From Spirochaetota bacterium (GTDB taxonomy: Bacteria; Spirochaetota; UBA4802; JAFGJZ01), in assembly GCA_027858855.1 (NCBI GenBank), contig JAQIBV010000052.1:1-44046 (forward strand): a stretch of DNA of 44,046 nt, read 5' to 3'. The notes under the pieces are model-generated. The model was not told the origin of the DNA. It ran no database searches and was given only the letters and a program-made list of their open reading frames with translations. This document shows, piece by piece, positions 1 through 44,046 of this stretch. The position numbers were made by a program, and so were the translations under genes. Numbering within the stretch: the stretch's first letter is position 1; each line of letters begins with the position of its first letter.

Positions 1-129
1 CAGCATAGGTTGCATGTGCGAGCAGCAAGAGTCATCTTGCGACCAGCATAGGTTGCATGTGCGAGCAGCAAGAGTCATCTTGCGACCAGCATAGGTTGCA
101 TGTGCGAGCAGCAAGAGTCATCTTGCGAC
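1..129. repeat. Three exact 43-bp tandem repeats
   Basis: Units at 1-43, 44-86 and 87-129 are identical. A diverged start of a fourth unit (CAGCACAGG) begins at 130. Each unit contains the inverted repeat GCAAGA-GTCA-TCTTGC, so each transcript copy could form a short hairpin. The period is not a multiple of three and each unit carries a TAG, so no frame stays open through the array. The array may continue to the left of the window. Perfect identity suggests recent amplification or active homogenisation. Confidence 0.95.
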
Positions 130-153
130 CAGCACAGGAACTTGCCCGTGTGG

Positions 154-180
154 TTGTTCTTATCAGAACAATAAGTTTTT
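154..180 (+). terminator. Plus-strand intrinsic terminator of an off-window gene
   Basis: A 7-bp stem, TTGTTCT-TATC-AGAACAA (154-171), is followed by TAAGTTTTT. The T-rich tract lies on the plus-strand side, so it would end a transcript entering from the left, through the tandem repeats. It is not oriented to serve nadE. Confidence 0.5.
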
Positions 181-223
181 ACCACAACTGAACAAACTTT
201 TTTGTTACAAATTCAAAACCGAC

Positions 224-1855
224 CTAATGAACAACCCTCTGAGCAATTGGTATTCGTCGACCCGATCCAAACGCCTTCGAGGTAACTTTCAATCCCGGCG
301 CCGCCTGCCTACGCTTGTACTCATTGCGATCAACACTCTTCAGAATAAAATCGACAATTTCCGGTTCAAAACCTTTTGCAATTATCTCACTACGACTCAG
401 GCGTAGGCTGATATAATCATCAAGAATTTCATCAAGAACTTCGTAGGGCGGCAATGAATCTTCATCCTTCTGATCTTCACGCAACTCGGCTGATGGTGGC
501 TTTTCAATAGTACTCCGGGGTATGATCTCCTCATCTCGATTTATATAGCGACTCAATTCAAAAACTGTTGTTTTAGGTAAATCAGATATTACTGCAAGAC
601 CTCCGCTCATATCACCATATAAGGTACAGTACCCCATTGCCAGTTCAGATTTGTTGCCAGTAGTTAACAAAAGAGCATTAAACTTATTACTCATGGCCAT
701 AAGCAGAGTTCCCCGAATACGGGCCTGTAAATTCTCTTCTGTAACATCTTCGTCATAACCGCTGAAGACCGGCGAAAGAGTCCTTAAAAACTCATCATGC
801 AAAGACCCAATGGCAAGAGTCTCTATTTTAATATTCAGATTGTGCGCCAAATGTACCGAGTCATCCACACTTCCCTGAGATGAAAACCTTGACGGCATGG
901 TTATGCCCATTACATTCTCAGCTCCCAAAGCTTCGGCTGCAATTACCGCAGTTAAAGCTGAATCAATACCACCGGAAAGCCCCAGAAGAACGCGCGTGAA
1001 GCCGCATTTTCTAACATAGTCCCTAAGCCCCAATACCAGTGCTGCCCGCAAATCACCCATTCCATCAAAACAGACTTCGACAGGTCTATTATCAGCTTCT
1101 AAATCAGCAACGATCATATCCTCTTTAAAACGTTCAGCCAACGCAATAAGTCGCCCCTTTTTATCTGCAATGAATGATGTTCCATCAAAGACAAGCGAAT
1201 CGTTTCCCCCAACCTGATTACAATAGACTACAGCTACGGCTGACTGCTTTGCAATCTGGGATATAAACGATATTCGAAACTCTCCCTTGCCGGAAACAAA
1301 GGGAGACGCAGAAACATTAATTACTATTTCTGATCCGGCAGAGATTAACTGAGCAACAGGATCAACTGAATATGCTTTGTTTTCGGTGAAAACAACAGAG
1401 TCTTTCGCACTACTCCATATATCTTCACAAATAGTCAGTCCGATTTTTCTGCCCATGTATTCAAATGGCTCAAACCGGTTTGAAGTTCCAAAATAGCGAT
1501 GTTCATCAAATACATCATAGGTCGGCAGCAGCGCCTTATGCTGCACAAAGGCTATCCTACCATCACAGGCGAAGGCAGCACTGTTGTAAAGTATCCCCTC
1601 TTCAGAAGTGACAAGACCGAAAACAACTGCAATATCACGAGCTTCATCTGCAATATGGTTTGCGGCTGCCATGGTATCGGCTACAATTTTTTTGCTCTGA
1701 AGCAAATCCATTGGGGGGTAACCAAGAAGAGCAAGTTCCGAAAAAACAACAATATCTGCAATTCCACGAGCTGCACGAACATAGGTAATTATTTTATTAG
1801 CGTTATACTCAATATCACCGACAACAAAGTCAGCTTGAACTACTGCAATTTTCAT
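224..1855 (-). CDS. nadE: Glutamine-dependent NAD+ synthetase
   Basis: Cytosolic last step of NAD biosynthesis: ATP-dependent amidation of nicotinic acid adenine dinucleotide, with ammonia taken from glutamine. The N-terminal half (about 1-260) is a nitrilase-type glutaminase with visible catalytic triad Glu40 (VVFSELALLGYP), Lys107 (QHKALLPTYD) and Cys143 (LTICEDIW). The C-terminal half is the synthetase, with the pyrophosphate loop SGGIDS at 294-299. The length of 543 aa is normal for this two-domain form. The open frame extends to a GTG at 1861, but the ATG at 1855 sits 9 nt after GGGAG and gives the usual MKIAVVQAD start. The gene stands alone and has a perfect inverted repeat upstream (1886-1916). 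Confidence 0.95.
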   Translation of the reverse strand: MKIAVVQADFVVGDIEYNANKIITYVRAARGIADIVVFSELALLGYPPMDLLQSKKIVADTMAAANHIADEARDIAVVFGLVTSEEGILYNSAAFACDGRIAFVQHKALLPTYDVFDEHRYFGTSNRFEPFEYMGRKIGLTICEDIWSSAKDSVVFTENKAYSVDPVAQLISAGSEIVINVSASPFVSGKGEFRISFISQIAKQSAVAVVYCNQVGGNDSLVFDGTSFIADKKGRLIALAERFKEDMIVADLEADNRPVEVCFDGMGDLRAALVLGLRDYVRKCGFTRVLLGLSGGIDSALTAVIAAEALGAENVMGITMPSRFSSQGSVDDSVHLAHNLNIKIETLAIGSLHDEFLRTLSPVFSGYDEDVTEENLQARIRGTLLMAMSNKFNALLLTTGNKSELAMGYCTLYGDMSGGLAVISDLPKTTVFELSRYINRDEEIIPRSTIEKPPSAELREDQKDEDSLPPYEVLDEILDDYISLRLSRSEIIAKGFEPEIVDFILKSVDRNEYKRRQAAPGLKVTSKAFGSGRRIPIAQRVVH

Positions 1856-1885
1856 AACCACCGTCTCCCATGCATGTTAAAAGAT

Positions 1886-1916
1886 TAAACAGAAACCCTT
1901 AACGATTTTCTGTTTA
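1886..1916. promoter_or_regulatory. Inverted repeat upstream of nadE
   Basis: A perfect 10-bp inverted repeat, TAAACAGAAA / TTTCTGTTTA, with an 11-nt spacer lies 31 nt before the nadE ATG. It could be a repressor operator or an RNA hairpin in the 5' leader. On the nadE strand it is followed by ATCTTTT, too weak a T-tract for a convincing terminator. No known NAD-regulator motif was recognised in it. Confidence 0.45.
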
Positions 1917-1971
1917 TCGTTCTGTTCAATATCCCGTAAAAGCCGGGTGAATCAAGAAAAAAACTTAAAAC

Positions 1972-1995
1972 AAAAAAACTCTTCACAGGGAAGAG
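1972..1995 (-). terminator. Intrinsic terminator after the tetR gene
   Basis: Read on the minus strand, CTCTTC-CCTGT-GAAGAG is followed directly by seven T (complement of 1972-1978). It lies 45 nt past the tetR-family stop codon and separates that transcript from nadE. Confidence 0.75.
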
Positions 1996-2040
1996 CTCAA
2001 AATAAAACACATCTGCTAATGAACTTAGTCATTCAGTCCA

Positions 2041-2679
2041 TCAGTTATTGTCATTGTTATTGTCCTTGTCAATTGCAACACCGAATAGAAAGTGTTCGGT
2101 AATCGAATCAATAATATCACGACGGAGGATGTCCTTACCTCTCTTATCATAATCATGAACCAATAATAAAACACCGCCTATCAGCATACTCGCCGAAATC
2201 TGTGAATCAAGATCCTTTTTATAAAACCCTTTTTCCTTAAAAATCTGAAAATCGCGCACTAGTATATTTGTTATATAATCCATGAAATTATCAATATTCG
2301 CAATTACATCTTCATCAATACCGACTATTTCCTTATACATCAATTTTATCACTATAGGTTCCTGCAGAATAGCCTTTACACATGCAGAAACACGGTTACT
2401 CACAAATTCACGTATCAAATCATTTCCCGGTCGTCCTGACAGGAAAAACTCAAGATCTTCTACATCGAAAATGTCATCAAACTGCTCCTCAACAGATTCG
2501 AGTATCGCATAAAGAATTTCACGTTTATTGCCAAAGTACTGATAAACTGTGCCACGCGCAATCTCCAACATATCGCATATCTGCCCGATATGTGTACTCT
2601 GAAAACCGGTTTCAATGAACATCTTTTTTGCGATGTCAATAATCTGCTGTTTTCGTTTTTGACCCTTTACAGGCATCAT
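2041..2679 (-). CDS. TetR/AcrR-family transcriptional regulator
   Basis: Predicted DNA-binding repressor of 212 aa, the usual TetR size. The N-terminal helix-turn-helix spans about 10-57 and has the family pattern: a first helix (IIDIAKKMFIETGF), a recognition segment (MLEIARGTVYQYFGNK) and the KREILYAIL helix after it. The rest is the helical ligand and dimer domain and cannot be assigned a ligand. The tail is Asp/Asn-rich. Two adjacent ATGs are possible (2679 and 2676). The GGAG ahead lies 4 or 7 nt away, so the second may be the real start. The stop codon of a 52-aa ORF overlaps the start, implying translational coupling. Candidate targets are its own operon and the divergent oxidoreductase gene. 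Confidence 0.9.
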   Translation of the reverse strand: MMPVKGQKRKQQIIDIAKKMFIETGFQSTHIGQICDMLEIARGTVYQYFGNKREILYAILESVEEQFDDIFDVEDLEFFLSGRPGNDLIREFVSNRVSACVKAILQEPIVIKLMYKEIVGIDEDVIANIDNFMDYITNILVRDFQIFKEKGFYKKDLDSQISASMLIGGVLLLVHDYDKRGKDILRRDIIDSITEHFLFGVAIDKDNNNDNN

Positions 2680-2834
2680 CTATCTCCACTTCTTAAACCG
2701 GAATATCCCCGAATCGAAACCGCATCTGTTCTTTCCATATTTCTGACACGAATTTCCTGCGATATCGGGCGAAGCAACTCTTTCAATTCACGCGAGACTA
2801 TGTCAGCCCGTTCTCTAAGCTCTCTGCTCATCAT
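2676..2834 (-). CDS. Small protein (52 aa) coupled to the TetR gene
   Basis: A short frame starts with two ATGs (2834 and 2831) and ends in a TGA nested inside the ATGATG start of the TetR gene, the usual arrangement of translationally coupled cistrons. The product is highly charged and probably helical (starts MMSRELRERADIVSRELKEL), with an Arg-rich C-terminal half. No membrane segment or known domain is visible. The start is preceded by a modest AGGA. The coding look and the overlap make it a likely real gene; the function is unknown. It could instead be a leader peptide controlling TetR translation. Confidence 0.55.
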   Translation of the reverse strand: MMSRELRERADIVSRELKELLRPISQEIRVRNMERTDAVSIRGYSGLRSGDR

Positions 2835-3147
2835 TATATCCTATTTTAGGGGTATTCGGCAGCTTTCAGATAGAGAAGAAACAGGTGATACTAATCTGTT
2901 TCTTTCTTTTACTCTAAAAGAAGATGTCCGTCAACAATTTATTTGTTCATTTTTTTCAAAATGTCTACTTTTTATAAAATGCTTATCCGATATTACAGGC
3001 GGATGTAAGCATCAGTACTTTGTCACGATTTTTCATCAAAAAAAACCTAACTCTCTTTAACTATCGGATGCTTTAAAATGATAATTCATATTATTTTTTA
3101 ATCTGTTGGCTCTTATATAGCTCATCAGAACAACCGATAAGCTATAT
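2835..3147. other. Divergent intergenic region (313 bp) with two inverted repeats
   Basis: Separates the minus-strand small-ORF/tetR unit from the plus-strand oxidoreductase. It holds the perfect inverted repeat AAGAAACAG-N11-CTGTTTCTT (2876-2904), 42 nt ahead of the small ORF and a candidate TetR operator. A second repeat, TATATAGCT / AGCTATATA (3114-3122 and 3140-3148), overlaps the oxidoreductase start codon. A plus-strand open frame through part of this region looks non-coding. No consensus promoter could be assigned with confidence. Confidence 0.5.
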
Positions 3148-4116
3148 ATGACAAAAATACGTTGTGCCATAGCCGGCTTAGGCCGGATCGGATCAGAGCT
3201 GGAAAGTGATTCAAAACGCGAGAAGCCGGCAACACATGCGGGTGTGATTCACCGACATCCCGAAACCTTTATTGCAGCAGGGTGCGATCCCGATTCATCG
3301 AAAAGGGAGCATTTCCGTGCTCAGTGGGGGGTCAATGCTCTCTACGAGTCACTTGATGATCTGCTGGATCAGGAAAAAATTGATATTGTACACATCGCAA
3401 CCCCTCCTGAAACTCATCTCGACCTGGTTCGCAGCGCCGTTCAGCATGGTACACAAGTTATTATTCTGGAAAAACCAGTTGCCTCTTCGCTCGAAGAGGC
3501 CGAACAGATAGTATCTTTACAGCAAAACAGGCAAAGCAAGATTATTGTAAATCACGAACGTCGTTACAGCCTGCAATACCAGCATATTCGAAAGATAATT
3601 ACCGAACAGACCTACGGGTCTCTACTTTCAATTAATGCGCGACTGTATATGGGGCGCAAGCGCGCGCTTCACCAAATGCTGTATGATGACGGCACCCATA
3701 TGATAGATCTCTTTGCTCATTTAACTGGAGATCCTCTTAAACCGATATCGGTTCATAAGGTACATCAGGGGACATGTGCCTTTATCTTCGGAGAATGCGG
3801 CTCTATACCTATCAGTTTTGAAACGGGTGCTGGCCGCGATCACCTTGTATTCGAACTGGACCTCTCATTCACTTCGGGGCGTATTCTTGTCGGTAACGGC
3901 TATTACAAGGAGTATGAGAGCAAAGAGAGCCCATTTTATACCAATTACCGTTCGCTAATTAGAAACGAGAAATCTTTTACTCACTCCCGTTACTTCAGCT
4001 CAATGTTCGAAGAAGCCGTTGCTCTCTTCAAGGGGCATGCTCTGGTTCCGGTATCATCTGTTCATGACGGACTCTCGGCTCTGAAAGTTATTGAAGATAT
4101 CCTGCAAACCAACTAA
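3148..4116 (+). CDS. Gfo/Idh/MocA-family NAD(P)-dependent oxidoreductase
   Basis: Predicted cytosolic dehydrogenase of sugars, inositols or related polyols, 322 aa. The N-terminal Rossmann fold has the dinucleotide motif GLGRIG (residues 10-15). It is followed by the family motifs IVHIATPPETH and IILEKPVA, where the Lys of EKP is the expected catalytic or cofactor-proximal residue. The DDGTHMIDLFAHLTG stretch supplies the downstream Asp/His pair. The substrate cannot be told from sequence. No good Shine-Dalgarno precedes the ATG, and an inverted repeat overlaps the start. A TetR-type regulator is divergent. A weak hairpin (GAATATT / AATATTC, 4117-4140) followed by T-rich sequence may end the transcript. 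Confidence 0.85.
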   Translation: MTKIRCAIAGLGRIGSELESDSKREKPATHAGVIHRHPETFIAAGCDPDSSKREHFRAQWGVNALYESLDDLLDQEKIDIVHIATPPETHLDLVRSAVQHGTQVIILEKPVASSLEEAEQIVSLQQNRQSKIIVNHERRYSLQYQHIRKIITEQTYGSLLSINARLYMGRKRALHQMLYDDGTHMIDLFAHLTGDPLKPISVHKVHQGTCAFIFGECGSIPISFETGAGRDHLVFELDLSFTSGRILVGNGYYKEYESKESPFYTNYRSLIRNEKSFTHSRYFSSMFEEAVALFKGHALVPVSSVHDGLSALKVIEDILQTN

Positions 4117-4321
4117 GAATATTTTGTCTTATTAATATTCATTTTTGATTGCCAATGAATTAAAAAATGACTATACTTATATTAAGAGTTTATTGGCTTC
4201 AAGTTTTCTCTGGAAACAAAATAAATGTAAACTAACTTGACCTGAAACAAGGCATAGCCTCTCGGAACAACGATTGTCTAAGATGTGCTAAAATCAAAAT
4301 TTTATCTTAGCTGGGATTTTA

Positions 4322-4693
4322 ATGGAAAAACTGAATATAATGGTTGTTGAGGATGAGGTTATTATCCGTCAAATGCTTGTTGGTCAGTTAAAACAAATGG
4401 ACTGTTCAATTATCGCAGACGTCGCTTCAGGAGAAGAGGCTGTACAGATAGCTTATTCTGATACAACAATTAATCTTATCTGCATGGATATTAATCTTAG
4501 TGGCTCGCTTGATGGCGTTCAGGCCGCAGAAATGATCAGCACCCGAAGAGACATCCCTATTCTTTTTTTAACTGCCTACGAGTTGCCAATATCGGTTGGC
4601 CGTAAAATTGCACACTACGGCCACATCGGCAAGCCAATACCCCTAGACAAACTTCGTAATTTCATATGGGAGCTTTCAAAAACCCCTTTCTAG
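4322..4693 (+). CDS. Stand-alone response-regulator receiver protein
   Basis: A single REC domain of 123 aa without an output domain. The phosphorylation apparatus is complete: acidic pocket Glu10/Asp11, phospho-acceptor Asp56 (CMDINLSG), Thr84 (LFLTAYE) and Lys104 (HIGKPI). The MDINLSGSLDGVQAA pattern resembles receivers found with hybrid or PAS histidine kinases rather than classic CheY. No kinase gene is adjacent. A GGGA lies 5 nt before the ATG. It may pass phosphate to another protein, or act on the neighbouring cyclase, but nothing in the sequence proves a partner. Confidence 0.85.
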   Translation: MEKLNIMVVEDEVIIRQMLVGQLKQMDCSIIADVASGEEAVQIAYSDTTINLICMDINLSGSLDGVQAAEMISTRRDIPILFLTAYELPISVGRKIAHYGHIGKPIPLDKLRNFIWELSKTPF

Positions 4694-4703
4694 GAATCAC
4701 TTA

Positions 4704-4844
4704 TTACCCGCCTTGACCTTCAATGTTCAAGCAATCCCTTCGTGAAATTGCAGTTTTAGAAGCATCGATATTTTCATTCAACAGCTGAGCCACCTTTACA
4801 TTAGGGAACTTCGAAAAGTCAAGACTACCGGCATAGCCGGTGGT
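4704..4844 (-). pseudogene. 46-codon coding remnant without a start codon
   Basis: Between the receiver gene and the cyclase gene, the minus strand reads 46 sense codons between two in-frame stops (TAA at 4847-4845 and at 4706-4704). The translation has clear protein character (includes KFPNVKVAQLLNEN and TAISRRDCLNIEGQGG) and looks like the end of a helix-turn-helix-like domain. There is no usable start and no upstream continuation, so it is probably the 3' end of a lost gene. The palindrome ACCGGC-ATA-GCCGGT (4827-4841) sits in its first codons and could be a mobile-element hairpin. The family was not recognised. Confidence 0.4.
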
Positions 4845-4856
4845 TTACTCTATTAA

Positions 4857-6170
4857 TTAAATCTTTACCGCATATAACCGCAATTTCTTTTTCTTTCCTT
4901 TGACGATCAGTTCATCAAGTTGTGTAAGAGCAACCGTATTATCCATCCCCTGCTTTACCGATTCGGATATAAGAAAATCCTCCCCCGTAACCTTGCATGC
5001 TCCCTCAATTCTACTTGCAGAGTTAACCGTATCACCTATAACAGTATATTCCAGTCGGTTTTCGGTACCAACATTACCGGCGACCACCGGACCATAATCA
5101 ATACCTATCCCCTGACGAAGCGGATAAAGCCCCAGCTTTGCACGAACAGCATTTAATTCAGAAAGCTCCTTTTTCATCTCAATACCGGCTCTTACAGCCC
5201 GTTGAGCATCATCTTGTGCAGGCTCCGGTGTACCAAATGTAGCCATTATACCATCACCGATAAACTTGTCGAGAGTACCCCCATGATTAAATATCGCCTT
5301 AACCATACGACCCTGATATTCAGACAGCATCGACAAGATTTCTTCCGGCTTCATTGATTCACTAATAGAGGTAAAATCGCGTATATCACAGAACATAACA
5401 GCAACATTCTGCAGGCACCCGCCGGGTTTTAAAAAAGAGTCTTCAGAATTAATTATACGGCTGACTACATTCGGCGAAAAATAGCGCTCCATTTGTGAGT
5501 TTGCCCTGGCAAGAGTTACAGCCTTTATAATAGTTTTACGTGCTACAGCCGTAATAAAGGATAAAAAAAACCCTGCGAGAATAACCGCACACAAATTTGT
5601 TAAAATATAATATACTGGGCTGAAAGCCTCTCCCATAAAGATGTCCAAAAAATTGTAACTGTAAATAGTTTCAGGATCCCTGATTATTATCACGAAAAGG
5701 ATGAAAAGAATAAAAGCCGAACCACTCATGATTATTAATGGATACCTTGGCCTTAAAGCAAGGCTATTAAGTATCATGAAAAGGAATATTGTTACGACAA
5801 GAGCTCCCTTAACCATAAATGCGGGTACAGTATTTTCAGGGCCTACAGATTCATACCAGATTAAGGGAAGCAAACCAAGAATAACGACATCCATTATCGC
5901 GCCACATGTTCCGGCAATTCGAATCAACGAATCTTTTCGCAGCATAAACAAGAAAACTCCAGCCGATACAACCGCAGCGATCAAGATCAAGGCAACAAGA
6001 ATCAACTCAAGCACGCTCTGATATGTAAAGATGTGTCCGGTCAAAAAAGCAAGCAGCCATAAAATCCTGAAGACCATTGTGATTTCGAGCCCCTGCCTCT
6101 CTTTTCGTAAAAGAAGTTTTCCGATGTGTACTAATGACTCATTTTTTACTTGATCTACCATAAAAAACAT
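4857..6170 (-). CDS. Membrane class III adenylate/guanylate cyclase
   Basis: 437-aa signalling enzyme. Residues 1-210 contain about six hydrophobic segments forming a membrane domain. Residues 250-437 are the class III cyclase catalytic domain. Both metal-binding Asp are present (Asp262 in MFCDIRDFTS, Asp306 in FIGDG), along with a purine-contacting Lys302 (TLDKFIGDG) and the EYTVIGDTVNSASRIE segment carrying transition-state Asn and Arg. It should therefore be active. Lys at 302 and Asp in VIGDTVN fit adenylate cyclase specificity. The membrane region has no recognised sensor fold. The start may be either ATG, 6170 or 6161; neither has a strong ribosome site. Confidence 0.9.
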   Translation of the reverse strand: MFFMVDQVKNESLVHIGKLLLRKERQGLEITMVFRILWLLAFLTGHIFTYQSVLELILVALILIAAVVSAGVFLFMLRKDSLIRIAGTCGAIMDVVILGLLPLIWYESVGPENTVPAFMVKGALVVTIFLFMILNSLALRPRYPLIIMSGSAFILFILFVIIIRDPETIYSYNFLDIFMGEAFSPVYYILTNLCAVILAGFFLSFITAVARKTIIKAVTLARANSQMERYFSPNVVSRIINSEDSFLKPGGCLQNVAVMFCDIRDFTSISESMKPEEILSMLSEYQGRMVKAIFNHGGTLDKFIGDGIMATFGTPEPAQDDAQRAVRAGIEMKKELSELNAVRAKLGLYPLRQGIGIDYGPVVAGNVGTENRLEYTVIGDTVNSASRIEGACKVTGEDFLISESVKQGMDNTVALTQLDELIVKGKKKKLRLYAVKI

Positions 6171-6389
6171 AATTACTGATTAAATGGAATGGTCAAGAAG
6201 ATTTTGAGAGCTGAGAATTCGAAGCTTGGAATTGTAACTTCTTTATACCTGTTTATCATAATAGTTCAGTGATTCAGAATACACTACGCTGCAATCATTT
6301 CCATTGATGACTAACTTCTAGAATTATTCTTGATCAATAAGGTCTTTCAAATGAAATGTTAATGTAATCAGCAGACAATGGAGGTTCCC

Positions 6390-7091
6390 ATGTTATTTTT
6401 TGGATTGGATATTACTTACTGGATAATAATGATCCCATTTTTTCTCTTCGCTCTTTGGGCTCAATCGAGTGTTAAATCGGCCTACAAAAAATATTCACGT
6501 ATTGCAATCAACAGTGGAATTACAGGTGCACAAGCTGCAAAAAGCATTCTGCAGCACAACGGAATAAATAATGTCAGAATTGAAAGGGGAAGCGGTTTCT
6601 TATCCGACCACTATAACCCTGCAAACAGGGTCATAAAACTCTCCCCCGGAGTTTACGACAGCAATTCAATCGCGGCAGTCAGTATTGCTGCACATGAAAC
6701 AGGGCACGCCCTGCAGCACGCCCGCTCTTATTCACCACTGGCTTTACGCAGTATGCTCGCTCCGACCGCTTCAATCGGTTCAAATTTTGCTTTCATCATT
6801 ATAATCGCAGGTATGCTTATTAACATGGCCGGATTGATTAAAATCGGCATTGCCCTGTTTTCTATCGTTGTTATCTTTCAACTTATCACATTACCAGTTG
6901 AATTCAATGCCTCTTCACGTGCCAAAAAGGTACTGCTTTCTTATGCAATGGTTAATAACAGAGAAATGAGAGGTGTTAACACAGTGCTTAACGCAGCAGC
7001 AATGACCTATGTTGCAGCTGCAGCGTCAGCCATTGCTCAATTAATCTACCTTCTGTTGCGTTCGGGTTTTTTAGGTATTGGTGACGATTGA
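6390..7091 (+). CDS. YugP-type membrane zinc metallopeptidase
   Basis: 233 aa from the chosen start. An N-terminal membrane segment (about 8-26) is followed by the zincin motif HETGH (His102, Glu103, His106) in AAHETGHALQHA, then two or three more hydrophobic segments. This matches the Zn_peptidase_2 (YugP) family, presumed membrane proteases of unknown substrate. The frame opens at an ATG at 6378, but the GGAGG within those first codons is placed 5 nt before the ATG at 6390, so the latter is the likely start. It is followed by a strong terminator. Monocistronic. Confidence 0.9.
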   Translation: MLFFGLDITYWIIMIPFFLFALWAQSSVKSAYKKYSRIAINSGITGAQAAKSILQHNGINNVRIERGSGFLSDHYNPANRVIKLSPGVYDSNSIAAVSIAAHETGHALQHARSYSPLALRSMLAPTASIGSNFAFIIIIAGMLINMAGLIKIGIALFSIVVIFQLITLPVEFNASSRAKKVLLSYAMVNNREMRGVNTVLNAAAMTYVAAAASAIAQLIYLLLRSGFLGIGDD

Positions 7092-7141
7092 TCATCGAAT
7101 GATAAATTTACATACATTCTAAAAACCAGCAAGTACAAACT

Positions 7142-7175
7142 AAGAAGAGGGAGCCAAATGGCTCCCTCTTCTTTT
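7142..7175. terminator. Bidirectional terminator between convergent genes
   Basis: A perfect 14-bp stem (AAGAAGAGGGAGCC at 7142-7155, AAAT loop, GGCTCCCTCTTCTT at 7160-7173) is followed by TTT on the plus strand. It ends the zinc-peptidase transcript and, being symmetric, can stop pyk transcription from the other side too, though the minus-strand T-tract is weaker. Confidence 0.85.
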
Positions 7176-7229
7176 ATAATCAGGAATTTTTAAAACCCCT
7201 TTTTTTTATACTTAATGCTTTAAAATATT

Positions 7230-8645
7230 TTAATCAGCTAAAAGCTCGTTTGGCGTTCCTATTTCGATATATGAAGCCCCTCGAGCAGCACCAAAGTTAC
7301 CGGCCATAATTACAATTCGATCCTCTCTCTTTACTGCTCCACGTTCAAGCAGATATCCTAAGGCGTTCCTTATAAACGCACGATGACTGTTTTGCGGATC
7401 AAGATAGTTTGCATAAACTCCATACGACAGTGCGAGTTCACGAACTGCACGCTTACTGTAACACTCAGCATAAATAAGTGCACTACCACGATAAACCGAT
7501 ACGCTTCGCGCTGTACGTCCGGTCAGGGTATCTATAACAATAGCGGTTGTACTCAACTCCGATGCCGCATCGACTGCAGCACGTGCAAGATAGGCTGCGA
7601 TCTCGTTAAAGACCTTCTCCTGAGTCATTGTATTATACTTATCCAGACCCTCCTCAACTTCACAGGCGATCTTGCTCATTATTTTTACGGATTCAACAGG
7701 ATATTTTCCATAAGCTGTCTCACCACTCAGCATCAGAGCATCCGTACGATCATACACCGCATTGGCAACATCACTTATTTCAGCACGGGTAGGTCGTGGA
7801 TTATCAATCATTGAGTGAAGCATCTGGGTCGCAACAATAATAGGTTTTCGTCGGGCAAGACATTTCTTAATAATGGATTTCTGTGTAAAGGGAATCTTCT
7901 CTGCAGGAATCTCTATCGCAAGGTCTCCACGTGCGATCATGACTCCATAGGTATAATCGATTATCTCATCGATTTTATCGACTCCCTCCTGGTTCTCAAT
8001 TTTTGCAATAATTTTAACACTGCTGTTTTTTGCATCCAGAATTCTCTGAATTGCAAGAACATCCTCTTTACGACGCACAAACGAGTGAGCAATAAAATCT
8101 ATATCATTATCGATGCAAAACTGAATATACTCCCTATCGCGATCACTGAGTGATGGCAAATTAAGGCTGATACCGGGAACATTTATCGATTTCTTTCCTT
8201 TAATTGTCCCATCGTTAGTCACACGACATTTAAGACGTGAATCCTCTTTTGCTTCAACAATTAACTCAAGATCGCCATCATCTATTAATATATTGCTACC
8301 AACGGGTACATCTTTAGCAAAGCAGTCATAAGAAACGTAAATACACTCAGCAGTGCACTTCTGATCTGTACTACCGGCAACATATACAATATCACCAGCT
8401 ACTACCGGAATACCGGCATCAATGGGATTAGTCCGAATTTCAGGTCCCTTGGTATCAATCAAAATTGCAATCTTTTCCGAAACTGTTCTGATATTTTCAA
8501 CAACTTTTAAAGTCTCTGCAGGCGACTGATGTGCTGTGTTCAAACGGACAACATTCATACCAGCTTCATACAGTGAGCGTATAAACTCGACATCACACTG
8601 CATATCCGAAATGGTTGCGACAATTTTCGTTTTCTTTTTAAACAT
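7230..8645 (-). CDS. pyk: Pyruvate kinase
   Basis: Last step of glycolysis in the cytosol: phosphoenolpyruvate plus ADP to pyruvate plus ATP. The 471-aa length is normal. Visible motifs are KTKIVATISD at the N-terminus, MNVVRLNTAH, IDTKGPEIRT, the catalytic region KIIAKIENQEGV and the signature MIARGDLAIEI, then ATQMLHSM and ALMLSGETAYGKYPVE. The C-terminal domain (about 350-471) is the usual allosteric one. GAGG lies about 10 nt upstream of the ATG. It lies downstream of bioN on the same strand after a 192-nt gap with a small hairpin, so it may have its own promoter. Confidence 0.95.
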   Translation of the reverse strand: MFKKKTKIVATISDMQCDVEFIRSLYEAGMNVVRLNTAHQSPAETLKVVENIRTVSEKIAILIDTKGPEIRTNPIDAGIPVVAGDIVYVAGSTDQKCTAECIYVSYDCFAKDVPVGSNILIDDGDLELIVEAKEDSRLKCRVTNDGTIKGKKSINVPGISLNLPSLSDRDREYIQFCIDNDIDFIAHSFVRRKEDVLAIQRILDAKNSSVKIIAKIENQEGVDKIDEIIDYTYGVMIARGDLAIEIPAEKIPFTQKSIIKKCLARRKPIIVATQMLHSMIDNPRPTRAEISDVANAVYDRTDALMLSGETAYGKYPVESVKIMSKIACEVEEGLDKYNTMTQEKVFNEIAAYLARAAVDAASELSTTAIVIDTLTGRTARSVSVYRGSALIYAECYSKRAVRELALSYGVYANYLDPQNSHRAFIRNALGYLLERGAVKREDRIVIMAGNFGAARGASYIEIGTPNELLAD

Positions 8646-8837
8646 GAACTAAATACCTCAAATTTATATTCTTCATAGCACTTTTAAAAATCAGTTTTAT
8701 TCTTAACAGCCATAAATACTTCTCGTATACCGACTTGAATCCAAATGTTACTGCTACCTGATATTGGCAACCTTTTTTTACCTGAGAAGGTAAATCGCCC
8801 CCAACCATAGCATTAAAGATGTTTAAAGAAATCAAAT
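8646..8837 (-). other. Leader region between bioN and pyk
   Basis: 192 nt precede pyk. On the minus strand it contains the hairpin TTTACCT-TCTC-AGGTAAA (about 8783-8800) near a G-rich stretch (GGTTGGGGGCG). An open frame of up to 65 codons from a TTG runs across it and overlaps the pyk start, but it lacks convincing protein character. No known riboswitch class was recognised. Confidence 0.3.
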
Positions 8838-9587
8838 TTAGCTGAAAATTAGCTTTTCTGAAAGAATCATCATGACAACAGAGAGCAAAATAACCATTAA
8901 AATTATTATATCAAGAGCTTGCATTGATTCTTTCATATCCGGAACCCTTTCGCCGTTAAAGGATCGCGAGATAAGCGCATCAGCAAAATCTGAGGCCCTT
9001 ATTACTGAATTAACCAGAACTGGATAGGCCGTATAAATTATATTGTGCACAACCCTGCCTCTTTGATAACCACAGCGGGCTATAATGCTCATTTTTACTT
9101 CATTATAAGTTTCAAATATAAGGGGAATCAGCGAAAAAACAATCATAAAAAAAGAGGCGACCTTTTTTACAGGGCAAAAGGGGATTATTTTACTGACCCA
9201 TGCAATCATTGTATACAGACGTCGTGGAGATCTGGTATGAACAAAAACAATACCGGTTAGCAAAAAAAGCAGATAACGCAACATCTCGTATGCCCCACGA
9301 AAAATCTTTTTTTCAAGTTGGGGCACTTCATAATTAATTCCAGCTGCAATTCCAATAATTAATGCCAATACAATAAATCCGCGTAACTGTTGTAACAGTC
9401 TCGTGACTGCTATTTTTGTAATAATCAGAGCAGGAACAATGAGAAGAAGGTAGATAAGGATTGCTTCGCTTTGAAGAAAAAAAAGAGTAAAACTGAGAAG
9501 CAGCAGTTCAGCAAAAAATAGTACGCTGTTATGTCGATGTAACAGACTGTTTCCGGGAGAGTAGTGAAAAAGATTCACTTCAACCAT
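8838..9587 (-). CDS. bioN: ECF transporter transmembrane T component (BioN-like)
   Basis: 249-aa integral membrane protein of the EcfT/CbiQ family, with about five to six hydrophobic segments. The two coupling-helix motifs that contact the ATPase are visible as MSIIARCGYQRG and DALISRSF, where the Ala-Arg-Gly consensus is relaxed to ARC and SRS. The frame opens at a TTG at 9593, but GGGAG lies 6 nt before the ATG at 9587. It overlaps the end of the ATPase gene by 13 nt. Third gene of a bioY-bioM-bioN operon, so it should carry biotin uptake across the inner membrane. Confidence 0.85.
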   Translation of the reverse strand: MVEVNLFHYSPGNSLLHRHNSVLFFAELLLLSFTLFFLQSEAILIYLLLIVPALIITKIAVTRLLQQLRGFIVLALIIGIAAGINYEVPQLEKKIFRGAYEMLRYLLFLLTGIVFVHTRSPRRLYTMIAWVSKIIPFCPVKKVASFFMIVFSLIPLIFETYNEVKMSIIARCGYQRGRVVHNIIYTAYPVLVNSVIRASDFADALISRSFNGERVPDMKESMQALDIIILMVILLSVVMMILSEKLIFS

Positions 9588-10327
9588 GTACAACTCCCGG
9601 TTTTCCGGTCTTTCCCGTAGGGGACTCTTATATTATTGGAACTCAAAAGATCACTATCAAGAACCGGTTTTCCATCGTAAGAAACAGCACCCTGCTTCAT
9701 TATAATCAAACGGGTCGCATGCGCCAGAACCTTTTCAAGATCATGTGTTATTACCAAAACCGTGCAACCACTATTATAGCAGTTAACAATCTCGTTACAT
9801 ACTGAAACAACACCATTATAGTCAAGTGTAGTAAAGGGTTCGTCAAAGATTATCAGTTCCGGTTTCATTATCAGAACTCCTGCAATAGCGACCCTTTTTT
9901 TTTCACCACCGGACAGAAAATGCGGATGTCGCTCAAGCAGAGAAGAGACACCAAGTAAATCTGCATACCTGATGACCTCATCCTCTATCAGATCTCTTTT
10001 CCAACCCAGATTTTCCGGACCAAAGGCAATCTCGTCAAAAACAGTTTGTGCCACAAACTGAGTATCCGAGTTCTGAAAAATCAGACCAATCTTCTGGCGA
10101 ACCTCGGTCTTTACCTTATGCACATCTGTACCATTATAGAGAACCCGGCCGCTGCTCGGAGAAAACAGTCCGTTCAGCTGTTTCATCAAAAGCGACTTTC
10201 CTGAACCGTTTTCACCAGCAAGCACAACAAATTCGCCACCTGAAAAAGATAGATTTATGTTCCGCAATAAAGCCTTCTCTTTTTCAAAATAAAAACCAAG
10301 ATTTTCTGTTTTCAAATTCAAGCGCAA
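9575..10327 (-). CDS. bioM: ECF transporter ATPase (BioM-like)
   Basis: 250-aa ABC ATPase with all canonical motifs: Walker A GENGSGKS (38-45), Q-loop Gln85 (IFQNSD), signature LSGGE (138-142), Walker B LIIFDEP with catalytic Glu163, and H-loop His195 (ITHD). The operon encodes only one ATPase, as in the dedicated BioMNY biotin transporters rather than the shared EcfAA' type. The start is unusual: a TTG at 10327 has AGG only 3 nt away, whereas another TTG two codons later (10321) has better spacing. It begins 6 nt after bioY. Confidence 0.9.
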   Translation of the reverse strand: MRLNLKTENLGFYFEKEKALLRNINLSFSGGEFVVLAGENGSGKSLLMKQLNGLFSPSSGRVLYNGTDVHKVKTEVRQKIGLIFQNSDTQFVAQTVFDEIAFGPENLGWKRDLIEDEVIRYADLLGVSSLLERHPHFLSGGEKKRVAIAGVLIMKPELIIFDEPFTTLDYNGVVSVCNEIVNCYNSGCTVLVITHDLEKVLAHATRLIIMKQGAVSYDGKPVLDSDLLSSNNIRVPYGKDRKTGSCTWLK

Positions 10328-10333
10328 AACCTG

Positions 10334-10873
10334 TTAATCTATATTTAAAAACTTCAGAAGTGGAGATATTTTCTTCACCATTACTGTTGCAACAATGATT
10401 TTTACAACATCCCCCGGTAAAAAGAAAATCATTCCGACCATAACAGCCTTGCCCCACGGCATGGAGGTGGTCATCTGCAACCACGAAACACCGATAAGAT
10501 ATACCAGAAGTGAAGCCCCAACCATTGGAAGAGCTATTGGAATGAGAGACTGACGATCTCCACGACTTCCAATACCAGCTATAACCACCGCCGGCAAATA
10601 TGCCAGCAGATATCCACCTGTTGGACCAAGCAGATGGGCTGCGCCCCCTTTTCCACCATTAAAAACCGGTAATCCCAATGCGCCAAGAATCAGGTAGGCT
10701 CCGACAGCAATAGCACCCCAGAAACCGCCCAGAAGAGCGCCTGCAAAAAGAACAAACATATTCTGCAACACAATCGGAACAACTCCAATAGGTATTGCTA
10801 TATACGACCCTACAATAATAAGAACTGTACACAATGCCGCTACAGTCATCTGTTTTACCATCTTTTCATTCAT
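10334..10873 (-). CDS. bioY: Biotin ECF transporter S component
   Basis: 179-aa membrane protein with six predicted hydrophobic segments. The BioY hallmark glycine motif is clear (NGGKGGAAHLLGPTGGY), and GALGLPVF precedes it. It binds biotin in the inner membrane and couples to the BioM/BioN energising module encoded just downstream. GAGG lies 7 nt upstream of the ATG. First gene of the operon. No BirA-type operator could be recognised ahead of it. Confidence 0.93.
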   Translation of the reverse strand: MNEKMVKQMTVAALCTVLIIVGSYIAIPIGVVPIVLQNMFVLFAGALLGGFWGAIAVGAYLILGALGLPVFNGGKGGAAHLLGPTGGYLLAYLPAVVIAGIGSRGDRQSLIPIALPMVGASLLVYLIGVSWLQMTTSMPWGKAVMVGMIFFLPGDVVKIIVATVMVKKISPLLKFLNID

Positions 10874-11307
10874 CTATAAACCTCATCCTCAAAAATCAAA
10901 CTGTTAATGATAATTCGACTACATCTGTACTATTCATAATTTATGCTCAGAAGTGTCAAATAATATTGGTTTCAACGAAAAATTATGATATATTATGTTA
11001 TATCCATATTATTAATTGAAACTTCAAAAATTACCAAAGAATTTTGAAAAAATTTCTAAATTTCAGAATGTAACACTGTTTAAACGCCTATTTTAAAGGG
11101 TTTTTTCGCAAGTTCCTTGATAAAAAGTTAATTATTAGAGGTTCCTTAATATCAGTACAGTCAGGGCAGGTTAATAATAATTTAGAATTTCGACGGATCT
11201 GTTCGTTGTTTATTGTCCATATTTGATAAAAACAGCGAACTATCCAGAGCAAGTATTTTTAAAGGCGCCCTTTTGAGAGTACGCTTATCTAAAATCAGGA
11301 AATTAAA
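10874..11307. other. Divergent intergenic region, 434 bp
   Basis: AT-rich sequence between bioY (minus) and the 7TM sensor gene (plus). It should hold both promoters, but no convincing -35/-10 pair, operator or hairpin was found. No frame looks coding. Confidence 0.4.
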
Positions 11308-13464
11308 TTGAAACAGCGTGATTGGCTACATCTTTCATCCATTTTACTTATCAAAACAATTTCCGGTCTGTTCGGACACTATAAATTACCTATATTTTTC
11401 CTGCTCCTTTCATTCAACTTCTCAGTACAAGCATCCGCTAATCAACAAGTTGTTATTCTTGATGCACAGCCAAAAATAATTCTTGGACCGTATCTGAGCA
11501 CATACAGGGACGATAAAAGCAGCAAAAATATTACCGAAATTATTGAACTCTATAAGGAAGGAGAATTCTCGCCAAATAGCGAAAAGGTGCCCTATTTCGG
11601 CTTTTCACAGTCTACCTACTGGGCGGCTGTCTCCTTCATCCCGGTTCAATCCGGCATCTACTATATCAGTTACGAATTCCCCCTTATTGATTCAATCGAT
11701 CTTCATGTTCAGGATGCTGATGGTATAACAAGCTTCTCTTCAGGATTCCAAAAACGCTTCTTTAACCGGCCGTATAAAACCCGAAACTATGTTTTTAAAC
11801 TAAATGCGACCAAGGACTCACCCGTCACATGCTATTTAAGACTCAAAAACGATGGCCGAATGGAGATCCCGCTCTACCTTTATAGCGAAGCCAATTTCAT
11901 AAGAATGCAGGGATTAGGCCAGTTTATGATGGGAATATTTTTTGGAATTATGGCTATAATCTTCACCATTAATTTTCTGATCTTTATCTTTACAAAGAAA
12001 AAACTGTTTCTGCTTCACGCAATTTTTATCTTCTCCTTTTTTGTTTTTATTACTCTTCAGGATGGAAACCTCTTTTACCGATTTATTCCCTATCTGTTCA
12101 GTCCTCACCCTGGATTTATAACATTAACTATAGCTGCGGCTCTGTTATCCGCCCTGATATTCACAGATCATTATCTTGATTTTATAAGTTTTTCCAAACC
12201 TATAGCAGTCCTGAATCGCACCATCATGCTCTGTCTCTTGATCTTTATGTCGGCTACCTTTTTTATAACAAAATCAATCGCGGTACAAATAATAACAATT
12301 ACGACACTAATAGTTCTTTCTTATATGATAATACTGGTATTAATCGGGCTATTCAGAAAGAAACAGTCTGCTCTTTTTTTGGCTACAGGTTGGGGGGTAA
12401 TCAGTATTAGCGGAATAATTTATGCCCTCAAAGCAGAAGGACTCATTGCTCACTCGGACATAAGCAACTACTCATTACACATCGGTTCGCTCTTTTATTT
12501 CTTTATTGTTACTTTCGGGCTATCAAAAACAATAATAAACATCAATAAAGAAAAAATGAACGCGGCCAACAGATTTACACGACTGGAAAAAAGATTCACG
12601 TCCATAATCAATAATTCCGATGAAATTGTATTCATACTGGATTCCGACCTTATAATCAGATTTGTTAACCCGGCGGTAAAACGCTATTTTTTGATCAACC
12701 CAGAAGAGGCGGTAGGGAAATCTTTTACAAATTTTATATATACCAATAAAGAAACTGTGCCTGAAGATGAAGTCTGCATGATTCGGGAAAAGCTCGCAGA
12801 ATTTCTGGTAGATAAAAATCCGATTCGCTTTCAGGGTGAATTTGTATCCCCTCGCACTTTTGAACCCAAAAGGATGCAAATCGAACTTCAGCACATTGTA
12901 CATAATGGAGTAACCGATATTCTGGGAAAAGCGGTTCCAGTTGTTGAAGATACCCTGCTTCCCTTTTTCGAAAAAGAAAACCAGACATACAATATCAATA
13001 ATCAGCTAAATACGGTAAATGATATTATAACCCGTATTACACGTAATCTTGTAAAACACATCACTGGAAGAGAAATCAACATCATAAGGACTGCCCTCCG
13101 CGAGATTATCCTTAACGCTATCGAACACGGTAACCTGGAAATAAGCTACGATGAGAAAACGGAAGCGCAGAATACACAAAACTACCTGCACTTTCTTTCA
13201 CAAAGGAACAAAAACCCCCTTTATAAAGACCGCAAAGTAAAAATATCATATTCAATCGACAATAAAAAAGCAAAATATGTAATAACAGATTCCGGCAAAG
13301 GTTTTGACTATAATCTGTATCTTTTAAAATACAAGCACAACGTAAATAAGGACCTTTACCATGGCAGAGGAATCCGGATGACTCAACATATATTTGATGA
13401 GATTATCTTTAATGAGGCAGGCAACAGTGTCACTCTGATAAAACATTTTGGAAATACGAATTAA
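11308..13464 (+). CDS. 7TM-DISM sensor with PAS and RsbW-like ATPase domains
   Basis: 718-aa membrane receptor. Domains in order: signal-type hydrophobic stretch (about 26-43), extracytoplasmic DISMED2-like sensing domain (50-195), a block of seven membrane helices (205-410), a PAS domain (about 430-540) and a C-terminal GHKL ATPase (about 575-715). The ATPase has REIILNAIEHGN (N box), TDSGKGFD (G1) and YHGRGIRM (G2), like anti-sigma kinases of the RsbW type. No HisKA dimerisation helix with a phospho-His is evident, so Ser/Thr phosphorylation of a STAS partner is plausible. Such a protein is encoded at 18328-18672. The start is a TTG 7 nt after AGGA; the next in-frame ATG would remove the signal segment. 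Confidence 0.85.
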   Translation: MKQRDWLHLSSILLIKTISGLFGHYKLPIFFLLLSFNFSVQASANQQVVILDAQPKIILGPYLSTYRDDKSSKNITEIIELYKEGEFSPNSEKVPYFGFSQSTYWAAVSFIPVQSGIYYISYEFPLIDSIDLHVQDADGITSFSSGFQKRFFNRPYKTRNYVFKLNATKDSPVTCYLRLKNDGRMEIPLYLYSEANFIRMQGLGQFMMGIFFGIMAIIFTINFLIFIFTKKKLFLLHAIFIFSFFVFITLQDGNLFYRFIPYLFSPHPGFITLTIAAALLSALIFTDHYLDFISFSKPIAVLNRTIMLCLLIFMSATFFITKSIAVQIITITTLIVLSYMIILVLIGLFRKKQSALFLATGWGVISISGIIYALKAEGLIAHSDISNYSLHIGSLFYFFIVTFGLSKTIININKEKMNAANRFTRLEKRFTSIINNSDEIVFILDSDLIIRFVNPAVKRYFLINPEEAVGKSFTNFIYTNKETVPEDEVCMIREKLAEFLVDKNPIRFQGEFVSPRTFEPKRMQIELQHIVHNGVTDILGKAVPVVEDTLLPFFEKENQTYNINNQLNTVNDIITRITRNLVKHITGREINIIRTALREIILNAIEHGNLEISYDEKTEAQNTQNYLHFLSQRNKNPLYKDRKVKISYSIDNKKAKYVITDSGKGFDYNLYLLKYKHNVNKDLYHGRGIRMTQHIFDEIIFNEAGNSVTLIKHFGNTN

Positions 13465-13501
13465 TTATTAATTATCGTAATGTCTACTGGCTGCAGGCAA
13501 C

Positions 13502-15070
13502 TTAACGACGACGTCTTCCGGCTTTTTTAACGACTGCCGCAATCACAAAATTCAACTCATGAACCCGTAACAGATAGCAGGATATCATATAAACAGCACC
13601 ACCCGCAACAACCAGTGTAATTAGCTGAAATAGCTTCACCATAAAGCTCACCGTGGCGCCCCAAATAAAGTAATCCCGTAAAATGAATAGCACTGCTCCC
13701 ATGACCGTCGATGCACAAAGCAATTTAATAACTGGTATTACTGTCTTCTTAAGATCTACACCGCTTATCTTGCGGCGTAAAAGATACAGAAGCAGCACCA
13801 TCTGAACCATAATCGATATCACACTGGATACCGCAAGCCCTGCATGAACAAGGGATGTCTGCATTAAAAAATAACCGGTCACGGCATTTATAGAAAGTGC
13901 AATTAATGCCGTTATAAACGGAGTACGTGTATCCTTTAATGAATAATACATGGGAATAAGAAGTTTATAGATAGTTAAAGAGAAAAGCCCCATACTGGCA
14001 AAAAAAAGTGCTTTATATGTATTATCTGCAGAAAGCTCTCCGAATTCTCCACGCATAAAAAGAACCTCTACAATTTCCCTTCCGCAAACCATAAGAGCCA
14101 CGGATGCCGGAATCGCAAAAAAAAGGGAGGATGTAACGGCGTTCCTGAAGGCTATTCGCAATTCTGGAAGTTCATTACGTGCAGCATGTCTTGATAACTC
14201 AGGCAGAGTAACATTGGCAATCGAAAGAACAAAGACCCCCATAACGATTTCAGTAAGCCGATCACTGTAATAGAGATACGAAACACTTCCTCCGGGCAGC
14301 ATTGATGCAAGAATTGTATTAATAAGCAGATTCACCTGGCTTACAGCACCACTCATCATGGCCGGAAGAACCATAAATCCTATCTTGCGTATTCCCGGAT
14401 GCTTAAAATCAAACGAAATATGCATTTTGAAACCATGCTTTATCATATAGGGAATCTGCAGAATCAGCTGCATACAACCACCCAGCAGAACTCCAAAAGC
14501 AAGCCCCCATAATCCATTCTCAAAAAACCGGCTGAGAACAACAACACCGAAGATCATACCCACATTCAAAAGAACAGGAGAAATAGCAGGTGCAAAAAAG
14601 CTGTGATGTGAATTCAGATAACCCATACAAAAGGCCACAATCGACACAAAAAAGATATAGGGGAACATAATACGGTTGAGCTGAATTGTACTCTTGATAA
14701 TTTCCGGATCGGTAAAACCGTATCCAAAGAGACTAACCAGCTGTGGCGAAAAAAGTATTCCAAGCGACGTTATGGCGACCAGAACTACTATTAAAAACGA
14801 AAAGGTCTTCTGTGCAAGCTTGAGAGCCTCGGCGGGTCCCTTTTTTTCAAGATACTCCGTGTAAACTGGAACAAAACAGATCGTTAGGGTGCCCTCTGCA
14901 ACGAAGCGCCTCAGCAAATTTGGGATACGAAAGGCTACAATGAATCCATCAAGAGCCGCACCGGCACCGAAAAAATAGGCCATTACTGCATCACGGACAA
15001 ACCCCAGGATACGACTTAACATAGTCGCCCCAGCGACAATCATGGTTGAAAGAAAGACCCTCTTCTTCAT
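13502..15070 (-). CDS. murJ: Lipid II flippase MurJ
   Basis: 522-aa polytopic inner-membrane protein of the MviN/MurJ branch of the MOP superfamily, which moves lipid II to the outer leaflet for peptidoglycan synthesis. The N-terminal signature is typical (ATMLSRILGFVRDAVMAYFF and FRIPNLLRRFVAEG, with conserved Arg residues), and about 14 membrane helices follow. It ends in a basic tail (KKAGRRRR). G-rich sequence precedes the ATG. It is isolated on the minus strand between plus-strand genes. Confidence 0.95.
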   Translation of the reverse strand: MKKRVFLSTMIVAGATMLSRILGFVRDAVMAYFFGAGAALDGFIVAFRIPNLLRRFVAEGTLTICFVPVYTEYLEKKGPAEALKLAQKTFSFLIVVLVAITSLGILFSPQLVSLFGYGFTDPEIIKSTIQLNRIMFPYIFFVSIVAFCMGYLNSHHSFFAPAISPVLLNVGMIFGVVVLSRFFENGLWGLAFGVLLGGCMQLILQIPYMIKHGFKMHISFDFKHPGIRKIGFMVLPAMMSGAVSQVNLLINTILASMLPGGSVSYLYYSDRLTEIVMGVFVLSIANVTLPELSRHAARNELPELRIAFRNAVTSSLFFAIPASVALMVCGREIVEVLFMRGEFGELSADNTYKALFFASMGLFSLTIYKLLIPMYYSLKDTRTPFITALIALSINAVTGYFLMQTSLVHAGLAVSSVISIMVQMVLLLYLLRRKISGVDLKKTVIPVIKLLCASTVMGAVLFILRDYFIWGATVSFMVKLFQLITLVVAGGAVYMISCYLLRVHELNFVIAAVVKKAGRRRR

Positions 15071-15164
15071 TGCCCCCCCAAATCACTATTAGGGCAAACT
15101 ATAACAGCTCTTTTTTTTTTCAAATACTTTAAAGATTATCGAAATCAGACTCAATTTTAATTTA

Positions 15165-15170
15165 TTGACA
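15165..15170 (+). promoter_or_regulatory. Possible -35 element (TTGACA)
   Basis: An exact TTGACA lies 65 nt before the TPR gene start in the AT-rich murJ/TPR divergent region. The matching -10 is poor (TAATTC or CATAAG at non-ideal spacing), so this is only a candidate. Confidence 0.25.
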
Positions 15171-15234
15171 ATTACCGCCAATAGACTAATTCATAAGCTG
15201 TTCAGAAGACTATATACACAGGTGAATCCTAATT

Positions 15235-16767
15235 ATGAAAAAAATTTTTCTTCTTATACTGCTTGTTTCATCTTTTCAGCTTACAGCAAGCGACTACTCA
15301 ACCGGAGTCCGGCTCTTTATGCGGAAAGACCCGGACAAGGCGCGAGAACATTTTCTTGCTGCCATTGAAAGTGACCCAACAAACGGAAACGCCTACTACT
15401 ATCTTGGTGAAATTGAGAAAAACAAGCGCAACTATCCTTCAGCTATTGAATATTACATCCAGGCACTTGATAACAGATTAAGCAATAAATATCAGAAATT
15501 AACATATTGGAACCTGGTTATTCTTGCAGAACAGCTGAACGACATGGGAGGAATGGTAAAGGCCTGTAGAATCATGTATGAAAAACGCGGTGATAATACG
15601 GCAAAAAACAAGGTTGATGATCTTATAAACAAGATGCTCTGGACAAGTAACGAAACTGCGATTAAAGCCTATGATAGCGGAAAAGCCAACATTGCAGGTG
15701 GAAACATAGAAAATGCAGTTTCTGATTTCAACAGTGCACTCTCTCATGACCGCTCTTTTCTTGCTCCCCGTTTTGAAATAGGAATGATCCACTACAAAAA
15801 CGGAGATATCAGTAAAGCTTTGACAAACCTTCGATATATCGCAGATAAAATACCCTATTACACAGCGGCTCAAACCCTTGTTGCAAAATTGAGCATGGAT
15901 CAAAAAGATTATCATGCTGCAATCAAATACTATACAAATATACTTGAGTACGGCTTTATTAATTCAACTATCCGGTTCAATACTCTTTCACAGCGCAGTA
16001 CCTGCTATTTTATGACCAATCGCTATTCAAATGCAGAAAGTGACATTGAACAAGCGCTTAAAATCAGAAACAGCGACAATCTGAAAAAAATTCTTTCAGC
16101 CACATATATTAAACAAAACCGGTTTGATGAGGCTCTTGAAATACTCACCAAACTTAATAAGAAATCACCCAAAAATGACGATATAAAATATCAAATCGGT
16201 TCCCTCTATTACAAAAAAAATGATGAAAAGTGGATAAAGACCTTCGGAGCACTTTTCAACCTGACCCATAACAGCAAAAAGCTTTCTGAAAAATACCGCA
16301 AAGCGTATCTGCTTCTTGCTAATCACTACTTTGATGAAAAGCAGTACGATCACTCGACTCGCATATATAAGACTATACCAGCCGAATCATTTAATTTTAA
16401 CGAAAAGAAAACAGCAGCGTACAGCTTCTATTTCTCTGCACAATATAAAAATGCAATAGACCTGTTAGAAACAATTTCTCTTACAGATTCTGATAAAGTC
16501 ATGTTAGCGCGAGCCTACACCAAAACCGGATTCGAAGCAAAAGCCCGTAGCACAATCGAACATATGGTACTGCACACCTCCTCGCGCGAAACCTTGTTGA
16601 ATGATGCAGATCTTGGAAGCCTGGCGCATAAAATTGTGGCTGATTACGAAGCTGAAAAAGCAAAAGCCGAAGAAGAAAGAATTGCTAAGGAAAAGGCATT
16701 AGAAAAAGAGAGAGAAGAATCTAAAAAAAAGGCTGCTAGCACGACCGAGCCGGATCCGGCAGGATGA
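15235..16767 (+). CDS. Exported tetratricopeptide-repeat protein
   Basis: 510 aa. An N-terminal signal peptide (MKKIFLLILLVSSFQLTAS, with no lipobox Cys) is followed by tandem helical TPR units across about 20-470. Clear examples are NGNAYYYLGEIEKNKRNYPS, FLAPRFEIGMIHYKNGD and SNAESDIEQALKI. A charged Lys/Glu coiled-coil tail ends in PDPAG. It probably works as a periplasmic scaffold. It is followed after 48 nt by a membrane protein and then a degenerate ABC-type ATPase on the same strand, so the three may form one complex. No enzymatic motif is visible. Confidence 0.8.
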   Translation: MKKIFLLILLVSSFQLTASDYSTGVRLFMRKDPDKAREHFLAAIESDPTNGNAYYYLGEIEKNKRNYPSAIEYYIQALDNRLSNKYQKLTYWNLVILAEQLNDMGGMVKACRIMYEKRGDNTAKNKVDDLINKMLWTSNETAIKAYDSGKANIAGGNIENAVSDFNSALSHDRSFLAPRFEIGMIHYKNGDISKALTNLRYIADKIPYYTAAQTLVAKLSMDQKDYHAAIKYYTNILEYGFINSTIRFNTLSQRSTCYFMTNRYSNAESDIEQALKIRNSDNLKKILSATYIKQNRFDEALEILTKLNKKSPKNDDIKYQIGSLYYKKNDEKWIKTFGALFNLTHNSKKLSEKYRKAYLLLANHYFDEKQYDHSTRIYKTIPAESFNFNEKKTAAYSFYFSAQYKNAIDLLETISLTDSDKVMLARAYTKTGFEAKARSTIEHMVLHTSSRETLLNDADLGSLAHKIVADYEAEKAKAEEERIAKEKALEKEREESKKKAASTTEPDPAG

Positions 16768-16815
16768 TTGCTGTTTCAGCATGAATATAAACAGGCAGAA
16801 CAACGGTGACCAAAC

Positions 16816-17598
16816 ATGAAGCAGATAGCATTCATCTTTATGATAGCGCTCTACCTGTTGGCCTTTTTTCTTCTGGCACAAAGCAACATAGCTTCGTCTG
16901 AGACTGTGCTACTGGTTGTTACAGCTCTTTTTACACGACTTGTTTTAGTACCACGTTTTCATCAATACCTGTACATGAACAACAGCTTTACGGGTGGGAC
17001 GTTCGCTCTTGCGACTCTACTTCTTTTCTGGTTTTTACACTCTGATTTACTTCTATTTATAACGGGTCTGTCAGTTTTAATTCCACTCTGCCTATTCCTG
17101 CTGCTTCAAAAGGGATTCTCGGTCACTTCATTTATATTCAGAGGTACTGCAATCTCATTGACCTGCCTTTTTCTTGCTATAGTAACGAACAACAATAACT
17201 CATTTTTTAACGAAGACTTTTTTCAACAGGTAATGACAGGAATGGCTACTAATAACAGATATTATGTTCTACCGGCTCGGATTCTTTCAATAATCGCACT
17301 GTTACCTGTTAAAGCACTTTCAGATAAATATGCTATGATCGTAACTGTGTTTTTCGATTTATCACTCTTTTTAATCTGTGGTATAATAATTCCTGATCTT
17401 TCAACGCCGAATCAGCTTAAAAACACAATTTACTCCCGCACTAATGTCAGTTGTTTAAGCACCATAGTCACACTTCTGTTACTGCATTACAGTTTTGCTG
17501 CAATTCTTTTACCTATTATAATCTCTTTCACATACTTTATATATTCTACACAGAAACAAAGGTCGGTATATCATGAAAATAGACTCTCTTTGCTATAG
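16816..17598 (+). CDS. Polytopic membrane protein of unknown family
   Basis: 260 aa and strongly hydrophobic, with about seven to eight predicted membrane helices, a hydrophilic stretch near 128-145 (Asn-rich, NNNNSFFNEDFF) and a basic C-terminus. Its position, overlapping the downstream ATPase gene by 26 nt, suggests the membrane subunit of an ABC-like pair. The ECF T-component and FecCD permease signatures could not be found. Part of the plus-strand group 15235-18337. Confidence 0.6.
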   Translation: MKQIAFIFMIALYLLAFFLLAQSNIASSETVLLVVTALFTRLVLVPRFHQYLYMNNSFTGGTFALATLLLFWFLHSDLLLFITGLSVLIPLCLFLLLQKGFSVTSFIFRGTAISLTCLFLAIVTNNNNSFFNEDFFQQVMTGMATNNRYYVLPARILSIIALLPVKALSDKYAMIVTVFFDLSLFLICGIIIPDLSTPNQLKNTIYSRTNVSCLSTIVTLLLLHYSFAAILLPIIISFTYFIYSTQKQRSVYHENRLSLL

Positions 17599-18337
17599 CA
17601 TTAATCAGACAAAGCTGTTAGACAATATAAGCTTCTCACTAATGGATGGAGCAATTACCGCTCTTATTGGAACGAGTGGTTCAGGTAAAAGTATACTTCT
17701 CGAGATTCTTGCAGGAGAGCTTCAGCAGACTGAGGGCATAATTTTCTATCACAAAGAACCTGCATGCAAAAAAACTCGAAAAAAAATCTGCTCACTATAT
17801 CCGGATCCAACTCTTGAATACTCCCCTTATCATAGCATTCGGGAACTAATAGTGATGAATATCCCGAAATCCGGCCTAACACACAAGGATAACTACGAGC
17901 AATCAGCAAACTTCATGCATGCTCTGTGCTCTTACCTGCACCTTCTTCCCTATTTGGACGCACAATGCGGAGAGGTTCCCGACTGCGTTTTAAAAAAAAG
18001 CTACCTTGCCGCCTGTTTCGCCGCGGACAAACCTATATGCATACTTGATAACCCCGACTCATCACTTGACCCGCTTTCACAAACCGAACTGATTAATGTA
18101 ATTCGCCATATTTCAAGTGAAAGATCAACACGAATAATAATGGCCTCTCACAACATAAATTTTTTATTTACATGTTGCACGCATTTCATGGCTTTAAAAA
18201 AGGGATCGGCAATTCACACCGGGCAAACACGAAATGTGAAGGATGTTCAAATGGAGGATACGTATGGAACAGAGATAATTTGCAACAGAAATGTAATAAA
18301 CGGAGCACCTGAATTTCACTATTTTCATCAGGTATAA
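17573..18337 (+). CDS. Degenerate ABC-type ATPase
   Basis: 254 aa. It has an intact Walker A (GTSGSGKS, 33-40), a Walker B-like ICILDNPDSSLD and an H-loop His193 (MASHN). Three canonical elements are altered. No LSGGQ signature is present where EVPDCVLKKS stands (about 134-143), no Gln is evident in the Q-loop region (CSLYPDPT), and the catalytic Glu after Walker B is Asn160. It probably binds ATP but may hydrolyse it poorly, acting as a switch or needing a partner. The C-terminal EDTYGTEII stretch resembles metal/haem uptake ATPases of the FecE/HmuV type. The start overlaps the membrane protein gene, implying coupled synthesis. Confidence 0.7.
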   Translation: MKIDSLCYSINQTKLLDNISFSLMDGAITALIGTSGSGKSILLEILAGELQQTEGIIFYHKEPACKKTRKKICSLYPDPTLEYSPYHSIRELIVMNIPKSGLTHKDNYEQSANFMHALCSYLHLLPYLDAQCGEVPDCVLKKSYLAACFAADKPICILDNPDSSLDPLSQTELINVIRHISSERSTRIIMASHNINFLFTCCTHFMALKKGSAIHTGQTRNVKDVQMEDTYGTEIICNRNVINGAPEFHYFHQV

Positions 18338-18672
18338 TACTGTATTTTCACCCGCCCCTCATCAAGAGTCTCTATAACGATCAGATAATCAAGAATGTTA
18401 AGGGTTTTTATGAGGTGATAGTATTCCTGAGACAGTTGGAGAAACATGACCCGATGTCCGTTATCTTTCGCGTTCAAACTGACGTTAATAAAGGAATCAA
18501 CCCCGGCTGAAGTAAAAAGATCAAGATTCGCACAATCAACAATTACGCTATCTGTTCGGGTAATAGCATCAACAGCCCGCTCGAACTCCTCTGCAGTAAT
18601 GACTGAAAGATTACCGGAAAGGTTAACAAGCTTAAAATATTCATAGTCTTCAACAATATAGGAGAATTCCAT
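18328..18672 (-). CDS. STAS-domain anti-sigma-factor antagonist-like protein
   Basis: 114 aa, a single STAS domain. The core pattern VIVDCANLDLFTSAGVDSF contains the TSAG segment with Ser55 at the position phosphorylated in SpoIIAA/RsbV proteins. The likely role is a partner-switch protein phosphorylated by an RsbW-like kinase; the 7TM sensor encoded at 11308 carries such an ATPase domain. It lies 13 nt after the NUDIX gene on the same strand. Its 3' end overlaps the convergent ATPase gene by 10 nt. Confidence 0.85.
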   Translation of the reverse strand: MEFSYIVEDYEYFKLVNLSGNLSVITAEEFERAVDAITRTDSVIVDCANLDLFTSAGVDSFINVSLNAKDNGHRVMFLQLSQEYYHLIKTLNILDYLIVIETLDEGRVKIQYYT

Positions 18673-18685
18673 AAAACACCCCTTT

Positions 18686-19141
18686 TCACTTTTTCCAATG
18701 CGAACCTAAGTAGACTCGCTTATTATCAGCACCCGTTATATATTCGATTAGCTGTTTCTTAAATGAAGGGTATATGGTTACATCAGATAATTCAGCAAGG
18801 CTTAAGAACTTGAAATCAAAAAGACGTTTATCAGAACCAAGACGGTATGTGCCACTTAAATATGAGCAGGAAAAAACAAGATTTACAATATGACGCTTTC
18901 CGGAAGGAGCTATTGAATCAATGCTGAAGAGCAGATCTTTAGGCTCAACTATTATACCTAACTCCTCTTCGAACTCACGGGCAAGAGCCTCCTGAAGAGT
19001 TTCACCATATTCCACACCACCACCTGGTAAAAGCCAATAGCTACGGTTGTTTTTCTTATGGCAAACCATAAGCAGAGATCCATTCTCGATCAATAAACCG
19101 GCAACACGTATTCGGATATTCTTTTTATTCAGCAAACTCAC
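18686..19141 (-). CDS. NUDIX hydrolase
   Basis: 151 aa with a perfect Nudix box at 41-63 (GGVEYGETLQEALAREF then EEELGI), fitting G-x5-E-x7-REUXEEXGU. It hydrolyses a nucleoside diphosphate linked to another moiety; the substrate cannot be predicted. The start is GTG at 19141, overlapping the last codons of the RNase III gene by 4 nt, with GAGGG about 9 nt upstream. Co-transcribed with rnc. Confidence 0.9.
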   Translation of the reverse strand: MSLLNKKNIRIRVAGLLIENGSLLMVCHKKNNRSYWLLPGGGVEYGETLQEALAREFEEELGIIVEPKDLLFSIDSIAPSGKRHIVNLVFSCSYLSGTYRLGSDKRLFDFKFLSLAELSDVTIYPSFKKQLIEYITGADNKRVYLGSHWKK

Positions 19142-19860
19142 ACTTCAAAACCCTCATGTCGGATTTTATTTAGAATTTTACGGGCAGCATCAATTTCCGC
19201 TCTTCGCTTGCTCGTACCCGTACCTTCAATAACAACTCTCTTTTCAATTGTCAAAGCAACTGTAAACAGCTTTTTATGATCTGGCCCCTCTTCTTTCAAT
19301 AACATATAATCAGGCTTTTTTTTATACTTCTTTTGAATGATTTCCTGAAGAGATGTCTTAGGGTCTCTCATGGTTGGTATTTTATCAACCTGGTCAATAT
19401 ATTTTTTGAATACAGATAGTATGAACTTCTTTGTCTGTTTCAAACCACAATCAAGATACATTGCACCGATAATCGCCTCTACGGTATTTGCCAGAATAGA
19501 TGGCCTCTTACGGCCTCCACTGTGGTCTTCACCCTTTCCCAGCAATATAAACTGCCCGATTTTCAACTCAAAGGCAACAGCGGCCAGCATCTCTTCAGAT
19601 ACAACCGTCGACTTGATTTTAGCCAGATCACCTTCATGGTAAGACTCAAACCGTTTATAGAGATATTCATTTATTATAAGGCCAAGAACCGAATCACCCA
19701 GATACTCCAGACGTTCATTCTCTTTAATAAGGTAGGGCAATTCATTTGCGTATGAGCGATGAGTTAGAGAGCGGTTCAGAATATCAAGATTGGTAAATTT
19801 CACCTTTAAAATATTCTGAAGTTTAGTTAAAGCTTTGCTTCGGTTTTTTAATTCATGCAT
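19138..19860 (-). CDS. rnc: Ribonuclease III
   Basis: 240-aa double-strand-specific endoribonuclease that processes rRNA and structured mRNAs. The N-terminal catalytic domain has the family signature ENERLEYLGDSVLG (48-60) with Glu52 and Asp56. The second acidic cluster is in NTVEAIIGAMYLD. The C-terminal double-stranded-RNA-binding domain (about 165-235) has DPKTSLQEIIQKKY and the basic KRRAEIDAARKIL helix. Normal length. It starts just after the rpmF terminator, so it may depend on its own promoter or on read-through. Confidence 0.95.
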   Translation of the reverse strand: MHELKNRSKALTKLQNILKVKFTNLDILNRSLTHRSYANELPYLIKENERLEYLGDSVLGLIINEYLYKRFESYHEGDLAKIKSTVVSEEMLAAVAFELKIGQFILLGKGEDHSGGRKRPSILANTVEAIIGAMYLDCGLKQTKKFILSVFKKYIDQVDKIPTMRDPKTSLQEIIQKKYKKKPDYMLLKEEGPDHKKLFTVALTIEKRVVIEGTGTSKRRAEIDAARKILNKIRHEGFEV

Positions 19861-19914
19861 AAAACACCCTGCACCTGAACGTGCGCATTTGATCAGAATA
19901 GATCAACATCTGTA

Positions 19915-19942
19915 TAAATAAAAAGGGTGTCACATGACACCC
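19915..19942 (-). terminator. Intrinsic terminator after rpmF
   Basis: On the minus strand, GGGTGTCA-TG-TGACACCC (stem at 19925-19932 and 19935-19942) is followed by TTTTTATTTAT. A strong stem and T-tract place the end of the rpsA-TPR-rpmF transcript here, 55 nt before rnc. Confidence 0.88.
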
Positions 19943-19974
19943 AGATTATTTCACAAAAATTGAACCATCAACGA

Positions 19975-20169
19975 CTAGGCTTCTACAACAGGTGCCTTTT
20001 TCTCGAAAATTAAACGCCCCTTATAAGTATTACACTCAGGGCAGACCTTATGTGATAGAACGAAAGCACCACATTTTGGACATGGTCTCAAATTTGGAGA
20101 AGCAATCTTAACATTCGCACGACGCATTCTGACTTTTGATTTTGATTTTTTTCTCTTTGGAACAGCCAC
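19975..20169 (-). CDS. rpmF: 50S ribosomal protein L32
   Basis: 64 aa, with the conserved start MAVPKRKKSKS and a zinc-ribbon of four cysteines (CPKCG ... CPECN). The start is a GTG at 20169 with GGAG 7 nt upstream. It is the last gene before a strong terminator and follows the TPR membrane gene after about 110 nt. Confidence 0.95.
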   Translation of the reverse strand: MAVPKRKKSKSKVRMRRANVKIASPNLRPCPKCGAFVLSHKVCPECNTYKGRLIFEKKAPVVEA

Positions 20170-20280
20170 TTTATATCTCCATGCTTATAAATATCGTATT
20201 TGTAATGAGGTACAAAATATTTTTTACACCCCGTTTGTCAAGCATATAAATTACAGATTAATAATTTGTCAAACTCTTGC

Positions 20281-20973
20281 CTATTTCGAAGTCGTATCAG
20301 CATAGTTTATCAGCATTAACCGTTTCTTAGCCTGTTTCTCGTACAAGGAACCGACAAACTCCGATATAACACGACCATAATAATCCTTGGCTTTTTTGGT
20401 TTCACCGCGCATCTGATGATGTCGACCCAAATCATAGAGAATCTGCTCAAAAAACTTGGTACCATTTAAATCGGTTTCAAGCTGTTTATATATTTCAAAG
20501 GCCTCATCAGAACGATCCAACCACTCAAGCACAACAGCTGTCTGAATTCTTGCCAGAGGAGCAAACTCTGATTTTGGATTTTCTTCAACGAACTTAGTGT
20601 AAAGCTCAAGAGCTTCATCATACTTCTTATTGTGATACTGAATGCCTGCAGCTAAATAATAACCATTATCCTTGATATAACCCCATCGGGCTCTCTCTGA
20701 CAATTTAATTATCTCTTCAACCGCATAAGCCGCAGCCTCTTCGCTCTTCTCTTCTTCAAGAAGCTTACCATATTTATCAAGAATCAGCTCATACTGAACG
20801 ATAATATTATTCTGATGTTTATCGTAATAGACAGCTGCACTAACACCGGCTATTGCTATGACAATAATTAAAACAAGAACAACCAATACTTTTATGCGAT
20901 GATCTGCAATGAAGCTCATTACTGAGGAGACTATCTGCTCAAATTTATTCTGTTCAACTTTTACTTTACTCAT
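20281..20973 (-). CDS. Membrane-anchored TPR protein (YfgM-like)
   Basis: 230 aa: a short cytosolic N-terminus, one membrane helix (about 28-50, VLVVLVLIIVIAIAGVSAAV), then a periplasmic helical-repeat domain. Visible TPR-like units include YYLAAGIQYHNKKYDEALEL and LYDLGRHHQMRGETKKAKDY. The layout matches YfgM-like tetratricopeptide proteins, which associate with the Sec translocon in other bacteria. That function is only inferred here. Its ATGA start overlaps the rpsA stop, so translation is coupled to rpsA. Confidence 0.75.
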   Translation of the reverse strand: MSKVKVEQNKFEQIVSSVMSFIADHRIKVLVVLVLIIVIAIAGVSAAVYYDKHQNNIIVQYELILDKYGKLLEEEKSEEAAAYAVEEIIKLSERARWGYIKDNGYYLAAGIQYHNKKYDEALELYTKFVEENPKSEFAPLARIQTAVVLEWLDRSDEAFEIYKQLETDLNGTKFFEQILYDLGRHHQMRGETKKAKDYYGRVISEFVGSLYEKQAKKRLMLINYADTTSK

Positions 20974-22652
20974 TTTTTTATATCTTCACCTTTCAATTTT
21001 ATCAAATCGCCAATAGAGGCTGTGTTAGAGCTCTGAGCGTTCAATATGTTTTTCAATTCTTCTTTCTCTGCTTGCACTTCTATATTTCGAATACTCAAAG
21101 AGATCTTTTTCTTAGCTACGTCCACATCCAGAACAACAGCATCAACAACATCTCCCACTTTAAAATGCTCAGACAGGTCTTCAACCTTGTTTTTAGATAC
21201 TTCAGATATATGGATCATACCTTCGACATTCTCATCAAGCTTTACAAAGACACCGAACGATTTGATCGAAGTAATAGTTCCCTTAACGATAGATCGTGGA
21301 GGGAACTTTTCTTTTACTGCCGCCCAAGGCGATCTTTCGAGTTGCTTAATACCCGCAGCTATTTTCATTTCTCCACTATTTACTGACAGTATTTTGCAGG
21401 TAACAGAATCACCCTCATTATATGAGGCCAATGGATTCTTTAAGTTATCATCCCATGAAATCTCTGAGACATGAACAAAAGCGTCAACTCCTTCCTCAAT
21501 CTGAACAAAAAGACCGAAACTGACCTTACTCTTAATTTTTCCAGTAACAACCGTTCCGGCAGGATACTTAGCAGCTATAGCCTTCCATGGATTCTCCTGT
21601 GTCTGACGTATGCTGAGAGAAATAGTCTTATCCTCAGTATTGATTGCAATTACCTTAACTGTAACATTATCATTTTTAGAAAAAAGACTCTTTGGAGATT
21701 GATTTTTTTTGCTCCAGGTCATTTCTGATGATGGCACAAGACCCTCAACCCCCTCTTCCAGCTCAACAAAGACGCCAAAATGAGGAACACCAGTCACAAC
21801 TCCATTATATGTTTTACCAACCATATATTTTTCTGTAATAGTCAGCCATGGATCGTCTTTTAGTTGCTTAAGACCCAGTGATATCTTCTTCTCTTCTCGA
21901 TTGATAAGAAGAATCTTGAACTTTGCCTTCTCACCCACCTTCAGAAAGTCTTTAGCAAAGGCGACCTTTCTCCATGACAGGTCATTATTGTGAAGTAAAG
22001 CATCAAATCCGCCTATATCAATAAACGCACCGAAGTTAGAAATACGGGAAACCGTTCCCTCGACAACATCACCTTCAGAAACAGACTGAAGCAGGGCATT
22101 CCAGCTTATATCGCGTTTTTCATCCAGCAAAACCCGACGTGAAAGAATAACACCCTTTTTTCGTGGATCGATTTTTATAATTTTAAAATCAAATTCTTCA
22201 GATTTTTTTTCAGCATCTGTAACACGTATATCCGCAGCGTGGCTCATTGGCATAAAGCCCTGAAGTAGTCCGAAATCGACAACAGCGCCATTACGACGGC
22301 CCTCCACAACTACTCCACGTACTATATCGTTAACTGCAAGTCCGCTTTCAGAGAACCGCTGCCATTGCGCAACCTGTTTTGCCTGTTTATGAGATAAGTG
22401 GGACATACCCTCACTACCACGCCTGTTAACAATAACAACATCTATTGATGAACCAGCTTCGGGCACAGTATCAAATTCTGAAAGCAAAACACGACCTTCC
22501 GTTTTACCACCTATATTTACATAAAGAAATTCACCGTCTGACGAAACAACTTCTCCCTTTACTACTCCACTACTTGCAGTCTCTTCATTATCTGCAAGCA
22601 GTTCATCCATCGAGATATCATCTTCAAAGATAGGGTCAACATTATCATTCAT
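20970..22652 (-). CDS. rpsA: 30S ribosomal protein S1
   Basis: 560 aa with an acidic N-terminus and six tandem S1 RNA-binding domains. Examples are the repeated patterns GVVKGEVVSSDGEFLYVNIG, VEGTVSRISNFGAFIDIGG, YNGVVTGVPHFGVFVELEEG and VKGTITSIKSFGVFVKLDEN. It binds mRNA during initiation. It lies after cmk, an order also reported in treponemes, where the two genes can be fused; here they are separate, with a 74-nt gap. An AGGA lies about 12 nt upstream. Confidence 0.95.
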   Translation of the reverse strand: MNDNVDPIFEDDISMDELLADNEETASSGVVKGEVVSSDGEFLYVNIGGKTEGRVLLSEFDTVPEAGSSIDVVIVNRRGSEGMSHLSHKQAKQVAQWQRFSESGLAVNDIVRGVVVEGRRNGAVVDFGLLQGFMPMSHAADIRVTDAEKKSEEFDFKIIKIDPRKKGVILSRRVLLDEKRDISWNALLQSVSEGDVVEGTVSRISNFGAFIDIGGFDALLHNNDLSWRKVAFAKDFLKVGEKAKFKILLINREEKKISLGLKQLKDDPWLTITEKYMVGKTYNGVVTGVPHFGVFVELEEGVEGLVPSSEMTWSKKNQSPKSLFSKNDNVTVKVIAINTEDKTISLSIRQTQENPWKAIAAKYPAGTVVTGKIKSKVSFGLFVQIEEGVDAFVHVSEISWDDNLKNPLASYNEGDSVTCKILSVNSGEMKIAAGIKQLERSPWAAVKEKFPPRSIVKGTITSIKSFGVFVKLDENVEGMIHISEVSKNKVEDLSEHFKVGDVVDAVVLDVDVAKKKISLSIRNIEVQAEKEELKNILNAQSSNTASIGDLIKLKGEDIKK

Positions 22653-22726
22653 TTGTTCTACTTTCCTATATTTATTATAGTTATCTTCACACGGCTAAAC
22701 AGTTGAAATATTCTGTATTGCCGCAC

Positions 22727-23416
22727 CTACTTACGGTTCGTGTCTGCCAACTGCTCAATAAGAGTAATTATTGTATCCGTAACTTGATCCTGTGACATAC
22801 TTGATGAATCAATAAGAACGGCATCGGCGCATTTAGTTAAAGCGCCGAACTCTCTGGTAGTATCCTGTGAATCCCGTTGTATAATCTGTTTTTTTATCTC
22901 TTTTAAGTCAACTTTTTTTCCGGCATCAGCATACTCATTAAAGCGCCGTTCAGCCCTGATCTGTGCCGAAGCATCAAGATATATCTTTAAATCAGCATTC
23001 GGAAACACAATTGACCCAATATCACGACCATCCATTATTACAGACTTTAAACCAGCCCACTTGCGTAAAAGATCCGTCACAAAATTACGTACAGAAGTAT
23101 CAGACGAAACCCACTGTATATTACGGGCAACATCCTCTGTTCGTATCTGTTCGGAAACATCTATACCATCGACATACGTCCTAGTGGACATATCATCTGG
23201 GAGGTACTCCTGCTTTATCTGAATATTTTTTGTGGCTGAGGAGAAATCGATATCAGAGGACAATTCACCATACTGCTCCATCATCGCATAGGTAATAGCA
23301 CGATAAATAGCGCCCGAATCGATATAGGTTATACCAAGCTTTACAGCAACCTGACGTGATACACTACTCTTACCTGAACCTGCAGGTCCATCAACGGCAA
23401 CAACTACTCTATTCAA
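22727..23416 (-). CDS. cmk: Cytidylate kinase
   Basis: 229 aa. It phosphorylates CMP and dCMP using ATP. The P-loop is GPAGSGKSS (10-18) in VVAVDGPAGSGKSSVSRQVA, followed by YIDSGAIYRAITY. MDGRDIGSIVFPNADLKIYL marks the NMP-binding Asp/Arg, and the basic RAERRF lies in the lid region. The start is TTG at 23416 with AGGAG 6 nt upstream, inside the last codons of scpB, so translation is coupled. The unusual start codon may keep output low. Confidence 0.95.
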   Translation of the reverse strand: MNRVVVAVDGPAGSGKSSVSRQVAVKLGITYIDSGAIYRAITYAMMEQYGELSSDIDFSSATKNIQIKQEYLPDDMSTRTYVDGIDVSEQIRTEDVARNIQWVSSDTSVRNFVTDLLRKWAGLKSVIMDGRDIGSIVFPNADLKIYLDASAQIRAERRFNEYADAGKKVDLKEIKKQIIQRDSQDTTREFGALTKCADAVLIDSSSMSQDQVTDTIITLIEQLADTNRK

Positions 23417-23417
23417 A

Positions 23418-24113
23418 CTATTCTCCTGATAAGTCAGTTTCGTACGAAAATTCTTTGATTTCTGACAATTTCGGGAGATCCGACAATTTATTCAAGCCAA
23501 AAACACGTAAAAATTCATCAGTGGTTCCATAAGCAAGGGGGCGTCCGGGTACCTCTTTTCTGCCAACTGGCTTTATTAAATTGCGTTTCATTAAATTAGC
23601 CACCATCATACGTGAAGATACTCCCCGCAACTCCTCTACCTCTGCAAGAATAACCGGCTGTTTATAGGCAATGATAGAGAGAGTTTCGAGCATACCCTTT
23701 GTTAAGGGCTCTTTTCTTTTGAACCCGAGTATCCGACGAATCTGCCTTGCATAGTTAGGATTAGTAACAAATTGATAGCCATTAGATATTTCTACAATTT
23801 TAATCCCGCCATCACGTTCATCATACTCATCTATAAGTGAATCGAGAACAATCTTTACATCAGTTTTATCGATTTTAAAGTTTTTTGTAAAAAAGTTCAG
23901 CGGAAGCGGTTCATTTGAAAGAAAGAGCAGAGCCTCAAAAACTGCATGATAATTGTCTTCTGATCCTTCAGTTTCTGCATGATCATGTTCATCATTTACA
24001 GACACATTTTCTTCCGGAGCGACTACGGATTTATCGGAATTTTCATTCTGATTTTTGCTCTCACCTGAAGCCGTGTTTTCAGCACTATCAATTTGTTTTT
24101 TGTTTTCTTCCAT
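23418..24113 (-). CDS. scpB: Segregation and condensation protein B
   Basis: About 231 aa. An acidic low-complexity N-terminal extension of about 50 residues is followed by the two winged-helix domains of ScpB (YHAVFEALLFLSNEPLPLNF; KGMLETLSIIAYKQPVILAE; GRPLAYGTTDEFLRVFGL). It is a subunit of the SMC-ScpAB condensin. The open frame continues to a GTG at 24122; the ATG at 24113 is preferred, but neither has a strong ribosome site. It runs directly into cmk. Confidence 0.92.
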   Translation of the reverse strand: MEENKKQIDSAENTASGESKNQNENSDKSVVAPEENVSVNDEHDHAETEGSEDNYHAVFEALLFLSNEPLPLNFFTKNFKIDKTDVKIVLDSLIDEYDERDGGIKIVEISNGYQFVTNPNYARQIRRILGFKRKEPLTKGMLETLSIIAYKQPVILAEVEELRGVSSRMMVANLMKRNLIKPVGRKEVPGRPLAYGTTDEFLRVFGLNKLSDLPKLSEIKEFSYETDLSGE

Positions 24114-24383
24114 TATTTTCACTTACTTTCAGACGGATTATTGGAGAAAGACCTGAAATCTGTGCTGCCGACTCCCAGCATACATCTTCAGAAATTCAGC
24201 CTTTTCCTAAAATATCGGTTATGTCTGAGTTCTTTCTTAGACCAAGACCATTATATTTACCATTAATTACAAATTAATTATTTAAAAAGCTGAACAATTC
24301 GGCTCAAATCTGGCAGATAGTAGCACATATAGCAATGGCCAGCAGATTCACACAGCATGTGCAGAATCAGATTCAATTAACAA

Positions 24384-25199
24384 TCAGTCGTGGGTCAGAT
24401 CCATGCTGTCTTCATTCAAGCGATAGGTGCTTGGGTCAAAATTTCTAAAGAGATGAATTGTACCAAATTGTTTATGTTGCATAACCTTAATACTATGCAT
24501 TTTAGCCAACTCAAGGCAGGCAAGAAATGTTGATACAATTTCCGGTATCGAAGGAATCGAGTGAAAAAGCTGTTTAAACGAAATCTGCTCTTTAGTACGT
24601 AAAAAATTTATAATAAAATCAATCCGATCACTTACAAGAATCTCATCAAAGACTATTTCCCGCTCTTCGATCGGGGCTGTAACGCTCATTACATCAACGA
24701 AAGCATTCAAAAGATCAAAAAGAGACATGGTTGTGTACTCATCATCATCCTTTACCTTAGAAAAGTCATTTTCACGGGTAAAACTTTCCGACTGTTTCTC
24801 GTAAAGCCCCTTAATCTCAAGGGCGCTCTTTTGGTGGCGCTTGTATTCCAGTAATTTCGCAACTAATTCACGCGGCAGAGGAGGTATGAAGAACTCATCT
24901 TCAATTTCACCGCTTGGAAGAAGTATTTTTGACTTATAATAGAGCAACTCCGAAGCCATTGCTATAAATTCTGATGCAATAGCCACATTCTGCTCTTCCA
25001 TCTGTTTGAGATACAATATATACTGTTCAGTAATTTTTGAAATAGAAATATCAATTATATCTATTTTTGAACGCTTAATCAAATTCCAAAGAAGATCAAG
25101 TGGGCCATCAAAATTATCGATATGTATTACATACTTCTCCTGAGCAGCTTCTGAACTGTCAGACAGGGCATCATCAATTGATTCAGCATCTTTACTCAT
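24384..25199 (-). CDS. scpA: Segregation and condensation protein A
   Basis: 271 aa. Kleisin subunit of the SMC complex: the N-terminal domain (VIHIDNFDGPLDLLWNLIKR, then EFIAMASELLYYKSKILLP) binds the SMC neck and the C-terminal winged helix binds the SMC head. The frame opens at a TTG at 25217, but GGGAG sits about 5 nt before the ATG at 25199, so that start is chosen. It is followed by a 270-nt gap before scpB with no convincing gene. Confidence 0.93.
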   Translation of the reverse strand: MSKDAESIDDALSDSSEAAQEKYVIHIDNFDGPLDLLWNLIKRSKIDIIDISISKITEQYILYLKQMEEQNVAIASEFIAMASELLYYKSKILLPSGEIEDEFFIPPLPRELVAKLLEYKRHQKSALEIKGLYEKQSESFTRENDFSKVKDDDEYTTMSLFDLLNAFVDVMSVTAPIEEREIVFDEILVSDRIDFIINFLRTKEQISFKQLFHSIPSIPEIVSTFLACLELAKMHSIKVMQHKQFGTIHLFRNFDPSTYRLNEDSMDLTHD

Positions 25200-25215
25200 A
25201 ATTCTCCCAGAATAC

Positions 25216-25248
25216 AAAAAAATTTAACCGGCTTGTCCGGTTAAATTT
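25216..25248 (-). terminator. Intrinsic terminator after cheY
   Basis: On the minus strand, a 12-bp perfect stem AAATTTAACCGG-ACAAG-CCGGTTAAATTT (25220-25231 with 25237-25248) runs into seven T. It separates cheY from scpA, whose ribosome site begins only a few bases beyond. Confidence 0.88.
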
Positions 25249-25300
25249 CTGTTCGGTATAGGATAAAAATCAACAACTTAAAGATCAAGCTGTTTAGCTA

Positions 25301-25663
25301 TTAGCTATTAAGGGCCTTTTCTGCAGCTTTTTGCAATCTTTCTGGTGGGAAAGGCTTTACTACGAAATCTTTAACACCAAGCTTAATTGCCTTGGTTAAA
25401 AGGTTTTCTTGACCAAGAGCTGTTACCATAATAATTTTCGCATTCGGATCTATTTTAAGAATCTCTTCTGCGGCTTCAATTCCATCTTTTTCCCGCATAG
25501 TTATATCCATGGTTACGAGTTCAGGCTTAAACTTTTTATACATATCAATAGCGACATTGCCATTTTCAGCTTCGCCGACTATTTCGTGACCTTTAGGAGT
25601 TAAGGCGTCTTTCACGAGAGTTCGCATGAACTTTGCATCATCTACTACTAGGATCCTAGCCAT
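25301..25663 (-). CDS. cheY: Chemotaxis response regulator CheY
   Basis: 120-aa single receiver domain with acidic pocket Asp8/Asp9, phospho-acceptor Asp53 (LVTMDITM), Thr81 and Lys103 (FVVKPF). When phosphorylated by CheA it acts on the flagellar motor switch. The TMDITMREKDGIEAAEEI pattern is that of the CheY type common in spirochaetes and Gram-positives. The frame opens at a GTG, but GGAG lies 6 nt before the ATG at 25663. It is separated from cheB by about 155 nt and followed by its own terminator. Confidence 0.93.
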   Translation of the reverse strand: MARILVVDDAKFMRTLVKDALTPKGHEIVGEAENGNVAIDMYKKFKPELVTMDITMREKDGIEAAEEILKIDPNAKIIMVTALGQENLLTKAIKLGVKDFVVKPFPPERLQKAAEKALNS

Positions 25664-25818
25664 CTCTTTCTCCACATTTAAATTGTATATAATATTATGG
25701 TGACTTCAAAAAACCAACTATTCCATAATCTGTACTTTTTAACCCTTTTAAGGATGTTTTGGAAAAGTCTCTGTATAAGCGAAGGCCTCATTACATTACT
25801 ACGACAATACAATAACCT

Positions 25819-26913
25819 TTACAAATGTTCAACAATTTTTTTAGATATTTCATCCAGTGGTAGAATATTTTTCACAGCACCCATTTCAATAGCAACACGA
25901 TTCATGCCGAAAACCACCGAGGTTTCCTGGTCCTGAGCAATTGTGTAACTTCCTTTCTGAGCCAGCTCTGTAATACCCAGAGCTCCATCCTTACCCATAC
26001 CGGTCATTATTACCGCAGTGACCTCACTAGAATAAAAACGCGCGATAGAACGGAACAGAACATCTATAGAAGGCCGGTGCCCAGAAACCTTCTCTCCACT
26101 GTTTAAAGCCAGATAATCATCACCATTTCGCTGATAAAGCTCAACGTGAGAATGTCCGGGTGCGATATAGGCCCAGCCATCCCGAAGTTGATCACCATCT
26201 TCAGCTTCTTTAACCGTCAACATGGAGATAGAATCGAGACGCTCGGCAAAGGCCTTTGTAAATCCCGGAGGCATATGCTGAACGACAACTATCGGACAAG
26301 CAAAATTAGCCGGCAAATTTTTAAATAATTTTATTAAAGCAGAAGGCCCTCCGGTAGAAGTGCCAATGGCAACAATCCTTTTTTTTGAGTGAAGATATGC
26401 ATCATCAACTATCTCAGTTAGCCGCTTATCTTCAGTTGTCTCAAAAGGCCGATCATTCGCAGGGCCGGGTAATACAACTCTCTCTTTGGGCGATGCTGCT
26501 GAGTAATTGATCTCAGCATGTGCGAAAGCCTTTACCTTCTGAATAAGCTGTTCCGATATCTCATCGAAACTCATCTGCACCATTGCCTGGGGCTTTGGCA
26601 CAAAATCTGCGGCACCATATTCAAGAGCTTTAAAAGTCGCTTCGGCACCAAACTGTGTTAATGAACTGAGCATTATGACCGGCTTCGCATTCTTATCCAT
26701 TATTTCGCGAAGAGCCTCGAGCCCATCCATAATTGGCATCTCTATATCCATCGTAATAACATCAGGATATAGAACAAAACTTTTAAAGATAGCTGTCTTA
26801 CCGTTATTCGCGGTACCGACTACCTCAATTTCCGGATCTTTTTCCAGAGCATCTGAGATTATTCTGCGTACCAAAGCCGAATCATCGACAACCAGTACAC
26901 GAATTTTATCCAT
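25819..26913 (-). CDS. cheB: Chemotaxis protein-glutamate methylesterase CheB
   Basis: 364 aa. A receiver domain (phospho-acceptor Asp56, VITMDIEMPIMDGLEAL) and linker are followed by the methylesterase. The catalytic triad is Ser186 (IGTSTGGPSAL), His213 (VVQHMPPGF) and Asp309 (MTGMGKDG). It removes methyl groups from receptors for adaptation. Its ATG overlaps the cheA stop by 8 nt (ATGGATAA). The methyltransferase CheR and receptor genes are not in this window. Confidence 0.95.
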   Translation of the reverse strand: MDKIRVLVVDDSALVRRIISDALEKDPEIEVVGTANNGKTAIFKSFVLYPDVITMDIEMPIMDGLEALREIMDKNAKPVIMLSSLTQFGAEATFKALEYGAADFVPKPQAMVQMSFDEISEQLIQKVKAFAHAEINYSAASPKERVVLPGPANDRPFETTEDKRLTEIVDDAYLHSKKRIVAIGTSTGGPSALIKLFKNLPANFACPIVVVQHMPPGFTKAFAERLDSISMLTVKEAEDGDQLRDGWAYIAPGHSHVELYQRNGDDYLALNSGEKVSGHRPSIDVLFRSIARFYSSEVTAVIMTGMGKDGALGITELAQKGSYTIAQDQETSVVFGMNRVAIEMGAVKNILPLDEISKKIVEHL

Positions 26914-29900
26914 TATCCCTCAGATTATCCACTAAAATTCGCAAAGATTTGACATCGGGAAGTATCATAAGATGTCCGACAATTCTGTCGTCTTCATAAT
27001 AAAACTCGGTATCCATAGTCAACGCGTAATCCTTTTCAACATCATACTGTTCATCAGCAATAATCTTGATTGCTTTTTCAAGTTCATCATGCACAAGGCT
27101 TGGAACCTGTGACAGTATTGAAAGACCTGTTCTTTCAGAAAAAGCGTTAATCACAGAAGAACCGGTAATATTAGTAATCTCTTTTAAAGCAGATATTCCG
27201 TCTTCATTCAACTCCATAGTTTTATCTGTTTCGATGGAGTAAAGATCGTCTACAAGAGAAAAGGCAGAAGCTTCCGGCAAATTAAAAATAACCGTTCCCG
27301 AAATATCACCTATAAGTGGCATATAAACTGAGACATATCTGTCTTTTGCGTATTCACCGCTTTCCATTATTTTTTCAGCCGGAACCAGACGAACATCAGG
27401 TATCGCCATATCAACACGTTTGGATATTATTTTAGATAAGGACTCGGCTGCCTGTGTTATTCCCACATTGGCCAGCAGTTTTATTTTTGCCAAATCATTT
27501 TCGTTGAGTGCAAGCTGTCTTTTTATATGTTCATCAGGGTCACCCATAGAAACTGTCGATTTAACATTAGAATTCAATTCAGACTTAAAGCTTTTCAGAG
27601 CCTCTTTTACCTTCTCGTCTGCATCATCAAGTTGATGTCCAGTTACCGGTTGAGTCTCATCTTTATAGATATCTACAGCCTCAAGCGAAGAGGTAATATC
27701 TTCGGCAGTAACAGCACTATCCTCTTCAGTAGATTGATCAATCTCAGAAGTACCTGAAGCTTCTTCATTCGATTCGGCTTTATCTATTTCAGCCGTAGGC
27801 TCAACAGAATCCTGTGAAACTACATCGGAACTGATTTTGTCATCTTCATTAGTAGTTATATCAAATACAGGTTTTTCACTTCCGGGTAATACCCCATCCC
27901 TATTACCAGAATCAAGTGAGACAAGCGGTTCGATCTGTTTATCTGCTTTTGTCTCGGTTGTTTCTTTTAAAAGAGAGGTTGTAATATCAGAGCGGTACGC
28001 CTCTTCATCCGGTAATTTTGAAGCCCTATCATAACGGCCCCCTGTCTCTCCAGACTCATCCTGAACCGGCAGCGAAAACTCACTTTTCTCTGCGACTACA
28101 TCCGAATCACTATCAAGCTCAAGCGCCTTCATGTTGTGATAATCGTCTTCCTGTTTTTTTATTAAAGCAAGCTTCTCCTCAGGAGACATCTTTTCCTGTT
28201 CGTTAATCACTTTATTTATCATGGAGGCAATATCAAGAATCAGGGCAATACTTCCATCACCAAGGATAGAAGCACCGGCAAGCCCCTCAACAGTCCGGAA
28301 ATTTGTTTCCAGTGATTTAATAACGATTTCGAGTTTACCTTCAAGAGCATCGACAATAAGACCAATTTTACGACTACTATAACCCACAACGATAACCGGA
28401 ATATCATCCTCGTTCTGAAAATTCAGAGGTACTCCAACAAACTGGCTCAAACGGACAAGCGAGAGTATCTCACCACGCAGGTTAATAACCTCATGCCCCT
28501 CAATTGTAGTTATATCTTTATGGCTGATATTTATTGTTTCAATGACATCAGTAAGAGGTATAGCATAGGTCTCATCTTTTACAGAAACCATAATCGCAGG
28601 AATAATCGCAAGAGTCAGAGGAAAGGCCATAATAAAGCGTGTTCCCATACCCTGCTCACTCTCAATGGTTATATTTCCACCCATCTCCTGAACAACTTCA
28701 CGGACAACGTTCATTCCGACTCCACGGCCGGATACATCAGTTACCGTTTTAGCGGTCGAAAAGCCGGGATGAAAGATAAAGTTATAGATTTCAGTATGAT
28801 CGAGGTTACCAACCTGGTCGGAGGTAACAAGCCCCTTCTCTACAGCCTTGTTACGGATCACTTCAACATCAAGACCACGCCCATCATCAATAACCTCTAC
28901 GAAGATCTGGTTCCCCCCCTGATGCGCACTAAGTGTAACCGTTGCAACGTCAGACTTCTTAAGGGCTTTTCTCTCTTCAGGCGTCTCTATACCATGATCT
29001 ATACTGTTGCGGATCATGTGCATCAAAGGCTCTCCTATTACATCGATTACCTTTTTATCAAGCTCTGTATCCTCTCCACGTGTTACAAGCTGTACACTCT
29101 TTCCGCACTCTTTTGAAACATCACGGATAAGACGGTGAAAACGGGTGAAAACCTGACCAATAGGCACCATCCGTGTCTTCATTATTCCACTTTGAAGATC
29201 CTTTGCAATACGGGCCATCTGTTCAATGCGGTTCTTGAACTCATTGGTAACATTTTTGCCAAGTTGCATCTTCTTTAAATCTTCATATAATCGAAAGAAG
29301 CCGGAATTAGCAATAACCAGCTCCCCTACGTTGTTAAGAAGATCATCCAGCTTATCGACTGAAACCTTAACCGTACGCAAAATGGGGGCATTTCGACTAA
29401 CACTGGCCGTCCGTCGCTCAGTCGAACCGGCAGACTGCTGAGTACCAGAAGAAAACATTCGCTCATCTTCAGAATCAAATTCAGAATCGTCCTCTTCGGT
29501 ATATTCAACCTTCTCAACAGGTTGTTGAGGTAGAAAAGCTGCGGGGTGTTCTGCAACAGGCTCGTCCTCTTTTGTCTCAGAGAGAACCTGTTTATCTCCA
29601 AACTTTATGACATATTTGTTTTCACGTTTTTCCATACTGATCTTCAGAACATCAATCTGACTGACCAGATCCACATCACATGCACTTCGGACATCTCGCA
29701 GATCCTCATCTGTAAGAATAATCAGCTTCAATACATCGCGAATAGCCTCATCGGTGAGGTTCTCTTCGTCGGGAATGGTCTTTACGACCTGCGCCATATT
29801 TTTTATATTATTCAATATCAGCTGTGCTTTCACCCACTTCATAGGAGCATCAGGCTCAATAAAAATAGTCAACTCATAACAGCTGAGCCCTTCGTCGACA

Positions 29901-30400
29901 CCACGCTTAAGGTGTCGCTTTTCTTGTCCCGAAAAGGTAGTCTTTGGAACAGAAGCGCGGTCACTCTCCGCAGGCTCATCAGTCTGCTTCTCTTTAGCTT
30001 CAGACATAGAACTGCTCTGTCCCTGCATGTCACCTATTTCCGCGATTATTCCACTCAAATCGACAATCGGCTCTTCACCCTGAGACACCTTGCCGATAAC
30101 AAGATTTATATGGTCAAAACATTTAAAAAGCAGATCGACCATTTCGGGTGTGATGTGCATTGTTTTATCACGAACACCCTGCAAAAGGTTTTCCATTTTA
30201 TGTGCGAGCTCACTAAGATCCATAAGACCCACAAAACCCGCTGAGCTTTTAAGGGAGTGAGCAGCTCTGAAAATATTATTAATTGTATCTTCGTCATCAG
30301 GAGCCTGCTCAAGCTCAAGTAAATTCTTGTTAAGCTCCTGCAGCTGATCATCAGCTTCTTCTAAAAATATATCCTGATATTCACCCAAAGAATACGCCAT
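26906..30400 (-). CDS. cheA: Chemotaxis kinase CheA fused to a CheC-like phosphatase domain
   Basis: 1164 aa, far longer than ordinary CheA. Order: Hpt domain with phospho-His48 (FRAAHSLKSSAGF); P2-like segment (about 172-275); dimerisation (about 342-410); ATPase with HMIRNSIDHG, DDGRGLD and GRGVGM (about 440-595); CheW-like domain (about 597-735). A Ser/Asp/Glu-rich linker (about 740-965) follows, then a CheC-type domain (966-1164). In that domain the second phosphatase motif is intact (S1070, E1074, N1077, then 22 residues to P1100). The first keeps N-x22-P but has Leu where Glu should be. So one protein carries a kinase and a likely CheY-P phosphatase. GGAG precedes the ATG; the gene is coupled to cheB and lies 12 nt after cheW. 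Confidence 0.93.
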   Translation of the reverse strand: MAYSLGEYQDIFLEEADDQLQELNKNLLELEQAPDDEDTINNIFRAAHSLKSSAGFVGLMDLSELAHKMENLLQGVRDKTMHITPEMVDLLFKCFDHINLVIGKVSQGEEPIVDLSGIIAEIGDMQGQSSSMSEAKEKQTDEPAESDRASVPKTTFSGQEKRHLKRGVDEGLSCYELTIFIEPDAPMKWVKAQLILNNIKNMAQVVKTIPDEENLTDEAIRDVLKLIILTDEDLRDVRSACDVDLVSQIDVLKISMEKRENKYVIKFGDKQVLSETKEDEPVAEHPAAFLPQQPVEKVEYTEEDDSEFDSEDERMFSSGTQQSAGSTERRTASVSRNAPILRTVKVSVDKLDDLLNNVGELVIANSGFFRLYEDLKKMQLGKNVTNEFKNRIEQMARIAKDLQSGIMKTRMVPIGQVFTRFHRLIRDVSKECGKSVQLVTRGEDTELDKKVIDVIGEPLMHMIRNSIDHGIETPEERKALKKSDVATVTLSAHQGGNQIFVEVIDDGRGLDVEVIRNKAVEKGLVTSDQVGNLDHTEIYNFIFHPGFSTAKTVTDVSGRGVGMNVVREVVQEMGGNITIESEQGMGTRFIMAFPLTLAIIPAIMVSVKDETYAIPLTDVIETINISHKDITTIEGHEVINLRGEILSLVRLSQFVGVPLNFQNEDDIPVIVVGYSSRKIGLIVDALEGKLEIVIKSLETNFRTVEGLAGASILGDGSIALILDIASMINKVINEQEKMSPEEKLALIKKQEDDYHNMKALELDSDSDVVAEKSEFSLPVQDESGETGGRYDRASKLPDEEAYRSDITTSLLKETTETKADKQIEPLVSLDSGNRDGVLPGSEKPVFDITTNEDDKISSDVVSQDSVEPTAEIDKAESNEEASGTSEIDQSTEEDSAVTAEDITSSLEAVDIYKDETQPVTGHQLDDADEKVKEALKSFKSELNSNVKSTVSMGDPDEHIKRQLALNENDLAKIKLLANVGITQAAESLSKIISKRVDMAIPDVRLVPAEKIMESGEYAKDRYVSVYMPLIGDISGTVIFNLPEASAFSLVDDLYSIETDKTMELNEDGISALKEITNITGSSVINAFSERTGLSILSQVPSLVHDELEKAIKIIADEQYDVEKDYALTMDTEFYYEDDRIVGHLMILPDVKSLRILVDNLRDNG

Positions 30401-30412
30401 AATCTTACTCCG

Positions 30413-31000
30413 TTATGATTTTTTCTGATCAGCTGTCAGCACTTGAAGACTCTTCTTCTCTTCGATCTCCTGATCGGTGTAGAGTACATTATGAAGATTC
30501 AGAATTACAACCAGACGGTCTTTAAGACGACCAACACCGGCAATAAACTCTTCAGAGACACCGTCAATGAAAACTGTAGGAGGATCAACGTTGGAATCCT
30601 TAATACGAATAACAGATGATACATTATCAACAAGCAACCCTATCTGTTTGGTCTCTGACTCGATAACGATTATCCGGCTCATCTCTGTCATCTTTGCAGC
30701 CGGAAAACCGAAGCGAACTCGAACGTCAACAACCGGTATAACATTACCGCGCAAATTTATTACTCCTTTGATAAAGAAGGGACAGTTCGGGAGACGTGTT
30801 ATCTGCGGAATACGCAATATTTCATGAACCGACAGGATATCAACACCATAATCAACATCTTCGAGCATGAAGCTGACAAGCTGAACTATCTGCCCTTCAG
30901 ATACCTCTTCACCATCATCGGTTTTAATAGTACCATCGCCGATTTTGTTCATCTGCAGATTCACATCTTCCTGCTTTTTTTCTAATTCGCTAATTTCCAT
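30413..31000 (-). CDS. cheW: Chemotaxis adaptor CheW
   Basis: 195 aa. A charged N-terminal extension (about 1-38) precedes the CheW beta-barrel domain: QLVSFMLEDVDYGVDILSV, NCPFFIKGVINLRGNVIPVV and LLVDNVSSVIRI are typical. It couples receptors to CheA. First gene of the cheW-cheA-cheB run. It follows zapA after a 121-nt gap, which may hold its promoter. Confidence 0.93.
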   Translation of the reverse strand: MEISELEKKQEDVNLQMNKIGDGTIKTDDGEEVSEGQIVQLVSFMLEDVDYGVDILSVHEILRIPQITRLPNCPFFIKGVINLRGNVIPVVDVRVRFGFPAAKMTEMSRIIVIESETKQIGLLVDNVSSVIRIKDSNVDPPTVFIDGVSEEFIAGVGRLKDRLVVILNLHNVLYTDQEIEEKKSLQVLTADQKKS

Positions 31001-31121
31001 CGGTTTTTCCTGTATTTTGTATTCTGATTATAAAAATTACACTAAACTACATTAATAGCTCAGTTTCAATAAATTGTCAAAAAGAATATTTTTGTATGCC
31101 GTACTCACAAGGAAGATGAGA

Positions 31122-31436
31122 TTATCCCTTTGGTTTATCAAGTATATCTCCGATAAGCCCCTCTTCAAGCATCGAAATTAGAGCCGAGGCACGTTTGGTA
31201 ATATCATCGCTATTTGTAGTATCGATACGTTTCAGCTGATGGTACTCATCAGCAATGTTGAGAGCCGCAAGAACTGCTATCTGCAGTAAATTGGGGGATT
31301 TCATGTTTGCACTGACTTCTTCCATTTTGTTATCTACATATCGCGCAAGACCGTCTATATACTCAGGGGGTGCGTCCCCCTGAATATTAAACGTATTTCC
31401 AAAAATAGTTACATTAACTTTTGAGATCTCTTTCAT
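31122..31436 (-). CDS. zapA: Cell division protein ZapA
   Basis: 104 aa. The family pattern is clear: VNVTIFGNTFNIQGDAPPEY, followed by the N-terminal domain helix YVDNKMEEV and LLQIAVLAALNIADEYHQL before a helical tail. ZapA crosslinks FtsZ filaments at the division site. It lies 44 nt downstream of the acidic coiled-coil gene, a likely partner. Start ATG at 31436. Confidence 0.85.
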   Translation of the reverse strand: MKEISKVNVTIFGNTFNIQGDAPPEYIDGLARYVDNKMEEVSANMKSPNLLQIAVLAALNIADEYHQLKRIDTTNSDDITKRASALISMLEEGLIGDILDKPKG

Positions 31437-31480
31437 AGCCTACAACCTATTGCCCGAACGACCAAAATACGTTGACTCAG

Positions 31481-32440
31481 TTACTTATCATCCTCTTCAA
31501 CAATAATAAAATCGTCATCGTCATCATCATCAAGAATATCGTCATCCGATTCGTCAATTATTATCTCGTCGTCATCGTCGTCATCAAGGATTATTTCATC
31601 ATCATCCTCGTCATCAAGAAGTATGATATCATCCTCATCTTCATCTTCATCCATACTTTTGTCGCCATCTTCATCCTGACTGATAAAATCACCATCATCT
31701 GATTCATCATCATCAGCATAAACATCGACCTCTTCACTATCGTCATCAATAATCACTATATCATCATCGTCATCTGAAGCATCAGAGCTTTCTTCATCGA
31801 CAAAACCCTCATCTTCATCATCAAGCAACAGATCTTCATCACCAAGATCGAGCTCTTCAGAATCATCCTCATCTTCAAGAATCAGATCATCTTCATCATC
31901 CAGAATGGTGTCGTCACTGTCAAAATCATCATCTTCATCCTCAATAACAAGATCATCACCCTCATCCTCAATAATGAGCTCTTCGGATTCATCTTCTATA
32001 GTTACATCGTCGTCATCATCATCCAGCATTACATCATCAACGACCGGTTCTTCAAAATCATCTTCCGTAACAGCTGGTGCAGCTGTTGCGGCTGTAGCAG
32101 CAGCTGCCGGACGTGCCGCGGGACGTGCATCACCAGAAGGAATCGAACCACCCGCCTGAAGCATATCCATCTTGTCAAGGAGAGCAATAATCCGTTGCTC
32201 AAGCTGATCTTCCTTATCACGCAGAGTGGTCAATTCACGAGTGGAAGCATCCAGCTCTTTTTGAATCTGGGAGATCAATTGCTCTTTCTCTTCAAGAGAC
32301 AGCTTAACTTCTTCAGCATCAGCCTTCAGTATATCATTATCACTCTCAAGTTTTGAGTTTTCAGACCGTAAATCACCAATAAGTTGTAGCGCCTTAATTA
32401 CCCTGCTCTCTAACTCCTCAAGCTGTTGCATTGATACCAT
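31481..32440 (-). CDS. Coiled-coil protein with a giant Asp/Glu-rich tail
   Basis: 319 aa in three parts. Residues 1-95 form a regular coiled coil (QLEELESRVIKALQLIGDLR, EEKEQLISQIQKELDAS), ZapB-like in character. Residues 96-122 are an Ala/Pro-rich hinge. Residues 123-319 are overwhelmingly Asp and Glu, broken by aliphatic pairs in short units such as DDDDDDEIIIDE and DDEIILDDD. The encoding DNA is correspondingly GAT/GAA-rich. GGAGG lies about 7 nt before the ATG. Its position directly upstream of zapA suggests a division or nucleoid-associated role, but this is inference. The C-terminus (FIIVEEDDK) is complete. Confidence 0.75.
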   Translation of the reverse strand: MVSMQQLEELESRVIKALQLIGDLRSENSKLESDNDILKADAEEVKLSLEEKEQLISQIQKELDASTRELTTLRDKEDQLEQRIIALLDKMDMLQAGGSIPSGDARPAARPAAAATAATAAPAVTEDDFEEPVVDDVMLDDDDDDVTIEDESEELIIEDEGDDLVIEDEDDDFDSDDTILDDEDDLILEDEDDSEELDLGDEDLLLDDEDEGFVDEESSDASDDDDDIVIIDDDSEEVDVYADDDESDDGDFISQDEDGDKSMDEDEDEDDIILLDDEDDDEIILDDDDDDEIIIDESDDDILDDDDDDDFIIVEEDDK

Positions 32441-32945
32441 AGAATACCTCCCACATGACCCTTTATTATTAATCCAGATTTTTCTTTTTTTCTTATTCTT
32501 AATTATTTATGAGCACTAAAAACCTGCGTTTTCTTTAATTACCGCCAAAGAAATCGAAGTAATAATTAGAAATTACACATATAAGGAAACATCCCTAATC
32601 AGTTTTCAGAAGTTCCTTTATTATTAAGAACAGAACACTTTAATTCTATACATATAATCGACACATTTCACCTTTTTTTCAACTAAAGCAAGCACTTTAT
32701 GTAACGATTTATCTTCGAACAACTATCTCAGCAATTTTTTAAAAAAATTTTTCAAATAAGAGCCGCTTTCCAAAAATACTTCATCAAGACTGTCAATAAT
32801 AACTCCTTAAATCAGAATCTTACGAGTTCCCAGACATCATAAGCCTTCTATAATTACGATACCACGAAAAAGTATTAATTACAATATCTTAAGGGCTATT
32901 TGAAAGTTGTCTGATTAAAAAGATAGGCTACTCTCCGGGCACACA
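32441..32945. other. 505-bp AT-rich intergenic region
   Basis: Lies between the putative outer-membrane protein gene and the acidic-protein gene, both on the minus strand. It should contain the promoter of the acidic-protein/zapA unit near 32460-32560. It contains an A/T palindrome around 32736-32757 (AATTTTTTAAAAAAATT). No frame of protein character, tRNA or strong terminator was seen. Confidence 0.4.
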
Positions 32946-33827
32946 CTAAAACACAACCCCCAAGGAACAGATAACCATTGTCAAAGGAAAACCGGAAGCC
33001 CCAGTAAGCCTCTGCTGAAGCTCGGCCGACACATAAAAAAAATCATTGAAATAATACCCAGCACCCCCCTTTAACAGCAGCATCGGAGAAAAGCCCTGAT
33101 ATGGCATCCCCTCTTCGCTTTTCCTTGTCGAATAGGGTGAAGAGTATTCAAGTTGCAATCCGGGGACAAATTTTCCTGCCAGAAATCGGACTTCAACACT
33201 AAATCCGCCCCAATCATTTGCGCGGGAATCCGGCGCAAAGAAGGTATCATCTTCAAAGGGATTCAGACCGAAAATTGTGGTCCAGGTTTTACGATTAGTC
33301 ATATTAAATCTTAAAGGATCAAAAAAATCAGACTCCTGTCGTGACATAAACTGATGAAAAAGTTCACCCGTCAGCGAAAACCGCTCTGTTGAAAAAACGG
33401 ACTGAATTGAAGGACGCAGGCTCCAGACTCCGGTATTGAAGTTAAACTGACTTTTTTTATTATATAGACTCTCAGAAAACGGAATATTCATGTCAACAGA
33501 CATATAAAACAGGGAATGGCCTAAATTACCCAGATAGTTTTCAACTCCCAGTATAACATCTCCCGACAATAATTGGTCTTCATCACTATAAAGCGGATAG
33601 TTAACCCTGATCACTGTTCGGTCGCTGATGGAGGCAGCTGAAACAGATCGAACAGACAGACCCGTCTTTTTAGCCGCAAGAAAATAGGGGGAAAGTTGAA
33701 AATCATTAAGTTGCACCCCTCTTGTGCCGGGGGCACTTTGAAACGCAAAAAGAGGAGTGATATACAAAAAAAGCACCGTATAGACGGTGCTTTTTATTAT
33801 CCGGATAATTACAGGCTTTTTAGCCAT
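32946..33827 (-). CDS. Putative outer-membrane beta-barrel protein
   Basis: 293 aa. A signal peptide (about 1-29: basic start, then VYTVLFLYITPLFAFQ) is followed by alternating polar and aromatic stretches rich in Phe, Tyr, Ser and Gly that end in a terminal Phe (SLGVVF), as in barrel proteins. The family was not recognised. The ATG overlaps the rplT stop by 8 nt (ATGGCTAA) and has no clear ribosome site, so translation likely depends on ribosomes finishing rplT. The rplT terminator (33766-33795) lies within its signal-peptide codons, so full transcription requires read-through. Confidence 0.65.
   Translation of the reverse strand: MAKKPVIIRIIKSTVYTVLFLYITPLFAFQSAPGTRGVQLNDFQLSPYFLAAKKTGLSVRSVSAASISDRTVIRVNYPLYSDEDQLLSGDVILGVENYLGNLGHSLFYMSVDMNIPFSESLYNKKSQFNFNTGVWSLRPSIQSVFSTERFSLTGELFHQFMSRQESDFFDPLRFNMTNRKTWTTIFGLNPFEDDTFFAPDSRANDWGGFSVEVRFLAGKFVPGLQLEYSSPYSTRKSEEGMPYQGFSPMLLLKGGAGYYFNDFFYVSAELQQRLTGASGFPLTMVICSLGVVF
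33766..33795 (-). terminator. Intrinsic terminator of the infC-rpmI-rplT operon, inside a gene
   Basis: Stem AAAAAGCACCGT / ACGGTGCTTTTT with loop ATAG (33768-33779 and 33784-33795). On the minus strand it runs into seven T (complement of 33766-33772). The perfect 12-bp stem and T-tract lie 25 nt past the rplT stop codon. It falls in codons roughly 11-21 of the downstream protein's frame. Confidence 0.85.
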
Positions 33828-34167
33828 TAAGTTGCTTTACAACAGCTTCAAAAGCATTAAAATCACACACGGCAAGATCAGCCAGCATTTTTCTGTTCAA
33901 AGAAACCTGTGCTTTCTTCATATCATTCATCAATTTGCTATAGGTAGTTCCGCATAAGCGCGCTGCTGCGTTAATACGCATTATCCACAACGAGCGCATA
34001 TCTCTTTTTCGTGTACGTCGATGAGTATACGAGTTGGTCAATGCTCTTCGACGTGCATCTTTCGCTGTTCTGAAAAGTACAGATCGTGCACCACGAAAAC
34101 CCTTTACTGCTTTAAATATCTTTCGTTGTTTCTTCTTGTGGATCGTTCCACTTTTTGCTCTTGGCAT
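33820..34167 (-). CDS. rplT: 50S ribosomal protein L20
   Basis: 115 aa of normal length, highly basic, with the typical MPRAKSGTIHKKKQRKIFKA start and the conserved TNSYTHRRTRKRDMRSLWI and RINAAARLCG segments. It assembles early on 23S rRNA and in many bacteria represses its own operon. GAGG lies 8 nt before the ATG. Last ribosomal gene of infC-rpmI-rplT. Confidence 0.96.
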   Translation of the reverse strand: MPRAKSGTIHKKKQRKIFKAVKGFRGARSVLFRTAKDARRRALTNSYTHRRTRKRDMRSLWIMRINAAARLCGTTYSKLMNDMKKAQVSLNRKMLADLAVCDFNAFEAVVKQLNG

Positions 34168-34292
34168 TGTTACTTCCTCTTCTTACTTATAGGCTACAGA
34201 GTTTAACGGGGAGGTTATGGCAGAACCTGCTTCTATCCGCGTTTCACTTCTGCTGGCGCGCCCCCCCCCCAACGGGGAAACGCAATGTACAC
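34168..34292 (-). promoter_or_regulatory. Structured rpmI-rplT spacer with a ten-base homopolymer
   Basis: A 125-nt spacer, unusually long inside this operon. It contains ten C (34261-34270, ten G in the transcript) and outer complementary arms GCGTTTC / GAAACGC (34239-34245 and 34277-34283) enclosing a CCCC-AAC-GGGG pairing. It may be a regulatory RNA structure for L20-type autoregulation; the homopolymer length could vary. Confidence 0.4.
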
Positions 34293-34490
34293 TTATGCGT
34301 ACGGCAACATTCTTCTGATGCGTTTAACATCCGATTCAGATGATACTGTTGTTCCTCTTAAATTCCGCTTACGCTGCGGAGACTTACATTCGAGCATGTG
34401 ATTGGCAAAAGCCTTCGCCCGTTTGATCTTTCCGGAGCTTGTAAACTTAAAACGTTTTTTTGCTCCACTGTTGCTTTTCATTTTCGGCAT
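34293..34490 (-). CDS. rpmI: 50S ribosomal protein L35
   Basis: 65 aa, basic, with the standard [20 protein letters not shown] start and the [18 protein letters not shown] segment. It lies 29 nt after infC and is followed by the structured spacer before rplT. AGAGGA is placed 8 nt before the ATG. Confidence 0.95.
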
Positions 34491-34519
34491 GGTATAAATC
34501 CTCTACTTTAATTTCTGGG

Positions 34520-35065
34520 CTACCGCGATATCGGAGACAGAATCATGGTCATGTTACGCCCTTCAACGGAAGGTGTCTTCTCAACTGTAGAACAATCACT
34601 CAATTCGGCCAGCATCTGTTCCATTTTACGCTTCGCAAGATCACTGTGAACGATCTCACGACCACGGAACATCATTGTCACCTTTACCTTGTCGCCTTTT
34701 TCTAGAAACTCACGGGCGTGCTTCACCTTATGCTCGTAGTCATGGGCATCGATAGAAGGACGAACCTTAACTTCTTTAAGGTGCACAATCTTCTGTTTTT
34801 TCTTTGCCTCTTTCGCCTTTTTAACCTGCTCAAACTTAAACTTACTGTAATCCATAATACGTACGACAGGTACATCCTGCATAGAGATTTCAACAAGATC
34901 AAGTCCACTCTGCTTGGCAAGCTCCAACGCTTTTTCTAATGTGACGATAATTGGCTCATCGCTATCGCCAACAAGCCTGACAGACTCTGCTTTTATCATA
35001 TCGTTTGTGCGATACTCTTTTCCCGAACTGCTCTTGCCCCGGGGTTTACGGTTATTTAAAGCTAT
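34520..35065 (-). CDS. infC: Translation initiation factor IF-3 (AUA start)
   Basis: 181 aa from the chosen start, the usual IF-3 size. The N-domain (RTNDMIKAESVRLVG, LEKALELAKQSGLDLVEIS), Lys-rich linker and C-domain (VKVTMMFRGREIVHSDLAKR) are intact. The first ATG in frame (34999) has no ribosome site and would cut the conserved N-terminus. Twenty-two codons earlier, AGGAGG lies 5 nt before ATA (35065-35063), with an in-frame TAG just upstream and no other start between. infC uses non-standard start codons such as AUU in other bacteria, which lets IF-3 repress itself. AUA fits that scheme. Confidence 0.93.
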   Translation of the reverse strand: MALNNRKPRGKSSSGKEYRTNDMIKAESVRLVGDSDEPIIVTLEKALELAKQSGLDLVEISMQDVPVVRIMDYSKFKFEQVKKAKEAKKKQKIVHLKEVKVRPSIDAHDYEHKVKHAREFLEKGDKVKVTMMFRGREIVHSDLAKRKMEQMLAELSDCSTVEKTPSVEGRNMTMILSPISR

Positions 35066-35127
35066 GACTTCCTCCTATGAAGCACGTGAATTTTCTATTC
35101 GCTTTCTGCTTTTCTTTTTTAGTTAAC

Positions 35128-35153
35128 AAAAAAAGCTCCGATCAGCATCAGAG
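35128..35153 (-). terminator. Terminator or attenuator between prmA and infC
   Basis: On the minus strand, CTCTGAT-GCTG-ATCGGAG (one G-U pair) is followed by C and seven T (complement of 35128-35134). It can end prmA transcription, or act as an attenuator in the infC leader since it lies about 60 nt before the infC start. Confidence 0.75.
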
Positions 35154-35269
35154 ACATATGAATTAGACCAAGACAGCTATTTATGTAAACTACATAAAAA
35201 TAACAAATATAGGTCAGAATTCCACAAAGGGCGGATATTTATCAACAATATTTTTTTTGTTTCGCCCGA

Positions 35270-36127
35270 TTACCGCTCTTTTTTCATAATATAGCCACCC
35301 CAATCCCCGTTTTCATCAAAACTGACTATCGAAAAGCCGGGGATAAACAGAGATGAGACATAATCCTTCCATTTTAGTCCAAAACCACTCAAAACAAGAT
35401 ACCCACAAGTATTCAACTGCATGCTGAGAGCATCAACGGATAACTCAACAAGTGAAATGGGGATATTTGCCACCAGTAGATCAAAAAGTCCCTCTGAAAA
35501 ATCTTCAGCCCTGCAATTAACCACTTGTACATCGCACTTGTTATAACGGCTGTTTAACTCCGTCATCCGACATGCCTCCGGCGAATTATCACAGGCAACC
35601 ACTTCAGCAAAACCAAGTTTTGAAGCAAATATTGCGAGTATGCCGCTACCACAACCAATGTCCGCACAGCGTGATTTTTCTGGGCTAACGTATTCGAGAG
35701 ATTTTTCGAGCATAGTAACACAGAGCCTGCTTGTCGGATGGATACCGATACCGAAAGTTTTGCGTGCGTCTATGCCGACAACATGGCGCCTGCCATTTTC
35801 ACCGTAAGTATGTTTAAGCTCTTCGACAGGGGGTGGGTTTTGATCAATTTTACAGACAGTTAAGCAATCGCTAAGCTCTTCTGAATCAACGTAATCAAGC
35901 CAGCGATCGCTGTAATCCGGACAAACCGGATTAACTGCGCCATCCACATCACGGCCTAACCCAGCAAGAAGTCGGTTTGCCTTATCCTTGTCAAAAAAAA
36001 GCGCAACTATAACCACTGTGTCATCCATGTCCGGGCTGAGTGAAACTGAAGACGCACCTCCATCAAAAAGGGCAGACTCATAAACTTCTGAAATTTCTTT
36101 TTTTACTTTAATTTTTAACTCAAACAT
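35270..36127 (-). CDS. prmA: Ribosomal protein L11 methyltransferase
   Basis: 285 aa from the ATG at 36127 (the frame opens at a TTG eight codons earlier; neither start has a strong ribosome site). An N-terminal substrate-binding domain is followed by a SAM-dependent methyltransferase with FGIGIHPTSRLCV, motif I DIGCGSGILAI, acidic loop ACDNSPEA and VANIPISLV. PrmA methylates L11. The N-terminal domain is diverged, so another target is possible, but the HPTSRLC pattern is characteristic. Confidence 0.85.
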   Translation of the reverse strand: MFELKIKVKKEISEVYESALFDGGASSVSLSPDMDDTVVIVALFFDKDKANRLLAGLGRDVDGAVNPVCPDYSDRWLDYVDSEELSDCLTVCKIDQNPPPVEELKHTYGENGRRHVVGIDARKTFGIGIHPTSRLCVTMLEKSLEYVSPEKSRCADIGCGSGILAIFASKLGFAEVVACDNSPEACRMTELNSRYNKCDVQVVNCRAEDFSEGLFDLLVANIPISLVELSVDALSMQLNTCGYLVLSGFGLKWKDYVSSLFIPGFSIVSFDENGDWGGYIMKKER

Positions 36128-36232
36128 ACTTTGGGAAAATCCTGGATACAAATTTATTGAAAATAGTCTTCATAATTATACATAAATTCATAACAATCAC
36201 TGTAATTGAAACCGGTATAGCGCTGTCAAATA

Positions 36233-36337
36233 ATGTTTTTTTTACACGTAAGAAGTTTATATAACTGGCTTTACCTCACACCTGATAACGAGCTTCTTAA
36301 GCAGATCAGACAGTCAGTATCCGACTGGCACCGTTGA
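36233..36337 (+). CDS. Possible 34-aa small protein
   Basis: A short frame in the prmA/36416 divergent region reads like protein (SLYNWLYLTPDNELLKQIRQ, then SVSDWHR). There is no good ribosome site, so it may be a remnant rather than a gene. It has an aromatic, hydrophobic N-terminal half and a charged C-terminal half. Confidence 0.3.
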   Translation: MFFLHVRSLYNWLYLTPDNELLKQIRQSVSDWHR

Positions 36338-36415
36338 ACCTCACTATATGATTGACTAATACCACATACATGACACAATAGACAAAATTCATATAAAAAA
36401 AACGGAGTAACTCAG

Positions 36416-37330
36416 ATGAAAAGTGAGCTTACAGAAAAAATCATTTACCTTCTGACCAAAAAGAAAGGTGTCCCTATAAACGAGATGAAAAGCTCTCTGT
36501 CACAGCTTTCACCCGAAGAGTTTAATACTATTGTTACCGAGTTGCTCGAAAATGATGGAAGCGAACTCTTTGAACTCTTTAACTATTATCTGATTCTGTT
36601 TAAGGACATTAATAAAATACGCGAGCTTCTCGGAAGCCCCATCATCTCGTTAGATGTACTAGAAAAGATTCTGCTGATATCTTATACCCGTGCAAGCATT
36701 CAGGGAGTTAACGAAGACCAATCGCTCGACAATATTCTTATTTTTATAAATCAGAGCCGCTATCTTGACCTTTTACTCAATTCGGATATTATTTCAAAAG
36801 ACCGGATGCTCTCTTACTATCTGCTTACAAAACTTGACCGACAGGGAATTGACACTTTTTTTAACTCTAACCCTTCCATAAATGATTTTTTAAACGGCTT
36901 TATTCAGCTACCGGAACGAACCATTAAGACAATTCTGCTGCGAAATCCGGATCTATTCGGTTATATCTCACTCTTTCTCAAAACCATGGAGAGCAAAAAG
37001 GCAGAAAGCTTTATACAAAAGTTTAAGGTGGAAATCGAGGCAATGGAGTCAACAAAACGGATCGTTCTGGAAATTAGTGATCACTATAACCTCGATAATG
37101 AAAAAAAACTGCCACTATCGCAAAGAAACAAAGAGCGACTATCCGAGATTATCCGTAAAGTTAAATCGATGAACAATATTTTTAATACAATCTATACACT
37201 TGAACACGAGGGAGTTATTATCGACGAGATAGAGAGGGCTTTAATAATGGAGATTATGCAAAACCCGGTATTCAAGGACATCCTGGAGAAATTCAGCACC
37301 CGCCATACAGCGGAGCTCTCATACACGTAA
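36416..37330 (+). CDS. Helical protein of unknown function
   Basis: 304 aa, no recognised domain. The sequence is rich in Leu, Ile, Lys, Asp and Glu in amphipathic helical stretches (ITEKII-type N-terminus, KKGVPINEMKSSLSQLSPEE, FIQKFKVEIEAMESTKRIV), without signal peptide, membrane segment, Cys pairs or nucleotide-binding loop. GGAG precedes the ATG by about 8 nt, so it is well translated. It is probably a cytosolic helical-repeat protein. It stands alone on the plus strand between prmA and thrS and ends in a terminator embedded in the thrS 3' end. Confidence 0.75.
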   Translation: MKSELTEKIIYLLTKKKGVPINEMKSSLSQLSPEEFNTIVTELLENDGSELFELFNYYLILFKDINKIRELLGSPIISLDVLEKILLISYTRASIQGVNEDQSLDNILIFINQSRYLDLLLNSDIISKDRMLSYYLLTKLDRQGIDTFFNSNPSINDFLNGFIQLPERTIKTILLRNPDLFGYISLFLKTMESKKAESFIQKFKVEIEAMESTKRIVLEISDHYNLDNEKKLPLSQRNKERLSEIIRKVKSMNNIFNTIYTLEHEGVIIDEIERALIMEIMQNPVFKDILEKFSTRHTAELSYT

Positions 37331-37336
37331 AGGGTG

Positions 37337-37408
37337 ATGAACGAATCAGATTCTATCAATTCAGATACCCCTCAAAAAGAGGAGTTAGAAATGATCGCAA
37401 CGAGGTGA
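37337..37408 (+). CDS. Possible 23-aa ORF after the unknown helical protein
   Basis: ATG six nt after the previous stop, with AGGG immediately upstream, encoding an acidic peptide that ends at a TGA before the terminator. Too short to judge by composition; position and spacing are the only support. Confidence 0.25.
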   Translation: MNESDSINSDTPQKEELEMIATR

Positions 37409-37425
37409 GACACTGACGTCGACAG

Positions 37426-37454
37426 AAACAGACGGTTAAACCGCCTGTTTTTTT
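37426..37454 (+). terminator. Terminator shared with the thrS 3' end
   Basis: AAACAG-A-CGG-TTAAA-CCG-C-CTGTTT (one mismatch in the stem) is followed by T4. The stem overlaps the last codons of the convergent thrS gene. It ends the plus-strand unit and may also aid thrS termination. Confidence 0.7.
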
Positions 37455-39343
37455 ATGTCTTCTATCAGATCTTCTATGTTCATGGATACGCCCTTCTGTG
37501 AACCGCGAACCCTAACCGAAACCGTTCCCTCTTCAACCTCTTTATGACCGATAACACAGACATAAGGCGCTTTGGAAGTTACCGCTTCACGTATTTTATA
37601 GCCCATGGTCTCGTTACGAAGATCCATTTCGACCCGAATTCCCTCTGAACGGAGGTGATCCCGGACACGCTTGACATCGTCGGCAACATCCTCTGCTACA
37701 TTAAGAAGCATCACCTGAACAGGCGCGAGCCAGGCCGGAAAAGCTCCTTTGTAATGTTCGATGAGTATGCCAAAAAAGCGTTCAAGCGAACCTAACAGAG
37801 CGCGGTGAATCATTATAGGGCGATGTTCGGAGCCGTCGGCGCCGGTATATGTCATGTCAAACCTTTCGGGCAGGTTAAAGTCCAACTGCAGAGTAGATAG
37901 CTGCCATTGACGTCCGATCGCATCTACAACCTTGACATCGATCTTTGGGCCATAAAAAGCTCCGTCACCCTCATTTAAACTGTACTCAACACCAAGATGT
38001 TTAAGTGATTCGGCAAGCGCAGCCTCGGACTTCTGCCAGATCTCTACCGAACCAACAGCCTTTTCTGGACGAGTCGAAAGATATACCTGAAACTGCTCAA
38101 AACCGAAGCTCTTGAGCATGAAAATCATAAACTTGAATGTACGGCTTATCTCTTCGGTAAGCTGATCCTCGCGAATAAAAAGATGGGCATCATCCTGAGT
38201 AAATCCACGAACGCGTAACAGTCCATGAAGAGTCCCAGATTTTTCGTAGCGGTAAACAGTACCAAACTCGGCCCAGCGAAGCGGAAGATCACGATAGCTA
38301 CGTTTTTCGGATTTGTACAGTATAATATGAAAAGGACAGTTCATCGGTTTGACATAGTAGTCTTCACCGTCAATATCCATTGGTGAATACATTCCGTCTT
38401 TATAAAAATCGAGGTGACCGGAAATCTCCCACAGTCGTGAACGACCAATATGAGGAGTATAGACTATATCGTATCCATTTTTATAATGCTCTCTCTTCCA
38501 GAAATCTTCTACTACGGTACGAATCCGTGCACCTTTGGGCGTCCACATAATAAGCCCAGGGCCAACATCCTGCGAAAATTCGAACAGAGACATCTCTTTT
38601 CCGATTTTGCGATGATCGCGCTCTTTAGCCTCTTCGATCAGATCGAGGTGCTTCTTTAACTGTTTCTTATCAGGAAACGAAACGCCATAGATACGTTGAA
38701 GCATCTGATTTTTTTCGTCCCCACGCCAGTAGGCACCGGCAACCTTGGTGAGCTTAACAGCGCCGATTACAGACGTATTTATAACATGAGGGCCTCGGCA
38801 TAGATCAGAGAAGTCGCCCTGTTCGTAAACCGTTACGGTATCACCATCAAGATCATCTATCAGCTCGACCTTGTAGCTCTCTCCTTTTTTTTCAAATGCA
38901 GCACGAGCATCAGCGCGGCTCATTACAGACCGCTTCACTGGAATCGCCTCAGACTGAATCTTCTCTATCTCTTTTTCTATTTTTACAAGGTCATCAGGAG
39001 AAAAACCTGTTTTGCAGTCAAAATCGTAATAGAACCCATTATCTATTGACGGGCCTATGGCATATTTTGCATCAGGGTAGAGACGCTTAACAGCCTGAGC
39101 AAGCAGATGTGAAGTGGAATGCCAGTAGAGCGATTTACCGATATCATCTTTGAAGGTGTGTACTTTTAACGAGGCGTCTTTTTCAAGAATGTGAGTCAGA
39201 TCGACTAGTTCGCCATCGAGTGCTGCAGCAAGTGCTGCCTTCTGAAGACCGGCACCGATTTTTCCAATGAGGTCGTATACCGTAGTGCCCTTCGCAGCCT
39301 CCAGTACTGAACCATCAGGAAGCTTAATAGAGACATTTTCCAC
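37436..39343 (-). CDS. thrS: Threonyl-tRNA synthetase
   Basis: 635 aa, full length. The N-terminal TGS domain (ENVSIKLPDGSVLEAAKGTT) is followed by the editing domain with HSTSHLLAQAVKRLYPDA and a downstream Cys (DLCRGPHV). The class II catalytic core has MNCPFHIILYKS, YEKSGTLHGLLRVRGFTQDD and PIMIHRALLGSLERFF, and the anticodon-binding domain ends the protein. The start is GTG at 39343 with GAGGGGG upstream. It lies just downstream of a tRNA-Val gene on the same strand. No T-box leader is visible. Confidence 0.96.
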   Translation of the reverse strand: MENVSIKLPDGSVLEAAKGTTVYDLIGKIGAGLQKAALAAALDGELVDLTHILEKDASLKVHTFKDDIGKSLYWHSTSHLLAQAVKRLYPDAKYAIGPSIDNGFYYDFDCKTGFSPDDLVKIEKEIEKIQSEAIPVKRSVMSRADARAAFEKKGESYKVELIDDLDGDTVTVYEQGDFSDLCRGPHVINTSVIGAVKLTKVAGAYWRGDEKNQMLQRIYGVSFPDKKQLKKHLDLIEEAKERDHRKIGKEMSLFEFSQDVGPGLIMWTPKGARIRTVVEDFWKREHYKNGYDIVYTPHIGRSRLWEISGHLDFYKDGMYSPMDIDGEDYYVKPMNCPFHIILYKSEKRSYRDLPLRWAEFGTVYRYEKSGTLHGLLRVRGFTQDDAHLFIREDQLTEEISRTFKFMIFMLKSFGFEQFQVYLSTRPEKAVGSVEIWQKSEAALAESLKHLGVEYSLNEGDGAFYGPKIDVKVVDAIGRQWQLSTLQLDFNLPERFDMTYTGADGSEHRPIMIHRALLGSLERFFGILIEHYKGAFPAWLAPVQVMLLNVAEDVADDVKRVRDHLRSEGIRVEMDLRNETMGYKIREAVTSKAPYVCVIGHKEVEEGTVSVRVRGSQKGVSMNIEDLIEDIKKQAV

Positions 39344-39367
39344 GGTGAACCCCCTCTTGTTTATTTT

Positions 39368-39441
39368 TGGGCGGTGCTGGATTCGAACCAGTGACCTCCT
39401 GCGTGTCGAGCAGGCGCTCTAACCAACTGAGCTAACCGCCC
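39368..39441 (-). tRNA. tRNA-Val (anticodon GAC)
   Basis: A complete cloverleaf on the minus strand: acceptor GGGCGGT pairing ACCGCCC, D-arm AGCTCAGTTGGTTAGAGC, anticodon stem CCTGC / GCAGG with loop TCGACAC (anticodon GAC), T-arm with GGTTCGAATCC, discriminator A. The 3' CCA is not encoded. It lies between tpx and thrS and is probably transcribed with thrS or from a promoter near the tpx stop. Confidence 0.95.
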
Positions 39442-39479
39442 CCAATATATGGATGATCTTTTATCAGGGGCGGTTAAAG

Positions 39480-39986
39480 TCAACTTTTTTTTACGGCTTC
39501 AATAGCAGCCTCGTAGTCGGGCTCCTGGCCAATTTCGGGAACCTGTTCGCTGTAAACAACCGTTCCATCTGCATCCGCAACGATTACAACTCGCGATAGT
39601 AAACTTTCTAACGGGCCATCTGTAATATCAACACCGTAATCCTTTCCGAAGCTGTTGTCTCTCATCTGTGAAAGCATCGAAACATTATCCAGACCTTCGG
39701 CTCCGCAAAAACGCCCCTGAGCAAAAGGCAAGTCTCTTGATATACAGAGCACAACCGTATTCTGCAATGAACCAGCCTCTTTGTTAAAGCGGCGAACCGA
39801 CGCAGCGCATACCCCCGTATCGATACTGGGAAAGATATTAAGGACAAGCTTTGAACCTTCAAAATCTGAAAGTTCTTTATCAGAAAGATCTGCTGCTGTT
39901 AATGTGAAATCTTTGAGTTTTGTACCAGCTGCCGGTACCGTACCCGACGTATGTATTGCGTCACCATGAAGTTTAATTTCTGCCAT
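39480..39986 (-). CDS. tpx: Thiol peroxidase
   Basis: 168-aa atypical two-Cys peroxiredoxin. It reduces hydroperoxides using thioredoxin. The peroxidatic Cys60 lies in FPSIDTGVCAASVRRF and the resolving Cys94 in GRFCGAEGL; the N-terminus has the usual VPAAGTKLKDFTLT. AGGAGG precedes the ATG at ideal spacing. It points to oxygen or peroxide exposure in this organism's habitat. Confidence 0.95.
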   Translation of the reverse strand: MAEIKLHGDAIHTSGTVPAAGTKLKDFTLTAADLSDKELSDFEGSKLVLNIFPSIDTGVCAASVRRFNKEAGSLQNTVVLCISRDLPFAQGRFCGAEGLDNVSMLSQMRDNSFGKDYGVDITDGPLESLLSRVVIVADADGTVVYSEQVPEIGQEPDYEAAIEAVKKS

Positions 39987-40302
39987 GATAGCCTCCTTTT
40001 TGATTTTAACCTAGTCGTATAAAAACTGCTTTCTAACAATGCTGTTTACTGCAAGCCGACCGGCATTTTTTATAAATATACTTAAATTTTAAAACAGTTG
40101 CAAGTATATGCTATAAAACCATTCCGTCAACTCCTGATTCAATAATAAAGAACCACCTTTTTACTTTAATCAGCAGGTGTATCTTCCAGAAATCTGATTA
40201 TAATTCCGATCATAATCTTTATGTATTATAATATACGGATATTTTAATCATCTAGCAAACATTTGTGATTTTTTACAAATATTAAAAAAACGAATAATTT
40301 TC
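39987..40302. other. Divergent intergenic region between tpx and arsR
   Basis: AT-rich region without a convincing gene. It includes an inverted repeat ATTTGT-N8-ACAAAT (40261-40280) upstream of the arsR promoter, possibly a second regulator site. No peroxide-regulator box was recognised for tpx. Confidence 0.4.
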
Positions 40303-40336
40303 TTGACAACATTCACTCAATTGCACTATTTTGCAA
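40303..40336 (+). promoter_or_regulatory. arsR promoter with overlapping operator
   Basis: TTGACA (40303-40308) and TATTTT (40327-40332) at 18-nt spacing form a sigma-70-type promoter. The inverted repeat TTGCA-N6-TGCAA (40321-40336) covers the -10, which is where an ArsR repressor would block transcription until arsenite releases it. Confidence 0.6.
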
Positions 40337-40364
40337 ATGTGATAAAACTATCAGGCAGGTCTGT

Positions 40365-40727
40365 ATGAAACCGTACTTACAAAAGCTAAAATGTCTTGGT
40401 GATGAAACCCGAATCCGTATTTTAAGACTTCTTCTCATTTCTCTGGAAGAACTGTGTGTGTGCGAGATTGTGGACGCGCTTGATATTCCAGTTTACACCA
40501 TATCCAAACACCTTAAAGAACTTAAAAACGCAGGGCTTATAAGCGAACAGAGGGATGGCAAGTTTATCTTTTACTCTCTCATAAATGCTGAAGATAACTT
40601 TACTGAAAGTCTTCTATCAGCTGTATTGAATATTCCCGGTAATATCTTTTCAGACAATAATGATGCATTGGAAAAACGACTCAAACTTCGTGAAAACGGA
40701 ACCTGTGTTATAGGTATGAAAGGCTAA
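40365..40727 (+). CDS. arsR: ArsR-family arsenite-responsive repressor
   Basis: 120 aa. Winged helix-turn-helix of the ArsR/SmtB family. The metal-binding ELCVCEIVDAL (Cys-Val-Cys at helix 3) is the classic arsenite site, and the recognition region is YTISKHLKELKNAGLI. A further Cys near the C-terminus (NGTCVIG) could serve as a third ligand. First gene of the ars operon, with a promoter/operator immediately upstream. SD is a modest AGG. Confidence 0.92.
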   Translation: MKPYLQKLKCLGDETRIRILRLLLISLEELCVCEIVDALDIPVYTISKHLKELKNAGLISEQRDGKFIFYSLINAEDNFTESLLSAVLNIPGNIFSDNNDALEKRLKLRENGTCVIGMKG

Positions 40728-40752
40728 TTAAAAATTATCACGAGGAGATACC

Positions 40753-41916
40753 ATGCAAAATAAAAACAAGTTTTTAATCATAATTACTGCTTTTCTGGCA
40801 TTCTATTTTATTCCATTTAATAACGGCACTATCCAAAACGCATTAATGGAAGCTTTCTACATGATGCAGGAGTATGCACGACTACATGTTCTATTATGCC
40901 TTGTACCGGCCTTTTTTATTGCAGGAGCAATCGGGAACTTTATCAGCCAGGGAGCAGTACTTAAATATCTGGGTGCCAAAGCAAACAAGATCCTCGCCTA
41001 TGGTGTGGCATCAGTTTCAGGAGCAATTCTTGCAGTCTGTTCATGTACAGTCCTGCCACTTTTCGGTGGAATTTATAAACGTGGAGCAGGTCTTGGCCCG
41101 GCGATTACCTTTCTTTATTCAGGGCCGGCAATAAACGTACTCGCAATCGTATTAACTGCTCGGGTTCTCGGACTTAGGCTCGGCATTGCCCGCGCATTAG
41201 GAGCAGTGATTTTTTCCATAGTCATCGGTCTTGCGATGCATTTTATCTTCTTGAAAGAGGAACACGCGCGCAATAACGACCTTTCTCTGGTTGTTCCCAA
41301 TGACGACAATCCACGCAAACTCTGGCAAACCACAGTTAATATTTTTTCCATGGTAGGTATTCTTGTATTTGTTAACTGGGGTCGTGATAACTCAATAGGC
41401 TGGTGGAACAATATATTTGAATATAAGTTTCATATCACCGCTGTCTTCGGAGCGATTCTTATTTTTACTCTTTTTCGCTGGTTTAAAAAAGATGAACTCA
41501 AAAGTTGGGTCAGCTCAAGTTACGACTTCTCTCTTCAGATCATGCCTCTTCTTTTCGCGGGAGTTTTAATAGCAGGCTTTCTTCTGGGACGTCCGGGCAA
41601 CGAGGGGATTATTCCTTCGGCATGGATCTCATCTCTTGTTGGTGGTAACTCTTTAGCCTCTAACTTTTTTGCATCAATAGTCGGAGCATTTATGTATTTC
41701 GCAACGTTAACAGAAGTACCCATTATGCAGGGACTTATTGGAAACGGCATGGGTGAAGGCCCAGCACTGGCTCTGCTTCTGGCCGGCCCGGCATTATCAC
41801 TACCCTCTATGCTTGCAATCAGAGGCATGATAGGAACAAAAAAAACAGCCGTATATATAATGCTGGTAGTCATAATGTCAACAATGAGCGGCATGATATA
41901 CGGAACTTTTATATAA
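40753..41916 (+). CDS. arsP: ArsP-type permease (organoarsenical efflux candidate)
   Basis: 387-aa membrane protein of the ArsP_1 (formerly DUF318) permease family, with about eight to ten hydrophobic segments. The characteristic AVCSCTVLPLFGGIYKRGAG carries the paired cysteines of this family, and LYSGPAINVLA and ATLTEVPIMQGLIGNGMG are also typical. ArsP members export trivalent methylarsenite and related aromatic arsenicals. Location between arsR and arsC supports an arsenic role. GAGGAG precedes the ATG. Confidence 0.85.
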   Translation: MQNKNKFLIIITAFLAFYFIPFNNGTIQNALMEAFYMMQEYARLHVLLCLVPAFFIAGAIGNFISQGAVLKYLGAKANKILAYGVASVSGAILAVCSCTVLPLFGGIYKRGAGLGPAITFLYSGPAINVLAIVLTARVLGLRLGIARALGAVIFSIVIGLAMHFIFLKEEHARNNDLSLVVPNDDNPRKLWQTTVNIFSMVGILVFVNWGRDNSIGWWNNIFEYKFHITAVFGAILIFTLFRWFKKDELKSWVSSSYDFSLQIMPLLFAGVLIAGFLLGRPGNEGIIPSAWISSLVGGNSLASNFFASIVGAFMYFATLTEVPIMQGLIGNGMGEGPALALLLAGPALSLPSMLAIRGMIGTKKTAVYIMLVVIMSTMSGMIYGTFI

Positions 41917-41992
41917 TTTGATCTTAAAATATATTCTTCCACGCCCCTGGCGAAGAGAAGGTATTTATCAGTAGACAGTGGCAAGCTGATCT

Positions 41993-42025
41993 TTTTCTTC
42001 CCCCACCTTTGATTGGGGAAGAAAA
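41993..42025. terminator. Intergenic hairpin between arsP and arsC
   Basis: TTTTCTTCCCC / GGGGAAGAAAA with an 11-nt loop (41993-42003 and 42015-42025). There is no T-tract after it on either strand, so it is more likely an mRNA-stability or partial-stop element, or a dispersed palindrome, than a strong terminator. Confidence 0.45.
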
Positions 42026-42088
42026 GCATATTTATGATGAATTATCATACATGTAGAGTTTAAGAATAAATCAACAGGAGAATTCAAA

Positions 42089-42532
42089 ATGCAAAACAGT
42101 AATCCAAAGCGAGTACTCTTTGTCTGCATACACAACTCGGCAAGAAGTCAGATGGCCGAAAAATTTCTGAACGAACTTGGAAACGGCAGTTATAAGGCCG
42201 AAAGCGCCGGCATTGAACCTGGAAAACTTAACCCCTATGTTATCGCAGTTATGAAAGAAGCTGGATACGACATATCGCATCACGCAACAAAATCAGTTTT
42301 TGAGTTTTACGAACAGGGAAGCCTCTATGATTACGTTGTTACAGTATGCGATACTGAAGCTGCTGAAAAATGTCCGCTGTTTCCCGGCAAGGTAACAAGG
42401 CTGCACTGGGGTTTCCCCGATCCTTCGTCGGCTCAGGGAAGCGAAGAGGAGAGGCTTCAGTTTGCCCGAACTGTACGTGACAGCATAAAGGTTCAGATTC
42501 AAGAGTTTATTGATACCGATTCAAAAAATTAA
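42089..42532 (+). CDS. arsC: Arsenate reductase, low-molecular-weight phosphatase type
   Basis: 147 aa. It reduces arsenate to arsenite with thioredoxin. The phosphatase-like loop CIHNSARS (Cys13, Arg19) starts the reaction. Cys87 and Cys95 (VTVCDTEAAEKCP) form the relay disulphide of the thioredoxin-coupled ArsC class. AGGAG precedes the ATG. It lies 12 nt before acr3, so the product arsenite is delivered to the adjacent exporter. Confidence 0.95.
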   Translation: MQNSNPKRVLFVCIHNSARSQMAEKFLNELGNGSYKAESAGIEPGKLNPYVIAVMKEAGYDISHHATKSVFEFYEQGSLYDYVVTVCDTEAAEKCPLFPGKVTRLHWGFPDPSSAQGSEEERLQFARTVRDSIKVQIQEFIDTDSKN

Positions 42533-42544
42533 AGAGAGAATTAT

Positions 42545-43582
42545 ATGAAAAAATCCGAAATATCATTTTTTGAAAAATACCTCACCATATGGGTAGCTCT
42601 CTGCATTGCCGTGGGTGTTGCCATAGGTCATTTTTTACCCGCTGCCCCCGATTTTTTGAGTAAACTTGAATATGCCCATGTCTCGATACCGGTAGCCGTT
42701 CTTATCTGGCTTATGATCTACCCGATGATGCTCAAAATCGACTTCGGTGGAGTTGTCAAATCACTTAAAGAGCCAAAAGGGCTGGTGCTGACACTAATTG
42801 TTAACTGGCTGATTAAACCCTTTACAATGTATTTTTTTGCATGGCTCTTCTTTTATCACATTTTCGCAGACATCATCACGGCAGAGAATGCTAAGAGTTA
42901 TCTTGCAGGAGCCGTACTATTAGGTGCCGCCCCCTGCACTGCTATGGTCTTTGTCTGGAGCCATCTTACAAAGGGAAATCCGGCCTACACTCTGGTACAG
43001 GTTGCAGTAAACGACCTTGTTCTGCTTGTTGCCTTTACACCAATAGTCGCTTTCCTGCTGGGTATCGGCGGAATCACTGTTCCATACGCCACACTTATTC
43101 TGTCAGTACTGCTGTTTGTGGTTATACCGCTATTTCTTGGTTACCTTTCTCGGCGTCTTGTTATTGCACATAAGGGACAGGAATTCTTTGATAAGAAATT
43201 TTTACCCTCATTTAATGGAGTAACAATAGGCGGTCTGCTACTTACACTTGTAATAATCTTCTCTTTTCAGGGATCGGTCATACTTAAACAGCCGTCTGTA
43301 ATTCTGCTTATCGCGATTCCACTTATTATACAGACATTTTTTATTTTCACACTGGCGTACAGCGCTGCACGGTTTTTAAAACTGGGTCACGATATAGCAA
43401 GCCCTGCCGCCATGATAGGCGCGAGCAATTTTTTTGAGCTTGCAGTTGCAGTTGCGATAGCTCTTTTCGGTCTGTCTTCAGGAGCAACACTGGCGACTGT
43501 CGTAGGAGTCCTTGTAGAAGTGCCCGTAATGCTTTCACTTGTTGCAATATCAAATAGAACAGCAGGTTGGTTTAAAAAATAG
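42545..43582 (+). CDS. acr3: Arsenite efflux transporter ACR3
   Basis: 345 aa, with about ten membrane helices. The ACR3 signature is clear: LLGAAPCTAMVFVWSHLTKG carries the conserved Cys, and IGASNFFELAVAVAIALFG carries the conserved Glu. It expels arsenite across the inner membrane, driven by the membrane potential or proton gradient. Last gene of the ars operon, followed by a perfect hairpin. Confidence 0.95.
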   Translation: MKKSEISFFEKYLTIWVALCIAVGVAIGHFLPAAPDFLSKLEYAHVSIPVAVLIWLMIYPMMLKIDFGGVVKSLKEPKGLVLTLIVNWLIKPFTMYFFAWLFFYHIFADIITAENAKSYLAGAVLLGAAPCTAMVFVWSHLTKGNPAYTLVQVAVNDLVLLVAFTPIVAFLLGIGGITVPYATLILSVLLFVVIPLFLGYLSRRLVIAHKGQEFFDKKFLPSFNGVTIGGLLLTLVIIFSFQGSVILKQPSVILLIAIPLIIQTFFIFTLAYSAARFLKLGHDIASPAAMIGASNFFELAVAVAIALFGLSSGATLATVVGVLVEVPVMLSLVAISNRTAGWFKK

Positions 43583-43584
43583 TT

Positions 43585-43615
43585 TCATAATCCCCGCCAA
43601 AGGCGGGGATTATGA
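43585..43615 (+). terminator. Perfect hairpin after the ars operon
   Basis: A 14-bp perfect stem (TCATAATCCCCGCC / AAA / GGCGGGGATTATGA) begins 3 nt past the acr3 stop. There is no clear T-tract, so termination may be partial; the strong GC stem also protects the 3' end. Confidence 0.6.
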
Positions 43616-43618
43616 GTT

Positions 43619-43960
43619 GAATTATCAAAAAGAACAGCATAAACTAAAATGAATACATACTAGGTTTTAATTTATGAAATTTATCTTTACCGCAAAAGCG
43701 GAGTAAGCAGAAATTATCGAAAAGAACAGCGTAAAATAAAATCAATACAAACTAAGTTTTAAAACTTATTAGATTTATCTTTACCGCAAAAAGCGGAATA
43801 AACAGAAATTATCGAAAAGAACAGCGTAAACCAAAATTAATATAAACTAGGTTTTAATTTATGGAATTTATCTTTACCGCAAAAAGCGGAGTAAGCAGAA
43901 ATTATCGGAAAGAACAGCGTAAACTTAAAATCACATAAACCTGATTTTAAAACTTTTTCA
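43619..43960. repeat. Degenerate repeat array, about 92-95 bp per unit
   Basis: Units start near 43619, 43711, 43806 and 43899 (last one partial). Each begins AATTATC(G)AAAAGAACAGC, continues through TAAACT.GGTTTTAA and GAATTTATCTTTACCGC, and ends in a small palindrome CCGC-AAAAA-GCGG followed by AGTAAGCAG. The spacing varies by a few bases and the units differ at many positions, so it is an old array. No frame is coding. Confidence 0.85.
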
Positions 43961-43988
43961 ATTTTAATTTTAGCAATTTGAATTCAAC

Positions 43989-44021
43989 TTCCTTCCCCCC
44001 GCCGGATGCGGGGGGAAGGAA
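43989..44021. other. Strong C/G palindrome near the right edge
   Basis: A 14-bp stem, TTCCTTCCCCCCGC / GCGGGGGGAAGGAA, with a 5-nt loop CGGAT. It is close in style to the hairpins at 41993 and 43585, but no adjacent gene is visible before the window ends. Confidence 0.6.
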
Positions 44022-44046
44022 ATAAAAAAAACAAATTCAATTACAA

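Follow-up and report, generated by a model that had tools for sequence, protein, structure and literature searches.

A spirochaete CheA fused to a CheC-type domain that retains one phosphatase motif

The che operon and the layout of its CheA

The window, a stretch of 44,046 nucleotides from a member of the Spirochaetota, carries on its reverse strand a che operon in which the chemotaxis kinase gene is extended by a region encoding a CheC-type domain (Table 1). The first-pass annotation, made from the sequence alone, had placed the kinase and this extension in a single ORF, and both its coordinates and its strand proved to be right. The kinase part has the complete five-domain composition of a CheA, with P1 to P5 in the canonical order, the phospho-acceptor histidine in place and every domain above its curated Pfam cut-off, which bears out the identification of the carrier protein as a spirochaete CheA. 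His48 and the SGRGVG segment of P4 are among the residues invariant in an alignment of eight fused CheAs. Leptospirae CheA fusions have been assigned to class F1 (Berry et al., PMC10782961), and the window's CheA, which groups with the fused CheAs of Leptospiraceae-type MAGs in a tree, can be described as F1-like. An assembly chimera was considered as the source of the fusion and was rejected because independent MAGs contain the same fusion and the same operon.

Table 1. Positions in the window of the che operon genes and of the parts of CheA–CheC (res, residues)
Feature	Positions	Strand	Basis or remark
cheA-cheC fusion gene	26906..30400	(-)	Single complete ORF, 1164 aa
P1/Hpt domain, res 8-93	30122..30379	(-)	Pfam Hpt 71 bits; phospho-acceptor His48 in AAHSLKSS
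P2 response-regulator docking domain, res 174-251	29648..29881	(-)	Pfam P2 53 bits
P3 dimerisation domain, res 342-409	29174..29377	(-)	Pfam H-kinase_dim 66 bits
P4 ATPase domain, res 458-596	28613..29029	(-)	Pfam HATPase_c 70 bits
P5 CheW-like domain, res 603-729	28214..28594	(-)	Pfam CheW 102 bits
Linker, res 736-960	27521..28195	(-)	225 residues, 26% D/E, 11% K/R
CheC domain, res 965-1160	26921..27508	(-)	NCBIfam NF041093, PDB profile, AlphaFold model compared with 1xkr
Degenerate site 1 (Leu975 for Glu, N978, P1001)	27398..27478	(-)	Glu missing in 54/55 alignable fused domains
Intact site 2 (S1070, E1074, N1077, P1100)	27101..27193	(-)	Exact motif; E, N, P invariant in 63/63
Asp1105	27086..27088	(-)	Same column as T. 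maritima CheC Asp143; likely counterpart of B. subtilis CheC Asp149
cheW, upstream, same operon	30413..31000	(-)	Pfam CheW 126 bits; synteny
cheB	25819..26913	(-)	Pfam; start overlaps the cheA end by 8 bases
cheY, presumed substrate of kinase and phosphatase	25301..25675	(-)	Pfam Response_reg
scpA, conserved downstream neighbour	24384..25217	(-)	Pfam; synteny
scpB	23418..24122	(-)	Assigned by conserved synteny and adjacency to scpA

The segment joining P5 to the C-terminal domain had been described as a 225-residue acidic linker. Both length and acidity hold for this protein, but acidity is not a conserved property: in relatives from the same order, the linker ranges from 112 to 265 residues and its charge is often near neutral. 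In the deep-branching fused CheA at L084 of genome G110, the linker extends to about 500 residues, and that gene is directly followed by two cheY-like matches.

The gene order cheW-cheA-cheB-cheY-scpA-scpB is kept from the window's order to Leptospiraceae-type MAGs, and in these syntenic loci CheY is 80-98% identical to that of the window. Against the Leptospiraceae-type MAGs specifically, identity to the window is 80-83% for CheY, about 50% for the CheA core, about 40% for CheB and about 35% for ScpA. The position of the chromosome segregation genes scpA and scpB directly downstream of cheY (23418-25675(-)) is found in both the window's class and the Leptospiraceae-type MAGs. On the other side of the operon, 31481-32440(-) encodes a ZapB-like coiled-coil protein with a very long, mostly Asp/Glu tail (roughly residues 125-319); its gene adjoins zapA, and a ZapB-like gene neighbours the che operon in several relatives.

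The C-terminal domain belongs to the CheC family

The first-pass annotation had proposed that the C-terminal domain is of the CheC type and had suggested a domain search, which returned CheC and CheX matches. The NCBIfam model CheC_Thtogales (NF041093) spans residues 965-1160 with 99 bits (E=3.2e-28), well short of its equivalog cut-off of 250, and the corresponding CheX score is 22 bits. In Pfam, CheC matches residues 1070-1103 with 24.9 bits (cut-off 22) and CheX residues 1023-1107 with 26.5 bits, just short of its cut-off of 27, a score that came to 30 in a scan of the frames of the whole genome. Searched against the PDB, a profile built from 31 fused domains matched Thermotoga maritima CheC (E=1.8e-30).

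Residues 925-1164 were modelled with AlphaFold from 28 sequences; the model has a mean pLDDT of 78.9, and its low-confidence part is the end of the linker. The best solved-structure match of the model is CheC (1xkr; Foldseek 8.6e-19; Z 22.4, rmsd 2.7 over 199 residues), followed by FliY and archaeal CheC (Z 19.9), FliM (about 17) and CheX (about 16.7). Because the structural matches fall in this order, the modelled domain is identified as a full CheC and not as a CheX. It shows the CheC fold at full length (about 200 residues) and at least one exact [DS]x3Ex2Nx22P site, and it departs from CheX, a stand-alone protein of about 155-180 aa that scores above the Pfam CheX cut-off. It also departs from the canonical two-site CheC, as in T. 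maritima, in having Leu975 in place of the site-1 glutamate, and its sequence thus marks it as a one-site CheC variant. With the profile and structural scores above and the same domain in 44/46 genomes of the class, the CheC match lies far beyond chance.

One phosphatase site is invariant and the other is degenerate

The motif [DS]x3Ex2Nx22P occurs exactly once in the protein, at residues 1070-1100, where the annotation had reported an exact second motif made up of S1070, E1074, N1077 and P1100. Its description of the first motif was accurate as well: N-x22-P is kept at residues 978-1001, and leucine stands where the glutamate would be. The survey of the two sites covered 63 different fused domains, sampled across the phylum, and site 1 could be aligned in 55 of these. 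The glutamate, asparagine and proline of site 2 are present in all 63, some of which share just about 25% identity with the window's domain. At site 1, the asparagine is kept in 51 and the proline in 52 of the 55 alignable domains, and the glutamate in one. An alignment of 31 sequences contains ten invariant columns, among them all four site-2 residues, which would be expected by chance about 3 times in a million if columns were independent.

The invariance of site 2 and the loss of the site-1 glutamate look like purifying selection on one catalytic site. Judged by this pattern of residues, site 2 is probably under strong selection and site 1 retired lineage-wide. A local decay of site 1 was rejected because the glutamate is lost in nearly all fused CheCs. 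Site 1 is not alignable in three deep-branching CheA–CheC proteins, that of G110 (L084:2386-6438) and those of the Turneriella loci L082 and L083.

Distribution and history of the fusion

The window's class comprises 46 genomes of one order, and the domain is found in 44 of them, including 30/30 of the high-quality genomes. The two genomes without it (G189, 85% complete; G207, 72% complete) have best CheA matches that are just 41% and 31% identical. These two seem to lack the orthologous CheA altogether, and they are not counted as counter-examples because they are incomplete and without a close CheA orthologue. Across the phylum (393 genomes), several other families have the domain in frames about 1000 residues long, and the examples fetched from that scan are CheA fusions. 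Relatives with the fusion include the Spirochaetes MAGs UBA5368, UBA2205, RBG_13_51_14 and RBG_16_49_21, the Leptospiraceae-type MAGs and, at a greater distance, Turneriella; the last two groups lie outside the window's class and share only its phylum. A survey of CheA architectures in spirochaetes, proposed in the annotation, finds the fusion in all high-quality genomes of the class, in Leptospiraceae-type MAGs and in more distant spirochaetes. The fusion was not found in the fetched top CheA matches of the putative Treponema, Borrelia and Brachyspira families. The single pattern used for the collection scan (LxE[LIV]TNI[VTL]GS) favours close relatives, so that a restriction to spirochaetes may not hold for distant fusions.

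In the CheA tree, the window's order and families f11 and f34, the latter holding the Leptospiraceae-type MAGs, form one fused clade (100/97). The fusion is best regarded as an old lineage trait. Mapped on the same tree, the history of fused and unfused CheAs needs three changes and includes long branches, and it may reflect either one origin with losses in the unfused lineages or more than one origin.

A putative phosphatase, probably held at the receptor array

With the architecture, fold, motif invariance and conserved operon of CheA–CheC established, we infer its catalysis, substrate and localisation: the protein is probably a functional F1-like CheA with a one-site CheY-P phosphatase of its own at the receptor array (a probability of about two in three). 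P1 to P5 would autophosphorylate His48 under the control of receptors and CheW, and the phosphate would pass from CheA to the CheY that P2 has docked. Once released at the array, CheY-P would then be dephosphorylated by the tethered CheC domain, for which a linker of freely varying length may provide the reach to CheY-P near the array. Site 2 would be the sole catalytic site, with E1074 contacting CheY and N1077 positioning the water for attack, following the mechanism known for CheC/CheX. The predicted outcome is signal removal localised to the array, alongside separate soluble CheX phosphatases. Pinning to the array can fairly be inferred because CheC is fused to a CheA that contains P5, and E. 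coli CheA/CheZ and R. sphaeroides CheA3 offer functional precedents by analogy. In E. coli, kinase and phosphatase are both found at the receptor cluster, and the location of the phosphatase shapes chemotactic signalling (PMC2673030). In R. sphaeroides, CheA3 is a bifunctional kinase/phosphatase whose phosphatase activity is described as specific for CheY6 (PMC2924250).

Three stand-alone CheX proteins, each with an intact ExxN motif, are encoded in the genome, together with two further CheAs that lack CheC and lie near their own CheB/CheY-like genes. The fusion was therefore rejected as the sole phosphatase, and the fixed kinase:phosphatase ratio that the first-pass annotation had derived from it becomes doubtful. 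These CheX proteins could account for bulk dephosphorylation, and the motif invariance could serve CheY-P binding without much turnover; both points count against a fused phosphatase. Tentatively, and close to evenly balanced in our judgement, a one-site CheC may have been fused in cis to CheA before the split between the window's class and Leptospirae and strongly selected as the array-resident half of a two-compartment system of CheY-P removal, with soluble CheX as the other half.

The main rival to a tethered phosphatase is that the fused CheC acts mostly as a CheY-P sensor that docks CheD and couples adaptation of the receptors at the array to the level of CheY-P, with hydrolysis in second place. 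In B. subtilis, CheC has just 6% of the phosphatase activity of FliY and its binding of CheD outweighs catalysis, Asp149 is a residue of the CheD interface, and an M-F pair in CheD is conserved where CheC is present (PMC3513319). The genome holds several CheD matches, one of them (L092) with the M-F pair, and the position of Asp1105, probably equivalent to Asp149 by a numbering offset, is Asp in all displayed sequences of the window's class and in 41/63 fused domains overall. However, in most Leptospiraceae-type fusions Gly takes the place of this Asp, whereas the catalytic pair is never lost; lineage-wide invariance is limited to catalytic residues, the window's genus deviates from the order's conserved helix after the Asp, and the window's fusion operon showed no cheD. 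Docking of CheD is unlikely to be the chief role. Some of the CheD matches in the genome are broken over frames (G000:C14:3766-5361, L148; G000:C20:96393-96682), one set lying beside a second che cluster; possible explanations are frameshifts or decay of cheD, or errors in the assembly.

Considerably less probable is that the domain acts on a receiver other than the operon's CheY, either CheB-P or a CheY belonging to one of the two other Che systems. The overlap of cheB with the end of cheA, the binding of CheB by archaeal CheC1 (PMC3579733) and the location of the two additional CheAs would fit such a role, but CheY is the most conserved neighbour of the fusion and the CheC/CheX mechanism described so far concerns CheY. 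A catalytically dead module for interaction or targeting, whether a relic or a FliM-like scaffold, is the least probable of these alternatives: it would agree with the almost universal loss of site 1 and with a fold shared by the non-enzymatic middle domain of FliM, but not with a site-2 triad kept in every fused domain despite the low identity of some.

Comparison with known systems

Fusions of CheC/CheX to F1 CheAs were reported in 2023 for class Leptospirae by Berry, Andrianova and Zhulin, who proposed a dual kinase/phosphatase and used the RefSeq genomes of GTDB v95 (PMC10782961). The fusion, whose frequency the first-pass annotation had left uncertain, was thus already on record with the same proposed function. 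The window's protein shares with the Leptospirae fusions the architecture of a CheC/CheX domain joined to an F1-type CheA, its own F1 label being taken as F1-like, and the Leptospiraceae-type MAGs share its operon and form one supported clade with its CheA. The window differs in belonging to another spirochaete class. The main text of Berry et al. contains no site analysis (PMC10782961), whereas here site 1 is seen to be lost and site 2 invariant. New here are a second spirochaete class, the lineage-wide conservation of one site and the evidence against a fixed kinase:phosphatase ratio; their weight is lessened because the architecture had already been reported in 2023 and nearly all close relatives found are uncultured MAGs. 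The findings suggest two phosphatase pools for signal removal in these spirochaetes, and models with a single soluble CheX would then be incomplete.

T. maritima CheC (1xkr, 2f9z) resembles the fused domain in its full-length two-lobed fold (about 199 residues, Z 22.4) and in the exact site 2, but it is a separate protein with two intact sites. CheX (T. maritima 1xko; Borrelia 3hzh with CheY) has the same catalytic ExxN pair and one active site per chain, but it is shorter and stands alone (model Z 16-17 over 151-158 residues). R. sphaeroides CheA3, like the window's protein, combines kinase and phosphatase in one CheA-type protein; to our knowledge, no CheC-type domain forms its phosphatase part. 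E. coli CheZ is a phosphatase at the receptor cluster, as proposed here for the fused domain, but it is a protein separate from CheA, is not known to be related to CheC and is recruited through CheA-short. The fusion would be a natural version of a kinase and a phosphatase brought to one place, which in E. coli are separate proteins (PMC2673030).
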